From Arenicellales bacterium (GTDB taxonomy: Bacteria; Pseudomonadota; Gammaproteobacteria; BMS3Bbin11): a stretch of 64,000 nucleotides of DNA. Position 1 is the stretch's first letter; the number at the start of each line of letters is the position of its first letter. The notes beneath the pieces are model-generated. The model was given only the letters and a program-made list of their open reading frames with translations. It did not search any database and was not told the origin of the DNA. The stretch covers positions 1 to 64,000 of the forward strand of contig JARFQE010000072.1 in assembly GCA_029287915.1 (NCBI GenBank). Reading direction: 5' to 3'. Below, piece after piece: positions 1-64,000 of this stretch. Made by a program: the position numbers and the translations under genes.

Positions 1-1237
1 GCTGGTCCTGCCAGATCATAAGGCTTTGCAGCCAGACATCGGCCAGTAGCTTGCCCTGCAGATACTTTTCATCAAAATAGAGCTGCCGAATCCATGATTG
101 GCCGCTATCTTCGCTTTGCGCTTCATGTAATTTCTGTTTGACCACGATCAACTCATTGCGCCGCTTGCGGGTCGCGGTACGGAATTCAGGTTTACGCTGT
201 GAGCCTGTAAAATGAGAAAAATCGTATACCGCAAGCCTGTCTGCTGTATTGCTATTTCGTCCGGCAATGATCAGGTAAGAATTAGAAAATTCAAGCATAC
301 TGTTATTTTGATTGCAGGTCTGCCAGAAAAGATATTCGTCAAAGTCACTGTTTAGTGCACGCAGATAATCGCGTGATACTGAACCGCGTAGATGCAACGA
401 CGCTTCAGGCTGTTTCAGGAATTCTTCATGCAATACCACCCGGGGAATCTTGTAATCGGGGAAAGGAGCCAGAAACACGTTGCTGTTTAATCCTGCCTCG
501 GCAAGAATGCTTCGCCATTCAGCATTATCGTAGGTACGAATACCGGCACTTTCTGGGTAGCGATGTATTCCTATATAGGGAACACCGTAGTGATCCTCTG
601 TTGCGCCCATTAGATACTTGAGGCCGATGCGGTTTTCGATTGCCGTAATTATCACGCCATCAGGTTTAAGACTACGCTGAACGGCGGCGATTATCTCCAG
701 TACAGCCGCACGATCATCCACCGCATGCGGGCAAAAACGTTTGGCGTATTCAAACACACCGATCAGGAACACCGCGTCATAGGAATTCTCCGGTAGCCTC
801 AGGTGATTGAAGTTGCTATTGATAATATTGATATTGTCCAGCTCTCGGCAGCGTGAGTGGGCGATACTGGCACGCCTTGGACTGCCTTCAACGGCGTCGA
901 CATTCATTCCCTGTTCGGCCAGATAACGGGAGATAGCACCGCAGCCGCAACCCAGTTCAAGGACCTGCTCAAGACCGGACAAATCGAGCGCCCGCAGCAG
1001 ATTCGCACGCTTCGAGGTCAGATGATATTCTGATGGCCAGTCACGAATATGGCTTTCAAGCTCTACCGAGGTGGAACTGGTGTCCTTGGCGCCTTCTATA
1101 ACTTCCAGCACATAGTCTTCTTCAATATCGCCATCAGAATAGGCAAATGTCTGTTCGATATCTGATCCCGGCAAATGCCATAGGCCCGAGTCTGCCTGCT
1201 CGAGTTTGTTTTCAGTTATTAAGTTTGAAACTGTCAT
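1..1237 (-). CDS. Class I SAM-dependent methyltransferase, C-terminus cut by window edge
   Basis: The reading frame is open from an ATG at 1237 to the window edge (412 codons, no stop reached), so the C-terminus is missing. The Rossmann-fold SAM motif VLELGCGCG lies at about residues 92-100. It is followed by an acidic strand end (VDAVEGS) and a DAVFLIGVFEY segment that fits motif post-II/III of class I methyltransferases. The substrate cannot be told from sequence. Similar large methyltransferases often sit in cell-surface polysaccharide loci, but that context is not visible here. The gene is divergent from the galT-like gene, with about 190 bp between the two starts. Confidence 0.8.
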   Translation of the reverse strand, partial: MTVSNLITENKLEQADSGLWHLPGSDIEQTFAYSDGDIEEDYVLEVIEGAKDTSSTSVELESHIRDWPSEYHLTSKRANLLRALDLSGLEQVLELGCGCGAISRYLAEQGMNVDAVEGSPRRASIAHSRCRELDNINIINSNFNHLRLPENSYDAVFLIGVFEYAKRFCPHAVDDRAAVLEIIAAVQRSLKPDGVIITAIENRIGLKYLMGATEDHYGVPYIGIHRYPESAGIRTYDNAEWRSILAEAGLNSNVFLAPFPDYKIPRVVLHEEFLKQPEASLHLRGSVSRDYLRALNSDFDEYLFWQTCNQNNSMLEFSNSYLIIAGRNSNTADRLAVYDFSHFTGSQRKPEFRTATRKRRNELIVVKQKLHEAQSEDSGQSWIRQLYFDEKYLQGKLLADVWLQSLMIWQDQ

Positions 1238-1425
1238 AAATTTTGTCCTGTCAGAAGCAACAGGAAGATAACATAATAAGAAGTATTACGTATTCTGATT
1301 TAGTACGACAGTTTTCCAAAAACTGTAAGCGCCGATACCAATATCAAGATTATAAGCTTGCCGATCGGCCTCTGAAGTGGAATATTAGGCCTCCAGATAA
1401 ATTCAAGCTAAAAATTGGAGCCCTT

Positions 1426-2496
1426 ATGTCGTCGGAACTGCGCGAAATTCGTATCAACCCTATCGTACCTAGTGAATCAGTACTGGTCGCTACCGCACGC
1501 GGCAATCGCCCGAAAAAAGCTGAACAACTGGCGCCACGGGATTCGCGTCCACATGTCGCAAGCTGCCCATTCTGTCGCGGCAATGAAGACAAGACTCCTC
1601 CAGCGATACAGTCGCTACCGGATCAACAGAGCTGGGAAATTCGAATTGTCGAAAACCTCTATCCTGTGCTCGGTGATGATCGCGAGCAACCGGATCTCAA
1701 CATCGGACTACAACAGACCATAGATGGCTATGGCCGCCACGAGGTGGTCATTGACAACAGCAACCATGGAATCGCATTGCATGAAATGACAGATAGCCAT
1801 ATCGCTCTTTTGTTCAGGACATACCGGGACCGCATGCGGGTATTGTACGAATCGGATAACAGGCTACGCTATGTACTGGCCTTCAAAAACTTTGGCCCTG
1901 CTGCCGGTGCCAGCATACCGCATACGCATTCACAGATGATCGCGCTGCCTGTAGTGCCGGATAATGTACAGGCAGAAGTTGATCACTCACATCAGTATTA
2001 TGAAAAACATCATAACTGTGTTTTCTGCTCATTGATCGATGAAGCACTGACCTTTGAAACACGAATCTATGATCGTGAATCGGGCGAAGTTAAACGGCAG
2101 ATCGACGTTGGCCAGTACGTCATTGAACGCGGCAATAAATTTATCGCCATCAAGCCTTTTGCCAGTCGTTACGAGTGGGAAATCCATATCCTGCCGCTCA
2201 CCCACCAGGCTGATTTCAAGGATGCTACAGATGAAGACCTGGAAGATTTTGCCATGGTACTAAATCGGACTATGGCAAGGCTGGATGCAGTACTCGGTGG
2301 CGTACAGTACAACTATTTTCTGCATTCAATCCCCCATGACCGCAGGTTTGAAGACAATATACCGAGCTATCACTGGCATCTTGAAATCACACCAAGAACG
2401 TCAATCCCGACAGGTTTCGAGCTCGGCTCCGGTTTATTCGTAAATACCATCAGTCCAGAACAAGCGGCACAGCAGTTGAGGGATGCCGAGATCTAA
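1426..2496 (+). CDS. galT: Galactose-1-phosphate uridylyltransferase-like (HIT superfamily)
   Basis: A 356-residue GalT-family protein that would transfer UMP between UDP-sugar and hexose-1-phosphate. CPFCRG near residue 47 and a second FCSL cysteine pair near residue 200 look like the zinc-binding elements. PHTHSQ near residue 165 is the HxH-type active-site motif (classical GalT has HPHxQ), and HWHLEITP near residue 316 is the second histidine cluster. The frame is open upstream to 1243, but I chose the ATG at 1426 because GGAG sits 5 nt before it and the upstream 61 codons look non-conserved. No galK, galE or galM is adjacent, so it may act in glycogen or nucleotide-sugar metabolism rather than in a Leloir operon. 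Confidence 0.8.
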   Translation: MSSELREIRINPIVPSESVLVATARGNRPKKAEQLAPRDSRPHVASCPFCRGNEDKTPPAIQSLPDQQSWEIRIVENLYPVLGDDREQPDLNIGLQQTIDGYGRHEVVIDNSNHGIALHEMTDSHIALLFRTYRDRMRVLYESDNRLRYVLAFKNFGPAAGASIPHTHSQMIALPVVPDNVQAEVDHSHQYYEKHHNCVFCSLIDEALTFETRIYDRESGEVKRQIDVGQYVIERGNKFIAIKPFASRYEWEIHILPLTHQADFKDATDEDLEDFAMVLNRTMARLDAVLGGVQYNYFLHSIPHDRRFEDNIPSYHWHLEITPRTSIPTGFELGSGLFVNTISPEQAAQQLRDAEI

Positions 2497-2510
2497 ACTC
2501 CCTGTATTAA

Positions 2511-2564
2511 GTGTCAGGTTTAAGGAATCAGGATTTACCTAAATCGCGAACGTAAAACCTGATA
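2511..2564. terminator. Long inverted repeat between convergent genes
   Basis: GTGTCAGGTTT (2511-2521) pairs with AAACCTGATAC (2554-2564): 11 bp with one G-T pair and a loop of about 32 nt. It lies between the stop of galT (+) and the stop of the CBS gene (-), so a bidirectional terminator role is plausible. There is no strong T-tract. Confidence 0.4.
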
Positions 2565-2571
2565 CTAAACC

Positions 2572-2976
2572 TCATAACTCCACCAGGCCTTTCAACACCA
2601 TATCGGTAAAGCTGACGATGCCTACCACCTTGCCGTTTTCCACCACCGGTGCCCGGGACAGGCCAAAGCGGTCAAACAAACGTGCCGCATAGCGAATATC
2701 CATATTGGGATCAACGGTTACTATTGGTTTTGTCATGACTTCATAGACATTGACCCGCGCCGGCGACCTGTCCAACGCCAGCACCTTGCGCGCGATATCT
2801 GAAATCAGCACCATGCCATACTCATCATGTTCATCACGTTTTTCCACAATCAGTGACTTGTTCTCCCTGTACTTCATGGCTTTCATTGCTTCATTTACAC
2901 TCATCATGCCATCAATAATGTCATATTTTTTTTTCATCACGTCGCGCACTTCAACCTTACTTCTTTCATCAGTCAT
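2572..2976 (-). CDS. CBS-domain pair protein
   Basis: A 134-residue protein made of two CBS motifs and nothing else. The first runs from VRDVMKKKYDIIDG and the second from YEVMTKPIVTVDPN to GIVSFTDMVLKG. Such Bateman modules usually bind adenine nucleotides and act as energy sensors for a partner. Its ATG overlaps the stop of the PII-like gene (ATGA, 2973-2976), so the two are probably translationally coupled. With the DUF1538 membrane protein upstream it forms a three-gene unit, suggesting that CBS and PII-like proteins both report nucleotide status to that membrane protein (inference). Confidence 0.85.
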   Translation of the reverse strand: MTDERSKVEVRDVMKKKYDIIDGMMSVNEAMKAMKYRENKSLIVEKRDEHDEYGMVLISDIARKVLALDRSPARVNVYEVMTKPIVTVDPNMDIRYAARLFDRFGLSRAPVVENGKVVGIVSFTDMVLKGLVEL

Positions 2977-3323
2977 AATTGTTCCTCCACGGCCTCTGAC
3001 AGCTCAGCAATCTGTTTGGTTACACCCATGGCATCTTCAACATCAAGCTGAAAGGCAATACCTGATCCCGGGTTTTCTTCGAATTCGGCAACTTCTGCAA
3101 TTTTCTCGATTATAGTTCGGCTCATATGCTCTTCAACCAGAAATAACAGGACGTCCCGTTGCGTTTCCAGTGACAGACCGAAGAATGTTGTAGATTCTTC
3201 CAGACCCTCGCCGCGGGCATTATTTATGACCGTAGCCCCGGTTGCACCGGCTTCCCTGGCGGCTTCCATGACGTCATCGGTCTTCCTGTCCTCAACGAAT
3301 GTGATGATCAGTTTAAAGTGCAT
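2973..3323 (-). CDS. PII-like signal protein
   Basis: A 116-residue protein with the ferredoxin-like PII layout: MHFKLIITFVEDRKTDDVMEA at the N-terminus and PGSGIAFQLDVEDAMGV near the C-terminus, where GlnB has its second conserved block. The region between them is not the GlnB T-loop and lacks the uridylylated Tyr context, so this is a divergent PII-like family member rather than GlnB or GlnK. The start at 3323 is supported by AAGGAG about 7 nt upstream. The open frame reaches further upstream but overlaps the DUF1538 gene, with no reason to use it. It is followed by the CBS gene with a 4-nt overlap. Confidence 0.85.
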   Translation of the reverse strand: MHFKLIITFVEDRKTDDVMEAAREAGATGATVINNARGEGLEESTTFFGLSLETQRDVLLFLVEEHMSRTIIEKIAEVAEFEENPGSGIAFQLDVEDAMGVTKQIAELSEAVEEQL

Positions 3324-3336
3324 CGTTAATCTCCTT

Positions 3337-4926
3337 CTAGATATTTTTATTTCTCTTACTGCGTAATTCTGATAGCTGTGCATAGGCCATGACGCTGATG
3401 ATCGGGAACATGCAGGCAAATGCGATAAGCCCGAACCCATCTATCAGAACGCTGCGCCCTGGTATGTTTTCAGCGAGCCCGAGCCCCAGTGCGGCAACCA
3501 GTGGCACGGTCACGGTTGAAGTCGTCACTCCTCCCGAGTCATAGGCAAGCGGTATGATCATGCGTGGGGCAAACCAGGTCTGGATAACAACAATGATGTA
3601 GCACGCGATGATGAAGTATTCCAGGGGGTAGCCGCTAATGATGCGAAATGTACCAAGCGCAATACCGGTAGCCGAACCGATGGCAACAGCAATTCGCAGG
3701 CCCCAGATACTAATTGTACCAGCAGATATTTCCTCGGCCTTCATCGCAACTGCCAGCAATGACGGCTCGGCGATGGCGGTACTGAACCCAATCATGAATG
3801 CAAACAGGTAGACGTAGTAGTAATCGGTCCAGTCGAGCGCTTCAATGACATCCTCTGCACCAGCAATGAATTCAGACGCGGTCAGCTGCGCCGCCATCAG
3901 CTTGCCGATCGGGAACAGTGCCATCTCGAGTCCGAGCAGGAACAGCGCCAGGCCAATCAGCACGAAACCGAAACCGGCTATCAGGCGCTCCGGGTGTTTC
4001 ACAGGACGGCGTATTACGAACATCTGGAAAAATATGATCAGCAGGACAATTGGCATCACGTCCCGTACAGTTTCAAGCAAGGTGTTAATGAATTCCCTGA
4101 ATATCCCGGCACTGTCTGTCTGCTGAATGGCCTCCGCAGCAGCACGTGTCTGTACTGGATCACATAATGGCGTGTCCCATAGCCAGCCGGCCTCGCCAAT
4201 CATTCCGTAGAGCAGGACAAAGATTATTGGCAGCAATGATGCAAAGGCAATCAGGCCGAAACCATCGAGCATCGGGTTGCGCCCCTTGATAGAGGAAGCA
4301 AGACCGACACCCAGTGCCGTGACCAGCGGCACGGTAATCGTCGAAGTAGTCACTCCACCCGAGTCATAGGCGATGCCAATAATGGTCTGGGGTGAAAAGG
4401 CCGTCATGATCACTACCAGCAAATAGCCGGCAATGATCAGATACTGTATTGGCCAGCCCTTGAGGATGCGCATGACCCCGAGCATAATGGCAAGCCCCAC
4501 TGAGATGGCAACGCTCAGACGGAGACCCAGCGCATAATTCTCCATCGATTCCTGGTTATTGCTGATGACACAGCCTTCCGCGGCTATCTCGGACGCCTCT
4601 TCTGCCACCGCAATCAGTGCCGGTTCGGCAACAGTGGTGCCGAAGCCAAGGGCAAGAGCAAAGGATAGCAAACCGAAAACACTACCTTTGCGGGCAAAGT
4701 CGTGCGCCATGCTGCCACCAATCGGAAACAGCCCGGTTTCCAGGCCGAATACGAAGAACGTAAGGCCAAGGACAACTATTACGACACCGACCAGCAGAGT
4801 GAATATGCCCTCCAGCGGCTGCTGCAGTATTAGCAACTGAAAAAAAGCGATGACGAGGAATACCGGCGCAAGATCGCGCAGGCTATTGAGTGAGGCGGAA
4901 AAAAAGGTACGCAGGATTTTATTCAA
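3337..4926 (-). CDS. DUF1538 family integral membrane protein, internally duplicated
   Basis: A 529-residue polytopic membrane protein built of two homologous halves. Each half has a [16 protein letters not shown] opening, a [20 protein letters not shown] motif and an [11 protein letters not shown] motif, the last at about residues 185 and 470. Acidic and glycine residues inside the hydrophobic repeats suggest a transporter or channel with inverted or tandem repeats. The function is not established to my knowledge. The apparent start is TTG (4926); no in-frame ATG exists near it. It heads a unit with PII-like and CBS proteins, suggesting nucleotide-controlled transport (inference). A decayed GNAT gene ends 3 nt upstream of the start. 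Confidence 0.85.
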
Positions 4927-4929
4927 TTT

Positions 4930-5190
4930 TTAACATTCAGCCTGTCGGTCCTGTCCAGTTTCCAGCTGCAGCTGCATTGCAACATCTACTATGCCAGCTT
5001 CTCTAAATGGCTCTCCTGTCTGCACAAAACCCAGTTTACGATAGATATCACTGGCCTTCTGCTGTGATGACAATTTTCCTTAGCATGGCCCTGTTGCTGG
5101 GCGGCATCAATCAGTATGCTCAGAATCTCTTGGCCAATCCCGTGCCGCAGCAGGAAGATAATACGAGCAGTCGGCAGCTGTAAGGTATTT
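4930..5190 (-). pseudogene. Decayed GNAT acetyltransferase (ElaA-like) remnant
   Basis: Two out-of-phase minus-strand stretches together match a GNAT protein. The upstream one reads RHGIGQEILSILIDAAQQQGH, the acetyl-CoA binding motif A. The downstream one reads YRKLGFVQTGEPFREAGI and ends VDVAMQLQLE, the usual C-terminus of ElaA-like acetyltransferases. A frameshift near 5075 separates them and the N-terminal part is missing, with stop codons upstream. It lies between a reductase gene and the DUF1538 gene. Confidence 0.7.
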
Positions 5191-5222
5191 TAACTTTACC
5201 CTTTATTGCTGTTCATTGCCCG

Positions 5223-5987
5223 TTATTGCTCGGCCTGTATTCTGCGCAAGGTTTTCACTTCGAGGTCAGCTTCATCGGCAAGCTGTAAAGCCCTCTGCAA
5301 TCGTGCGGGGGCAGAGCGACCTGAACAGCCGTGCTCTGGATCACCATCAAAAGCAACTAGCATGGCAGCTATCAGGGCCTTGTTATCGAGCTTTTTTGCT
5401 GTCAAATAGGATTGTATTGCGAGAACGTCTTCCGCTACTTCTATTGCCAGCGTGCGATGGTTCTGCCATAACTCGGCAACATTGCCACCGACAACCAGCC
5501 CGGCAATGTTGGTAGTAAGGATGTAAAGATTTTTTCTTACCAGTTCAAACAGTAAATTCTCCATTGAGTCAATTCTGTCTACCGGGATGGCAAGGGCTTC
5601 AAGTGCCTGGTACAGGAGTTCGGCGTGTGGCCCGAATACAGGTGAGGCAACTACTGGTTTTACATCCATGCCCGGTTTTTTTTCGAACCAGACAGAGATG
5701 ACCGTGGGCTTTTGAATATCGTGCTGTTGCCAGTCTCGTGGCAATAGCTCGTTTTGTACCAGGCACAGTCTATCGCGCCACTTTTCTGGCACAGCTTCGA
5801 GTGCGGGTTGTAAATCTTTTTCAGCGACCGTTAATAACACTGCTTCAGGATCCGGATACTGTGTCGCGATCTGGTCAATATCATCGTTGCGATTAACAGG
5901 CACCACAGGATGGCCTGAACGTAATAATCCACGTGCAAAAACGCCACCAATTTCACCAATTCCAATGATCACTACAGGTTTTTTCAT
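5223..5987 (-). CDS. Ketopantoate-reductase-like NAD(P)-dependent protein
   Basis: A 254-residue protein with an N-terminal Rossmann motif, VVIIGIGEIGGVFARGL (residues 5-21), followed by a helical C-terminal half, the layout of 6-phosphogluconate dehydrogenase/ketopantoate reductase-like proteins. It is shorter than E. coli PanE (303 aa), and I cannot identify the PanE catalytic Lys/Glu pair with confidence, so panE is not assigned. No pantothenate gene is adjacent. The gene appears to be a single unit transcribed away from purD. Confidence 0.65.
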   Translation of the reverse strand: MKKPVVIIGIGEIGGVFARGLLRSGHPVVPVNRNDDIDQIATQYPDPEAVLLTVAEKDLQPALEAVPEKWRDRLCLVQNELLPRDWQQHDIQKPTVISVWFEKKPGMDVKPVVASPVFGPHAELLYQALEALAIPVDRIDSMENLLFELVRKNLYILTTNIAGLVVGGNVAELWQNHRTLAIEVAEDVLAIQSYLTAKKLDNKALIAAMLVAFDGDPEHGCSGRSAPARLQRALQLADEADLEVKTLRRIQAEQ

Positions 5988-6162
5988 TTCTTTCTGTCCC
6001 GTTTGCAGAAGCCTGCTGGTATTTTTTTACGATTATATCTGTCGATCTTCTACCAATCACGTAAAATAACGCCTTATTATCTGAACAATCACTGAAACTC
6101 GTCATCGCGCAATACGTAGCCCATATGCAAAATTCAGCGTGCTCACATTATTCATAGTGGCT

Positions 6163-6204
6163 TCAGGCATGTGCCTGATAAGCGATTATTTGTACCAAAT
6201 AATC
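6163..6204. promoter_or_regulatory. Two adjacent perfect palindromes upstream of purD
   Basis: TCAGGCA-TG-TGCCTGA (6163-6178) and GATTATTTG-TAC-CAAATAATC (6184-6204) lie 45-86 bp before the purD ATG. They are exact dyads with 2- and 3-nt centres. Neither matches the E. coli PurR operator. They could be operators, or hairpins in the purD leader. Confidence 0.4.
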
Positions 6205-6248
6205 CCGGACAGATTTATATTTAGTTAATACGCAATACAGGATTTGTA

Positions 6249-7535
6249 ATGAACATACTCGTCATTGGTGGAGGTGGGCGCGAACATGCCCTGGCCTGGA
6301 AACTGTCCCAAACACCTGTAGCTGAAAAAGTTTTCGTTGCCCCCGGCAATGCCGGTACTGATGCTGAGCCGGGACTCGAGAATGTCCCCATTGATGCGAA
6401 CGACATTTCTGCGCTGGTTGAATTCGCTACGAAAAATAAAATCGACCTGACAGTTGTTGGCCCGGAACAACCATTAGTAGCGGGAATAGTTGACCGCTTT
6501 TATGATGCCGGCCTGCGCTGTTTTGGTCCCAGTGCTGAAGCTGCTGAGCTGGAAGGATCAAAACGTTTTAGCAAGGACTTTCTTGCCCGCTTTAATATAC
6601 CGACTGCAGCCTATGGATCTTTTACTGAAATCGATCCTGCAATTGACTACATCCGCCAGCAAGGGGCGCCGATAGTCGTCAAAGCAGACGGTCTGGCAGC
6701 CGGCAAGGGTGTGATACTGGCTGAAACTGAACAACAGGCAATTACCGCCGTTCGTGACATGCTGGCCGGTAATGCTTTTGGTGATGCTGGAAATCGGATC
6801 GTCATCGAAGAATTTCTGCAGGGTGAAGAAGCGAGTTTCATCTGCATGGTTGATGGTGATCATGTACTACCTCTGGCCACTTCACAGGACCATAAAGCGC
6901 GTGATAATGGCGATACCGGTCCTAATACCGGTGGCATGGGTGCCTATTCACCGGCACCAGTAGTCACTGATGAAATGCATCAACGCATTATGGATGAAGT
7001 CATACTACCTACAGTAGAGGGCATGAAGATACTGGGCAGACCCTATACCGGTTTTCTCTACGCCGGCGTCATGATCGGTGCTGACGGCACGCCCAATGTA
7101 CTCGAATTCAATTGCCGCTTTGGTGATCCCGAGACGCAACCTATTATGATGCGTCTGCAGTCTGACCTTGCCTGGTTATGCGACATGGCACTGGATGGTA
7201 AGCTGAACGAGGTTTCTGCCCAATGGGATGAACGAAAATCACTGGGCGTAGTGCTGGCTGCCGGTGGCTATCCTGGCAGTTATAGAAGTGGAGATGTGAT
7301 TGGCTCGTTACCGGAAAACACCGCTGACATGCATATCTTCCATGCAGGGACAGCATACAAAGACGGCAAGCAGGTGACAAGTGGTGGTCGGGTACTTTGC
7401 GTAACCGCACTCGGAAACAGTGTAACCGATGCACAGAAACGTGCCTATGAAACTGTTAAGCTGATTCACTGGGACAATATTTATTACCGAACCGACATTG
7501 GCCATCGCGCAGTCTCGCGGGAGGCTCAAAACTGA
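6249..7535 (+). CDS. purD: Phosphoribosylamine--glycine ligase
   Basis: A 428-residue GAR synthetase (usual length about 430) for the second step of purine biosynthesis, joining glycine to phosphoribosylamine with ATP. The start MNILVIGGGGREHALAWKL is the family signature. The ATP-grasp features are visible: KADGLAAGKGV, EEFLQGEEASF and the metal-binding EFNCRFGDPETQ. The usual partner purH is not upstream; instead there is a 260-bp AT-rich gap with two palindromes. The stop overlaps the apparent CTG start of tsaC. Confidence 0.97.
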   Translation: MNILVIGGGGREHALAWKLSQTPVAEKVFVAPGNAGTDAEPGLENVPIDANDISALVEFATKNKIDLTVVGPEQPLVAGIVDRFYDAGLRCFGPSAEAAELEGSKRFSKDFLARFNIPTAAYGSFTEIDPAIDYIRQQGAPIVVKADGLAAGKGVILAETEQQAITAVRDMLAGNAFGDAGNRIVIEEFLQGEEASFICMVDGDHVLPLATSQDHKARDNGDTGPNTGGMGAYSPAPVVTDEMHQRIMDEVILPTVEGMKILGRPYTGFLYAGVMIGADGTPNVLEFNCRFGDPETQPIMMRLQSDLAWLCDMALDGKLNEVSAQWDERKSLGVVLAAGGYPGSYRSGDVIGSLPENTADMHIFHAGTAYKDGKQVTSGGRVLCVTALGNSVTDAQKRAYETVKLIHWDNIYYRTDIGHRAVSREAQN

Positions 7536-8083
7536 ACAGAACGGTCATCAGCCAGGCCGACTGCTGTCTGCATTCTGGCGGCATCATCGCCTATCCCACC
7601 GAGTCCTGCTACGGTCTTGGCTGTGATCCGCGCAACAACAACGCAATCAGGTCACTGCTCGGGCTCAAGCACCGGCACTGGCGAAAGGGTCTGATACTTA
7701 TTGCCGCCACAGTGAATCAGCTTGATCCATACATCAACAGGACACAGCTCGACATGGATAAAATCGAGGCCAGCTGGCCCGGGCCAACCACCTGGATAAT
7801 CCCTGCAGCAGAAGGTGTCAGCCATTATCTGCGAGGCAATCATGACGGTATTGCAGTGCGAGTCACTGACCACCCACTTGCCAGCCTGTTATGTCGAACT
7901 TTTCGGGCACCGATAGTGTCGACCAGTGCCAATCCTGAAGGCCAGCCACCTGCGCTGTCAGCGAATGGAGTACGACGATATTTCGGTGATGAGGTCGATC
8001 TTATCGTTGAAGGGGCACTGGGCGAACTGGACAGACCAACACCGATTTATGATGGGGTGACAGGGAAAAACCTGCGAGCCTGA
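7532..8083 (+). CDS. tsaC: Threonylcarbamoyl-AMP synthase, apparent CTG start
   Basis: A Sua5/YrdC/TsaC-family protein making threonylcarbamoyl-adenylate for the tRNA t6A modification. AYPTESCYGLGCDP near residue 20, KGLILIAA, WPGPTTWIIP and STSANPEG are the conserved elements. The first in-frame ATG is at 7712 and would remove the essential N-terminal motif, and no ATG, GTG or TTG lies before it. Alignment by eye with E. coli TsaC puts residue 1 at the CTG at 7532-7534. That codon overlaps the purD stop (CTGA) and follows a strong GGGAGG (7519-7524) by 7 nt. This gives 183 residues, the usual length. Confidence 0.88.
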   Translation: MNRTVISQADCCLHSGGIIAYPTESCYGLGCDPRNNNAIRSLLGLKHRHWRKGLILIAATVNQLDPYINRTQLDMDKIEASWPGPTTWIIPAAEGVSHYLRGNHDGIAVRVTDHPLASLLCRTFRAPIVSTSANPEGQPPALSANGVRRYFGDEVDLIVEGALGELDRPTPIYDGVTGKNLRA

Positions 8084-8097
8084 TCGATTTATACGGT

Positions 8098-8120
8098 TGC
8101 TGCAGTTACAGGTTGCAGCA
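8098..8120. terminator. Inverted repeat between convergent tsaC and lpd
   Basis: TGCTGCA (8098-8104) and TGCAGCA (8114-8120) form a 7-bp stem with a 9-nt loop in the 44-bp gap between convergent genes. It is a candidate bidirectional terminator; the flanking T-tracts are short. Confidence 0.4.
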
Positions 8121-8127
8121 CTAAAAC

Positions 8128-9525
8128 TTACATCTTCTCGAGATCAAGTATCCCAGCAGGCTTGTCTTCCACTTTAGACGCCAGGTCACGCAGCGCTGCC
8201 TGCAGGGCTTCCTCAATGACCGGGTGATAAAAAGGCATCTTAAGTAGATCAAACACTGTCAGGTCCTGCTGTATGCACCAGGCCAGTAGATGTGCCAGGT
8301 TTTCGCCTTTTATACAAAACAGGCTCGCTCCCAATAATTTTCCGGTCTTTTTATCACCATATACACGAATCAGGCCACGGTTTTTTGTCATTATCAGGGC
8401 ACGGCCTACGGGTGCCATTTTGATCTGGCCAATGACGGTACTTTCGTGATCCAGTTCAGACCAGCTTGCCCCGACTGTACAGATATTCGGGTCGCTAAAA
8501 ATTATGGCTATCGGGGTCTTGCGACGGTATGCCTGGATACCTTCCCTGGCTGCGTTTAGTCCTGCGATGCGACCTTCATCGCCCGCTTCGTGCATGATGG
8601 GCCGGTTGCCAGACACATCTCCGGCAAGGAAAACCGGCTGGTCGCCACACTGCATGGTATTCGGGTTATGTACTGGCACCCCGTACTGGTCCAGTTCTAT
8701 GCCCAGGTTTTCAAGTTTCATCCCCGCTACGTTGGGCCTGCGCCCCATGCTTACCAGCAATTTATCCACCAGCACGGTGTTATCACAGGCAGTTACCCGT
8801 AGCTTGCCATCTTCCTCACAGATATCTGCCGGCTGCCCCAGCCAGAGGGGGATTTCGCGCCCGATAGTTTCAACAACAGATTTAAGTATCTCGGGATCCT
8901 CTATACCGCAGATCTGCTCAACCGCATCCACACCAGTGACATCGACATCCAGCCGTGCCAGTGCCTGGCCAATCTCCAGGCCAACCACTCCCAGTCCGAT
9001 GACAGCGATTGAATCGGGTAAGCTCTGCAGTTCAAACAGGGTATCTGTTGTGATGATGCGATCAGAAAAATCCTGCAGTGCCTTAGGGATCACAGGCGTG
9101 GATCCACTGGAGATGATTACGCTGCTGTAATTAACAGTATCGTCTCCCACGCGCAATTGCCCGGGTTTGACGAATTCAGCCTGGCCATGAATGATGTGAC
9201 CTTTTAGCCGCTTGTCATTATTTCCATGAACCCGCTCAACAAAAGAGTCACGCAATTCACGAACAAATTCCATCACCTCCTCTTTGTCTACCGACAGTTC
9301 ATCACCACCGTCAATCCCTTCCCGTTCAAGTACCTTGCGGCGATAATAATCCTCTGCAGCCTGGATCAGCACTTTTGATGGCATACAGCCTACCCTGGCA
9401 CAGGTGGTTCCAAGTTCACCGTTTTGTACAATCAGATAGCTTTTACGGTTCTGGATAACCTGGGACAGCGCGTACAGGCCTGCTGTTCCCGCTCCAATAA
9501 TAACGACATCGACATTGTGTTCCAT
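8128..9525 (-). CDS. Dihydrolipoyl dehydrogenase-like flavoprotein disulfide reductase
   Basis: A 465-residue class I pyridine nucleotide-disulfide oxidoreductase. The FAD motif GAGTAGLYA lies at residues 11-19, the redox-active pair C42/C47 sits in TCARVGCMPSK, a second Rossmann motif is GLGVVGLEIG, and the C-terminal FYHPVIEE carries the His-Glu pair. The TCARVGC form differs from the GTCxNxGC of the classical E3 subunit, so this belongs to a divergent branch and the electron acceptor is uncertain. I chose the ATG at 9525 over the TTG at 9540 because GGGAG lies about 7 nt upstream. No E1 or E2 genes are near, so it is not part of a dehydrogenase-complex operon here. Confidence 0.85.
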   Translation of the reverse strand: MEHNVDVVIIGAGTAGLYALSQVIQNRKSYLIVQNGELGTTCARVGCMPSKVLIQAAEDYYRRKVLEREGIDGGDELSVDKEEVMEFVRELRDSFVERVHGNNDKRLKGHIIHGQAEFVKPGQLRVGDDTVNYSSVIISSGSTPVIPKALQDFSDRIITTDTLFELQSLPDSIAVIGLGVVGLEIGQALARLDVDVTGVDAVEQICGIEDPEILKSVVETIGREIPLWLGQPADICEEDGKLRVTACDNTVLVDKLLVSMGRRPNVAGMKLENLGIELDQYGVPVHNPNTMQCGDQPVFLAGDVSGNRPIMHEAGDEGRIAGLNAAREGIQAYRRKTPIAIIFSDPNICTVGASWSELDHESTVIGQIKMAPVGRALIMTKNRGLIRVYGDKKTGKLLGASLFCIKGENLAHLLAWCIQQDLTVFDLLKMPFYHPVIEEALQAALRDLASKVEDKPAGILDLEKM

Positions 9526-9591
9526 AGCAAACTCCCGCAATCTAGATGTGCCTGCTCAGACAGGCTGGCGTGTCATATAGATAAAACAGCA

Positions 9592-10368
9592 TTATTTTTC
9601 TTTAGACGAGTTCTTCTGTTCACTCGATGGGCCGGTCGTCTGCGCCTCAACTTCATTTATCCCGGCTTCGACCTTGCGAATATCACCCAGATAGTAGCGC
9701 TTTTGTGCGTGCATGGTTTCGTCCAGTTCATAAACAAGAGGAATACCGGTGGGCATATTAACCTTGGCAATATCATCATCAGAGATGTTCTCAATATATT
9801 TCATCAATGCGCGCAGACTGTTGCCGTGCGCACAGATCATCACCTGTTTGCCAGCCTCAATGTCCGGGCGAATCTTGCTTTCCCAGTATTCCAGTACACG
9901 ATCCAGCGTGTCATGCAACGATTCAGTATTTGGTAATTTTTCACCCAGTCCGCTATAGCGAGCATCATACATAGGATGACGGGGATCTGCCTTGCTCAGC
10001 TCAGGCGGCCTGACTTCAAAACCACGCCGCCATTTCTGAACCTGCTCCTCGCCATAGTTCCGCATCACTTCCTTTTTATCCATGCCCTGCAGGGCCCCAT
10101 AATGGCGTTCGTTCAACACCCAGTTTTTTTCCAATGGGACCCACATTAGATCCATATTGTCGAGAATGATCCACGTGGTACGTATTGAACGTTTGAGCAG
10201 AGAAGTGTACACCTGGTCGAAGACGAAGCCGGCGTCCTTGAGCAGCTTGGCGGCTTCGATAGCTTCCTCAATACCGCGATCAGTCAGATCAACATCCGTC
10301 CAGCCGGTAAAGCGATTTTCCAGATTCCACATGCTCTGCCCGTGACGGACAAGTACTAACCTTTTCAT
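9592..10368 (-). CDS. gpmA: 2,3-bisphosphoglycerate-dependent phosphoglycerate mutase
   Basis: A 258-residue glycolytic/gluconeogenic mutase interconverting 3- and 2-phosphoglycerate. LVLVRHGQSMWN at the N-terminus carries the phospho-accepting histidine, ERHYGALQGMDK is the substrate loop, and CAHGNSLRAL holds the second catalytic histidine. The start is the ATG at 10368 (MKRLVLVRHG). The last 20 or so residues form a hydrophilic Ser/Gln/Lys tail beyond the usual end. It lies downstream of ppsA on the same strand, both acting in lower gluconeogenesis, with 162 bp between them. Confidence 0.95.
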   Translation of the reverse strand: MKRLVLVRHGQSMWNLENRFTGWTDVDLTDRGIEEAIEAAKLLKDAGFVFDQVYTSLLKRSIRTTWIILDNMDLMWVPLEKNWVLNERHYGALQGMDKKEVMRNYGEEQVQKWRRGFEVRPPELSKADPRHPMYDARYSGLGEKLPNTESLHDTLDRVLEYWESKIRPDIEAGKQVMICAHGNSLRALMKYIENISDDDIAKVNMPTGIPLVYELDETMHAQKRYYLGDIRKVEAGINEVEAQTTGPSSEQKNSSKEK

Positions 10369-10530
10369 GAATATATTCTCTCTTGTCAATTCAGAGGAAA
10401 GGCAAAGGATTTAAATCACAGTGTTTAAATTAAAAAACATCCCTATTCCCCCTTTCCTCTTTTTACGTTTCAAAACGGAACAGAAGACTATGCTAAACGG
10501 AACTATAGTTCAAACCATTATATAGCCGCT

Positions 10531-12909
10531 TCAGCCCTGTTGTCGCCGTGCCAGATCCAGCCAGGTTTCAATAACGCTATCAGGATTCAGTGACAGGCTA
10601 CTAATCCCTTCATCAACCAGCCAGGCAGCCAGGTCCGGATAATCAGAGGGTCCCTGTCCACATATACCAACATACTTCTTGTGCTTATGGCATGCCTTGA
10701 TCACCATCGATAACATCTTACGAATTGCCGGGTCACGTTCATCGAATAAATGCGATACCAGGCCTGAATCACGGTCCAGCCCGAGGGTTAACTGTGTCAG
10801 GTCGTTGGAACCAATCGAAAAGCCGTCAAAGTATTGTAAAAATTCTTCTGCCAGAACAACATTAGACGGCAGTTCGCACATCATTAATATTCTAAGCCCG
10901 TTTTCTCCGCGTTTCAGGCCATTTTCTGCCAGCAGTTCTATAATGGTTCTGGCTTCATCAAGGGTACGGACAAATGGCACCATTACCTCAATATTAACCA
11001 GCCCCATATCATCTCTAACGGCCTTCACGGCCTGGCATTCCATGGCAAAACTCTCTCTAAACTGTTCCGAAAGATAGCGTGACGTGCCACGATAACCGAT
11101 CATCGGGTTTTCCTCATCGGGTTCGTAAAGATCACCGCCCAGCAGGCTGATATATTCATTACTCTTGAAATCCGACAGACGCACAATGACGGGTTCTGGG
11201 GAAAATGCAGCAGCAATAGTTGAAATGCCTTCTTTCAGTTTACTGATATAGAATTCGATCGGCCCATCATAGCCGGCTATTCTTTCAGCGATTTGCTGCT
11301 GCAGAGACTCCTGTAGTCGACTGTAGTCAATGAGTGCCTGAGGATGAACACCAATCATTACATTAATAATGAATTCCAGTCTTGCCAGACCAACGCCCTG
11401 ATTCGGAAGGTTGGAGAAATCAAATGCGCGGGTAGGATTACCAACATTCATCATCAGTTTTACTGGCAGCTCCGGCAGATTATCCACGGCATGTCTTTCA
11501 ACTTCGAATGGCAGGATACAGTCATAAATACTGCCGGTATCACCTTCCGCGCAGGAGACGGTGACTTCCAGTCCCGTCTTAATCTTATTAGTTGCATCAC
11601 CACAACCAACGACGGCAGGAATATCCAGTTCGCGAGCTATAATTGCAGCGTGGCAGGTGCGTCCTCCTCGGTTAGTAACAATCGCTGCTGCGCGCTTCAT
11701 TATCGGTTCCCAGTCCGGGTCGGTCATGTCTGTTACCAGTACATCGCCGGGCTGTACATCTTCCATTCTGGATGGATCTCGGATAACACGAGCGACACCA
11801 CTACCTATACGTCTACCGATTGCTCTTCCGCTTGTTAATACACTGCTCTTTTGCTGTAAATGATAACGCTCAATAACTGCCTGACTTGTTTCCATGCTAC
11901 GAACGGTTTCAGGTCTTGCCTGTACGATATAGAGCTTACCATCCTCACCATCTAGCGCCCATTCAATGTCCATAGCTCTGCCATAGTGCTGCTCAATGTC
12001 CATAGCATGCCTTGCCAGTGTCTCTACCTGCACATCACTAATGCAGAAACGCGCGCGGTCGTGCTCTTCAACCTCGACAGTTCGTACAGATTTTCCGTGT
12101 TCTGAGGCACCGGTAAAAATCATCTTGATTGCCTTGTCACCGCGCTGGCGGCTTATAATCGCCTGATGGCCTGATGCAAGAGATGGCTTATAGACAAAAA
12201 ACTCATCTGGGTTAACCGCTCCCTGAACCACAGTTTCTCCTAGGCCCCATGCACCGGTAATGAAGACGACATCACGAAAGCCGCTTTCCGTATCAAGAGT
12301 AAAAAGCACACCTGAACTGCCAATATCACTTCGTATCATGCGCTGGATACCGGCCGACAATGCGACGGCTTCGTGCTCAAAACCCTGGTGTATACGATAG
12401 GCTATTGCACGATTATTAAACAGCGAGGCAAATACATGACGTGTGGCATTAAGCACATTACCAATACCTCGAATACTCAGATAGGTTTCCTGCTGGCCGG
12501 CAAAAGAAGCCTCGGGTAGATCCTCCGCAGTGGCGGAGGAACGAACGGCAACAGCGACATTACTACCATACTGTTGCTCCATATGATGATAGGCCTTACT
12601 GATCTCTTCCTGTAACCGCAGCCCCAGTGGTGCATCAATTAACCAGCGACGGATTTCGTTGCCAGTCTCGGCCAGCGCGTTGACATCATTGACATCAAGC
12701 CCCTGCAGTAGCTGGCTAATTTTTTTATCCAGCCCGTTCTCGGAAAGAAATTCGCGATATGCCTGTGCGGTAGTAGCGAAACCGCCGGGGACTTTTACCC
12801 CTGCGGCTGACAGGCCATTAATCATTTCACCGAGCGATGCATTTTTGCCGCCTACGATAGCAACATCTGCATTGCCAACTTCTTCAAGACCAACGACCAG
12901 CTTATTCAT
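10531..12909 (-). CDS. ppsA: Phosphoenolpyruvate synthase
   Basis: A 792-residue enzyme converting pyruvate and ATP to PEP, AMP and phosphate, the entry to gluconeogenesis. The N-terminal ATP-binding domain begins [11 protein letters not shown], the swivelling phosphohistidine domain has [13 protein letters not shown] with the active histidine at about residue 420, and the C-terminal PEP/pyruvate barrel has the [17 protein letters not shown] motif and [10 protein letters not shown] with the catalytic Cys. The length fits the family. The PpsR regulatory kinase/phosphorylase is not in the window. Confidence 0.97.
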
Positions 12910-12986
12910 TGCCTTGTCTCTTTGCTTAATTGTAAGTTTTATTCTTTAAAACACAGTCAGCGGCATCTGAGAATTACGAACCACAT

Positions 12987-14462
12987 TCAACCAATAGCAG
13001 GAGGGCCATCACGCCCACGACGACTCACGGGCTTATCTTTAACAGAGGGTGATAGAGGTGTTTCTATCTGAACAACTTCAGCTAACCTGCTACGTTTGCT
13101 ATCCTCATCACCGCCACTATTGTCCTCACCACCTGCTCTCTGGGCCATTTTTTGTTCGCCCCTTTTAGATGGAGCACGTTTTTCAGCTGCCTTAATTGCA
13201 GAACTCCTGGAAGGTCTAGTTTTGCTTGGTTTTCTATCTTGATCTCGTCTGTCCGACTTTTTCGAAGACGACGCACCGGCCGGTTTCAATTTTGCCAGCA
13301 TCTCAGGTTCAATTTTACCGGGCGGGATAGGTTTGCCTATATATTCTTCAATATCCATTAAATAATAAGCTGTATCTTCACAGGCAAATGATATCGCGTC
13401 ACCTGATGCACCGGCTCTTGCGGTTCGGCCGATTCGGTGAACATAATCTTCTGCATCCTGTGGCAAATCGTAATTTATTACATGGGAAACTGCGGGAATA
13501 TGTAAGCCTCTGGCCGCTACATCGGTTGCCACCAGAATGCCTATTTTGTCGTCCTTGAAATCCTGTAGCAATCTTTCACGCTTTGGTTGAGGAACATCTC
13601 CAGAGATAATCCCGCATTTAAATCCATTCGCACGCAAACTGTTATAGATTTTCTCAGCAACCCATTTCATGTTGACAAAAATAAGTGTGCGCGTTGGTTC
13701 ATGTTGCTTTAGCAAGCCCACCAGCAATGGTAATTTTTCCTCATTTCCAGGATGGTAGACTATTTGGGTAATCTTGTCGGCCGTTACTGTTTCACTCTCA
13801 ATCTTTACTTCTATCGGCTCATTCATATGTTCGTAGGCCAGCTCCTCGACACGATGGCTCAGTGTTGCCGAGAACAGCAGGCTGAGGCGATCAGCCGGTG
13901 CCGTCATACGATTCAGCAAATAACGGATGTCTTTGATAAACCCCATATCAAACATGCGATCGGCTTCGTCCAGAATGAGTACATCTAGACGGTCAAGCTT
14001 GTATAGACCCTGCTTAAAGTAGTCGATCAGACGCCCAGGAGTACCAACAAGGATGTCTACCCCTTTTTCCAGCATCTTGCGCTGGGCGTCATAACCAGTG
14101 CCACCATAAACCAGACCCAGCTTGAGGCCTGTATAACTACCTATGATGCTGGCATCCTTTTTTATTTGAATCGCCAGTTCCCGGGTTGGAGCGAGTATCA
14201 ATACCCTCGGCTGGTTCTTTTTTCTCTCCGCATCTGGTTCATTGCTTAACAGATGCTGATAGGCAGCAAGTAGAAAAGCCATCGTTTTACCGGTACCAGT
14301 CTGTGCCTGTCCGGCAACATCCCTGCCCGCAAGGGCGTGTGGCAGGGTTTCTGCCTGTATCGGTGTGCAGAATTCGAAACCGGCTTCAGTCAAGCCCTTC
14401 AGCAGCGACTCATTGAGCTTGAAATCACTGAATTTTTTATCTGTAAGATGTGTAGTAGTCAT
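12987..14462 (-). CDS. rhlB: DEAD-box RNA helicase RhlB
   Basis: A 491-residue ATP-dependent RNA helicase. Motifs in order are: CTPIQAETLP (Q motif), AQTGTGKT (residues 53-60), PTRELA, GTPGRL, LDEADRMFD, SAT, VATDVAARGLHIP and HRIGRTARAG. It has a lysine/arginine/serine-rich tail of about 90 residues, suited to RNA or RNase E contact. RhlB rather than another DEAD protein is supported by context: it is divergent from trxA with rho next, the same arrangement as in E. coli. It probably acts in RNA decay. Confidence 0.9.
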   Translation of the reverse strand: MTTTHLTDKKFSDFKLNESLLKGLTEAGFEFCTPIQAETLPHALAGRDVAGQAQTGTGKTMAFLLAAYQHLLSNEPDAERKKNQPRVLILAPTRELAIQIKKDASIIGSYTGLKLGLVYGGTGYDAQRKMLEKGVDILVGTPGRLIDYFKQGLYKLDRLDVLILDEADRMFDMGFIKDIRYLLNRMTAPADRLSLLFSATLSHRVEELAYEHMNEPIEVKIESETVTADKITQIVYHPGNEEKLPLLVGLLKQHEPTRTLIFVNMKWVAEKIYNSLRANGFKCGIISGDVPQPKRERLLQDFKDDKIGILVATDVAARGLHIPAVSHVINYDLPQDAEDYVHRIGRTARAGASGDAISFACEDTAYYLMDIEEYIGKPIPPGKIEPEMLAKLKPAGASSSKKSDRRDQDRKPSKTRPSRSSAIKAAEKRAPSKRGEQKMAQRAGGEDNSGGDEDSKRSRLAEVVQIETPLSPSVKDKPVSRRGRDGPPAIG

Positions 14463-14587
14463 ATAAATGCAATGTTATCAGGAAATAGCTCGAAGGTGGA
14501 CTTGCATTGGCGCGATGTTTGGGCTGAAATAGAAATTAGTTAATTTTAAAATCAAATAACATATCAAATAACATTACGAGGAAAGCA

Positions 14588-14914
14588 ATGAGCAATTCCA
14601 TTATTCAGGTCACAGACGATGATTTCGAAGAAGTCGTGCTGAGATCATCTGAACCGGTTCTGGTCGATTACTGGGCAGAATGGTGTGGTCCGTGCAAGGT
14701 TATCACTCCATTACTGGACGAAATAGCCGCCGAATACGGAGACAAGATAAAGGTTGCCAAGCTAAACATCGATGATAATCCTGCCACACCACCAAAATAT
14801 GGAATACGTGGAATCCCGACATTGATGTTGTTCAAGGATGGAAACGTGGAAGCAACAAAAGTCGGTGCCATGTCGAAATCACAATTAACAGCATTTATCG
14901 ATGCGAATAGCTAA
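14588..14914 (+). CDS. trxA: Thioredoxin
   Basis: A 108-residue cytoplasmic thioredoxin, the usual length. The active site WCGPCK has cysteines at 33 and 36; the cis-proline motif [10 protein letters not shown] and the buried Asp in LVDYWAEW are present. It reduces protein disulfides with NADPH via thioredoxin reductase, which is not in the window. An AGGAAAGC Shine-Dalgarno precedes the ATG. The order rhlB (divergent)-trxA-rho is conserved in gammaproteobacteria. Confidence 0.97.
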
Positions 14915-14917
14915 AAC

Positions 14918-14956
14918 AACTCTCTGCACATTTATCACACTACACGACAGAGAGTT
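14918..14956 (+). terminator. Stem-loop directly after trxA
   Basis: AACTCTCTG (14918-14926) and CAGAGAGTT (14948-14956) form a perfect 9-bp stem with a 21-nt loop, starting 4 nt after the trxA stop. It lacks a T-tract, so it may protect the mRNA 3' end or act as a Rho-linked end rather than as a classical intrinsic terminator. Confidence 0.45.
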
Positions 14957-15316
14957 ACTACAACACTATAAATTTCGCTAATAGGCGAAGGGCGTTAAGA
15001 AATCATAAAAAAGCAGGATACCCTGTTGTTTTAACCGGCATTGATTTCCATTTCGCCTTTGTGTCATAGCCGTTTGACAATAATACCGTCAATCATTTAA
15101 CAGCAAATTGAACATTAAATACTTTACCTCTGTCCGCCAGAGTGCTAGTCTTATAAAAAATAAGGATAATCCTTAGAAAAAGTATCCGCTCATCTCGAGC
15201 ACCCTCAATAGCAGTAATTCAGTACTAAAAGTACCAAATAAAAACTATTTCGCCGAAAACACTCGGCTTTTCACTTAATCAATTCCTTGACACGCGTCCG
15301 TCATAAACTCTCAGCT
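14957..15316 (+). promoter_or_regulatory. rho leader region with GC stem and T4 run
   Basis: This 360-bp stretch holds no recognisable gene. A possible -35, TTGACA, lies at about 15066. Near its end, GCCGA (15252-15256), AAACAC and TCGGC (15263-15267) form a 5-bp stem followed directly by TTTT, 45 nt before the rho ATG. It resembles a weak intrinsic attenuator. In E. coli, rho is autoregulated in its leader, and the position here fits a similar role, but that is inference. Confidence 0.4.
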
Positions 15317-16591
15317 ATGAACCAACCTCAATCAATCCACCTTACTGAAATTAAAAGCATGACACCTACCGATCTGGTAGAACATGCCGCTGAACTTAAA
15401 CTGAACAACATCTCCCGCATGCGCAAACAGGATCAGATATTTGCGATCCTAAAGGCAGAGTCAAAGCGTGGTACAAAAATAGCGGGTGAAGGTGTGGTAG
15501 AAATCCTGCAGGATGGCTTTGGTTTCCTGCGTTCAGCCGACAGTTCCTATCTCGCGGGACCAGATGATATATATGTATCACCGAGCCAGATTCGCCGCTT
15601 CAACCTGCGCACCGGTGATACAATTACCGGTCAGATAAGACCTCCCAAGGATTCCGAGCGTTATTTTGCCCTGCTCAAGGTTGAGACCATCAATGGCCAG
15701 CATCCGGACGAGGCCAAGAACAAGATATTATTTGAAAACCTGACGCCCCTGCATCCCAATGAAAGGCTGCCGCTGGAGCGCGAGAACGGCTCCGCTGAGG
15801 ACATCACCAGTAGAATTATTGACCTCGTTGCGCCTATTGGTAAAGGCCAGCGCGGTTTGATTGTTTCATCGCCAAAAAGCGGAAAAACGGTTATGTTACA
15901 ACAGATTGCCCACGCCATTGCCGCCAACAGCCCTGATGTTGAAATCATTGTCTTGCTGATCGATGAACGTCCGGAAGAAGTTACTGAAATGCAGCGCAAT
16001 ATCCGTGGTGAAGTTATCGCGTCAACCTTCGATGAACCGGCCTCACGTCACGTACAGGTAGCTGAAATGGTGATCGAAAAAGCCAAGCGACTGGTTGAAC
16101 ATAAACGTGATGTAGTCATTCTGCTGGATTCCATTACCCGTCTGGCTCGTGCCTATAACACGGTAGCACCATCATCCGGTAAGGTGCTGACCGGTGGCGT
16201 CGACGCCAATGCACTTCAACGTCCAAAGCGTTTCTTCGGTGCCGCTAGAAATATTGAGGAAGGCGGCAGCCTGACCATACTCGCCACCGCCCTGATAGAG
16301 ACTGGTTCAAAGATGGATGACGTCATCTATGAAGAATTCAAGGGTACTGGCAACATGGAAATCCATCTCGATCGACGTATTGCCGAGCGACGTATCTTTC
16401 CAACCATCATCATCAACAAGTCTGGCACACGCCGCGAAGAACTATTGACCGACCCTGACGAACTTCAGAAAATCTGGTTGCTACGAAACCTGCTGCACCC
16501 GATGGATGATGTAGAAGCCGTTATATTCATGATCGACAAAATGAAAGCAACCAAAAATAATGCCGAGTTCTTCAATTCGATGAAGGGATGA
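15317..16591 (+). CDS. rho: Transcription termination factor Rho
   Basis: A 424-residue hexameric RNA helicase that ends transcription at C-rich sites. It has an N-terminal helical domain ([16 protein letters not shown]), a cold-shock-like RNA-binding region ([23 protein letters not shown] is almost invariant), a Walker A SPKSGKT, the Walker [11 protein letters not shown] and the Q-loop [13 protein letters not shown]. Of the possible starts, the ATG at 15317 gives the family's usual N-terminus; the longer frame to 15287 (TTG) adds only 10 residues. Confidence 0.97.
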
Positions 16592-16612
16592 CTCAGCATT
16601 ACCGCTATACAC

Positions 16613-16640
16613 TTGAGTTTTTGACAGAATTTGTTATTAT
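16613..16640 (+). promoter_or_regulatory. Probable rpmE promoter
   Basis: TTGAGT (16613-16618), a 16-nt spacer and TATTAT (16635-16640) resemble a sigma-70 promoter, followed by TCGCGCCC, a GC-rich discriminator typical of stringently controlled ribosomal promoters. Confidence 0.45.
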
Positions 16641-16697
16641 TCGCGCCCTTTTTCAGCAACCAGGCAAATACACCGAAACCGGCAGAGTGACAAGACA

Positions 16698-16907
16698 ATG
16701 AAGGAAAATACACATCCCGAATACAAAACCATGCAGGTAAGCTGCACATGTGGCAATACATTCGAAACGCGTTCCACCATCGGCCATGATCTCAATGTCG
16801 AAGTGTGTTCCCAGTGCCACCCGTTCTATACCGGTAAACAGAAGATACTCGATACCGCTGGTCGTGTAAGCAAATTCAAGGATAAATATAACCGCGGCAA
16901 AAAATAA
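16698..16907 (+). CDS. rpmE: 50S ribosomal protein L31 (zinc-binding form)
   Basis: A 69-residue protein with the signature [22 protein letters not shown] and [17 protein letters not shown]. The C-x-C and C-x2-C pairs mark the zinc-containing L31 paralogue rather than the zinc-free YkgM type. It is transcribed alone between rho and a strong terminator. Confidence 0.96.
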
Positions 16908-16930
16908 ACCTGGCTTTGCTACTCTATGCA

Positions 16931-16957
16931 AAGGGCGCCAGCTGGTGCCCTTTTTTT
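16931..16957 (+). terminator. Strong intrinsic terminator after rpmE
   Basis: GGGCGCCA (16933-16940) pairs with TGGTGCCC (16943-16950, one G-T pair) across a tiny loop, preceded by AA and followed by seven T (16951-16957). It is the clearest intrinsic terminator in the window and isolates rpmE from prmB. Confidence 0.88.
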
Positions 16958-16988
16958 AATTCTAAAATGAAAAACTACTATATTCAGC

Positions 16989-17861
16989 ATGAAGCTTTCG
17001 ACCTGTATTGAGGCTGCGGCCAGGCAGCTCGAGAGCGCCGGAGTTTTTTTCGGTCATGGAACCGATAATGCCTGGGATGAGGCTGCCTGGCTGGTTCTTC
17101 ATGCATTAGATATTGCCGTTGATGAAGAAGCCGATCTGAACCTTACCGTTGACACCTCACAACAGGAAGTAATTAACACACTGCTAAAGCAGCGTATTGA
17201 ATCCCGCAAACCAGCTGCCTATCTGACCGGAACCGCCTGGTTTGCCGGTCTACCGTTCCATACTGCTGAAGGTGTAATTGTTCCCCGCTCTCACATTAGT
17301 GTCTTTCTGCTTGAAAATGGTCGCCCCTGGATCAAACCCGGTTCCGTGAAACGTATCCTTGATCTCTGTACAGGAAGTGGATGTATTGCCATTGCTGCCG
17401 CTATGGCGTTTCCGGAAGCTGATGTTGATGCAACAGATATTGATCCGCTGGCACTGTCTTTGGCCGAAAAAAATATCAGGCAATATAAATTCGAAAACCG
17501 CATTCAATTGATAGCGTCTGATATCTATCAGAACCTGTCATCAGAATACGACCTGATCCTCACCAATCCGCCCTATGTTCCATCCGGCGAAATCAGCGGC
17601 TTCCCCTCCGAATATCAGCACGAACCCGCTGCAGCCTTCGACGGCGGCCCAGATGGTCTCGACCTGGTACACAAAATCCTCAATGAAGCATCGAGTTTCC
17701 TGTCTGCAGAAGGTCATCTTATCGCAGAAGTAGGAGAAAGCTGGACTACACTGGAAAATGCCTACCCTCAAGTAGCCTTTAACTGGCTGGAAACAGGTGT
17801 TCAAAATTCAGGCCTTTTTATATTAGGTCGTCAGGAATTGGACCGGCATTTCAATAGCTGA
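16989..17861 (+). CDS. prmB: Ribosomal protein L3 glutamine N5-methyltransferase
   Basis: A 290-residue PrmB/PrmC-type class I methyltransferase. It has an N-terminal helical domain, a SAM motif LDLCTGSGCIAIAAA at about residue 123, an acidic VDATDIDPLAL, and the NPPY catalytic motif at residues 193-196 that binds the target glutamine. The absence of an adjacent prfA and the presence of FPSEYQHEPAAAFDGG favour PrmB (L3 target) over PrmC (release factors). Expected partner genes such as aroC are not adjacent. Confidence 0.88.
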   Translation: MKLSTCIEAAARQLESAGVFFGHGTDNAWDEAAWLVLHALDIAVDEEADLNLTVDTSQQEVINTLLKQRIESRKPAAYLTGTAWFAGLPFHTAEGVIVPRSHISVFLLENGRPWIKPGSVKRILDLCTGSGCIAIAAAMAFPEADVDATDIDPLALSLAEKNIRQYKFENRIQLIASDIYQNLSSEYDLILTNPPYVPSGEISGFPSEYQHEPAAAFDGGPDGLDLVHKILNEASSFLSAEGHLIAEVGESWTTLENAYPQVAFNWLETGVQNSGLFILGRQELDRHFNS

Positions 17862-18280
17862 AAATTGTTGAATTACTTTAAAAGCCTGGCCTCAAATATA
17901 TATCAAGAGGTGATCAACTAGACTTTCTAATCAGCTGCTAACTTTTCTGCATACAGAGAATACCCTGATCAGCGAGATACCGAGAATCCATATCAGCCAA
18001 TGAATATTGCTGTCGTCATGATCCACTCACACGGTGCTGATACAGTCAGATGCCAGAAAGTGACAAGAACACCGATGGCTTATACGCTCAATGCATCATG
18101 CAGTAACAGTAGATTATTCATGGCTAACGCTGCCAGTCACTTGCCCTGTACAGGAGTGCACCCGGCGACACCAGTAAACTTGCCTGATGTCAGCAGGACA
18201 GGATCTTCTGTAATGAATGGCGCGGTGGTTTCTACTGACGATATGTTTGCACAGCTTACATGAGCAACTCTTTCTAATAG
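17862..18280. other. Gene-free gap between convergent prmB and the channel gene
   Basis: About 420 bp with no convincing gene. A short plus frame at 18000-18263 has no family features. On the minus strand some hydrophobic stretches appear, interrupted by stops, possibly an old membrane-protein remnant, but nothing I can name. Confidence 0.4.
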
Positions 18281-18323
18281 TTATTATCAGGCGCAGTAGT
18301 GAAAATCATACTGCTGATAATAA
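18281..18323. terminator. Stem-loop at the 3' end of the channel gene
   Basis: TTATTATCA-GGC-GCAGTA (18281-18298) pairs with TACTGCTGATAATAA (18309-18323), leaving a 3-nt bulge and a 10-nt loop. It lies 8 nt beyond the stop of the minus-strand channel gene. Confidence 0.5.
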
Positions 18324-18330
18324 CAGCTAT

Positions 18331-20058
18331 TCAGGCGTTGACTTCGCTTTTCCACCCAGACAACATGCGCCAAATCCAGGCTTCTGATACCTGTTCACCG
18401 GTCTGTACATAATGCAGGGCATTGCGGTTGTTGAGTACCCATGAAATCTCGTTTCTTTCCCCCTCGCGGGAGCAGAACAATATCTGATCCCCGGGCTTAA
18501 GCTGAAAATCTTCATCAGGTAATGTTATCAGCCTGTAGCCACTTTCTATCTCCTCATCCACCCGCGATATCATCAACACCATCACCTGCAGCTTTTTCTG
18601 CCGGTCAAGATGATTTTTGTTCAAGTCTCCTACCAAAACTTCTTGTCCTTGCTGCAGTGCATTGAACACAGCAGGAGCTTCCTCTTTATTGATCTCTATC
18701 CCCCAGGTGTCCGGTGTTGTTTCACCTACAATGGCAATCATCCGGCTGATAAGTTCACAGGCCCATTGATTTCCATGAGTTTTTGCCTGCTGAAGGAAGG
18801 TTGCCAGCAATGGTGCCAGAATAACCGATAGAATTTCGTGTGCAATGATGTCACTAGGTTCCATGACTATATCCAGCGATGCGTTCTGAAAAAGTTTTTC
18901 ATTACCACCGTAATTCTGCCTCGCTACGGTGAATACCTCCTCATTTTGCTCCTTTGCTGTATAGATTATAGACAGGTTATTGGTATCATTATCGGTTCCT
19001 GCGACAATTCCTACTGCATCGGCAATTCCTGCATTTCTTAACGTAACTGCTTCTGTACCACGTCCTTTTATACTTCCTTCTGGTGGATTGGTTAGTTCAT
19101 GGTCCGATTCAATTATTCGAGTTGTTACACCTTCGAAAGTAAGGAACCGGTGTACTGCCTTACCAAAACGCCCATAACCACACAGCAACCACAGGCCACG
19201 TGGCGGGGTTACTGGGTCAAGCAGCCGAGTTCCAGGAACACCTGTCAGCCACTGGTTGATTAGATAACTACTGGGCGAATGCAGTGCCATCGCAAGGCGT
19301 GAAGCAAAACTTTCGAATGGATTGATAATATAATCGGTCCTGAATGACCGCATATTGGCCTCGGTATCCAGTGATTCCGAACGGCAGATTACACTAACTG
19401 TTTTATTCAACAAGCGACAGGTAATTGCAATTTTCAGATTGACATGGTCTGAGTCAGTCAATGCGACAACGCCTTTACAATTTTCATGAAAAAGGCCTGC
19501 CTCAATGAGAACATTGCTGTTTGACGCATCAGCAAGCAATGCCGGTACAAACTGTGGTATTTCAGCCATCAACAGCTCGTCAATTCTGTCACTATTTTTA
19601 TCAATGACTACCGTGCGAAAGCCTCTACTATTGAGCGAATGGACGAGCAGGCGGGCTGTCTCCCCATAACCACAGATCATGTAAAAGTTTTCAGTAAGTT
19701 TGCTAACGCTTCTAGTAAACCGCCCTTCTTCTATTGCACGTTTGAGCATACTGTTCTGCACCAGTGCAAGTATAGAACCAATGGCATATACCCATCCAAC
19801 GACTGATAGGTAAATTGTGGCTGTAGCCCACATTCGTTGTGCTACCGAGAAGGGCTGGGGTAGCTCACCAAAACCTATCGTCGTTGCCATGTAACTGACA
19901 AAATATATCGCATCGAAGAAATTCATATGCCAGCGCTGACCATTTTCATCGATACCAGGTATCAGCACAAAACCAAGTATTGAGATGGAGTAAGTCGCTA
20001 TCAGTACCAGCAAAGGTACCCGCATTCGACGCAGAACGAGAGATGTAACCTTGGTCAT
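18331..20058 (-). CDS. Potassium channel with two RCK (TrkA-N) domains
   Basis: A 575-residue inner-membrane protein. Two transmembrane helices (about residues 14-34 and 72-98) flank a pore with the filter TTIGFGELP at residues 59-67, i.e. GFG in place of GYG. After a linker come two Rossmann RCK domains: MICGYGETARLL near residue 127 and LLCGYGRFGKAV near residue 290. A TrkA-C-like end (DEDFQLKPGDQILFCSREGE) follows. It would pass K+ (or, given the variant filter, perhaps less selectively) under control of a ligand bound to RCK. It is followed upstream by a DUF6394 membrane protein on the same strand, 34 bp away, probably co-transcribed. Confidence 0.88.
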   Translation of the reverse strand: MTKVTSLVLRRMRVPLLVLIATYSISILGFVLIPGIDENGQRWHMNFFDAIYFVSYMATTIGFGELPQPFSVAQRMWATATIYLSVVGWVYAIGSILALVQNSMLKRAIEEGRFTRSVSKLTENFYMICGYGETARLLVHSLNSRGFRTVVIDKNSDRIDELLMAEIPQFVPALLADASNSNVLIEAGLFHENCKGVVALTDSDHVNLKIAITCRLLNKTVSVICRSESLDTEANMRSFRTDYIINPFESFASRLAMALHSPSSYLINQWLTGVPGTRLLDPVTPPRGLWLLCGYGRFGKAVHRFLTFEGVTTRIIESDHELTNPPEGSIKGRGTEAVTLRNAGIADAVGIVAGTDNDTNNLSIIYTAKEQNEEVFTVARQNYGGNEKLFQNASLDIVMEPSDIIAHEILSVILAPLLATFLQQAKTHGNQWACELISRMIAIVGETTPDTWGIEINKEEAPAVFNALQQGQEVLVGDLNKNHLDRQKKLQVMVLMISRVDEEIESGYRLITLPDEDFQLKPGDQILFCSREGERNEISWVLNNRNALHYVQTGEQVSEAWIWRMLSGWKSEVNA

Positions 20059-20092
20059 AGGAATTAAACTCGGCGTATTCGGAGTGCTTCTG

Positions 20093-20470
20093 TTACTTCC
20101 TCAACAATATGGTTTCCACGACCAGCAGAACTACTGATGTTATATTCGCAAGTAATGCACCGGCAGAGAGTGAAACCACTATTCCGAGTACATCATTTCC
20201 CATATCAAGAACGTACAATCCTATACCCCAGGCGGCGGCGGCGGCTATTAAATGCAGGTCTGCAACCAACGATGTCGCCAGTAAAACAGCACCAATATGA
20301 GTTCGATCACCGAACTTAAGCACTGTGGCGACCAGGTTAACCACGATCGCAACATAAAGTTCATAGACATTGTGATGTAATGGATCATTTATATCACCGA
20401 CAAAAAAACCAAAATTTACTGTAAGTGCGAGTACAATAAAGAAGGCAAAAACAACTTTTTCCAGATTCAT
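20093..20470 (-). CDS. DUF6394-type small membrane protein
   Basis: A 125-residue protein with about four hydrophobic helices and a conserved-looking core, HHNVYELYVAIVVNLVATVL followed by KFGDRTHIGA. I recognise it as DUF6394-like; the function is unknown. The start at 20470 is preceded by AGGA. Being upstream of the channel gene in the same direction, it may be an accessory subunit (inference). Confidence 0.7.
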   Translation of the reverse strand: MNLEKVVFAFFIVLALTVNFGFFVGDINDPLHHNVYELYVAIVVNLVATVLKFGDRTHIGAVLLATSLVADLHLIAAAAAWGIGLYVLDMGNDVLGIVVSLSAGALLANITSVVLLVVETILLRK

Positions 20471-20611
20471 TATTAATCCTGCTCTTATTAAGTTCAGGAA
20501 ACATTGTGATCTCTTACAGCTGAGGGATCAAGCCCCGGTTTTATTATCGATGCACCGGTCCAGAAGCCTATGACATTGCAAAATGAATTACAGTCGGAGG
20601 AAAAGTCAAAA

Positions 20612-20962
20612 ATGGAAAGTGAACATACTCTGACGCTCAACATAAACAGTCTTGTCACTCCCCTCTATAAAAGCCGGGTGTGGATCCGTCTGTTTGCTGC
20701 CTGCCTAATATTTTATGGCGCCCTAAGTACTGTTACCGGTGTTGCTGTGTTGGTTGCCTGGATACCAATGTGGATAGGAGTACTACTATTTCTAACCAGC
20801 CGGTCGATTACAAGGGCCTATAGAGAAAGTGATGAACAGGCCTTTATGCAGATGATTTCGCGCCTGAAAACGATATTTACTATCCTCGGTTTTTCTTCTG
20901 TTGCACTGGTAATTGCCAGCATATATTTCGTGAAATATGCGATCGAGAAATCTCTATTCTAG
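20612..20962 (+). CDS. DUF5362-like small membrane protein
   Basis: A protein of 116 residues from the ATG at 20612, or 130 from the ATG at 20570. GGAGG at about 20596 favours the downstream start, though its spacing is long. Two hydrophobic hairpins (WIRLFAACLIFYGALSTVTG and the helix before KYAIEKSLF) enclose a cytoplasmic loop SITRAYRESDEQAF. The layout matches DUF5362 proteins; the function is unknown. It is divergent from the DUF6394/channel pair. Confidence 0.65.
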   Translation: MESEHTLTLNINSLVTPLYKSRVWIRLFAACLIFYGALSTVTGVAVLVAWIPMWIGVLLFLTSRSITRAYRESDEQAFMQMISRLKTIFTILGFSSVALVIASIYFVKYAIEKSLF

Positions 20963-21013
20963 GTGTCTTTTAACTTATGCAATATTGAACCTGTGCTAGA
21001 AAAACAACGGTAT

Positions 21014-21189
21014 ATGACACAACTGAATTCCATGTGGAGAATTCTCTCTCATGGTAGCAAATACCAATAGAAGTTCATCATGATGCACTAAGCGAAGATG
21101 CGCGCGCATCAATTGCGACCCTGTTTCATCACATGACCATAAGCGCTGTAACCGTCGTCAGCATACTAGCTCTTGGTACATATAGTTAG
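21014..21189 (+). pseudogene. Possible frameshifted remnant of a small membrane protein
   Basis: ATG at 21014 opens MTQLNSMWRILSHGSKYQ before a stop. The next frame continues without a gap as PIEVHHDALSEDARASIATL and then a hydrophobic ISAVTVVSILALGTYS before its own stop. The joined product looks coherent, with one frameshift near 21060. I do not recognise the family. Confidence 0.35.
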
Positions 21190-21513
21190 TGAACCCCATA
21201 AGCAGTAAATATAAGAACATATTTTTCCATCAAAATGGTGGCTTTGTCTGTATTACGGGTTTCACAGGATAAAAACATATTTTTTACGCTATGGATCCGA
21301 CATCCAGGCAGATCATGCACTGGATCAGAACAAGAATACATGTCTCCTGGCGTCAGAACGCTATGAAACGAAAGCTAAGCAGGCTTTTATACCCGTTGAT
21401 GTTTCTAAATACCGCTGTTTATCGGAAATTAGCAGTTTCTAGCAGATAAACGAGATAAATTTGGGCTATATAAGCTAAAAAGAACCTTAAATGAACTAGA
21501 AGGCAATAAATAG
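21190..21513. other. Gene-free gap
   Basis: About 320 bp, AT-rich. A 50-codon plus-strand open stretch around 21290-21440 has no start or family features. I see no repeat or RNA. Confidence 0.35.
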
Positions 21514-21975
21514 ATGAACCATAAGGAACGACGTCGCCCAAGGCTGATACGTGCTAATAGCCATTTGCGCAACAAATGGCTTGCTACTGTATCTATTCTT
21601 ATTTTTATATCTGTCTTACTGCTTTGGAGCTTATCATCTACACCGGATTACCTTGTTAAACTATTTATTGAAAATGATTCAAAATCAGCATTCAGTCTGC
21701 TAATTGTTATTTATTCGTTGATCTCTATCCAGGCAATTTTACTTATAAATGCAGGGATGGAGGTTATTCAGGCTGCCCGTAAAGTCCAGCAGAGTGGTCA
21801 CTTCCCTGCTCCGGATATGCATGTTGTTTGTGATACATGGCTCGTCAGTGGCTCGCGGGCAATGTTCATCTCCTACCTGCTGACGGCTGCAGCAATTCTA
21901 CTGTTTATCTGCAGTGGCTCCGTATCCTATTATTTTCATAACCTGGTATTACAGCTACTCGGGCCCGGTAGCTAG
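21514..21975 (+). CDS. Hypothetical membrane protein
   Basis: A 153-residue protein that I do not recognise. It has a basic N-terminus (HKERRRPRLIRANSHLRNK), then hydrophobic helices at about residues 24-42, 60-80 and 112-136, so probably three membrane passes with the N-terminus inside. It is one of several small membrane proteins around the potassium-channel gene. Confidence 0.55.
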   Translation: MNHKERRRPRLIRANSHLRNKWLATVSILIFISVLLLWSLSSTPDYLVKLFIENDSKSAFSLLIVIYSLISIQAILLINAGMEVIQAARKVQQSGHFPAPDMHVVCDTWLVSGSRAMFISYLLTAAAILLFICSGSVSYYFHNLVLQLLGPGS

Positions 21976-21985
21976 GTCCAGGATC

Positions 21986-22027
21986 CAGCTATGTGAACAT
22001 AGACACATTTCTGAAAACCGATAGCTG
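21986..22027. terminator. Inverted repeat between convergent genes
   Basis: CAGCTAT (21986-21992) and ATAGCTG (22021-22027) form a 7-bp stem with a 28-nt loop, followed by an A/T-rich tract (AAAATTATTTTT). It lies between the membrane protein gene and hemL, which converge. Confidence 0.35.
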
Positions 22028-22050
22028 AAAATTATTTTTCACCTCGACGA

Positions 22051-23328
22051 TCACATTGATGCAAATACTTTTTCCGCAGCATCAAGGGTGATATCAATTT
22101 CCTCCTGACCATGTGCTGACGATACAAAACCGGCCTCAAATGATGAAGGTGCAAGATTTACACCCTGCTCCAGCATGCCATGGAAAAATTTATTGAATCG
22201 CTCCACATCACAGGCCATTACATCGGCAAAGTGGCTTACTCTTTCCTTGTCAGTGAAAAACAGCCCGAACATTCCTCCTACCTGATTAAATGTCACTGCT
22301 ATGCCAGCTGCGCTGGCTCGCTGCTGTATACCCGATACCAGCTTATATGCAGTCTCTGAGAGGCGGTCATAAAAACCTTCTGCCTGTATATTCTCCAGCA
22401 TTGCCAGACCTGCAGACATGGCAACTGGATTGCCCGACAATGTTCCTGCCTGATATACCGGCCCATCTGGCGCAATTTGGTCCATTAGCTCTGTACTTCC
22501 ACCAAACGCACCAACCGGGAATCCTCCACCTATCACTTTACCTAATGTTGTCAGATCTGGTGACACTGAGTAGTGCATCTGTGCGCCTCCTAGTGCGATA
22601 CGAAAACCGGTCATCACCTCATCAAAGATAAGTACTGTTCCATGTTCGTCGCAAAGCTTACGTAAGCCCTCAAGAAATCCCGCTTCAGGCGGCACACAAT
22701 TCATATTTCCGGCCACGGGCTCCACGATGATGCAGGCTATATCCTTTCCCTCTGTCGCCATGACATCGGCAACCTGTTGCAAGTTATTGTATTCCAGCGT
22801 CAATGTCAGGCTAGCCAGGGCTGCTGGCACCCCTGGAGAAGTCGGCACACCCATTGTTAGTGCTCCGGAACCAGCCTTCACCAGTAATGAATCTGAATGG
22901 CCATGATAACAACCTTCAAACTTTATCAATTTGTCTCTATTAGTGGCGCCACGAGCCAGACGAATAGCGCTCATCGTTGCTTCTGTACCGGAATTAACCA
23001 TCCTGACCTTTTCGATTGAAGGTACAAGTTCACAAACAAGATCCGCCATCCTTGTTTCCAGTACTGTAGGTGCTCCGTATCCCAGACCGGCTTCAAGCTG
23101 TTTTTTTACTGCACTTATAACTGAAGGATGAGAATGTCCAAGTATCATTGGGCCCCAGGAACCGACATAATCAATATACTCGCGCCCTTGCTCATCCCAT
23201 AGCCTGGCGCCTGAGCCCCGCTTGAAAAATACTGGCGCTCCCCCTACTGACTTGAATGCCCGTACCGGCGAATTCACTCCACCGGGAATGTGTTTCGAGG
23301 CCTGCAGGAAAAGTTCTTCATTGTTCAT
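22051..23328 (-). CDS. hemL: Glutamate-1-semialdehyde 2,1-aminomutase
   Basis: A 425-residue PLP enzyme forming 5-aminolevulinate from glutamate-1-semialdehyde in the C5 route of tetrapyrrole synthesis. [49 protein letters not shown] and [17 protein letters not shown] (the PLP lysine is the K of LGK) are diagnostic. It is last in the minus-strand run thiD-thiE-hemL. HemL beside thiE is common in gammaproteobacteria, although a 238-bp gap separates them here. Confidence 0.97.
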
Positions 23329-23361
23329 CTTTATGTCATCCTGTTTGTTTACATATTTTAC

Positions 23362-23574
23362 TCACCATGAGCGGGGATATAGCATAATCACATAAACTTT
23401 TTCGCTCAGTTCAGCAAGTAGAGGGTCGTGTTCGAATTCATTCGAAGATACAGTGGCAGTAGAACTGTAGCTGTGCGAATCGCCGCACCTGCCTATCGTT
23501 CGGCACCAACCAGTCCGGTTAAGTTTAATACACTGTAAAATAAATTTGCGCCATTTCCTACCACCCTTATGCAT
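23362..23574 (-). CDS. Dubious small ORF between thiE and hemL
   Basis: A 70-codon frame whose ATG overlaps the thiE stop. It has no recognisable domain; many gammaproteobacteria carry a rubredoxin gene near here, but no CxxC pairs of that kind exist. It may be non-coding spacer. Confidence 0.18.
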   Translation of the reverse strand: MHKGGRKWRKFILQCIKLNRTGWCRTIGRCGDSHSYSSTATVSSNEFEHDPLLAELSEKVYVIMLYPRSW

Positions 23575-24220
23575 TGTTCATATTGTTGGCAATGTTAAAT
23601 AATGCACAAATTTCCTTGCTACTGAGATAGGGATCAGTTGCACAGAACACACCACTGATCACCGCAACGGCGCTGGCGCCGGATGATATCAGAATCCCGG
23701 CATTTTCTGTCATAATTCCGCCAATGGCGACTATTGGTTGCTCAAACTGTTGTTTAGCCTGTTGAAGTATATCGATATCGGCAGCTACAGCCTCAGGCTT
23801 TGTCTGCGAAGAAAAAAATCGGCCGAAGGCAAGATAATCGGCACCTTCACCGGCAACCTGCCGAGCCCTTTCCAGGCTGTTATAGCATGAAGCCCCGATC
23901 AGCAGACCCGGATAGCGGCTTTTTGTTTCGCTTATTGCTGCATCGTCTCTGCCGCAATGTACACCATCTGCATTTACCTGCATTGCGAGTTCAGCATCAT
24001 CGTTTATGATAAAAACGGTCGAGCTATGGCGACACATTCCACGCAGCTCTGTGGCCTGTTGCAACCGCTTTTCCTTATCATTGCTTTTATCTCGGTATTG
24101 CAATACCCGGCATCCACCCTCCAGCACCTGACCGACTTTTTCAACAAGTTCAGCATCATCTATAGTACCTGTGTCTGCAATGGCATATAGACCCCGGATA
24201 TCAAACGCAAGGGGATGCAT
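23567..24220 (-). CDS. thiE: Thiamine-phosphate synthase
   Basis: A 217-residue TIM-barrel enzyme joining HMP-PP and thiazole phosphate. RVLQYRDKSNDKEKR, FIINDDAELAMQVNADGVHCGRDD and PIVAIGGIMTENAG carry the phosphate-binding and active-site residues. The ATG at 24220 lies 2 nt after the thiD stop, with AGGA 8 nt upstream. A longer frame to 24256 would overlap thiD and lacks support. It is co-transcribed with thiD. Confidence 0.94.
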   Translation of the reverse strand: MHPLAFDIRGLYAIADTGTIDDAELVEKVGQVLEGGCRVLQYRDKSNDKEKRLQQATELRGMCRHSSTVFIINDDAELAMQVNADGVHCGRDDAAISETKSRYPGLLIGASCYNSLERARQVAGEGADYLAFGRFFSSQTKPEAVAADIDILQQAKQQFEQPIVAIGGIMTENAGILISSGASAVAVISGVFCATDPYLSSKEICALFNIANNMNNA

Positions 24221-24222
24221 GA

Positions 24223-25050
24223 TTAGATTCCTGTCTTCAAATCTGTTTCTGAGCAAAGCCGGCGCGGGATATGCTGCCCATTTCCAGGTTTAAATCCGTC
24301 CTGCAGGCAATCCATAACAAATTGTTGTGCCTGTTCGAGTGCCTGCTCCATCTCCAGTCCGTGTGCTATGCCCGCCGCAATGGCTGAAGCAAGGGTGCAA
24401 CCTGAACCATGATACTCATACTGCAGACGCTGCCATACCCATTCCTTTAACTTTCTACCCTTGCGGTAGTAGCGATTAATCACCTGATCGGAATCTGCGT
24501 GAGTACCGGTAATCAAACAGTCACAATGACTGTCGGCATCATATAACAGGGCGGCACATTCATCGATATCCAATGTGTCGAGCAGAGCTGTGCCGGCAAG
24601 CGCGACGGTCTCAGGTATGTTCGGACATATCAGTGTTGCAATGGGTAGCAAAAGCTCTATGATTGCCTTAGTAAGTGAGTGTTCACTTAAACTACTACCA
24701 CTGTTACTGCTCAATACAGGATCTACGATGATCTGAATATCTGGTCTCTGGCTTAACATGCTGGAAACCACTGATACGATATCTCCACTCCCCAGCATGC
24801 CAGTTTTCACAACTGATGGCTTCATATCATCCAGCACTGCCTGCATTTGTGCACGGATTAAATCTAGCTCTACCAGCTGAAAATTTTTAACCGCCGTGGT
24901 GTCCTGAACTGTTAAGGCGGTTACCACCGGTGCAGCATGACATCCCAGGGCTGCCAGTGTCTGTATATCTGCGCCCAGGCCCGCACCACCAGACGGGTCC
25001 ATGCCACCGATAACCATAACCACAGGGGGACAGGAGTTTCGTTTATTCAT
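24223..25050 (-). CDS. thiD: Hydroxymethylpyrimidine (phosphate) kinase
   Basis: A 275-residue ribokinase-family enzyme phosphorylating HMP and HMP-P for thiamine synthesis. GMDPSGGAGLGADIQT at the N-terminus, TALTVQDT, VVKTGMLGS and the C-terminal anion-hole motif YHGSGCTLASAIAAG are conserved. Its ATG overlaps the TGA of the transglutaminase gene (ATGA). It lies next to thiE. No TPP riboswitch is visible, and being inside the moxR run it probably lacks its own promoter. Confidence 0.95.
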   Translation of the reverse strand: MNKRNSCPPVVMVIGGMDPSGGAGLGADIQTLAALGCHAAPVVTALTVQDTTAVKNFQLVELDLIRAQMQAVLDDMKPSVVKTGMLGSGDIVSVVSSMLSQRPDIQIIVDPVLSSNSGSSLSEHSLTKAIIELLLPIATLICPNIPETVALAGTALLDTLDIDECAALLYDADSHCDCLITGTHADSDQVINRYYRKGRKLKEWVWQRLQYEYHGSGCTLASAIAAGIAHGLEMEQALEQAQQFVMDCLQDGFKPGNGQHIPRRLCSETDLKTGI

Positions 25051-27095
25051 GAATTATTTAATGCAATCTTTCTTCTTCCAGGTTTAAAATTCCGCACTGC
25101 ACGTATCAATTTCTGATGCTGTTCGTTGCTGATTTTACCGGCATACTGAATTGCTATGTAGGCTTCCACCACTGGCAACACCAGCTCCCGCAAATCTGGC
25201 CGCAACAATAACACTCGCCGTGCAAAAGCTCGCGGCCCTTCAGAGTTAGACCTGACAATTCCAATTCGTGATAGACGCTGACAGTATATTTGATACTGTC
25301 TTACAGCCGGATCTAAAACTTTTTTCCTGCGAAACAGTATCCACGCCTGAATAATAACAACCAGAGATACCAGGGCAACCAGCAGGATTATCAGAATTCT
25401 GACATTTGCCTGTTTGAAGCCAAACCATTTCAGCATGCTGATCTGGTTTTTTGATCCAAAGCCAATAACCCATTTATACCAGCGCGTGTTTACACCGTCC
25501 CAGAATAATTTAAAATTTTTCAATGAACGACTGAGTATGGACAATGTTAAGACTGTCTGCAGTTGCTGTTGCGAAAGATTTCCCAGCTCCTGTCCCTGTT
25601 CTATCAACTGACGGATTGCTGATATCCCATATTCAATCCTCTCCGGTGCAACTGCAGAGGTGGGATCAATCCTGACCCATCCACTTTCATCAAGCCACAC
25701 TTCTGACCACGCATGAGCATCACTCTGTCGTACAATTAAATAGTTACCCTGCTCATTCCATTCTCCTCCCTGATAACCGATAACTACTCGGGCAGGGACA
25801 CCCGCCAGCCGCATCATCATGGTAAATGATGATGCATAATGCTCACAGTAGCCTGCACGTGTATCAAGCATAAAGTTTTCTATCGGATGCTCGCCAAGCA
25901 ATGGCGGTTGCAGGTTATAGATAAAATCATTATTGCGATAGTAGGCAAGTACTTTATTGATATAGTCTCTGTCACTGGCAGACTGCCGGTATAAGTGCTT
26001 TGCAAGCTCGGTGACCCGCTCCCCAGTGACAGCGCTTACATCCATATTTATTGCCAGCTCGGACTCTGACATGTCTATAAATTTATAGACTAGTGCAGAT
26101 TTAATGTGATTTTGCTGTCGCTCATGCATCACTGAGTCGCTACGCAACGTCTGTCCTGATCCCCATCTCAATCCTGCCCGCTTGCTAATCGGTATATCGA
26201 GAGCAAAAATCCATTTTTTATTTGTTGCTTCCTGCAATATTGTGTATTCAATAACATCATTATCAGAATACTTCACAAGCGAGCCTGTGGATTTTCCATC
26301 CTTGTTTTCCTTCCAGGTTCCCTGCTGATAGTTTTCCAGCACCAGGCCACGCCAGTATCGTTGTTGTGCTGTTGGCAGCGGCGCTAAAAACTCTACCCTG
26401 AATGCTATTTTTTCACTCAGGTTTAATTCATTAATAGTGCCGGGTTTCATCGTATCCGACATGCCGGTGAGCCCAGAGTGGCTGTCGCCAGGCAAACCAA
26501 ACAATCCGCCCTGCAGTCGTGGAAATAGAACAAACAGTAATATTGCGACAGGTAAACCTACCAATACCAGCGAGGCGGCCCGCTTTAGCATACCCAGTAA
26601 ATCACTTCTGTCCCTGTGGTTTAAGTACATCATTACTGTGAAAAGAATAATTACAACTGCTAATAAATAGAATCCTAACCAGAGTGACTGTGAATAGAGG
26701 AAGCTAGTCATGACAATAAACAGGCAGAGAAACACAACAAGCATATAATCACGCAGACTTTTCAGCTCAAGAAATTTCAGCATCGTCAATGCTATCAGCA
26801 TGGCAACTCCTGCATCGCGGCCCAGCAAGGTCTGGTAATGCAGAAACAGAAGAAAAATTACAATGATGAGAATGCTGATACGAACAAAGCGCCCCGGCTG
26901 ATGGACATTTGCAGTGATGATCTTATATCTCCATGTCAGCACAACAATGGCAAGTAAAGCAAACCAGGCAGGCAATCTACCTGTGTGCGGGCTAATTGAC
27001 AGAAAGAAGGCACAAATCAATGACAACAATGCCTGCCTGTCGGGCGGTAACTCCTGTCCGCTGCTGATATGAAATTTGTTAGTTAAAAAACTCAA
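25047..27095 (-). CDS. TgpA-type transglutaminase-like membrane protein (DUF3488/DUF4129)
   Basis: A 682-residue protein. Five or six N-terminal transmembrane helices fill residues 20-190, followed by a periplasmic transglutaminase-like domain. RAGYCEHYASSFTMMMRLAG holds the catalytic Cys, SDAHAWSEVWLDESGW the His, and RIDPTSAV the Asp. One more helix lies at about residue 560, and a cytoplasmic DUF4129 tail follows. Pseudomonas TgpA is an essential member of the family; its substrate is unknown. The apparent start is TTG at 27095, just after the DUF58 gene. The order moxR-DUF58-tgpA is a conserved cassette. Confidence 0.92.
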   Translation of the reverse strand: MSFLTNKFHISSGQELPPDRQALLSLICAFFLSISPHTGRLPAWFALLAIVVLTWRYKIITANVHQPGRFVRISILIIVIFLLFLHYQTLLGRDAGVAMLIALTMLKFLELKSLRDYMLVVFLCLFIVMTSFLYSQSLWLGFYLLAVVIILFTVMMYLNHRDRSDLLGMLKRAASLVLVGLPVAILLFVLFPRLQGGLFGLPGDSHSGLTGMSDTMKPGTINELNLSEKIAFRVEFLAPLPTAQQRYWRGLVLENYQQGTWKENKDGKSTGSLVKYSDNDVIEYTILQEATNKKWIFALDIPISKRAGLRWGSGQTLRSDSVMHERQQNHIKSALVYKFIDMSESELAINMDVSAVTGERVTELAKHLYRQSASDRDYINKVLAYYRNNDFIYNLQPPLLGEHPIENFMLDTRAGYCEHYASSFTMMMRLAGVPARVVIGYQGGEWNEQGNYLIVRQSDAHAWSEVWLDESGWVRIDPTSAVAPERIEYGISAIRQLIEQGQELGNLSQQQLQTVLTLSILSRSLKNFKLFWDGVNTRWYKWVIGFGSKNQISMLKWFGFKQANVRILIILLVALVSLVVIIQAWILFRRKKVLDPAVRQYQIYCQRLSRIGIVRSNSEGPRAFARRVLLLRPDLRELVLPVVEAYIAIQYAGKISNEQHQKLIRAVRNFKPGRRKIALNNS

Positions 27096-27101
27096 AATAT
27101 T

Positions 27102-27986
27102 TCAATAGAGTGCCAGGAAATTTAAACATTTTGTCACCTGTCTTTCATCATTCGACGGCTCAAGTTTGTAGCCAGGCATATCAAGACCAAATCGAATGCC
27201 CTGTGCGCCGGCTTCAATTATCCACCTTGTTAACAGACTGATCCGCTGCTCTTTATCACCATGCGCATCGTCCCAGCTAAAGATCATTTGTGGCATATCA
27301 CCACCATGAAACTCTTTGCTGTGTAATCCCTTGCCTCTTGCATAGGTCTTCCAGTCGATGTGCTGCGGTGAGTCACCATTACGAAACTGACGCAATCCCG
27401 AGAAATCATCATTATTACTCCTGCTTTGGCCAGGTTTTGCACTATTGCCAGTATATCTGGCAGGAAAATCCTGCCACTCTGCAGGCGCTGGATATACCAG
27501 TGATTTCCTTTCTAGCTCAGCAGGCTTACACCAAGAAAACAAAAGGCCGAGAGGAAAGCGAGTATTCACTTGCACCGGCGGCAATGGATACCAGCCCCGC
27601 TCTTTTACTGTCGTGCTACATTCAATATTCAATGATTCATAAGCAGAAAAATCCCTGCGCCTGCTTTGTTCACCTTTTATTTCGATTCCAATATCAAAGC
27701 GATCACGTTTTGTACGATTGCTGAGAATAAGTGTATAGGTAAGCGTTTTGCCTGCAAAAACAGGTCGGCAATCGCCATAAGAAATGCAAAGACCATCCAG
27801 ATTCCGTTGGGTATACAGCATTGAGGCCAGTACCGTTGAGAATAATGTAAAGCTCATTAAGTAGGCCAGCGAATTATTGTAGTTTACTGCTACAAGCAAC
27901 ATGGCAAGAAGAACTATCGAAAAGATAAAACCGTGCCGGGTAGGTAACATGTAAAGGTTTTTTCTTGAGAGGCAGTATTCCTCCAT
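27102..27986 (-). CDS. DUF58 (VWA-like) membrane protein
   Basis: A 294-residue protein with two N-terminal transmembrane helices (about residues 18-55) and the DUF58 core. The signature GDSPQHIDWKTYARGKGLHSKEF lies near residue 205, and a following WDDA segment resembles a MIDAS-like strand. Members partner with MoxR AAA+ ATPases, perhaps as adaptors for chaperone-like metal insertion or complex assembly. It lies between moxR and tgpA on the same strand. Confidence 0.9.
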   Translation of the reverse strand: MEEYCLSRKNLYMLPTRHGFIFSIVLLAMLLVAVNYNNSLAYLMSFTLFSTVLASMLYTQRNLDGLCISYGDCRPVFAGKTLTYTLILSNRTKRDRFDIGIEIKGEQSRRRDFSAYESLNIECSTTVKERGWYPLPPVQVNTRFPLGLLFSWCKPAELERKSLVYPAPAEWQDFPARYTGNSAKPGQSRSNNDDFSGLRQFRNGDSPQHIDWKTYARGKGLHSKEFHGGDMPQMIFSWDDAHGDKEQRISLLTRWIIEAGAQGIRFGLDMPGYKLEPSNDERQVTKCLNFLALY

Positions 27987-28075
27987 TTCTACACTCTACT
28001 ATTAACACTATCTAATAATTTGATTCATACGGAAAACCATCATTGACGATATGTATGTGAGTTTTTTACTAATCC

Positions 28076-28999
28076 TCACTGTACGGGGGTTATTTCTAGT
28101 AACCTGTGAGCTGGATTCAATCCTATGTTTACATGACCTTCCTGCTCCATGGACAGTGAAAACCGGTGTCCGATTGTTGCTGGCAGGATATCCTGAATAT
28201 CTTCTGGCATTACATATTCTCTGCCAGCAAGAAGTGCCCATGCCCGCCCACCATTTAACAGATCCAGCGCAGCCCTCGGTGAAATACCATTACTGAACTC
28301 CGGCGAATTTCGCGATTGTTCTATTAAGTCCTGAACATAATCCAGCAGTGCTGGCCGGGTCTTTACCAGCTTAACTTTCTGCTGCCAGCCAATAAGCTCG
28401 GTCCTGCTAATTATTGGCTCAGCTTTCGCCAGAAATTCTCGCCGGTCTTCTTTTTCCATTAATAAGCGCTCAGATTTCCGGTCCGGATAGCCAAGACTGA
28501 TTCTCATAAAAAAACGATCTAGCTGTGATTCAGGTAATGGAAATGTTCCTGTTTGTTCGAGAGGATTTTGAGTTGCTATGACGAAAAAAGGCTCGGGTAA
28601 AGCATAGGTTTCTCCCTCAACACTTACCTGACGTTCTTCCATAGCCTCGAGTAATGCACTCTGTGCCTTTGGTGAAGCCCTGTTGATCTCGTCAGCCAGC
28701 ACGACACTGGAAAATATTGGACCCTTGTGAAAACGAAAACTGCTGTCCGCTGTTTCAAATACAGAGACACCGGTAATATCTGCCGGAAGCATGTCGCTAG
28801 TAAACTGGATCCTGCTAAAATCCAGTCCGAGGGCTGTTGCCAGCGTATGTGCAAGCAGAGTCTTTCCCATGCCAGGCAGGTCTTCGATCAAAAGGTGACC
28901 TCTAGCGAGTATACAACACAGACATAATTCTATTTGTTTTTCCTTACCAAGAACTATTTCGTTAAGAAATTTTCTAATTTCATTAAACCGTGTATTCAT
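28076..28999 (-). CDS. MoxR-family AAA+ ATPase
   Basis: A 307-residue ATPase. The Walker A motif LPGMGKTLLAHTLA lies at about residue 43, Walker B is VVLADEINRASPKAQSALLEAMEE, sensor 1 is FVIATQNPLEQTGTFPLPESQLDRF, and the C-terminal AAA lid contains GISPRAALDLLNGGRAWAL. Known MoxR proteins act as chaperones for partner proteins with VWA domains. It is the first gene of the minus-strand run and divergent from mlaA, with 150 bp between them. Confidence 0.94.
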   Translation of the reverse strand: MNTRFNEIRKFLNEIVLGKEKQIELCLCCILARGHLLIEDLPGMGKTLLAHTLATALGLDFSRIQFTSDMLPADITGVSVFETADSSFRFHKGPIFSSVVLADEINRASPKAQSALLEAMEERQVSVEGETYALPEPFFVIATQNPLEQTGTFPLPESQLDRFFMRISLGYPDRKSERLLMEKEDRREFLAKAEPIISRTELIGWQQKVKLVKTRPALLDYVQDLIEQSRNSPEFSNGISPRAALDLLNGGRAWALLAGREYVMPEDIQDILPATIGHRFSLSMEQEGHVNIGLNPAHRLLEITPVQ

Positions 29000-29149
29000 A
29001 TTTGTTCTCGAAAATAGTTCATATTAATAGCAAGATTATGTTTCAATTGAGGCGTGGAGACTTAATAGGTAGATGTCCTGTCGGATAGTAACAAACGAGA
29101 CTAGCAGCGGTTATTTAATGTAAACACACTTACTGATAATAAAAAAAGA

Positions 29150-29908
29150 ATGAAAGTCATTATTCTCAAGTATATACAAATTATTGTGGTAAGCATCACA
29201 TTAAGTGCCTGTGCGACCAACCCAACGGGAAATATTTCGTCAGCAGAACAGAATCCTGATTCTATCACCGCTGTAAACCTGGACCCCTATGAACAAATAA
29301 ACAGAAAAATATTCAAGTTTAATGAAGAATTTGACGACAAAATTCTAATACCTTTTGCAAAGGGTTATCGTAAATATCTTCCCAGGCCTGTCAGAATTGC
29401 TATCTATAATTTTTTCTCCAATACGGCAGAAGGGAGAAACCTGGTCAATAGTCTACTACAGGGAAAATTACATAATGCCGTCGACACCTTCAGTCGATTA
29501 TTTATCAATTCTACATTTGGTTTATTTGGCCTTATTGATATAGCAACGCAATCCGGCCTGGAACGCCACGTTGAAGACATCGGACAGACCCTTGCAGTCT
29601 GGGGTGCTGGATTTGGACCGTACATTGTCATTCCAATACTTGGACCTTCCAGTGGTCGCGATTCTCTTGGTCTCATTAGTTATTTTACCTATGAGGATCC
29701 TCTTGGTTATCTGAAAGACAGTACCGCTCGCTTTGCACTATTGACTCTGGACCTGGTTGATACTCGCTCTCGTTATCTGCGTGCATCATCAGTTTTCGAC
29801 TTCGCCTCTGTTGACCCGTATCTGTTTGCCAGAGAAAGTTATTTCCAACAACGGCGGGATTTTATATATGATGGCTTAGCGCCGATTGAAGATTACAATA
29901 CCCAATAG
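29150..29908 (+). CDS. mlaA: MlaA/VacJ outer-membrane lipoprotein
   Basis: A 252-residue lipoprotein. The signal sequence MKVIILKYIQIIVVSITLSAC ends in a lipobox (LSAC, Cys at about 21). DPYEQINRKIFKFNEEFDD, FFSNTAEGRNLVNSLLQGK and GPYIVIPILGPSSGRD are family blocks. MlaA removes mislocalised phospholipid from the outer leaflet of the outer membrane. The mlaBCDEF genes are not in the window. Confidence 0.94.
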   Translation: MKVIILKYIQIIVVSITLSACATNPTGNISSAEQNPDSITAVNLDPYEQINRKIFKFNEEFDDKILIPFAKGYRKYLPRPVRIAIYNFFSNTAEGRNLVNSLLQGKLHNAVDTFSRLFINSTFGLFGLIDIATQSGLERHVEDIGQTLAVWGAGFGPYIVIPILGPSSGRDSLGLISYFTYEDPLGYLKDSTARFALLTLDLVDTRSRYLRASSVFDFASVDPYLFARESYFQQRRDFIYDGLAPIEDYNTQ

Positions 29909-29922
29909 CCAGTATTACAAAC

Positions 29923-30879
29923 GTGCGACAATTATATCCAGAAATCAGACCTAACCAGAGCTGGAATCTACAACGTGGAATTCACCAGATTTATATTGAA
30001 GAATGCGGTAATCCTGACGGTATTCCGATTATTTTTCTCCATGGAGGTCCTGGTACCGGTTGTTTTCCAGCACATCGTCGTTTTTTCAACCCCGAAATTT
30101 TTCGTATAATTCTTTTCGACCAACGTGGTTGTGGTCAATCGATACCTCATTGTTGCATTGAAGAGAACACAACTTGGCACCTGGTAGATGATATCGAGGC
30201 CATTCGACAGTTTCTAAATATAAATAAAATTATTCTATTCGGCGGCTCATGGGGATCATCGCTTGCACTCGCCTACGCGCAAAGCTTTCCAGACGTTGTT
30301 GCTGCTATGATTCTTAGAGGGGTCTTTCTGTGCCGCGATGAGGAAATTCAGTGGTTCTATCAGTCGGGTACAAAGCAATTCTACCCCGATTACTGGCAGG
30401 ACCTGATCTCGCTGGTTGAAAAAGATCAACAGCATGACATTGTCAGTGCTTATCATCGAATGCTCAATTCTGAAAACGAAATAACCAGAATGGCAGCCGC
30501 CAGGGCATGGGTGTTGTGGGAAAACCGTTGTTCTGAATTGACGTTCCATAAAGTTTCAGATGATAAAGAGCACAATAGTCCTGCAGCGCTTGCCATGGCA
30601 ACTATAGAAAACCATTATTTCATCAACAACTCTTTTTTCTCCCCAAATCAACTTCTTGAAAATATTGATCGTCTTGCTGGCATCCCGTCAATTATTGTTC
30701 ATGGACGTTATGACACTATATGTCCACTGCAAAACGCATGGCAATTACATCAGGCCTGGAAAGGTTCAGAACTTAACATTATTCCTGCCACCGGGCATTC
30801 CGCTTTTGAAGCAGGAAATATAGATGCCCTGATCAAAGCCACTGACCACTTTTCATCATCGCTAAAAGGCAAAATTTAG
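29923..30879 (+). CDS. pip: Proline iminopeptidase
   Basis: A 318-residue alpha/beta-hydrolase that cleaves N-terminal proline. HGGPGTG is the oxyanion region, DQRGCGQS is the family signature and GGSWGSSLALAYAQ is the nucleophile elbow with the catalytic serine. The Asp (GRYDTICP) and His (ATGHSAFE) of the triad follow. The start is GTG at 29923. It is one nucleotide away from apaH, so the two form an operon. Confidence 0.94.
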   Translation: MRQLYPEIRPNQSWNLQRGIHQIYIEECGNPDGIPIIFLHGGPGTGCFPAHRRFFNPEIFRIILFDQRGCGQSIPHCCIEENTTWHLVDDIEAIRQFLNINKIILFGGSWGSSLALAYAQSFPDVVAAMILRGVFLCRDEEIQWFYQSGTKQFYPDYWQDLISLVEKDQQHDIVSAYHRMLNSENEITRMAAARAWVLWENRCSELTFHKVSDDKEHNSPAALAMATIENHYFINNSFFSPNQLLENIDRLAGIPSIIVHGRYDTICPLQNAWQLHQAWKGSELNIIPATGHSAFEAGNIDALIKATDHFSSSLKGKI

Positions 30880-30880
30880 T

Positions 30881-31726
30881 ATGGCAATTTTTGCTATTGG
30901 TGATGTCCAGGGCTGTTACAAGTCTCTTCGTAAATTGATCAAACACACGGGCTATAAGACTGCAACTGATAAACTATGGTTTTGTGGCGATCTGGTCAAT
31001 CGCGGCCCGCAATCAGCGGACGTTCTACGTTATGTCATGGATCTCGGTGACTCGGCAAAGTGCGTACTCGGTAACCATGACCTGAACCTTCTAGCGGTAG
31101 CAAATGGTAGCCGGGCAAGCAAGATAGCTGACACGCTGGATGATATTCTCGATGCCCCGGATAGTCTTGAAATGCTGAACTGGCTTCGCCAGCAACCATT
31201 GTTTCATCGATCAAAGGAGTATCGTGTCTGTATAGTACATGCTGGTATTTACCCTACCTGGTCAATCAGCAAGACTGAAAAACTGGCACAGGAAGTACAG
31301 AAGGTTCTACGTAAAGGTGATTACAAGACCTTTCTGGAAAAAATGTATGGCAACTATCCTGCTTACTGGGACAAAGATCTTCAGGGCTGGGACAGGCTGC
31401 GCTTTATTACCAATGTTTTGACCCGTATGCGCTATCTTGATTCATCTGGTGCACTTGAACTTGATATAAAATGTCCTCCTGGTAAGCAACCGGCAGGCTT
31501 CCACCCCTGGTACTCCGTTGAATGCAAACGTAAGACGTCCTGGAAGGTATTTTATGGTCATTGGTCTACGCTGGGACTACATTGGCAAAATAATGCAATA
31601 TGCCTCGACTCAGGCTGTCTCTGGGGAGGAGAACTAACAGCAGCACGTATTGATATTCCAGAACTCCAGTTTATCTCACAAACATGCCGAAGCACGCGTA
31701 ACTTATTGAATAATAAGGATAATTAA
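30881..31726 (+). CDS. apaH: Symmetrical bis(5'-nucleosyl)-tetraphosphatase
   Basis: A 281-residue metallophosphatase splitting Ap4A to two ADP; in E. coli it also affects mRNA Np4 caps. The metal-binding motifs are in order: GDVQGCYKSL, GDLVNRGPQS, GNHDLNLLAVA and HAGIYPTWS. The length equals that of E. coli ApaH (280). It directly follows pip. Confidence 0.96.
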   Translation: MAIFAIGDVQGCYKSLRKLIKHTGYKTATDKLWFCGDLVNRGPQSADVLRYVMDLGDSAKCVLGNHDLNLLAVANGSRASKIADTLDDILDAPDSLEMLNWLRQQPLFHRSKEYRVCIVHAGIYPTWSISKTEKLAQEVQKVLRKGDYKTFLEKMYGNYPAYWDKDLQGWDRLRFITNVLTRMRYLDSSGALELDIKCPPGKQPAGFHPWYSVECKRKTSWKVFYGHWSTLGLHWQNNAICLDSGCLWGGELTAARIDIPELQFISQTCRSTRNLLNNKDN

Positions 31727-31760
31727 CGATTCTATTAATCTAAAAAGACCGCAACGGAAA

Positions 31761-31792
31761 GTTGTTTTCAATTGTAGTAAAAATAAAACAAC
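31761..31792. terminator. AT-rich inverted repeat between apaH and gyrB
   Basis: GTTGTTTT (31761-31768) and AAAACAAC (31785-31792) form an 8-bp stem with a 16-nt loop in the 137-bp gap between convergent genes. It is a plausible but weak bidirectional terminator. Confidence 0.35.
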
Positions 31793-31863
31793 CCGTCATA
31801 AGATCCAATTTTCTGTACGCTGTATTGTCAACGCGATGTGTGTCCTGAAAGATCTCTAAATAA

Positions 31864-34566
<2,703 letters not shown>

Positions 34567-35676
34567 TTACAGACGCATTGGCATAACAATATACACTGTT
34601 TCTGTATCACCAGGTGCCCTCAATGTTCCGCTACTGTTTGAATCACTTAGTAATATTTCGACCTTTTCTGAAGTAATCACGTTTAACGCTTCGAGCATAT
34701 AACCAACGTTAAATCCGATTTCAATATCGTCGCCGGTATATTCAATCTTTATTTCATCAAAGGCTTCTTCCTGATCTGGATTATTTGAAGAAACACTCAT
34801 CTTATTTTTAGAAACAATTAATCTTACCCCTCTAAACTTCTCATTAGTAAGAATTGCGGCTCTATTTAATGTGCTCTGTAGCTCGTTCCTGTCTACCAGC
34901 AGTGATTTATCCTGGTTTTTTGGGATTACTTTTTCATAATCAGGAAAGCGGCCATCGATTAACTTAGATGTAAAAATGACTGAATCTAGTTCAACTCGCA
35001 TGTGGTTAGGATTGAAACTGACACTAATTTCATCATCAACATCATCCATAATGCGATTTAGCTCTATGATGGCTTTTCGAGGGACAATTGCCTGTATGTC
35101 AGAATCAGATGTTCTTGAGCTTAATTGTATTTCAGTTTTAGCAAGCCTGTGGCCATCTGTTGCTACAGTCGTCATATTTTCCTTATCGGAAACCAGTAGT
35201 AATCCATTTAGATAAAAACGAACATCCTGCTGAGCCATTGCAAATGAAGTGCGTGTTAGAGCCTGTTTAAATACACTGGCAGGTAATTTCCAGGTCTGGT
35301 CCCATTTCTCTGTCTCAATCTTTGGGAAATCATCAACGGGTAATGTTTGAACAGTAAATCTACTTCGACCTGATCGTATAATGGCTTTACTATTATCCTC
35401 AGCAGCTATTGTAATTTCAGCATCTACAGGTAGTGCACGAGTTATATCAAATAATTTTCTTGCATTAATTGATATTTCACCAGCTTCACCCTTTGCTTCT
35501 TCACAATGTGTAATTACTTCAACTTCCAGGTCAGTGCCGGTAAGGCTTAGTCTATTCTTTCCATCAAATTGAATTAGAACATTTGAAAGAATTGGTAGTG
35601 TCTGGCGTTTTTCCACAACACTACTTACATATGTTAACGGTTTAAGTAGTGCTCCTCTGGATAATTTTATATTCAT
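34567..35676 (-). CDS. dnaN: DNA polymerase III beta sliding clamp
   Basis: A 369-residue clamp protein with three repeated clamp domains. LKPLTYVSSVVEKRQTLPILSNVLIQ at the N-terminus and EALNVITSEKVEI followed by the end YIVMPMRL are typical. It lies 210 bp downstream of dnaA on the same strand. The usual following gene recF is absent. Confidence 0.97.
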   Translation of the reverse strand: MNIKLSRGALLKPLTYVSSVVEKRQTLPILSNVLIQFDGKNRLSLTGTDLEVEVITHCEEAKGEAGEISINARKLFDITRALPVDAEITIAAEDNSKAIIRSGRSRFTVQTLPVDDFPKIETEKWDQTWKLPASVFKQALTRTSFAMAQQDVRFYLNGLLLVSDKENMTTVATDGHRLAKTEIQLSSRTSDSDIQAIVPRKAIIELNRIMDDVDDEISVSFNPNHMRVELDSVIFTSKLIDGRFPDYEKVIPKNQDKSLLVDRNELQSTLNRAAILTNEKFRGVRLIVSKNKMSVSSNNPDQEEAFDEIKIEYTGDDIEIGFNVGYMLEALNVITSEKVEILLSDSNSSGTLRAPGDTETVYIVMPMRL

Positions 35677-35734
35677 AGTATTACCTTATTTTTATATATG
35701 ATTTACTTCTCTTACTTTTATAGCACGCGTTTGC

Positions 35735-35877
35735 TGTGTAAAATCCAATTTTTTTATTATAAATCAATAACTTATAAAAAATATATACCTGTTAATAACT
35801 GCTTGATCAAGAAAGAATAATTTGTGAATTTATGTGTATAAGTCGCCAATCATATGCAAGTTATCAGTTTATACCCA
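35735..35877. promoter_or_regulatory. DnaA-box cluster between dnaA and dnaN
   Basis: In the 210-bp AT-rich gap there is a perfect box TTATACACA on the minus strand (35833-35841). One-mismatch boxes are TTTTACACA on the minus strand (35735-35743) and TTATACCCA on the plus strand (35869-35877). It could be part of a bipartite origin or an autoregulatory/titration cluster. Confidence 0.5.
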
Positions 35878-35886
35878 ATTTATTCT

Positions 35887-37245
35887 TCAACTGCTGAGAA
35901 TTTTCAACAGGTTTTCATAGTCTTCATTCAACTGCGGGATCTCGCTAGTGAGCTCAGATACTTTTTTCACTGCATGAATGACTGTTGTATGGTCTCTGCC
36001 ACCAAAGGCATCACCGATTTCAGGCAATGAATGATTGGTTAACTCTTTTGATAAGGTCATCGCAATCTGCCTCGGTCGGGTAATATTTCTTGTTCGTTTT
36101 TTTGATCGAATATCAGAGACCCGTATTTTGAAATATTCAGCAACTGTTTTTTGTATATTATCAAGGCTAATCATACGTTGCTGAAAACCAACGATATCTT
36201 TCAGGGCTTCTTTTGCCAGATCAAGGTCTATATCTCTTCCAGTAAAACGCATGCTGGCGATGACACGGTTCAGACCACCTTCAAGTTCACGCACGTTAGA
36301 ACGGATTTGCCTTGAGATAAAAAATGCGACTTCCTGAGGAAGATCAATGCCAATTTCTGAAGCTTTAGTAATAAGTATGGCAACACGCGTTTCCAGCTCT
36401 GGTGGTTCGATAGGCACAGTTAGACCGGAACCAAATCGTGAGACCAGTCGCTCTTCCAGACCCTCAATTTCCTGTGGCATTCTATCACTGGTCATTATAA
36501 TTTGGCGATTAAGGTCTAGCAGAGAGTTAAAGGTATGAAAGAATTCTTCCTGTGACTGGTTTTTTCGTGCAAAGAAATGGATATCGTCAATCAGTAATGT
36601 ATCCACTGAGCGATAATGAAGTTTGAAGTCATCGATGGTTCCATGCTGCAGGGCTTTAACAAAACCCTGAACAAAGAATTCAGACCGGACATATGCGACA
36701 TTGGCAGTGGGTTGATGTTGAAGGATAAGATTCCCCGCTGATTGCATCAGGTGAGTTTTACCAACACCTGATCCACCGTAGATAAAAAGTGGATTGTAGC
36801 TTTGACCTGGATTCTCACCTACCTGTAACGCGGCAGCTCGCGCCAGCTGATTGGACTTTCCAGCGACATGACTATGAAATGCAAACTTGGGATTCAATGC
36901 TGTAGAAAATTCCAGCCGCACTTTCTTTCTGCTACTGGCACTGTTTCCAGACGTGCTCCTTGGATTCTTTTTTGTTGGTGATTTTTCAATACCACCTGGA
37001 TCTCTACTGCCAATCCGAAGTATTACTTCAAAATCATTTTTGCCTATGGAGCTTGCGATCTCAGTTATACGATCTAAGTAATGAGCATCAACCCATTCTT
37101 TGACAAAACGATTTGGCGCAAGTAGATATAATCTGTTGTGATCCTTTTCAGCCTGTAGAGGCCGGATCCAGGTGTTAAAGTGGTTACTAGACAGCTCTCC
37201 CTCCAGATGCAGAAGGCAGTCATTCCAAAAGCTTTTTCTAGGCAA
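35887..37245 (-). CDS. dnaA: Chromosomal replication initiator DnaA, TTG start
   Basis: A 452-residue initiator. Domain I starts FWNDCLLHLEGELSSNHFNTW, a Lys/Ser-rich linker follows, and the AAA+ domain has Walker A YGGSGVGKTHLMQ and Walker B TLLIDDIHFFARK. The domain IV HTH has RPRQIAMTLSKELTNHSLPEIG and the DnaA-box signature GGRDHTTVIHA. The first codon is TTG (37245) with AGGGA 6 nt upstream; no ATG or GTG is available nearby. A weak start fits tight dosage control, as with the GTG of E. coli dnaA. Confidence 0.97.
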   Translation of the reverse strand: MPRKSFWNDCLLHLEGELSSNHFNTWIRPLQAEKDHNRLYLLAPNRFVKEWVDAHYLDRITEIASSIGKNDFEVILRIGSRDPGGIEKSPTKKNPRSTSGNSASSRKKVRLEFSTALNPKFAFHSHVAGKSNQLARAAALQVGENPGQSYNPLFIYGGSGVGKTHLMQSAGNLILQHQPTANVAYVRSEFFVQGFVKALQHGTIDDFKLHYRSVDTLLIDDIHFFARKNQSQEEFFHTFNSLLDLNRQIIMTSDRMPQEIEGLEERLVSRFGSGLTVPIEPPELETRVAILITKASEIGIDLPQEVAFFISRQIRSNVRELEGGLNRVIASMRFTGRDIDLDLAKEALKDIVGFQQRMISLDNIQKTVAEYFKIRVSDIRSKKRTRNITRPRQIAMTLSKELTNHSLPEIGDAFGGRDHTTVIHAVKKVSELTSEIPQLNEDYENLLKILSS

Positions 37246-37430
37246 TGTACTTCCCTGATTAACACAATATAATCAAATAGTTATATTGTTATATTGTTTT
37301 ATAATATTGCTTCTAGCTGAATAAGTTAGAGCAAGTGGAACCGTGTAGTTTAACGAATAGAATTAGAGTTATCCACAGGCAATTTGATAAATCTTTTGTT
37401 CGGTAATAACATTAAAAATATAATTTTCAG
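37246..37430. promoter_or_regulatory. Candidate replication origin (oriC) between dnaA and rpmH
   Basis: This gap separates leftward genes (dnaA, dnaN, gyrB) from rightward genes (rpmH to mnmE). It holds a very AT-rich tract with tandem GTTATATT repeats (37280-37287, 37288-37295, plus a degenerate third copy) that could serve as an unwinding element, and one perfect DnaA box TTATCCACA at 37369-37377. In related gammaproteobacteria oriC lies in this gap. The box number is low, so the dnaA-dnaN gap may contribute. Confidence 0.6.
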
Positions 37431-37459
37431 TTGACATGGAAGCCAACAAAAAGTACATT
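37431..37459 (+). promoter_or_regulatory. rpmH promoter
   Basis: TTGACA (37431-37436), exactly 17 nt, then TACATT (37454-37459) and a CCGCCC discriminator. It lies about 90 bp before rpmH, with the GC-rich start region typical of growth-rate-controlled ribosomal promoters. Confidence 0.7.
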
Positions 37460-37547
37460 CTCCGCCCTTTTATATCATCACCGATATCCTTTTTCATTGT
37501 GGCCCAGGTAATGGACTTCGGACTAGTTAAATTCAAAGATAGATATC

Positions 37548-37682
37548 ATGAAAAGAACTTTTCAGCCAAGTGTTTTAAAGCGTAAGCGTCGCCATGGTTT
37601 TCGTGCAAGAATGAAAACCCGAAGTGGTCGTGCAATTATTAATGCTCGTCGTGCCAGAGGCCGTGCTTCACTAAGCGCCTGA
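37548..37682 (+). CDS. rpmH: 50S ribosomal protein L34
   Basis: A 44-residue, very basic protein: [18 protein letters not shown], then [13 protein letters not shown] and [11 protein letters not shown]. It matches L34 over its whole length. It is the first gene of the rightward rpmH-rnpA-yidD-yidC-mnmE unit. Confidence 0.98.
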
Positions 37683-37698
37683 TAGTCACGATGCCTTC

Positions 37699-38046
37699 GT
37701 GTCCGAGGTTTATGACAAATCCTGTAGACTGCTTGATAAGGCAGACTTTGCACACTTGTTCAATAAAGGACTTCGGAATCATGGAAAATTCTTCCTGGTT
37801 ATTTTCTGTATAAGTAAACCTGGCACTGCAAGACTGGGTATAGCGGTCTCACGTAAAGTTTCTAAAAAAGCTGTTGTGAGAAACCGGATAAAGAGACAAA
37901 TCAGGGAATCCTTCAGGTTAAACAAGAACTTACTCAGCGGTATGGATTGCGTGGTAGTTGCAAAGATCTCTGCAGCGACAGCGGAAAAGCAAGCCCTTCG
38001 CTCATCACTTGATGCAAACTGGCGGAAAATTTCAAAAAATGCGTAA
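37699..38046 (+). CDS. rnpA: Ribonuclease P protein component
   Basis: A 115-residue protein subunit of RNase P, which matures tRNA 5' ends. CRLLDKADFAHLFNKG and the RNR signature RKVSKKAVVRNRIKRQIRES are clear. The start is GTG at 37699, 16 nt after rpmH. The 3' end overlaps yidD by 8 nt. Confidence 0.95.
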   Translation: MSEVYDKSCRLLDKADFAHLFNKGLRNHGKFFLVIFCISKPGTARLGIAVSRKVSKKAVVRNRIKRQIRESFRLNKNLLSGMDCVVVAKISAATAEKQALRSSLDANWRKISKNA

Positions 38047-38275
38047 TATTCCCGTAGGCATACTGAAATTTTACAAGCGCTGGATAAGCCCATTGCTTGG
38101 GCAACACTGCCGTTTCTACCCCACTTGCTCAGAATATGCAGCAACAGCAATTTCTGAATATGGTGTATTTCGTGGTGGATGGATGTCGATACACAGAGTA
38201 TTTCGTTGCAACCCGTGGAATGAAGGCGGCATTGATTATGTGCCCTGTAAGCACAAGGAACATTTAGATGGATAA
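38039..38275 (+). CDS. yidD: Membrane protein insertion efficiency factor YidD
   Basis: A 78-residue protein with the YidD core YKRWISPLLGQHCRFYPTC followed by SEYA, then FRCNPWNEGGIDYVP. It helps YidC-dependent membrane insertion at the inner membrane. The ATG at 38039 lies inside the end of rnpA, and its end overlaps yidC by 8 nt, so the three genes are tightly coupled. Confidence 0.94.
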   Translation: MRNIPVGILKFYKRWISPLLGQHCRFYPTCSEYAATAISEYGVFRGGWMSIHRVFRCNPWNEGGIDYVPCKHKEHLDG

Positions 38276-39929
38276 TCAGAGATTGATACTTTTTGTTGTA
38301 CTGGGGTTCCTGTTTCTTATGCTGTGGCAGTCATGGGTAGAATACAGTTCACCACCGCAACCGACGCAGATATCCCGCGATAATAAAGTGAATGGCGATA
38401 TTGCTGATAAAGGCACAATTCCAGAAACACCGACCATAACATCGGACTCCCCAACTCTGGGGCTGGATTCTGCATCGCAAGCATTAAATCAGACCGCTAA
38501 AGGTGAGCCGGTGTTAGTTGAAACTGACACCTTGAAAGTTGAACTGAATACCAATGGTGCTGGTATCAATAAGGTCTGGTTGAAAAAATATAGCGTGGAC
38601 ATCGACCATCCGGATGAATTATTTCAACTGATGAATGATACTGGCGAAGATATTTATATGGCCCAGGGTGGGCTGCTGGTGCAGAACAGGGAGTTTCCCA
38701 CGCACAAAACATTGTATACCAGTTCCAACAAGTCATACCGTCTCGCTGATGGTAAAGATGTACTTGATGTAGAGTTTGTATGGAATTCAGCAGACGGAAT
38801 TACATACAAGAAAATATATAGATTCCATCGTGATAGTTACATCGTCGATATCACTTACAAGGTATTCAACACCAGTTCAAAAACATGGGTAGGCTATCAG
38901 TACAACCAGTTCAAAAGAACACCGCTCGAAGCACAGAGCTCTTTTAATCCGGCAACCATGGTACCAAGTTACACTGGGGGTGCTATATATGACAGGGATG
39001 AGAAATACAGAAAGATCAGTTTTTCTGATATGCAGGATGAAAACCTGTCAATTTTGACAACAAATGGCTGGGTAGGAATGCTACAGCACTATTTTGTTGG
39101 CGCATGGTTGCTTGAAGATGACAGTAAATATGAGATTTTCACTAATAAGCTGGCACACAACAAATATTTCCTTGGATCTAAATCATTAGATCCAGTAAGC
39201 ATTCAGCCAGGCATGGCCGGTGAACTTTCGACGCGTCTATTTATTGGGCCTAAAGAGACAAAAAGACTTACAGAAGCAGCTCCAGGGCTGGAACTTACTG
39301 TTGACTATGGTTGGCTAACAGCTATTTCATCACCACTTTACTGGTTGCTGGATAAGATCCATTCAATCGTGGGCAACTGGGGTTGGGCGATCATTATTCT
39401 AACCATATTGATAAAACTTGCCTTTTATCCACTATCAGCAGCAAGCCATAAATCAATGGCGAACATGAGGAAAATGACGCCAAGGATTAAAACCCTCAAA
39501 GAGCGTTATGGTGACGATAAACAAAAGCTGAATCAGGCAATGATGAAGCTGTATAAAGAAGAAAAGATTAATCCTCTTGGCGGTTGTCTGCCGGTGTTGA
39601 TACAGATACCTGTTTTTATTGCATTGTACTGGGCCCTGCTTGAGAGTGTGGAGTTGAGGCAGGCTCCATGGATATTATGGATAAAAGATCTTTCGGCACC
39701 GGATCCTTATTTTATTCTACCAGTACTAATGGGTGCATCGATGCTGGCACAGCAAATGCTCAGTGTAGTTGCCATGGATCCAATGCAAAAGAAGATAATG
39801 ATGGCGATGCCTGTGGTTTTCACATTTTTCTTCCTGTTCTTCCCATCAGGTCTGGTTTTATACTGGACAGTAAATAATCTACTGACTATTGCCCAGCAGT
39901 ACACGATCAATAAAAAAATGGGCGTATAA
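38268..39929 (+). CDS. yidC: Membrane protein insertase YidC
   Basis: A 553-residue inner-membrane insertase. It has an N-terminal anchor (RLILFVVLGFLFLMLWQSW), a large periplasmic beta domain with a variable Pro/Thr-rich start, and a C-terminal five-helix core. The core contains GNWGWAIIILTILIKLAFYPLS with the conserved hydrophilic-groove Lys/Arg neighbourhood, NPLGGCLPVLIQIPVFIALYW and FFLFFPSGLVLYWTVNN. The length is usual for gammaproteobacteria. Confidence 0.97.
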   Translation: MDNQRLILFVVLGFLFLMLWQSWVEYSSPPQPTQISRDNKVNGDIADKGTIPETPTITSDSPTLGLDSASQALNQTAKGEPVLVETDTLKVELNTNGAGINKVWLKKYSVDIDHPDELFQLMNDTGEDIYMAQGGLLVQNREFPTHKTLYTSSNKSYRLADGKDVLDVEFVWNSADGITYKKIYRFHRDSYIVDITYKVFNTSSKTWVGYQYNQFKRTPLEAQSSFNPATMVPSYTGGAIYDRDEKYRKISFSDMQDENLSILTTNGWVGMLQHYFVGAWLLEDDSKYEIFTNKLAHNKYFLGSKSLDPVSIQPGMAGELSTRLFIGPKETKRLTEAAPGLELTVDYGWLTAISSPLYWLLDKIHSIVGNWGWAIIILTILIKLAFYPLSAASHKSMANMRKMTPRIKTLKERYGDDKQKLNQAMMKLYKEEKINPLGGCLPVLIQIPVFIALYWALLESVELRQAPWILWIKDLSAPDPYFILPVLMGASMLAQQMLSVVAMDPMQKKIMMAMPVVFTFFFLFFPSGLVLYWTVNNLLTIAQQYTINKKMGV

Positions 39930-39947
39930 AAATATCCTGGCAGATCA

Positions 39948-41303
39948 TTGACAATAAAAAACTCAGACACCATAGCCGCGATTGCTACTCCCCGTGGTAA
40001 CGCGGGTGTTGGCGTTATAAGAGTCTCAGGTTCTGGCACCAGTAATATCATGCGGCGTCTGAGCTCAGCCAGGCTGGAACCCCGAACAGCAACACTCACT
40101 GGAATCATAGATCATCAACAGCATCTGATCGACCAGGTATTACTTATTTTTTTCCCCGCGCCTCATTCATTTACTGGAGAAGATGTACTTGAAATACAGG
40201 GTCATGGGGGGACTGTGGTTCTGGACATGCTTCTCGAACATGTTCTTTCACTGGGCTGCCGCCAGGCCAGAGCTGGTGAGTTTTCCGAACGCGCATTTCT
40301 AAATGGAAAAATAGACCTTGCACAGGCCGAAGCCATTGCTGATGTTATTGAAAGCCAGACACGATCAGCTGTACGCGGTGCAATGCGTTCACTGCAAGGT
40401 GATTTTTCAAAAGCAATTCATCAGTTAGTTGATAATCTCATACATCTGCGAATGTTAGCGGAAGCGCATATGGATTTCCCCGATGAAGAAATTGATGAAA
40501 TTCCGAGCATGGAGTTTGAGCAAAAACTCATAGCACTGCAACGTGAATTGAATAAGTTGCATGAGATTGCAAATCAAGGAAACCTGCTAAGAGATGGTTT
40601 TCATCTCGTACTTGCAGGCAGACCAAACGCCGGCAAATCAAGCCTGTTGAATGTATTGACCAAAAACGATACAGCTATTGTCAGTGATCAGGCTGGTACT
40701 ACCCGAGACATCATCAGGGACAGGCTAGATCTTGATGGCATTGTTATTGATGTTACTGATACAGCAGGTTTAAGAAAGACGACAGACGTTATTGAGTCAG
40801 AAGGTGTCAGACGTGCTCGAAAAGAGCTTGCTAAGGCAGATAGAGTTTTGCTGTTAATTGATGAAGCAGAATATGACAGGGATGTCAGAGATGAATTGCT
40901 TGAGTATATTGCTGATGAAACACCGGTAACGATTTTAAGAAACAAAATTGATCTTGTTGAAAAAAAGTCGAAGGTTATTTCAGAAGGCGACCAGTGTGAA
41001 ATTATGTTATCTGTTAAAACGGGCACGGGTCTAGATCTAATGTTCCAGCATCTCAGAGAAGTGACGTCCGCAGAGTCTTTACCAGAAGGAGTTTTTACTG
41101 CAAGACGCAGGCATATTGAAGCACTGCAAAAGGCAAAAAATGCGCTTTCAAATGCAGCACAAAACCTATCACCTGTCGTCCAGCTTGAGCTACTTGCAGA
41201 AGATTGTCGACAGGCGCAAAATTCATTGAATGAAATCACTGGCGAATTTAGTTCTGAGGACCTGCTCGGGAGAATCTTCAGTTCATTCTGTATAGGAAAA
41301 TAA
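39948..41303 (+). CDS. mnmE: tRNA modification GTPase MnmE, TTG start
   Basis: A 451-residue GTPase that, with MnmG, makes the cmnm5 modification of U34 in tRNA. The N-terminal folate domain starts DTIAAIATPRGNAGVGVIRVSG. The G domain has GRPNAGKSSLLN, DTAGLR and NKID, and the C-terminus ends FCIGK with the reactive Cys. The only reasonable start is TTG at 39948, 18 nt after yidC. mnmG, rsmG and parAB, often next, are not here. Confidence 0.96.
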   Translation: MTIKNSDTIAAIATPRGNAGVGVIRVSGSGTSNIMRRLSSARLEPRTATLTGIIDHQQHLIDQVLLIFFPAPHSFTGEDVLEIQGHGGTVVLDMLLEHVLSLGCRQARAGEFSERAFLNGKIDLAQAEAIADVIESQTRSAVRGAMRSLQGDFSKAIHQLVDNLIHLRMLAEAHMDFPDEEIDEIPSMEFEQKLIALQRELNKLHEIANQGNLLRDGFHLVLAGRPNAGKSSLLNVLTKNDTAIVSDQAGTTRDIIRDRLDLDGIVIDVTDTAGLRKTTDVIESEGVRRARKELAKADRVLLLIDEAEYDRDVRDELLEYIADETPVTILRNKIDLVEKKSKVISEGDQCEIMLSVKTGTGLDLMFQHLREVTSAESLPEGVFTARRRHIEALQKAKNALSNAAQNLSPVVQLELLAEDCRQAQNSLNEITGEFSSEDLLGRIFSSFCIGK

Positions 41304-41504
41304 ATATTCAGTGTCTACAGCTTTGCAGGTGAAGGAGATAGTCTGCTGCGCAAAAATTATCTTGCAATCACGATCACACTAGCAGATATCATGCTGAAAG
41401 GATCAAAATGATACAGTCGATATTAACGCAACGGTCTTCTGATTCAGATTATGTGTCTTGACACATTCCAGTTATTCAACCTTTACAGCACAGTTATTTA
41501 ATCC

Positions 41505-41969
41505 ATGTTCCATATCGCCCTTTACGAACCTCTTATAGCACCAAATACAGGGAACATCATCCGCCTGGCAGCAAACAATGGCTGCCATCTTCACCTGATC
41601 GAGCCACTGGGATTTCAGCTTGACAATAAACAATTAAGGCGTGCAGGGCTGGATTATCATGACCTGGCAAATGTTTCCCTGCATAATAACTATGCAGCGT
41701 TTCTGGAGTCGATGGGCGGGCAAAGAATTCTGGCCTGTACCACAAGAGGAAATCGTCACTATAATCAAATTGAATATAAAAAAGATGACGTACTGCTTTT
41801 TGGTTCGGAAACCAGCGGCTTACCTGAGGCTGTACACCAGAGTTTAGAAAATGCGCATCGAATACGAATTCCAATGCGCCCGGGAAGCCGAAGTCTTAAT
41901 CTGTCCAATGCGGTAGCAATTGTTAGTTACGAAGGCTGGCGCCAACTTGGTTTTACTGGTGGGGAATAG
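41505..41969 (+). CDS. trmL: tRNA (cytidine/uridine-34 2'-O)-methyltransferase TrmL
   Basis: A 154-residue SPOUT methyltransferase for the wobble base of tRNA-Leu. [32 protein letters not shown] and [20 protein letters not shown] are the knot-forming motifs. The length equals that of E. coli TrmL. It stands alone after a 200-bp gap that holds no gene. Confidence 0.95.
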
Positions 41970-42073
41970 ATTAAGGATAATCAAATATCACACTGTGATT
42001 TTCTTTCATTATGAAGCCATATTATTCAGATAAATCTGGTTTCTTTACAAAAAACCGGCATAAAATCTATTCG

Positions 42074-42487
42074 TCAGGCAGGTTGTTTAAGCACAGCCAG
42101 AAAGACAATTCCAATCAACAGTAATGCTGGTAATTCATTAAACCAGCGGTAGAACACATCAGTTCTGTTATTTTTATCATCACGAAAATCGATCATAAAA
42201 ACTCCACAGATAATGTGATAGATGACAAGTAAACAAACCAGAGCGATTTTTATCGTTAGCCAGGTGCCACTGAAGCCATAACCCAGCCACAGCCATAAGC
42301 CAAAAACGATTGTTAGAATGGCCCACGGAGTGACAAAGAAAAAAAGTTTACGCTCCATTATCTTGAGGCGCTCGCTGGTTGCTTTATCTTCAGTCATAGC
42401 ATGATGTACAAAAAGCCGAGGCAGATAGAACAGCCCGGCAAACCAGCTGACCATAAAAAAAAGATGCAGGGCCTTGATCCATAACAC
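42074..42487 (-). CDS. hemJ: HemJ-type protoporphyrinogen oxidase
   Basis: A 137-residue protein with four transmembrane helices. IKALHLFFMVSWFAGLFYLPRLFVHHA carries the conserved histidine and is typical of HemJ/UPF0093; the Lys in LTIKIALV and the final helix also fit. HemJ oxidises protoporphyrinogen IX in bacteria lacking HemG and HemY. It is last in a minus-strand run with two thioredoxin-fold genes and hemW. Confidence 0.88.
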   Translation of the reverse strand: MLWIKALHLFFMVSWFAGLFYLPRLFVHHAMTEDKATSERLKIMERKLFFFVTPWAILTIVFGLWLWLGYGFSGTWLTIKIALVCLLVIYHIICGVFMIDFRDDKNNRTDVFYRWFNELPALLLIGIVFLAVLKQPA

Positions 42488-42490
42488 GGC

Positions 42491-43003
42491 TTATCTCCTC
42501 TCAGCAGGCAGCATTGCTGTAATTCGTTTTCGCATGTCATCGATATTGATAACACCGCGATGACGATATTCTATCTGTCCACGTGGTGAAATAAGTAGCG
42601 TAACCGGAATTACATCAACATTAAAGTTATTTGCAACAGCCGAATCAATATCTATTGCTATAGGATAGGGTATTTTATAACGCTGTTGAAAAGCAATAAC
42701 ATGATCCGGTCTATCATGAGACATCGCTATTCCAATTAGCTGTACTCCTTGTGCTGAAAACTCCTGATAAAGATCTACAAGATCAGAGATTTCTTTTCTA
42801 CATGGCGCGCAGGTTGTTGCCCAGAAATTCAACAGGATGGTACTACCTTTCAGCTCGTCAAGCGTCTGTATTTTTCCATTCAGCAATGTGAACTCAACAT
42901 CAGGCAGCTGCTTGGCCTTTTCGCTAATGTAGAAATAGACATTTACTATGATCAGCATGGCAAATGCGATGAACAGTAACAGCATTTTAATGGGTTTGTT
43001 CAT
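42491..43003 (-). CDS. TlpA-like membrane-anchored thiol-disulfide oxidoreductase
   Basis: A 170-residue protein with one N-terminal membrane helix (residues 6-27) and a periplasmic thioredoxin-like AlkyHP/redoxin domain. The active site is WATTCAPCRKE (CAPC), followed by the cis-Pro strand VIPVTLLISPRGQIEYRHRG. It probably reduces periplasmic disulfides or apocytochrome-type targets; no ccm genes are adjacent. It is 3 nt from hemJ and from the DsbA-family gene. Confidence 0.87.
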   Translation of the reverse strand: MNKPIKMLLLFIAFAMLIIVNVYFYISEKAKQLPDVEFTLLNGKIQTLDELKGSTILLNFWATTCAPCRKEISDLVDLYQEFSAQGVQLIGIAMSHDRPDHVIAFQQRYKIPYPIAIDIDSAVANNFNVDVIPVTLLISPRGQIEYRHRGVINIDDMRKRITAMLPAERR

Positions 43004-43006
43004 TCT

Positions 43007-43672
43007 TTAATGTCTGTCCTCGCTATTTTTACCCATTATAGAGGCCTCTGCTGCCTGTTTCAGTTTTGCGGTAGAAACTGCTCCCGTCAAGCGTTGCTGG
43101 CCAATGAAGAAAGTTGGTGTTCCTGTGACCCCTGCTTGTAATGCCATGCTCATATTCAACCGCAGTGTCTTTTCAATTTCTACATCGTTCCAGGCATTAT
43201 CGACTACTTCATTACTGACGCCACAGGCTTGAGCAATCTCTCTCAAGACTGCATCACTTCCAATATTTCTACCTGCCACGAAATATTGCTCGTACAGCGC
43301 CCGGTTCAATTTATAGAATATTTCACGCCCCTCTTTTTTTACTGCTTCGGCCAGCAGTAGGGCCTGATGTGAATTGGCCAACAGACTTGGAGGAGCCAGA
43401 TTAATTCCTTCTTCCTGTGCCATCTCTACCAGTCCATCCATCATGCCCTGCCACTGTTGATCAGAATAGTCCAGCGAATCAACCGTTGCACCCTGCGCTG
43501 GTGTAGCAGGGTGGATTTCAATAAAACGGAAATTAACCAGCACCTCGTAGTCTTGCCTAAGGTGTTGCAGCCTCAGATCACCGATAAAGCAGAATGGACA
43601 TATATAATCGGTGAATAGGGTCAATCGTATTTGCGGTTTTTTCTGGCCATTATTGATATCAAGGGAAGTCAT
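43007..43672 (-). CDS. DsbA-family (FrnE-like) oxidoreductase
   Basis: A 221-residue thioredoxin-fold protein with an inserted helical domain. The motif DYICPFCFIGDLRLQHL (CPFC near residue 27) and the cis-Pro strand TGTPTFFIGQQRLTGAVS are those of the FrnE branch of the DsbA family. No signal peptide is seen, so it is probably cytoplasmic. It sits between hemW and the TlpA-like gene. Confidence 0.85.
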   Translation of the reverse strand: MTSLDINNGQKKPQIRLTLFTDYICPFCFIGDLRLQHLRQDYEVLVNFRFIEIHPATPAQGATVDSLDYSDQQWQGMMDGLVEMAQEEGINLAPPSLLANSHQALLLAEAVKKEGREIFYKLNRALYEQYFVAGRNIGSDAVLREIAQACGVSNEVVDNAWNDVEIEKTLRLNMSMALQAGVTGTPTFFIGQQRLTGAVSTAKLKQAAEASIMGKNSEDRH

Positions 43673-43695
43673 TTATCACTCTATTTATCGTTGAT

Positions 43696-44847
43696 TCAGG
43701 TAAACAACAGCTGTATTTCAGACAGGAAAGCAAAGCCTTTATCTGTTGCATGTATATTATCTCCTTGCTGAACCAGTAAGCCTTTCTTTTTCGCCCCTTC
43801 AATACCAGGTAAGACAATAGCGCTGTGCAAACCTGTATGATGAGAAAATTGCTTCAGTGTAAAGCCCTTCCTTAGTCGTAAAACATTAATCATGTATTCA
43901 ACTACCAGGTCATTCTGCTGTAGTTTACGCTCACCAATAAAGGCTTCCAATGTCCCAGCAGTTTCCATGTAGTGCCTCGGTAGACGTGGTCTGGAGAAAC
44001 GCACTACACTAGACTGATCACTTATCTTTGAATGCGCACCGGCGCCAATGCCAACATAATCACCAAACTCCCAGTAGTTCACATTATGGCGGCATTGATT
44101 GCCACTTTTGGCATAGGCCGAAACCTCGTAGCGTTCTAGTCCAGCAGCCGCTGCCTCTGTCACCAGAGCATCCTGCATATCTGCCAGCAAATCATCATCG
44201 GGCAGGCCTTTCGGTGGTAAATGCATGAACGGAGTATTTGCTTCTATTGTTAATTGGTATAGAGACAAGTGAGGTGGCAGGTAACTGAGGGCAGTCTTCA
44301 GGTCTCGTTGGGCAGCCAGCATATCCTGACCCGGCAGGCCGAACATCAGATCGATGTTATAGCTATCGTATTGACACGCTATAACGGATTGAACGGCACG
44401 ATGCGCCTGATCGACATCATGTATCCGCCCTAGCAGCTGCAGGTTTTTATCTGCAAAACTTTGCACACCCAGTGAAATCCTTGATACTCCTGCATCACGA
44501 AAGTCCTGAAATTTTTGCATTTCAATGCTACCCGGGTTTGCTTCAAGCGTTACTTCATGACCAGGAATACAGAGAATTCGCGCCCTGATTGCTGATAGGA
44601 TTTTTGCTACTGCCTGAGGTGATAACAAACTGGGCGTGCCACCGCCAAAGAATATTGTTGATATGCGCCTGCCCCAGACTCGTGGCAGAAGTTGCTCAAG
44701 ATCAAGAATAAGAGCAGCTAAATACTCTTCTTCAGGTATCCCTTCTTCTGCTGCCTGATGAGAATTGAAATCGCAATAGGGACATTTCCGTACACACCAG
44801 GGAACATGTATATAGAGAGAAAGGGGAATCGCTTCTTTAGCGATCAT
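43696..44847 (-). CDS. hemW: Heme chaperone HemW (radical SAM)
   Basis: A 383-residue radical SAM protein. LYIHVPWCVRKCPYCDFNSH has the 4Fe-4S cysteines at 18, 22 and 25; the CxxxCxxC-plus-Phe form distinguishes HemW from HemN. FFGGGTPSLLS and EANPGSIE bind SAM. It traffics heme rather than oxidising coproporphyrinogen. I chose the ATG at 44847, 8 nt after the rdgB stop; the frame also runs to a TTG inside rdgB. Confidence 0.93.
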   Translation of the reverse strand: MIAKEAIPLSLYIHVPWCVRKCPYCDFNSHQAAEEGIPEEEYLAALILDLEQLLPRVWGRRISTIFFGGGTPSLLSPQAVAKILSAIRARILCIPGHEVTLEANPGSIEMQKFQDFRDAGVSRISLGVQSFADKNLQLLGRIHDVDQAHRAVQSVIACQYDSYNIDLMFGLPGQDMLAAQRDLKTALSYLPPHLSLYQLTIEANTPFMHLPPKGLPDDDLLADMQDALVTEAAAAGLERYEVSAYAKSGNQCRHNVNYWEFGDYVGIGAGAHSKISDQSSVVRFSRPRLPRHYMETAGTLEAFIGERKLQQNDLVVEYMINVLRLRKGFTLKQFSHHTGLHSAIVLPGIEGAKKKGLLVQQGDNIHATDKGFAFLSEIQLLFT

Positions 44848-44857
44848 GGCTATTTGT

Positions 44858-45454
44858 TCAGGTGTTGTAGTGAGCTGCGAGATAGGCAAGCATCTGGCGT
44901 AAAGCCTTGCCGCGGTGACTCAGGCTGTTCTTGTCTTCAGCACTTAATTGCGCTGCACTACAGCCTCGCTCAGGAACATAAAAAACTGGATCGTAACCAA
45001 AGCCACTTTCACCCCGCGCGGCTTCCAGTATTTTGCCTTCCCATGCCCCCTGGGTGATAACAGGCACAGGGTCATTAGCATGCCTGAGATAAACCATCAC
45101 ACATTGAAAGCGGGCCGTTCGCCTGTCATCAGGCACATTATCAAGCTCCCTCAGCAGGCGTTGAATATTACTCTCATCATCACCGGCATAACGCGCGGAA
45201 TGGATGCCAGGTTCACCGTTCAGGGCATCCACTTCAATACCTGAATCATCAGATAGTGCAGGAAACCCCGTATGGGCCGCCGCATTGCGTGCTTTTATTA
45301 TGGCATTTTCGACAAAAGTGAGCCCATTTTCTATCGCTTCAGGGGTATCAAATTCAGATTGTGCGACAATATCCACATCCACGCCTGAGAAAATTTTTCT
45401 TATCTCATTCAATTTGCCGATGTTTCCTGTTGCCAGCACGATTCGCCTTTGCAT
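44858..45454 (-). CDS. rdgB: XTP/dITP pyrophosphatase RdgB
   Basis: A 198-residue Ham1-type house-cleaning enzyme hydrolysing (d)ITP and XTP. The N-terminal VLATGNIGKLNEI, the acidic SDDSGIEVDALNGEPGIHSARYAG and SFGYDPVF-like GFGYDPVFYVPE motifs are diagnostic. It overlaps the rph stop by one base and is followed by hemW, an order common in gammaproteobacteria. Confidence 0.96.
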   Translation of the reverse strand: MQRRIVLATGNIGKLNEIRKIFSGVDVDIVAQSEFDTPEAIENGLTFVENAIIKARNAAAHTGFPALSDDSGIEVDALNGEPGIHSARYAGDDESNIQRLLRELDNVPDDRRTARFQCVMVYLRHANDPVPVITQGAWEGKILEAARGESGFGYDPVFYVPERGCSAAQLSAEDKNSLSHRGKALRQMLAYLAAHYNT

Positions 45455-46176
45455 TAGACCTCTGCCTCAAGGGCCTGCTTCTGATGACTGACAATTTCAG
45501 CAATGCCAGTTTTTGCAAGCTCTGTCATCGCCATCATTTCATCCATTGAAAACGTTTTTCCCTCAGCCGTCCCCTGAATTTCGATGAATTGGCCATTTTC
45601 ATCCATTACAACATTCATATCGGTCTCGGCGTTACTGTCTTCAGCATAATCAAGATCCAGTACGGGTACACCCTGATAAATGCCTACCGATATCGATGCG
45701 ACCAGATTCCGGATTGGGTTTTGTTTTAATAATCCTTGCTGAATCAGGTTATTGATTGCATCACACAATGCAACACAGGCACCGGTAATGGAAGCTGTCC
45801 GTGTACCGCCATCGGCCTGTATGACATCACAATCCAGTGTAATGGTTCGTTCGCCCAACGCCTCTAGATCGACAGCAGCGCGTAATGATCGCCCTATTAA
45901 ACGCTGGATTTCCAGGGTGCGCCCGCCTTGCTTACCGCGCGCGGCCTCACGTCCCATCCGGGTATTGGTGGAACGAGGCAGCATGCCATATTCGGCCGTA
46001 ACCCAGCCTCTTCCCTTACCTTTCAAGAAGCGCGGAACCTTTTCTTCCACTGTAGCCGTGCAGAGCACTCGAGTATGGCCGAATTCGACCAGAACCGAGC
46101 CTTCTGCATGCCTTGTAAAGTTTCGGGTAAATTTAATATCCCGCATTTCATCGGGGGCACGATTACTAGGGCGCAT
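45454..46176 (-). CDS. rph: Ribonuclease PH
   Basis: A 240-residue phosphorolytic 3'-5' exoribonuclease for tRNA 3' trimming. [37 protein letters not shown] and [18 protein letters not shown] are typical. It looks intact, including the phosphate-binding Arg in RTASITGA. Confidence 0.96.
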
Positions 46177-46293
46177 AGGTTGTCGTTTTAGATTAATGTT
46201 GAAAGAATAAATCGCGTTAATAATAACGCCTGGGTGTGGGTATTAGATTATAAGCTAAACAGTCTAGAGTCCAAAAACCCGCAATCTGAAATC

Positions 46294-47247
46294 CTACTTT
46301 CCTTCTTCCCATTGCTTAACGAACGACTCGACTTCATTGATGATCGAGTCGAGGTCTTCACTAGCATATGCTCCAGCAGGTAACTTCGATTTACTGGACT
46401 GATTCTTTTGCATCCTGTTGCTGCGGGCATTACTTCTAATTCCTTTTTCGGCTTCGCGGGCAGCTCGCCACAGGGCATTGTCAGTTAACTCACGGATATG
46501 TTCATGCTGCATGCTTCTGCCAGGGCCTGATTTGTCATCCCAGGCAAATGCGACAACCGTAACATTATCACACTGATCTGGGTGTCTTTTTTCTATCGTT
46601 TCAAGCATTGTATCTGTTGCTTCTTCCAGATTTTCTTCATACAGATACTCTGAAACTTCATCAATCGCCATGCCATGCCAGACACCATCAGAACAGAGAA
46701 GCAAGCGATCACCATACTGAAGCGCAATCTCCGGGCCAAGCGATATCTTTGGACGTGACGGTCCGCCAATACAGTTATATAGTCCTTTTTTAGCAGATAC
46801 ATCATGCACCCCACCTTTTGCCTGATCTGACCCAGTATGGTCCAGCGTGCGCGTCAATTGAGCCCCATTACGAAATAGATACAGCCTGCTATCTCCGGCA
46901 TGTGCCCAATAGGCATAGCCATTTTGTATCAGACAGAGTACTGCAGTTGTTCTTGGGTCTATATCTTTTTCAGATTTTTTTGTATAGCGATTAATTGCAC
47001 GGTGAGAATGTTGCAGGATCAGTGCAAGAAACAGAGAAGGTTCTTCAATAACCGGTGTCCTGACTTTTAAAAAGGCATTGGAAGCTGTATCAACAAGAAT
47101 ATCCGCAGCAATATCACCGCCAGCATGACCGCCAAGACCATCAGCGAGGATCAGCAGCACCGAATCGCTCCCTTCAAGACAGGCTGCCCGGTCCTGATTG
47201 TAATCCCTTGTGCCTTTTTCAGTGGATATTGAGTATCTATATTGCAT
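46294..47247 (-). CDS. PP2C-type Ser/Thr protein phosphatase
   Basis: A 317-residue protein. The PPM metal motifs are RDYNQD (residues 14-19), LADGLGGHAGG (35-44), WAHAGDSRLYLFR, LLLCSDGVWHGM and CDNVTVVAFAW. The last 80 residues form a basic, low-complexity tail not seen in minimal PP2C domains. It shares one base with the stop of the kinase gene (TGATG), so it is translated together with the kinase and probably reverses its phosphorylation. Confidence 0.92.
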   Translation of the reverse strand: MQYRYSISTEKGTRDYNQDRAACLEGSDSVLLILADGLGGHAGGDIAADILVDTASNAFLKVRTPVIEEPSLFLALILQHSHRAINRYTKKSEKDIDPRTTAVLCLIQNGYAYWAHAGDSRLYLFRNGAQLTRTLDHTGSDQAKGGVHDVSAKKGLYNCIGGPSRPKISLGPEIALQYGDRLLLCSDGVWHGMAIDEVSEYLYEENLEEATDTMLETIEKRHPDQCDNVTVVAFAWDDKSGPGRSMQHEHIRELTDNALWRAAREAEKGIRSNARSNRMQKNQSSKSKLPAGAYASEDLDSIINEVESFVKQWEEGK

Positions 47248-48200
47248 CAGTTTTTTCCACCGCTTCTAAGCACTGGTTTATTGAAAAATGTCATAATCTT
47301 AGACGGTGATGCAGTTTCTACATCCAGCATTTCCATAAATTCTTCTATCGTCTGCGGACGTTCTGTCAAATCCATTTTCATCGCTGAATTTATCGCCTCC
47401 AGTAAAGATGAAGAATACTTTTTCTTCTCAAATGAGCGGATCATCGACTCCAGCTTATCTTTTTTTACCCTTTCGATAGCAGATGGAGGGGGTTTACCCG
47501 TAATACAGGAGTACATTGTAGCTCCAATGGCATAAATATCTGACCAGGGACCGATATTGCCATGGTTATGTTGTTCGATTGGCGCAAACCCCTGGGTAAG
47601 GGTATGTCCTTTTACCTCGAGATTAGCTTCCCCCTTCATGTGCTTGACAGCTCCAAAATCAATTATCAGAGGATGTCCTCCGCTGCGTAACAGAATATTG
47701 GCCGGTTTAATGTCAAGATGCAGAATGTGATTCTTGTGCAGCTCACTCATCCCTGACATCACTTCAGGAAAAACTGTGCGTAAAAATTTTTCAGAAAGCC
47801 CGCCATTCTTACGCTTGACGTACCATCGCATATCTCGACCTACTTCGAAATCCATCACCATATAAACGGTGTTATTTGCGCGAAAAATATGGGTTACATG
47901 AACTACATTATGATGGTTGATCTTGGCCAGCGCACTACCTTCGTTGAAAAATCGTTTTATTCCCAATCCAAATGCGCGAGAAGCTTCCTCAGTGATGGTC
48001 TCAACACGTCCGGTATCGATACGTTTTGCATATTTCACCGGGAAAAATTCTTTTATTACAACACGGTTCCTTGTAGGAAGATGAGTTGCCAGATAGACAA
48101 TACTAAACCCACCTTCAGAGATTGGCTTTTCGATCAGGTATTCAGGCAGACGATAACCTTTTGGAAGGGAATTTACCTGTAATCTTTCATTTTTTACCAT
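47247..48200 (-). CDS. Soluble Ser/Thr protein kinase
   Basis: A 317-residue Hanks-type kinase. The G-loop SEGGFS is at 28-33, the ATP lysine at K50 (VVIKEF), the catalytic loop HLDIKPANILL around D163 (HLD replaces HRD, so a non-RD kinase), and DFG at 181-183. GFAPIEQ takes the APE position. There is no transmembrane or sensor domain, unlike PknB. It is paired with a PP2C gene; T6SS genes that often accompany such pairs are not seen. Located between rph and yicC. Confidence 0.92.
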   Translation of the reverse strand: MVKNERLQVNSLPKGYRLPEYLIEKPISEGGFSIVYLATHLPTRNRVVIKEFFPVKYAKRIDTGRVETITEEASRAFGLGIKRFFNEGSALAKINHHNVVHVTHIFRANNTVYMVMDFEVGRDMRWYVKRKNGGLSEKFLRTVFPEVMSGMSELHKNHILHLDIKPANILLRSGGHPLIIDFGAVKHMKGEANLEVKGHTLTQGFAPIEQHNHGNIGPWSDIYAIGATMYSCITGKPPPSAIERVKKDKLESMIRSFEKKKYSSSLLEAINSAMKMDLTERPQTIEEFMEMLDVETASPSKIMTFFNKPVLRSGGKN

Positions 48201-48531
48201 CGGTTTTCCATTTTATTTCAGGAAATATGTCAGTGTATACATTTATTGCTGTGTAAATACTTTATTACCTGGTTCATCTATACCTATCTATATGAATAGT
48301 AGTAAATTTCTTCGCTTTTAGACAGTAGATATCTAGTGTTTTTAACATTCAGGATCATGGCGCCAACAAGAGCAGACAATAATAATTGAGTTGGTATTTT
48401 ACAAGTACTCGGCAACGCTGAAGGCTTTGAGCTCAAATGCTACTCATGAATATAAAGATGCGCTCTTTATTCATACAGGTAAAATCGCTACCATGCAAAT
48501 CCATCTACCAACTATATAAAAGAATAATAGC
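48201..48531. other. Gene-free divergent promoter region
   Basis: About 330 bp between the divergent kinase and yicC genes. No ORF, strong hairpin or RNA is recognisable; it presumably holds the promoters for both directions. Confidence 0.5.
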
Positions 48532-49398
48532 ATGACAGCAAGTATGACGGCCTTTTCAAGCAGCGATATATCTACTAACTGGGGTCAGTTGACCTGGGAA
48601 ATTCGCTCAGTCAACCATCGTTACCTGGACATTAGCCTGCGCTTGCCTGAACCTCTGCGCAGGATCGAAGAAGACATCAGGGAAAAAATCAATACCCGGC
48701 TAGCACGTGGCAAGATAGACTGCTACCTCCGCTTTCAGATTGACCGCAATGAACCAGGTGCCATGTCCATTAACAACAAGCTGGTTGATAGAATCGCTGA
48801 AATGTCAAATGAATTAGAAAAACGCCTGCATGAGAGCTCAAGCATTGGGGTAACTGATATTCTTAACTGGCCTGGTGTCATCACCGATGAAGGGATAGAT
48901 TACGAAACACTTGCAACTGATGCTGTCAAATTGCTCGATGACACACTGGAAGGGCTAATCAGAAATCGCCAGCGTGAAGGTGATCGGCTGGCAATGATGG
49001 TGAAGGAGCGGCTAAATGGTATCGAGGAGCAAGTTGATATCGTTCGTTCAATACTTCCCGAAGTAATGGCCGCTTTCAGGAAAAGACTGGAGCAGCGCCT
49101 CAGCGATTTTAAAGACTCTCTTGATCCAGTGCGCCTGGAGCAGGAGCTCGTCATCTTTGCCAGTAAATCGGATGTTGCTGAAGAACTCGATCGTCTGCAG
49201 TCTCATATCACCGAGGCCAGGCGTGCTCTGACCTCTGATAGACCCGTTGGTCGTCGACTGGATTTCCTGATGCAGGAGATGAACCGTGAAGCGAATACCC
49301 TCGGTTCGAAATCCTCAGACATACGTATCACGAACGTTTCGATCGAATTGAAAGTATTGATAGAGCAGATAAGAGAACAGATCCAGAATATTGAGTAA
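48532..49398 (+). CDS. yicC: YicC-family endoribonuclease
   Basis: A 288-residue protein. MTASMTAFSSSDISTNWGQL, IRSVNHRYLDISLRLPE and the C-terminal GRRLDFLMQEMNREANTLGSK are family-defining. YicC of E. coli is an RNA endonuclease implicated in sRNA turnover. It lies directly before gmk with a 4-nt gap, the usual order. Confidence 0.95.
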   Translation: MTASMTAFSSSDISTNWGQLTWEIRSVNHRYLDISLRLPEPLRRIEEDIREKINTRLARGKIDCYLRFQIDRNEPGAMSINNKLVDRIAEMSNELEKRLHESSSIGVTDILNWPGVITDEGIDYETLATDAVKLLDDTLEGLIRNRQREGDRLAMMVKERLNGIEEQVDIVRSILPEVMAAFRKRLEQRLSDFKDSLDPVRLEQELVIFASKSDVAEELDRLQSHITEARRALTSDRPVGRRLDFLMQEMNREANTLGSKSSDIRITNVSIELKVLIEQIREQIQNIE

Positions 49399-49402
49399 TA
49401 AT

Positions 49403-49954
49403 ATGAAACCAGTAATCCTTATTCTCTCCGGTCCTTCCGGTGCCGGAAAGACCACTCTGTCGCATGCCCTGATAACAGCAGTCCCTGATTGCGTAATAGC
49501 AGTTTCACATACCACCCGTGCACCGAGGACTGGCGAGAAGGAAGGCGAAGATTATTTTTTTGTCAGCGAAGCAGAGTTTCATCGCCTGGTCAAAAGTGGA
49601 GAAATGCTGGAATACGCCGAGGTATATGGCAACCTCTATGGCACATCCCGAAACAGCATAGAACAGGCCCTGAGCAAGGGAAAAAATATCGTTCTGGACA
49701 TCGACTGGCAGGGTGCACGCCGCATCAAATCAATCTATCCGGATGCTATTAGTGTGTATATTCTACCACCGGCAGAACAAGAGTCCGAAAACCGTTTGAT
49801 CTCTCGTCAGCAGGATTCTGGTGAAACAATTAAAGCAAGAATGGCGACGTACAAAGAGCAAATGTCTCATCAAAGCGAATATGACCATGTAATCATCAAC
49901 GACAGGCTCTCTGAGGCAACCAGTGAACTAGTAAGAATTCTGCACTTTGGTTAG
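49403..49954 (+). CDS. gmk: Guanylate kinase
   Basis: A 183-residue kinase turning GMP into GDP. The P-loop is LSGPSGAGKTTLS, the GMP-binding motif HTTRAPRTGEKEGEDYFFVSEAEF, then YGNLYGTSRNSIEQAL and DIDWQGARRIK. The ATG at 49403 is preferred over the TTG at 49391, which overlaps yicC. It supplies GDP/GTP next to spoT, which uses them. Confidence 0.96.
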   Translation: MKPVILILSGPSGAGKTTLSHALITAVPDCVIAVSHTTRAPRTGEKEGEDYFFVSEAEFHRLVKSGEMLEYAEVYGNLYGTSRNSIEQALSKGKNIVLDIDWQGARRIKSIYPDAISVYILPPAEQESENRLISRQQDSGETIKARMATYKEQMSHQSEYDHVIINDRLSEATSELVRILHFG

Positions 49955-50023
49955 ACTCCAGCACTGTTTATACGTTAGAATCGTTTGTTTCTCTGAATAT
50001 TAAAGTTACGGGTAGATTGTTAA

Positions 50024-50356
50024 ATGGCACGAATTACTGTTGAAGACTGTCTGGAAAATGTTGATAACCGATTTAATCTTGTCCTCATTGCAGCCAAACG
50101 CGCGCGGCAACTTACAGAAGGCCATCAATCCGAACTGGACGTTGAAAACGATAAGAATACCGTACTTGCGCTACGCGAGATCGCAGCCGGCCTTGTCAAC
50201 AGCGACATACTCATTGATGAGCCTGAACCGGAAGAAACAGCTGAGGATCTGTTTCTCACAGATGAAACCGGTGCTGAAGTCACCGGGGAAAATGATCAGG
50301 ATATAGCAGTAAATGCTGATTCCATCGCTAAGGAAACGCCACCCGCTGACGCATGA
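50024..50356 (+). CDS. rpoZ: RNA polymerase omega subunit
   Basis: A 110-residue protein starting [30 protein letters not shown], the omega core. [17 protein letters not shown] completes the conserved part; the acidic C-terminal tail is about 20 residues longer than in E. coli (91 aa). Omega binds ppGpp in E. coli. It overlaps the apparent spoT start by 44 nt. Confidence 0.95.
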
Positions 50357-52502
50357 GCCTGTTCCGTCCTATGGGCCGGGGCGGGATCTTAAGTTTCAGG
50401 ATATTGAGGATCTGCTCGAGACATACTTGAGCAAGCGAGAAATCGCTAGTATCTACCGCGCCTATAATTTTGGCTTCCAGGCCCACGCCGGACAACGACG
50501 TGCTAGTGGTGAAGCCTACATCTCACATCCAGTTGAAGTTGCCAGAATACTTGCTGGTCTGCACATGGACAGCAAAACCATTTCAGCAGCCATCCTGCAT
50601 GATGTCATTGAAGATACACCCACCGCAAAAAAACAACTGGCCAGGGGTTTTGGTAGTGAAGTAGCAGAACTGGTTGATGGGGTAAGTAAACTCAGCAAAA
50701 TAAGTTTTACTGACCAGGCTGAAGTGCAGGCAGAAAACTTCAGAAAGATGCTGATGGCAATGACGAAGGATATCCGTGTCATTATGATCAAGCTGGCCGA
50801 CCGATTACACAATATGCGTACATTGGGGGTCATGCGTGATGAAAAACGCAAGCGTATTGCCAGGGAAACCCTGGAAATATATGCCCCCATCGCCAGCCGT
50901 CTGGGCCTCCAGAGTTTCAAACACGAGCTTGAAGATCTGAGTTTCAAGGCCCTTCACCCTAAACGCTATGTTACCCTGGAAAAGGCCGTCAAACAGCGCA
51001 GGGGCAACCGTAAAGGGTTACTAAAAAAAATAGAAAACTCTATCGATAAGAGAATGCGACAGGATGGTCTGGCTGGCAAAATAACCAGTCGTGAAAAGCA
51101 TCTTTATGGTATTTACAGAAAGATGAAACAAAAGGACCTGTCATTCGATGAGGTCTTTGATGTTTATGCGATACGCATAGTGACCAACTCAATTGATAAT
51201 TGCTATCGTATTCTTGGCGCTCTGCATAGTCTGTATGCGCCAATACCGGGTCGATTCAAAGACTATATAGCCATTCCAAAAGCTAACGGTTATCAGTCAC
51301 TGCACACGGTTATGGTCTCTCCCTATGGCGTCCCAATTGAGGCACAGATCCGTACTGTCGAGATGGACCAGGTAGCCGAAGCGGGTATTGCAGCACATTG
51401 GCTGTATAAATCCGGCAAGGTGCAGAAAGAAACCAGCAACTGGATCAGTGGCTTGCTGGATCTACAGAAGCAGGCAGGGAATTCAAAAGAATTTCTGGAA
51501 AACGTCAAAATAGACCTGTTCCCGGAGGAAGTTTATGTTTTTACCCCGAAGGGTGAGATCACTGTTCTGCCGCGTGGTTCATGCCCGGTAGATTTCGCCT
51601 ATGCCGTCCATACTGATATCGGCAATACCTGTGTTGCAGCACGTGTAAATAACCATTATGTACCACTACAAACACAATTGCGTAATGGCAATACGATAGA
51701 AATAACCACCGACAAAAGATCCATACCGGATCCGGGCTGGTTAAATTTTGTAGCAACAGCCAAGGCACGCTCAAGTATCAGGCATCATCTGAAACATCTA
51801 CAAAAACGCAAGGCAAGAAAACTAGGTAAAGATCTTCTCAACAAAGCACTTCATGCATTTTCTCTATCGCTCAGCACTGTAGACGAGAAACGTATTGAGG
51901 CATTACTTGATGAGCTAAAATTTAAAACCAGAGAACAGCTTTATGAAGATATTGGCCTTGGCAATCGCATGGCTCCATTAGTAGCACGACAACTCGCGCC
52001 ATTACTGGATGAGCCTAACGACAGTGACAAACCTCTGGGTCCGCGCAACAAGGGGGTTCGACCACTCGGCATAGCCAGTGACGAAGGAATGGTCATACAC
52101 CTGGCAAAGTGTTGTTATCCTGTCCCCGGCGATCGTATTCAGGGTATTGCTACATCTGGACGAGGAATCGTTATCCACCGTCCGGAATGTCCCAACATAA
52201 GTGAATTTCGTAACAGGCCTGAGCGGCTGATAGATGTTCAGTGGGAGCCTGATGCTGATAGTCTGTTTCAGGTTATGATCCATATAGACACCATTAACCG
52301 ACGCGGGGTACTGGCAACACTGGCTTCAACTCTTTCTGATGCCAACTGCAATATTGATCATGTTGATATGGATGACCGTGATGGCAACACCAGCTCACTG
52401 GAATTTCTTATTAGTATTAAAAACATAGAACATCTGGAAAAAGTCCTAAAGAAAATTCGCACCATGGATGTTGTACTCAGTGCTGATCGAAAATATATAT
52501 AG
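50313..52502 (+). CDS. spoT: Bifunctional (p)ppGpp synthase/hydrolase SpoT
   Basis: A protein of up to 729 residues. The HD hydrolase domain ([22 protein letters not shown]) is intact, as is the synthetase domain ([18 protein letters not shown]). TGS ([25 protein letters not shown]), a zinc-finger-like region with CCYPVPGD and a C-terminal ACT domain follow. The ATG at 50313 is the only ordinary start and adds about 25 residues before the conserved LLETYLS; it overlaps rpoZ by 44 nt. Confidence 0.95.
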
Positions 52503-52578
52503 TTAGAAAAATGCAGTGTTAAGCTTCATGTTTAATAACTACAAGCAACAAGTCATATACTTTTACAGGAAGAATTAA

Positions 52579-52974
52579 ATGTCAGGTAACGGCAATCGTC
52601 AGGTCATTTCTACCACCAATGCCCCGCAGGCAATTGGCACTTATTCACAGGCTATCAGAACGGCAAAAACAGTATATCTTTCTGGCCAGATTCCACTGGT
52701 TCCTGAAACCATGGAAATTATCAGTGACGATATTTCTGATCAGATCCATCAGGTGTTCAAGAATCTTTCAGCTGTTGCAACAGCTGCTAGTGGAAGCCTG
52801 AATGATATTGTAAAACTTAATGTTTACCTCACAGACCTAAGCCATTTCCCGCTAGTCAATGAAATCATGGCTGAGTATTTTAATGAACCCTATCCAGCAC
52901 GTGCTGCGATCGGTGTTGCTGCTCTACCCAAAGATGCGTCTGTTGAGATGGATGCAATTCTCGAAATAGACTAA
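52579..52974 (+). CDS. ridA: RidA family imine/enamine deaminase
   Basis: A 131-residue trimeric Rid protein hydrolysing reactive 2-aminoacrylate. [15 protein letters not shown] (Tyr18-like), [26 protein letters not shown] and the anion-binding Arg in [21 protein letters not shown] match RidA. It follows spoT by 76 bp, a common order. Confidence 0.95.
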
Positions 52975-52989
52975 CCTGGCTGGGAAATT

Positions 52990-53217
52990 TCAATAATGTG
53001 GCGGCAACTCAACAGTGCTGTCGTCATGGGTCTGTGCTTCACGTATATCTTCGACAAGTTCCTTTAAGCGTACAATCTCTCTCTTCATCAATTCAATTTC
53101 AGATTGCTGCCTGACAACGGTCAGGTTAATCTCATCCAGATTGCCTTCCTGAAATGCCAGTCTGGTTTGAAGATCAATGATCATTTGCTGCATTTTTCGT
53201 TCTTCCATTTCGTTCAT
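52990..53217 (-). CDS. slyX: SlyX family protein
   Basis: A 75-residue coiled-coil protein. IIDLQTRLAFQEGNLDEINL and the hydrophobic heptads up to RLKELVEDI fit SlyX, and it ends in the usual PPHY. The role is unknown. It converges on ridA with only a 15-bp gap. Confidence 0.88.
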   Translation of the reverse strand: MNEMEERKMQQMIIDLQTRLAFQEGNLDEINLTVVRQQSEIELMKREIVRLKELVEDIREAQTHDDSTVELPPHY

Positions 53218-53296
53218 GAGGAATTACACCTGATAGTTTAGGGTCGATTGTAGTCTACTATTTGATCACTGAAGAGGTAGAGTTTTAAAACTTTGA

Positions 53297-53662
53297 TCAT
53301 TGTCCAAAATCAATAAATGGCTTCAATGATATATATAAAACGAAGAGAATAATTATCAGGTAGGCAATAAACTGCAGGGGATTATCAAGTATTCTGTCGA
53401 TGAAGCTCTGCTGTTCACCTTTTTGCCGGCGTTCATTATACTTTTCTCGTGCCTGCTGACGGCGTTGATGCTGATAAGCGCTCAGTAATTTCTGTGCCTG
53501 TGCAAGCTGGTTCTTGTCAGTTAGCCAGATTGCTCCAGCTGAGATAAACCAGTTGCCAGCGGGAGTTTCATAATAAGAAATTTTATTTTTATCCAGTAAT
53601 TTGCAAATCTCTTCCAGCTCATCTTCCGGCACACCACGTAGTGACATCAGGCGAATTGCCAT
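53297..53662 (-). CDS. DUF6164 family membrane-anchored protein
   Basis: A 121-residue protein. An N-terminal alpha/beta domain (LRGVPEDELEEICKLLDKN, YYETPAGNWFISAGAIWL) resembles DUF6164; a charged coiled segment and one C-terminal transmembrane helix (residues 98-114) follow. The function is unknown. Confidence 0.75.
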   Translation of the reverse strand: MAIRLMSLRGVPEDELEEICKLLDKNKISYYETPAGNWFISAGAIWLTDKNQLAQAQKLLSAYQHQRRQQAREKYNERRQKGEQQSFIDRILDNPLQFIAYLIIILFVLYISLKPFIDFGQ

Positions 53663-53870
53663 GTAACAAATACCCTTAAAAGGTTTTATTATCGCACCTA
53701 AGACCGAGTATATCTAAAGAGTATTATAATAAACTCCAGTTTCGTATGACTAACGCCAAAAATATGATTTCCTGTGTTACTCGAGATTGAACATGGGTTC
53801 AGCCATGCTGATGAAATGCCCACAGAGTGCAATGTCCCTTTTTTCAGGCTTAACGATCGTAACAAATTCC
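53663..53870. other. Gene-free stretch
   Basis: About 208 bp without recognisable coding or RNA signals, between the DUF6164 gene and the DsrE remnant. Confidence 0.4.
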
Positions 53871-54176
53871 TCATGACACTTTAATATAGACCCAACCCTG
53901 CTTCAGTCGGTCTACTATTTGATCAAGTGCAGATGGTGCAATCCCTGCTTCAGGTACCAGTTTAACCTTGATACCGAGATCCTGCAGGCGTTTGATGGCA
54001 CGGCTACAGGCCAGTATTGAAAGATTATCGTATTTTTCTGTGAGCTCGGTGATGCGCGCTGCAAAAGGGGTTGTGTCTACTCTTAGTAAATCCAGACCCC
54101 TGGCATTGGCAATAATTTCAAGATCAAGCTGATTACCACTAGCAGCGCGTGCTACTAGGGTCTTACCTATTTGAAT
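53871..54176 (-). pseudogene. 5'-truncated DsrE/DsrF-like gene
   Basis: A stop-free minus-strand stretch of about 100 codons translates to a DsrE-like C-terminal part: LEIIANARGLDLLRVDTTPF, then YDNLSILACSRAIKRLQDLG and a final ALDQIVDRLKQGWVYIKVS. No ATG, GTG or TTG precedes it in frame, and a stop lies at 54177-54179. The N-terminal strand-helix is missing, so the gene is truncated. DsrE-family proteins handle intracellular sulfur. Confidence 0.68.
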
Positions 54177-54226
54177 TCAGGTTTTACGTAAAACGTAACA
54201 CATAAATCGCAAGGCACTATTTCATT

Positions 54227-55312
54227 TTATCCTTTAGCCCTCGCATCCATATATGCCTGCTCAGAAATCTTATGATAGCTGATGACCTTGTCACGATAGG
54301 ACTTGAATGATTCGTAGACTTTAGCGGAAAAGGGATCCCTGTCAGCCAGTTCTTCAACCACCTGGTCAGACAGCTTTTTCAGTTCCGATAAAACATCGTC
54401 CGGGAATTTCTTTAAATCCACATTGTGCTTATTTACCAGTGTCTGTAAGGCATCGTTATTTCGTGTCGTGTATTCGGCCAGCATGTCCTGATTGGCGACA
54501 CGGCAGGCATTCATAACAATTACCTGCAGATCGGCAGGCAAGCTCTTCAGAGCCTTCTTGTTGATGATGGCTTCAAGCGTTGTGCCCGGTTCATGCCAGC
54601 CGGGGTAGTAGTAATGCTTTGCCGCTTTATAAAAGCCAAAGGCCAGGTCATTATAAGGTCCAACCCACTCCGTCGCATCGATAGTGCCTGATTGCAGGGC
54701 AGTAAACAGTTCACCTCCCGGCAAGTTAACAGGTGTGCCACCTGCTCTCTTTAATACTTCTCCTCCGAGACCCGGGATACGCATCTTAAGGCCTTTCAGA
54801 TCACCGACATTGTTTATTTCCTTATTGAACCAGCCCCCCATCTGTACACCAGTATTACCGATGGCTGAAGGGACCAGGCCAAACTGGTCGTATAACTCTG
54901 TCCACAGTTCCATGCCACCGCCATGGTAAAGCCAGCCATTCATTTCCTGTGCTGTCAGCCCGAATGGCACAGCAGAAAAGAACTGCGTCGCCTCACTTTT
55001 GCCTTTCCAGTAATAGGCGCCACTATGGCCCATTTCAGCGGTACCGTCATAAACTGCATCAAATACTTCCAGTGCGGGTACCAGTTCCTTGGCACCAAAC
55101 ACCTTGACCTGTAGTCTGCCGCCGCTCATCTCGCCTATCAATTTTGCGAGAAAATTGGCGCCCGTGCCGAGGCCAGGGAAATTTTTCGGCCAGGAAGTCA
55201 CCATTTTCCACTGGATAGTTGAGCCTGCCTGGACTGCTGGTACGGACAGAACAGAAGTACCGAGGGCAGCACTAGCCACGCCAGATTTTTTTATAAATTC
55301 GCGTCTTTTCAT
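54227..55312 (-). CDS. TRAP transporter substrate-binding protein (DctP family)
   Basis: A 361-residue periplasmic binding protein. A twin-arginine-type leader (KRREFIKKSGVASAALG) precedes IQWKMVTSWPKNFPGLGTGAN, and GLKMRIPGLGGEVLKRAGGTPVNLPGGELFTALQSG is typical of the 2-oxoacid/lactate-like subgroup that often binds calcium-carboxylates. No DctQ or DctM membrane genes are adjacent, so it is an orphan here. Its ATG overlaps the stop of the GGDEF-like gene (ATGA). Confidence 0.9.
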   Translation of the reverse strand: MKRREFIKKSGVASAALGTSVLSVPAVQAGSTIQWKMVTSWPKNFPGLGTGANFLAKLIGEMSGGRLQVKVFGAKELVPALEVFDAVYDGTAEMGHSGAYYWKGKSEATQFFSAVPFGLTAQEMNGWLYHGGGMELWTELYDQFGLVPSAIGNTGVQMGGWFNKEINNVGDLKGLKMRIPGLGGEVLKRAGGTPVNLPGGELFTALQSGTIDATEWVGPYNDLAFGFYKAAKHYYYPGWHEPGTTLEAIINKKALKSLPADLQVIVMNACRVANQDMLAEYTTRNNDALQTLVNKHNVDLKKFPDDVLSELKKLSDQVVEELADRDPFSAKVYESFKSYRDKVISYHKISEQAYMDARAKG

Positions 55313-56082
55313 ACATCAGCCTCCTGCGCCAGTTTAATACAGATGCCGTTGTCTTCTTTGCGCGCCAGGTTTACCGCAGATTCAACTCTATCTAAAAGGC
55401 TTTGCAGATCTTCACCTCGTTGAAATTCTGTCATACCTATCCACACAGACACCTCACTGGCATATGCTTCATTTTTTCCCTGTTCAAGGCTCTCTCGTAG
55501 CCTGTTGGCAACTATAGTTGCGCCATCTATACCCGACTCGGGCAGCAGAGTCATAAACACATCGTCTTTAAAGCGACCAATCCGATCGGGCATTCTGATC
55601 GATTCAGCCATCAAACCTGCCATATTAACGACTGCATCATCTGCGGCTGATTTTTCAAGGTTTTCCAGTCCATCGATCTTTATCATGCCAATAGATAATC
55701 TATGACTATAACGATCTGCCAGTGCCATCAACTCCAGTATGCTGATGGTAAGCCCAAGCTCATTAGATGTTCTGGTCAGGATATCAATGTTCGGCCACTT
55801 CTTGGACTCATCATCTATCACATCAACAGCAGTGTCGCTCTTTTTAGATTCTTCCTGCACAGGCTGCGCCTTTTTTCGACTAAGCAGGAGAAAAATTCCG
55901 ATACCGATGATCAGTCCGCGCAGTAAGCTGTTTACCAGCGCTCCGCTATCTACACCTGCTACGGCGGTTAATAAATATATAGCCAGCTCAGCGACAACAA
56001 CAATTAGTATTACCTTAAGAGTAAAAGCCATTGGGCAACTAATACCACCCTTTTTATTATTACTGCAGATCAATTCATTCAT
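55309..56082 (-). CDS. Degenerate GGDEF-domain membrane protein
   Basis: A 257-residue protein with two N-terminal transmembrane helices (about residues 20-43 and 53-68) and a C-terminal nucleotide-cyclase fold (MIKIDGLENLEK, DRIGRFKDDVFMTLLPES, VSVWIGMTEFQRGEDLQSLLDRVE). The GGDEF active-site motif is replaced by KDDVF (172-176), so it should not make c-di-GMP; it may bind a ligand or be structural. The ATG at 56082 has AGGGGAA just upstream. It is coupled to the TRAP binding-protein gene. Confidence 0.82.
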   Translation of the reverse strand: MNELICSNNKKGGISCPMAFTLKVILIVVVAELAIYLLTAVAGVDSGALVNSLLRGLIIGIGIFLLLSRKKAQPVQEESKKSDTAVDVIDDESKKWPNIDILTRTSNELGLTISILELMALADRYSHRLSIGMIKIDGLENLEKSAADDAVVNMAGLMAESIRMPDRIGRFKDDVFMTLLPESGIDGATIVANRLRESLEQGKNEAYASEVSVWIGMTEFQRGEDLQSLLDRVESAVNLARKEDNGICIKLAQEADV

Positions 56083-56093
56083 CTTTATTCCCC

Positions 56094-58253
56094 TTACAAA
56101 TAAGTAAGCCTGGCAAAAGACAGTACCAGCCATTTGAGCCCGGCTGACTCGAAATTTACCTGTACGCGTGTATGCTCTCCCTTACCCTCTATGTTCATGA
56201 TAACTCCTTCACCGAATTTTCCATGTTCTACTCGTGTCCCCAGTGACAGGCCAGTTACTGCCTGTTCATCGGAGACACTGTCGTGTGCCTGCCATCGGGG
56301 CTGCTGAATACCGCTACGAGTCCTGACTTCCTCAATCGCTTCAGCCGGGATCTCTTTCAGAAACCGTGACGGTGATGTGTAGTTTTCACGTCCGTACAAT
56401 CTACGCACTTCAGCATAGGTAATATACAGCTGCTTCATGGCCCGAGTCATGCCAACATAACAAAGCCTGCGCTCTTCTTCCAGACGCGCGGGGTCATTTA
56501 ATGCATGCTGGGAAGGAAAAAGGCCTTCTTCAAGGCCAGTGAGGAACACCAGCGGAAACTCCAAACCCTTAGCTGAATGCAAGCTCATCAACTGCACACA
56601 GTCCTCCCATGCTTCAGCCTGACCCTCACCGGCTTCAAGTGCCGCATGGGCAAGAAAGGAAGAAAGTATATCCATTTCCTCTTCCTCATCCTGATAGTAG
56701 TTGCGTGCAGCAGTCACCAGTTCTTTCAGGTTCTCGACACGAGTCTCGGCCTTCTCCCCTCTCGCATTGCCGTGAAACTCAAGTAAACCGGTCTGAGCAA
56801 GAACATGCTCAACCTGTTCGGATAATTCCAGGTCTGTTATCTGTATAGCAAGTGCATCGACCATTTCGAGGAAACTGCGCAGTGCATTGGTAGCTCGAGC
56901 TGTAAGTGAACCATCCTGAACAAGTGCCGCCGCCGATTGCCACATTGAGATGCCGGATGATCTCGCCTTTTGCCTGACGATATCAACGGTACGATTACCT
57001 ATCCCCCTTGTCGGTATATTAACTATACGCTCGAAGGAAGTGTCGTCTTCATGATTAAGGGTCAGTCGCAGGTAGGCCAGTGCATCCTTGATTTCGGCAC
57101 GTTCAAAGAAACGCAGGCCGCCATATACACGATAGGGCATGCTGGCATTGAACAGCGCCTCTTCAAAGCTGCGGCTCTGGGCATTCGAGCGATAAAGGAT
57201 TGCGACTTCGGAACGCAGGTTACCCTGCTCTACCCACGAGCGTATACGTTCAACTGTAAAACGTGCCTCGTCTACCTCATTAAAAGCAGCATAGAGCTTT
57301 ATCGGTTCACCGTCCTCGCCTTCTGTCCACAGTGTCTTGCCCATCCTTGCAGCATTACGGCTGATAACGGCATTTGCCGCATTCAGAATTGTCGAGGTAG
57401 AACGGTAGTTTTGTTCCAGTCGCACCATTTCAGTACCGTTGAAATCACGTTCAAACTTTTGAATATTTTCAACTTTGGCTCCACGCCAGCTGTATATCGA
57501 CTGGTCATCGTCACCAACCACCATAATATGAGATTGCGGACCGACAAATTCTTTTAGCCAGCGATACTGAATACTGTTGGTATCCTGGAACTCATCAACC
57601 AGTACGGCACGAAAGCGCTCCTGGTAATGTCGGCGTAAAAATTCATTATTGTGCATCATTTCCCATGAGCGTAATAACAGTTCGGCAAAGTCGACCAGTC
57701 CAGATCGCTGGCAGTATTGCTCATATTCCCGGTATACGATGGTCCATTGCTGTTGCTGTGGGTCCTGACCAGGGAGCACATCAGCGGCGCGTCGACCAGC
57801 TTCCTTATGGTGATTGATAAAATACTGGCCCTGCTTTGGCTGCCAGTAGGAATCGTCTAACTCCATACTGGCCAGAATGCGTTTTATTACTCGCAGTTGA
57901 TCATCACTGTCTATTATCTGAAATGTTTCCAGCAGCCCTGCTTCCTGCCAGTGTGCCCGTAATAGCCTGTGTGACAGGCCATGGAATGTGCCCATCCACA
58001 TGCCGCCTACCGGGAAGCCCAGCATTTGCTCAATACGACCACGCATCTCGCTGGCTGCTTTGTTGGTGAAGGTAACGGCCAGTATCGATAATGGTGAATA
58101 GGAAAAAGCCTGCACCAGCCAGGCGACTCGATGTGTTAAAACCCTTGTTTTACCGCTGCCAGCTCCTGCGAGTACCAGCAACGGGCCTTCATCCGCTGCT
58201 ACCGCGCGGCGTTGTGGCTCATTCAGTTCATCGAGTAGGTATGATACATCCAT
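56094..58253 (-). CDS. uvrD: DNA helicase II UvrD
   Basis: A 719-residue SF1A helicase for mismatch and excision repair. It starts MDVSYLLDELNEPQRRAVAA with Walker A GAGSGKT at residues 30-36. VTFTNKAASEMR, GTFHGL, VDEFQDTN, GDDDQSIYSWRGA, QNYRSTSTI and SLHSAKGLEF are the further helicase motifs. The Tudor-like C-terminal end (GEGVIMNIEGKGEHTRVQVNFE) is present. UvrD is preferred over Rep because of the N-terminus and this tail. Confidence 0.95.
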   Translation of the reverse strand: MDVSYLLDELNEPQRRAVAADEGPLLVLAGAGSGKTRVLTHRVAWLVQAFSYSPLSILAVTFTNKAASEMRGRIEQMLGFPVGGMWMGTFHGLSHRLLRAHWQEAGLLETFQIIDSDDQLRVIKRILASMELDDSYWQPKQGQYFINHHKEAGRRAADVLPGQDPQQQQWTIVYREYEQYCQRSGLVDFAELLLRSWEMMHNNEFLRRHYQERFRAVLVDEFQDTNSIQYRWLKEFVGPQSHIMVVGDDDQSIYSWRGAKVENIQKFERDFNGTEMVRLEQNYRSTSTILNAANAVISRNAARMGKTLWTEGEDGEPIKLYAAFNEVDEARFTVERIRSWVEQGNLRSEVAILYRSNAQSRSFEEALFNASMPYRVYGGLRFFERAEIKDALAYLRLTLNHEDDTSFERIVNIPTRGIGNRTVDIVRQKARSSGISMWQSAAALVQDGSLTARATNALRSFLEMVDALAIQITDLELSEQVEHVLAQTGLLEFHGNARGEKAETRVENLKELVTAARNYYQDEEEEMDILSSFLAHAALEAGEGQAEAWEDCVQLMSLHSAKGLEFPLVFLTGLEEGLFPSQHALNDPARLEEERRLCYVGMTRAMKQLYITYAEVRRLYGRENYTSPSRFLKEIPAEAIEEVRTRSGIQQPRWQAHDSVSDEQAVTGLSLGTRVEHGKFGEGVIMNIEGKGEHTRVQVNFESAGLKWLVLSFARLTYL

Positions 58254-58407
58254 CAAATATTAGGCTTAATGAAAAATAAGAATTATCTTTGTTAGACAGG
58301 GAAACAGCAGTTTTGCAGCTCTCATTTCAAGTGTACTATATTAGCAGACTTTGTATTCTAATACTGTTCATGTAGTTTCACCTGAAGCCGGTTTAACTGA
58401 TGCCAAC
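58254..58407. other. uvrD upstream region
   Basis: AT-rich promoter-containing spacer with no gene; with the next entry it forms a 340-bp gap before the SMR gene. Confidence 0.4.
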
Positions 58408-58570
58408 ATGAAACTGCATGCTACCTTCTGCACATGCTTTGTACTGTTAGCACTGCTACCTGCTCGCAGAAGACACTGAACCTTGGATCATGGTTCAAGC
58501 GATGACATACTATGTACCGCTTCATCGTTATCACTATAAGGCGGTGTGCAATAATTTTTACCTGACTTGA
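58408..58570 (+). pseudogene. Possible frameshifted secreted-protein remnant
   Basis: ATG at 58408 opens MKLHATFCTCFVLLALLPA, which looks like a signal peptide, then stops. The +1 frame continues LAEDTEPWIMVQAMTYYVPL to HRYHYKAVCNNFYLT and a stop. Joined, they look like a signal peptide and the first part of a secreted protein. I do not recognise the family. Confidence 0.35.
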
Positions 58571-58593
58571 CAGGAGTATAAAGCGTAATAACT

Positions 58594-58920
58594 ATGGCCT
58601 GGATCTATTTAATAATTGCCGGCATCTTTGAATGGGGCTGGCCCGTCGGTCTCAAACTGGGATGGACTGATGACGGTGCTAACTACAGCTGGATAGCCTT
58701 TGCTATTGTCTGCATGGGCATTAGCGGCGCACTGTTATTGATTGCCCAGCGTACGATACCGATGGGGACTGCCTATGCGGTGTGGACAGGAATTGGGGCA
58801 GTTGGAACCTTTCTAATCGGCGTTATATTCTTCGGTGATTCAGCTACGCTTGCGCGATTCTTTTATATTGGCATGATCGTTGTCGGTATTATTGGACTGA
58901 AATTATCTGCTGTTCATTAA
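58594..58920 (+). CDS. SMR-family small multidrug/guanidinium exporter (SugE/Gdx-like)
   Basis: A 108-residue four-helix membrane protein. The critical glutamate is E13 in AGIFEWGWPVGLKLGW, whose Gly-Leu-Lys end matches the SugE/Gdx subgroup rather than EmrE. TAYAVWTGIGAVGTFLIGVIFFGD is the conserved second half. Gdx proteins export guanidinium. I looked for a guanidine riboswitch upstream and saw none. GACAGGAG lies upstream of the ATG. Confidence 0.88.
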   Translation: MAWIYLIIAGIFEWGWPVGLKLGWTDDGANYSWIAFAIVCMGISGALLLIAQRTIPMGTAYAVWTGIGAVGTFLIGVIFFGDSATLARFFYIGMIVVGIIGLKLSAVH

Positions 58921-59254
58921 TCGTCGCTGTAGCGTATATCAACAGTATAATGGTGAGTTGATTATTTCTTTCCGCGAGCCACCTCAGCAGTCTTGATTAT
59001 CGTGCAGACTTAGACCAGAATGAAAATGATGTGGAATAGTAGAATTAACAGTTTCCATTGCCATTTGCGTTTAAATGCAGGTTTGCAGGCTAGGTAAAAT
59101 GTCGATTTATTTGTCGATTTATTAAGATGACAACCATGTAAGCGTTGCAAAGTACCTTTCGTCTGGTTTTATTTTTCGATTGTTTAGGTTTTCCATATCA
59201 TACTGCTGAATTTGGCAGGAAAAGCACTCCAACTTTATTTACAGGTTTACATCG
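58921..59254. other. Gap with a short tandem repeat
   Basis: About 330 bp without a gene. At 59101-59124 the 12-mer GTCGATTTATTT is repeated in tandem (second copy ends A). No strong hairpin or RNA is evident. Confidence 0.4.
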
Positions 59255-59641
59255 ATGATCCAGCTGATCAGAACAACTATCGTAGCACCAACATTGTTCA
59301 TCTTTTGCGTAATGACACTCTGGTTCCCGGCTGCAAATGCGGCATTACTAGATACTGCTAGTGCACTGACAAACCCTGAGGCAGCTTCGTCGCATGATGA
59401 CGCTATCGAGGCCTTCCTGGCGAGGGAAACAGTCCAGCAGCAGCTCGTACAAATGGGTGTCAGTCCTGAGCTGGCTATGGCTCGCGTGGACGCCCTGACA
59501 CCAACGGAAAGGCAGTTACTTGAACAGAATATATCTGACTTACCGGCAGGAGCTGGTGTGGTAGAGGTGATTGGCATTGTATTTATCGTGCTATTGATTC
59601 TGGAACTGGTTGGTGTTACCGATATCTTCAAGAAGATATAG
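59255..59641 (+). CDS. PA2779 family protein
   Basis: A 128-residue protein with a signal peptide (TTIVAPTLFIFCVMTLWFPAANA), a helical mid-part containing RETVQQQLVQMGVSPELAMARVDAL, and one C-terminal membrane helix (VEVIGIVFIVLLILELVGVTDIF). It matches the PA2779 family of unknown function, normally paired with a PA2778 peptidase as here; its stop is directly followed by that gene's TTG start. Confidence 0.85.
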   Translation: MIQLIRTTIVAPTLFIFCVMTLWFPAANAALLDTASALTNPEAASSHDDAIEAFLARETVQQQLVQMGVSPELAMARVDALTPTERQLLEQNISDLPAGAGVVEVIGIVFIVLLILELVGVTDIFKKI

Positions 59642-60589
59642 TTGCTGCCTTTCTATCGACTGGTCTGTTTTCTGCTGTTTAGTATCCTTGCTTCCGGATG
59701 TGTGATGGAAGCTTTCAGGGATAGCGCCATTGAGAGAACTGAAAAAGCCATTGAACTGACATCAACTCCATTCTATCCCCAGTCGCGATATCAGTGTGGC
59801 CCGGCATCACTGGCTACCCTGTTAAATACTGCCGGACTGGATACCGATCCGGACCAGCTGGTAGCAGATGTATATCTCCCGTACCGTAAAGGCACACTGC
59901 AGATCGAGATGATTGCAGCAGTGCGTCGTTACGGTCTTGTTCCCTACCAACCGGCTCACGACATCGAGTCGATCATACATCAGCTGAAACATGACATACC
60001 TGTGCTGGTACTGTTGAACCTCGGCTTGAAGGCATTACCCGCCTATCATTATGCTGTGGTGATTGGTTATGATCCTGGCACAGATGTAGTGATTATGCGC
60101 TCCGGTACGGATTACCGCTTGCTGATGCGCCGACAACGATTTCTTTCCGCCTGGCACAAATCTGGTAGCTGGGCACTTACTGTTCTGGAACCGGGGAAAT
60201 TGCCGCCCGCTATCGACCTTGAGCGTTATTTAAGTTCCGTCATCGCACTGGAATCTGTTGGACAATGGCGATCAGCGGAACTCAGTTATCGTGCCGTATT
60301 AAGACAATGGCCAGCTAACATACTTGCACGTTTTGGACTGGCAAATTCTCTGCGCGGGCTTGGCAAACTTGAGCAAGCGGCAGCTCAGTATAGTAATGTA
60401 TTAAAACTGGATGAGAATCATAAACCCGCTCGGAATAATCTTGCAGACACGCTGCTGCGGCTTGGACGATGTGATGATGCATCCGCAGCTATCGAGCAAG
60501 TCGTGATTAGAAATGGCTTAACTTCAGTGATCGACAAAGCGGTTGAGATAACGCGTTCTGAAATTAAATCGACCTGTTTTCAAAGCTGA
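59642..60589 (+). CDS. PA2778 family cysteine peptidase with TPR repeats
   Basis: A 315-residue lipoprotein-like protein. The N-terminus has a lipobox (ILASGC), followed by a C39-like papain-fold peptidase domain with QCGPASLATLLN (Cys near residue 57) and HYAVVIGYD (His). Two or three TPR units occupy residues 200-300 (LESVGQWRSAELSYRAVL, LGKLEQAAAQYSNVLKLDE). The substrate is unknown. The apparent start is TTG, immediately after the PA2779 stop, implying coupled translation. Confidence 0.87.
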   Translation: MLPFYRLVCFLLFSILASGCVMEAFRDSAIERTEKAIELTSTPFYPQSRYQCGPASLATLLNTAGLDTDPDQLVADVYLPYRKGTLQIEMIAAVRRYGLVPYQPAHDIESIIHQLKHDIPVLVLLNLGLKALPAYHYAVVIGYDPGTDVVIMRSGTDYRLLMRRQRFLSAWHKSGSWALTVLEPGKLPPAIDLERYLSSVIALESVGQWRSAELSYRAVLRQWPANILARFGLANSLRGLGKLEQAAAQYSNVLKLDENHKPARNNLADTLLRLGRCDDASAAIEQVVIRNGLTSVIDKAVEITRSEIKSTCFQS

Positions 60590-60659
60590 CTTTCGATCGG
60601 CAGCAGCCGAAAGAAAAAATCGGCAATGCACTGGTCTGTATTCCTGGCAGGCTGGCGTG

Positions 60660-60927
60660 TGACCACATCATCGAGTAACAAAACTCCTGCCTCATCACTG
60701 GAGCAGATGAAATACTGGATGTTGATGGGTTTCGTGGCATGATCAACTAACGCCAGGCGCCATTCCATATGCTCTTCAGCATTGGACAATGGCATGGTTG
60801 CCTTTGCATTCGGAGACAACGCGAGTCGATTCACAGCGTCAGCGAGAACGCCAGAACTCACTTCTTGCAGTGCATGGGAGAATTGTCTTGGCGGGATTGC
60901 TACGAAACAAGCATGTTGAGCTAGTTT
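60660..60927 (-). pseudogene. 5' remnant of a phospholipase D family gene
   Basis: Directly after the glmS stop and in the same frame, a minus-strand stretch reads AIPPRQFSHALQEVSSG, then WRLALVDHATKPINIQYFIC and SSDEAGVLLLDDVV. This is the N-terminal part of YmdC/ClsC-like phospholipase D proteins (normally SxDxQYFIWxxDxxGxLLL). Signal peptide and both HKD catalytic motifs are missing, and the frame then runs into the opposite-strand gene end. Confidence 0.65.
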
Positions 60928-62043
60928 TTACTCAACTGTAACTGACTTTACCAGGTTGCGCGGGTTATCGACATCTGTGCCCTTTATCAACGCGATACGG
61001 TAAGCAAGCAACTGTAACGGTATGGTGAATATTATTGGCGCTATAATATCGTCAATGGGTGCGGCCTTGATGACGGTGAGGCCATCTGCTCCCTCAAACC
61101 CAGCATGAGGATCTGCAAACACGATCAATTCACCTCCGCGTGTCCTGACCTGCTGCATAGTAGACTTCAACTTTTTCAGCAATTCGTCGTTAGGTGCTAC
61201 GGCGATGACCGGCATTTCACTGTCCACCATGGCCAGCGGGCCATGTTTGAGCTCACCTGCAGGAAATGCCTCGGCATGGATATAGGAAATTTCTTTTAGT
61301 TTAAGTGCACCTTCCATTGCGACTGGGTAATGTATGCCCCTGCCGACGAATAGAGTATGGCGTTTGTTGCTGAACTTCTCTGCGATTTCCGTAATTCGCG
61401 CATCCAGCTGCAGTGCTTCTGAAATTTTCGCAGGTAAACTACGAAGCTGTCTGACAATTCTTTCTTCCTCTTCAGCGGCCAGAGCGTTGTGACGTCCCAG
61501 TGCAATAACCACCAGCAATAATGCTATTAGCTGCGTTGTAAATGCCTTGGTTGATGCGACGCTAATCTCCGGTCCAGCATGCGTCAGCAACACTATGTCC
61601 GACTCACGCGTCAGTGAACTTTCTGCAACATTACATATACATAACGAATGCTGGTAGCCAATTTCCCTGGCATATTTCAATGCTGCCAGAGTATCGGCTG
61701 TCTCACCTGATTGAGAAATCGTTATTATCAGACAGTTTTCCGGTACTACATGTGATCGATTACGAAATTCACTTGCCACTTCTACCGACGCGGCCACTCC
61801 ACCGAGTTCCTCCATCCAGTTACGTGCTATCAGTCCTGCATGATAGCTGCTGCCGCAGGCGATAACTTGTACATTGGTAATGAATTTGAAAACTTCCTCG
61901 GCTTCAAAATCAAAGGTTTTGGCTACCAGGTGATTACCGGACAACCGCCCTTCCAGGGTATTACGCGCCGCACCCGGTTGCTCATATATTTCCTTTAGCA
62001 TGTAGTGGCAATAGTCGCCGAGCTCGACGGTATTAGTAGTCAT
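60928..62043 (-). CDS. glmS: GlmS isomerase (double SIS) domain without glutaminase domain
   Basis: A 371-residue ORF equal to the C-terminal isomerase part of glucosamine-6-phosphate synthase (normally about 609 residues). CGSS (63-66) and SQSGET (110-115) bind the sugar phosphate, STKAF is at 164-168, and K248, E251, H267 and K366 correspond to E. coli K485, E488, H504 and K603. The C-terminus KSVTVE is intact. The N-terminal class II glutamine amidotransferase domain is not part of the frame; its wreck lies just upstream. It may be ammonia-dependent, act only as an isomerase, or be on the way to loss. The ATG at 62043 lies in the former linker and has no good ribosome-binding site. Confidence 0.9.
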   Translation of the reverse strand: MTTNTVELGDYCHYMLKEIYEQPGAARNTLEGRLSGNHLVAKTFDFEAEEVFKFITNVQVIACGSSYHAGLIARNWMEELGGVAASVEVASEFRNRSHVVPENCLIITISQSGETADTLAALKYAREIGYQHSLCICNVAESSLTRESDIVLLTHAGPEISVASTKAFTTQLIALLLVVIALGRHNALAAEEEERIVRQLRSLPAKISEALQLDARITEIAEKFSNKRHTLFVGRGIHYPVAMEGALKLKEISYIHAEAFPAGELKHGPLAMVDSEMPVIAVAPNDELLKKLKSTMQQVRTRGGELIVFADPHAGFEGADGLTVIKAAPIDDIIAPIIFTIPLQLLAYRIALIKGTDVDNPRNLVKSVTVE

Positions 62044-62579
62044 GTTAAACTAATGTAATTCCCTTTCCACGTCATGGCCAGTGATATCAACTGTGCAAAT
62101 AATATCAGGCGTAATGAGATCTAACATCACCATCCTCGAGGAGTATGAAATCATGCTTTTTTGTAAGCAGTGCCAACGGGCCAGGCGCAATAAAGTTCTC
62201 CATTACACAGACCAATGACCACAGTGCTAGCATGGGTTGCTACAGCCAGGCATCCAGGTTGCCTGATTGTTGAAGATTAACAGGTACCTGATGAACGACA
62301 GCCTCGCTGTCGGTACTGTAATTAAATCGATAGCCAATATTTCCTACACAGATATGAGCTAGTGTATTTTGTCTGCCCGTCTGGTACTTCTGTATAGCTG
62401 CTGATTCCATGCTCTGGTAGAGCTACCGCTTCTGTCGAGTGTTTACGCAGGATATTACCATTTGCATTAATAAATGCCAGGCCAGCGGAATCATTGTCTC
62501 TATATTACAGCCGCTTAAGGTCTTCCGTTAAAATGGCTGTTAGGTGACTATTTGAAACGCCAGCGGTGATTCATTACAT
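62044..62579 (-). pseudogene. glmS: Decayed glutaminase domain of glmS
   Basis: The first codon after glmU is ATG (62579), then TAA and TGA stand where MCG is invariant, then ATC (I). Recognisable pieces follow: ILTEDLKRL, a stop (E to TAA), YRDNDSAGLAFINANGNILR, then in another frame GYRFNYSTDSEAVVH, then LAVATHASTVVIGLCNGE, FILLEDGDV, and the linker DITGHDVERELH ending in TAG. Two internal deletions remove the Arg-Trp and His-Asn-Gly motifs. About 535 bp remain of the expected 720. The order and spacing match GlmS without doubt. Confidence 0.88.
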
Positions 62580-62583
62580 CATC

Positions 62584-63960
62584 TCAGTTCTTCTTCGACT
62601 CCGATTTTTTTAGCGGGCGCTTCCAGCCTTCTCTGGTTTTTTGATCGGGACGACTAAGGGTCAGCTCATCAGCAGGTGCATTGCGCGTTATAGTAGAACC
62701 CGCTCCAATGGTTGCTCCTCTACCTATTTCAACTGGTGCAACCAACTGGCTATCCGAGCCAATAAATGCATTGTCTCCGATTATGGTTTTAAACTTGTTA
62801 GCACCATCATAATTACAGGTGATTACGCCTGCTCCGATATTCACATCTGCACCAATTTCCGTATCTCCAATATAGGAAAGGTGGTTCACCTTGCTGGCGG
62901 AACCCACATGGCTTTTCTTTATTTCGACGAAGTTGCCGATATGGGCAAAGGAAGAAATCTCTGATTGTGGTCGTATACGAGAAAATGGTCCGATAATTGC
63001 CAGTTCTCCAATAGTTGAGTCTTCCAGCACGCTGTTCGCTCTCACTTCCACATCATCACCTATCTGCATGTTCTTAAGATAGCAATTTGGTCCAATAGTC
63101 ACGCGGTCGCCTAAAGCAACATCGCCTTCAATGATGACATTGATATCGATAGAGCAATCTTTGCCATGAGTCAAATTACCGCGCACATCAAATCGTGCCG
63201 GGTCACTGATAGCCAGACCTGATTGCATAAATATAGTGGCCTGATGCTGCTGGTAGATGCGTTCAACAGCTGCCAGATCCTGTCTATCGTTAATTCCAAG
63301 AATCTCGCTATTTTCCACTGGCTGGCATGTCTCGACATTTACACCGTCAGCTACTGCCATCTCAAATATATCTGTAAGGTAATATTCGCCCTGTGCATTA
63401 TTACATTCCAGCCTGGTTAGCCATTGTCTGAGTTTTCCTGCTGGTGCAGCAAGGAAACCTGTATTGATTTCATTTATTTGACACTGCTCTGGTGTTGCAT
63501 CCCGATGTTCAACAATTGACTTAAAGCATTTATATTCATCACGAACGATACGGCCATATGAGCCGCCATCCTGAAGATTCGCTGTCAACAGACCAACCGA
63601 ACGATTGCCGGCGGCCTGAAGCAAATTTTTTAATGACTCTGCTGATATCATCGGCACATCGCCATACAGGACGAGGACGGTTGAATCATCATTAACATGT
63701 GAAATGGCAATATCGACTGCGTGCCCAGTTCCATTCTGTTCTGGTTGAATAATCCAGTTTACTTCATCGTTGAGAATTTTCTCACGCAGTAACTCACCAC
63801 CAAATCCATAGACGACATGTAAACGTTCCGCACCCAGATCCGTACAGGTGTCCAGTACATGTTGTAACATCGGCTTGCCTGCCACTTTGTGTAATACTTT
63901 GGGCAGGTTGGATACCATACGAGTGCCTTTACCGGCAGCAAGGATGATGACTTCAAGCAT
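62584..63960 (-). CDS. glmU: Bifunctional N-acetylglucosamine-1-phosphate uridyltransferase / glucosamine-1-phosphate acetyltransferase
   Basis: A 458-residue enzyme making UDP-GlcNAc. The N-terminal pyrophosphorylase has LAAGKGTRMVSNLPKVLH (residues 7-24) and LYGDVPMI; the C-terminal left-handed beta helix has IGDDVEVRANS, FVEIKKSHVG, HLSYIGDTEIG and NYDGANKFKTIIG. It is complete and directly upstream of the damaged glmS gene (the ATG of the remnant begins 4 nt after the glmU stop). Confidence 0.97.
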   Translation of the reverse strand: MLEVIILAAGKGTRMVSNLPKVLHKVAGKPMLQHVLDTCTDLGAERLHVVYGFGGELLREKILNDEVNWIIQPEQNGTGHAVDIAISHVNDDSTVLVLYGDVPMISAESLKNLLQAAGNRSVGLLTANLQDGGSYGRIVRDEYKCFKSIVEHRDATPEQCQINEINTGFLAAPAGKLRQWLTRLECNNAQGEYYLTDIFEMAVADGVNVETCQPVENSEILGINDRQDLAAVERIYQQHQATIFMQSGLAISDPARFDVRGNLTHGKDCSIDINVIIEGDVALGDRVTIGPNCYLKNMQIGDDVEVRANSVLEDSTIGELAIIGPFSRIRPQSEISSFAHIGNFVEIKKSHVGSASKVNHLSYIGDTEIGADVNIGAGVITCNYDGANKFKTIIGDNAFIGSDSQLVAPVEIGRGATIGAGSTITRNAPADELTLSRPDQKTREGWKRPLKKSESKKN

Positions 63961-64000
63961 AATATAAACTCTTCGTTAGGGTTTGATTGATGCAGTTAAC

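Follow-up and report, generated by a model that had tools for sequence, protein, structure and literature searches.

A glmS gene with a decayed glutaminase half and a conserved isomerase half in an Arenicellales bacterium: a candidate ammonia-fed glucosamine-6-phosphate synthase

Analysis of a window of 64,000 nt (the whole stretch of DNA under study, which is contig C33 of an Arenicellales genome assembly, hereafter G000, comprising 2.78 Mb in 139 contigs with 95.7% completeness) revealed that the two halves of glmS have met different fates: the glutaminase half is a pseudogene, and the isomerase half, which retains its catalytic residues, is kept by purifying selection. We regard both this anatomy and the selection on the isomerase half as well supported, with very little doubt attached to either. 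In textbooks, GlmS is the glutamine-dependent step with which peptidoglycan and lipopolysaccharide synthesis begins. The reading toward which we lean is that this gene, once a complete glmS, lost the glutaminase domain without leaving its native locus and persists as a stand-alone isomerase that would form glucosamine-6-phosphate (GlcN6P) with free ammonia. The features on which the analysis is built are as follows:

60928..62043, (−) strand, isomerase-half ORF of 371 aa with both SIS domains (E. coli residues 238–608)
62044..62579, (−) strand, decayed glutaminase half of glmS, as aligned with glmS of four relatives (G002, G003, G005, and G007)
62050..62190, (−) strand, 46-codon remnant ORF in the same frame as the 371-aa ORF
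62584..63960, (−) strand, glmU, full-length frame of 458 aa directly upstream of the glmS remains (TIGR01173)
56094..58256, (−) strand, UvrD/Rep-type helicase gene (named by reading), beyond glmS in the relatives; referred to as uvrD and used as the control gene in the rate tests

The glmU frame scored 610 bits against TIGR01173 (cut-off, 366.85). Comparison of the locus with close relatives, which had been recommended along with the original prediction, revealed an intact native glmS of 611 codons after glmU in each of three same-genus genomes (G002, G003, and G005); in G007, from the same family, glmS also follows glmU and is cut by the contig end. By eye, glmS starts ~20 bases or less past the end of glmU in all four. 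Alignment with the same-genus glmS showed that the 536 bp upstream of the 371-aa ORF are the counterpart of glmS codons 1–240. This segment carries in-register stops at codons 2 (TAA), 3 (TGA), 25 (TAA), and 238 (TAG), the first of which replaces the Cys codon TGC of the four relatives, as well as deletions of 44, 63, 76, and 2 bp and a 1-bp insertion; in total, 65 of the 240 codons are lost or broken. The alignment thus confirmed the early stops, lost Cys, frameshifts, and linker TAG originally read from the letters alone, and it also confirmed that there are deletions, but with three large ones rather than the two that had been counted. Owing to these stops, frameshifts, and deletions and to the lost Cys codon, the locus lacks the class-II glutaminase domain with a nucleophile Cys that characterizes a glutamine-dependent GlmS. 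The DNA identity of the glutaminase half to G002, G003, and G005 was 60–62% (those three versus each other in the same region: 72–78%), and that of the isomerase half was 72–74%. An assembly error is unlikely, because the decayed half has diverged through substitutions and not only through lesions.

The TAG that ends the 46-codon remnant ORF lies 6 nt upstream of the ATG of the 371-aa ORF, and translational re-initiation from the former onto the latter is possible on this arrangement. Upstream of the 371-aa ORF, we saw no Shine-Dalgarno sequence at good spacing by eye and found no consensus promoter in a scan; the promoter and terminator scans returned 4 and 1 sites, respectively, below the shuffle means of 6.5 and 2.8. 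The locus DNA was matched with 157 plasmid records, none covering 80%. Just downstream of the glmS remnant there is a 93-aa ORF (window positions 60580–60861, (−) strand) that had no match in NCBIfam or Pfam and shares 10 bases with the end of a gene for a C39-type peptidase.

The 371-aa ORF shows zero stops and zero gaps against G002, G003, and G005, which bears out the claim of a lesion-free SIS half. It scored 470 bits against TIGR01135 (curated cut-off, 418), from profile positions 241–607 only, and matched PF01380 in two stretches. According to the alignment offsets, the ORF starts at E. coli residue 238 and the crystallized isomerase domain 1moq starts at residue 241; therefore, dead sequence gives way to living sequence at the boundary between the two domains. 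The AlphaFold2 model of the 371-aa protein had a mean pLDDT of 80 and a pTM of 0.84, with pLDDT below 50 at residues 1–4, 257–267, and the tail (362–371). Foldseek placed the E. coli isomerase-domain crystal 7dnr at rank 1, 1mos at rank 5, and 1moq at rank 9, with full-length E. coli GlmS entries filling the ranks between them; these E. coli matches had TM scores of 0.88–0.89 by query length and 54–55% identity.

In agreement with the original prediction that the isomerase Lys, Glu, and His residues are retained, Lys485, Glu488, His504, and Lys603 (E. coli numbering) are all present. The other substrate-site residues that we checked are also kept, except for Thr302, which is Ser. Lys485 and Glu488 are named as GlmS residues in PMC7948480. 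Among 47 intact homologues, 98 columns are conserved at ≥97%, and the 371-aa protein departs from the consensus at 8 of these, compared with none or one in each of the three same-genus homologues, 7 or 8 in some distant homologues, and 15 in a foreign glmS of the congener G001 (see below). This homologue set comprised 52 loci minus L049, a letter-for-letter duplicate of the start of a G005 contig, and minus L031, L034, L067, and L071, which failed a filter (start MCGI, more than 560 residues, and end TVE); the foreign G001 gene was retained. Two of the 69 fully invariant columns are changed in the 371-aa protein (Asn532 to Thr and Ala602 to Val), and Val at position 602 is absent from all 47 intact homologues compared. 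As described in PMC7948480, Ala676 of human GFAT2 makes contact with Trp93, which corresponds to Trp74 of the glutaminase lid. The same text pairs Lys559 with Lys485, and applying that offset of 74 to Ala676 gives Ala602. Judging from this correspondence, loss of the Trp74 partner along with the glutaminase domain would free site 602. We also considered convergence of the active site on NagB-II (T302S, G398S, and Y497F) and found no support for it, since such changes (3 of 12) were not significantly more frequent than in other GlmS (26 of 181).

To measure selection on the two halves, we used a codon model in which branch lengths were shared over glmU, uvrD, and both halves of glmS and the G000 branch was set against the other branches. 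All tests were run with G000 placed in two ways, T0 (the best tree) and T2, while T1, the worst fit, was used for the free fit only. On T0, dN/dS on the G000 branch versus elsewhere was 0.17 versus 0.036 for the isomerase half, 0.56 versus 0.068 for the glutaminase half, 0.11 versus 0.082 for glmU, and 0.05 versus 0.055 for uvrD, these absolute values being rough because synonymous sites are near saturation; the result held on both T0 and T2. On the second tree, the corresponding G000-branch values were 0.12, 0.38, 0.09, and 0.06, with backgrounds nearly equal to those of T0. In the anchored model, dN/dS = 1 was rejected for the isomerase half (P = 1.7e-5 on T0 and 6e-33 on the second tree), as were the dN/dS of the relatives (P = 2e-10 and 2e-9), a decay as long as that of the glutaminase half (P = 3e-9 and 4e-8), and the alternative that this half simply shares the slight increase shown by glmU (P = 4e-7 and 2e-7). 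For the glutaminase half, dN/dS = 1 across the whole branch was also rejected (P = 0.036 on T0 and 2e-10 on the second tree), as expected if this half was still alive on the early part of the G000 branch. When the codon model was fitted to glmS only, the isomerase half remained compatible with dN/dS = 1 (2 delta lnL, 1.4), because the branch length is not identifiable beside a distant outgroup and the glmU and uvrD anchors are needed.

The count of lesions agrees with the codon model. We simulated neutral lesions over the 175 aligned codons of the dead half on both trees, a rough model in which all sites are alike; it predicted 4.1 stops, and 4 were observed. For the isomerase half, the same neutral exposure gives 8.8 expected stops and 7.7 expected indels, compared with 0 observed, and the half came out stop-free in 0 of 2,000 runs; in a variant run on the first 175 codons of a relative's half, the stop-free fraction was 0.0005. 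The neutral substitution and lesions that would mark a pseudogene are thus missing across the isomerase half (zero lesions versus ~16 expected). Lineage-specific replacements, counted where three relatives agree and with three stops set aside, were conservative in 44 of 50 cases in the isomerase half versus 23 of 48 in the dead half (P = 2.5e-5). Together, the lesion counts, the glmU/uvrD-anchored codon model, and the conservative replacements uphold the original prediction that selection maintains the isomerase half as a free protein, and the dN/dS values computed per half, as had been proposed, place this half at 0.12–0.17, not near 1.

Constraint on the isomerase half is nevertheless 3- to 5-fold weaker than in the relatives, whereas that on uvrD is unchanged and that on glmU is hardly relaxed. 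Relative-rate tests with G007 as the outgroup, which covers 261 of the 371 codons, showed excess change in the isomerase half (29 versus 9, 29 versus 14, and 31 versus 10; P = 0.001 to 0.022). In glmU, there was an excess versus G005 only (29 versus 15; P = 0.035) and none versus G001 and G003, and uvrD showed no excess in four comparisons with congeners as the reference. The weaker constraint, and with it the change of Ala602 to Val, would follow from loss of the domain interface and the channel; the faster evolution also fits a protein of falling importance.

A search of G000 for other routes to GlcN6P found no second glmS and no free glutaminase half of the class-II type in the assembled genome (95.7% complete). 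The remaining class-II glutaminase matches are frames of 517 and 691 aa, which by size and match range are probably PurF- and AsnB-like. The SIS matches comprise the 371-aa ORF, a putative KdsD-like frame, and one weak place below the cut-off, making the 371-aa ORF the only GlmS-type isomerase found in the assembly. GlcN6P is still needed because glmM, which is over its cut-off, and glmU are present, and the 371-aa protein is the only candidate for making it that we found in assembled G000. Of the escapes suggested at the outset, a second glmS copy thus received no support from the assembly. NagB running in reverse was rejected: the sole PF01182 protein of G000 is a 6-phosphogluconolactonase (185 bits against TIGR01198; cut-off, 124), on which nagB models reached only 24–40 bits (cut-offs of 237 or more). 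A fission of glmS with the glutaminase half moved elsewhere was rejected within the assembly, there being no free glutaminase half. Salvage or catabolism of GlcNAc through NagA is weakened, as nagA had no match in any of the six family genomes tested (G000 and five relatives), although its model found matches in all 14 control genomes and exceeded its cut-off in 7 of them; as far as G000 is assembled, NagA salvage has no gene. Finally, a full-length pgi over the cut-off is present in G000, and pgi is also present in the five relatives tested, so the suggested role as a sugar-phosphate isomerase, at least as a phosphoglucose isomerase substitute, is less needed.

To search for other isomerase-only glmS genes, we surveyed 370 gammaproteobacterial genomes (G000 among them), each at least 90% complete. 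In 354 of them a match exceeded the cut-off for glmS; the other 16 had none, three of these being tiny genomes of 0.3–0.4 Mb. Thirteen genomes were searched again (12 with best E-values of ~1e-202 to 1e-46 and one nearly matchless), with frames read in six; eight genomes at 1e-24 to 1e-30 and the three tiny matchless ones were left out of this step. Contig-end breaks accounted for eight (G082, G174, G243, G286, G315, G324, G349, and G369), full-length frames for three (G121, G151, and G222), and a NagB-II-like gene for G177, while nothing was found in G106. With these 13 odd cases searched again, no other isomerase-only glmS was found among the 369 other genomes sampled. Two of the full-length frames belong to 1.2-Mb genomes of one family and encode very divergent GlmS:

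L083 1498–3249, divergent GlmS of G121, frame of 583 aa
L084 1498–3216, divergent GlmS of G222, frame of 572 aa

G106 (L093), a 1.8-Mb genome given as 100% complete, has only weak SIS and glutaminase matches to the glmS model. G177 has no assembled glmS and carries kinase-like, NagB-II-like SIS, and nagA-like genes in a row, a nag-type cluster (L091 554–3813; named by reading). Its NagB-II-like SIS protein scores 265 bits with PDB chain 7kqa_A, which was deposited as 'Iron dicitrate transport regulator FecR', a name that looks wrong from this match.

Native glmS has been disrupted in two or more members of the genus, and the foremost rival explanation is therefore a hidden second glmS in G000. 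The congener G001 (99% complete) has only ~30 recognizable native glmS codons after glmU (L036, about 10808–10900) and a foreign full-length glmS on another contig (L037 6317–8167), 42–43% identical to the isomerase half and adjoined by an AAA/OmpA-like gene and a nucleotide-sugar dehydrogenase-like gene (named by reading). By this precedent, a complete second glmS might sit in the unassembled part of the 139-contig G000 assembly, with the native half a leftover whose intact look is chance or in a minor role, and assemblies can indeed lack glmS, as seen in the 16 survey genomes above and in the congeners G004 and G006, which have no glmS match (71% and 75% complete; among the family's eight genomes). 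We consider this explanation unlikely, though it is the main rival: of the two neighbors of the foreign G001 gene, one had no match in G000 (a search with no positive control) and the other matched only at its OmpA-like end, and a free leftover should have accumulated ~9 stops and ~8 indels, with 44 conservative replacements out of 50 being an unexpected share for it. If instead the whole glmS is dying and the isomerase half was released only recently, its dN/dS of 0.17 could correspond to 14% of the branch without constraint; however, even such a release predicts ~3 stops and 2 indels, the joint chance of none being ~0.007, and the replacements are mostly conservative, all of which leaves this course of events very improbable.

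Other rivals accept the selection and assign the half a different task. It might be kept for another reaction, be it phosphoglucose isomerization, GlcN6P deamination that balances the pool, or isomerization of another sugar phosphate, and the relaxed dN/dS fits a changed role. Phosphoglucose-isomerase-like activity of the C-terminal domain of E. coli GlmS was, by the title of a 1996 paper by Leriche, reportedly observed. PMC7948480 likewise ascribes such activity to this domain. We rate this explanation slightly below the hidden second copy and thus also as unlikely, since it leaves the supply of GlcN6P unexplained, a full-length pgi is present in G000 and the five relatives, and a catabolic route finds no nagA match in the six genomes. 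By comparison, an annotated nagA adjoins four of the six NagB-II-like plasmid genes that we opened (one of the other two records is unannotated, and one is without nagA), and the NagB-II-like gene of G177 adjoins a nagA-like gene by reading. A two-protein enzyme, in which another glutaminase or amidotransferase would hand over ammonia in trans by contact, could draw on the class-II glutaminase domains of the PurF- and AsnB-like frames. Both frames, however, are of ordinary size for their own jobs, a free class-II glutaminase domain was not found in G000, and the channel position Ala602 is changed, and we give such a pairing little credence.

Synthesis of GlcN6P from free ammonia, which we judge somewhat probable, is the most economical reading of the 371-aa protein from its sequence and genomic setting. 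The isomerase domain of E. coli GlmS is a dimer. The 371-aa protein would probably form a dimer as well and bind fructose-6-phosphate (Fru6P), taking ammonia from solution and not via a channel from a glutaminase; GlcN6P would be passed to GlmM and GlmU, which would pull the reversible reaction forward, and the cell would then depend on a supply of free ammonium. GlmS of E. coli is regarded as a poor user of free ammonia or as unable to use it; our literature search found no paper on its use of free ammonia. There are precedents for the chemistry. Archaeal enzymes similar to the isomerase domain are classed as a third type, one that has GlcN6P synthase activity, and NagB is described as reversible and usually catabolic, with a Giardia deaminase of another fold family as an anabolic exception that efficiently makes GlcN6P from Fru6P and ammonia (PMC4281351). 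GlmD of P. furiosus was put into yeast with an ammonium transporter for glucosamine output, and the output with ammonium was attributed in that study to formation of GlcN6P from Fru6P and NH3 (PMC12385614). Most glutamine amidotransferases can use exogenous ammonia (PMC10526850).

The stronger proposal, under which this cell has no route to GlcN6P and the cell wall other than a GlmS whose glutaminase was lost in place and which has long been kept as an ammonia-dependent synthase, is more tentative, and we put it at somewhat less than an even chance. If true, it would mean that an amidotransferase has reverted to a simple enzyme using ammonia. A natural isomerase-only sole copy would show that the glutaminase half is dispensable, would make cell-wall synthesis dependent on free ammonium, and would provide a natural experiment on which isomerase residues serve the channel alone; the use of free ammonia by the isomerase half is directly testable with one protein. 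A search of the open-license literature, by title and the start of the abstract and with most subscription papers outside its scope, found no report of glmS without the glutaminase domain, of its decay, or of an ammonia-dependent GlmS.

Among known systems, the closest is GlmS itself (TIGR01135, NF001484), with which the 371-aa protein shares 54–55% identity over its length to the E. coli isomerase domain, the fold, the catalytic residues, and the native gene position after glmU; unlike GlmS, it has neither a glutaminase domain nor the nucleophile Cys, and its channel residue Ala602 is Val. The E. coli isomerase-domain crystals (1moq, 1mos, and 7dnr) match it in extent (368 residues in 1moq versus 371) but were deposited as a domain of a two-domain enzyme, whereas here the domain stands alone in the genome. 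GlmD (NF041128) and NagB-II (NF046059) likewise consist of SIS domains only and act on Fru6P, GlcN6P, and ammonia with no glutaminase involved, the same chemistry that we propose. However, the 371-aa ORF scores only 118 bits for NF041128 (cut-off, 580) and 142 bits for NF046059 (cut-off, 430), it derives from GlmS and still occupies the native glmS position, and the nagA gene that often adjoins NagB-II-like genes (four of six opened) was not found in G000. An ammonia-specific carbamoyl phosphate synthetase of frogs, reportedly the subject, by title, of a 2003 paper, is likewise an amidotransferase relative that relies on ammonia, as proposed for the 371-aa protein. The frog enzyme retains its dead glutaminase domain, whereas the corresponding half of glmS in G000 has become a pseudogene.
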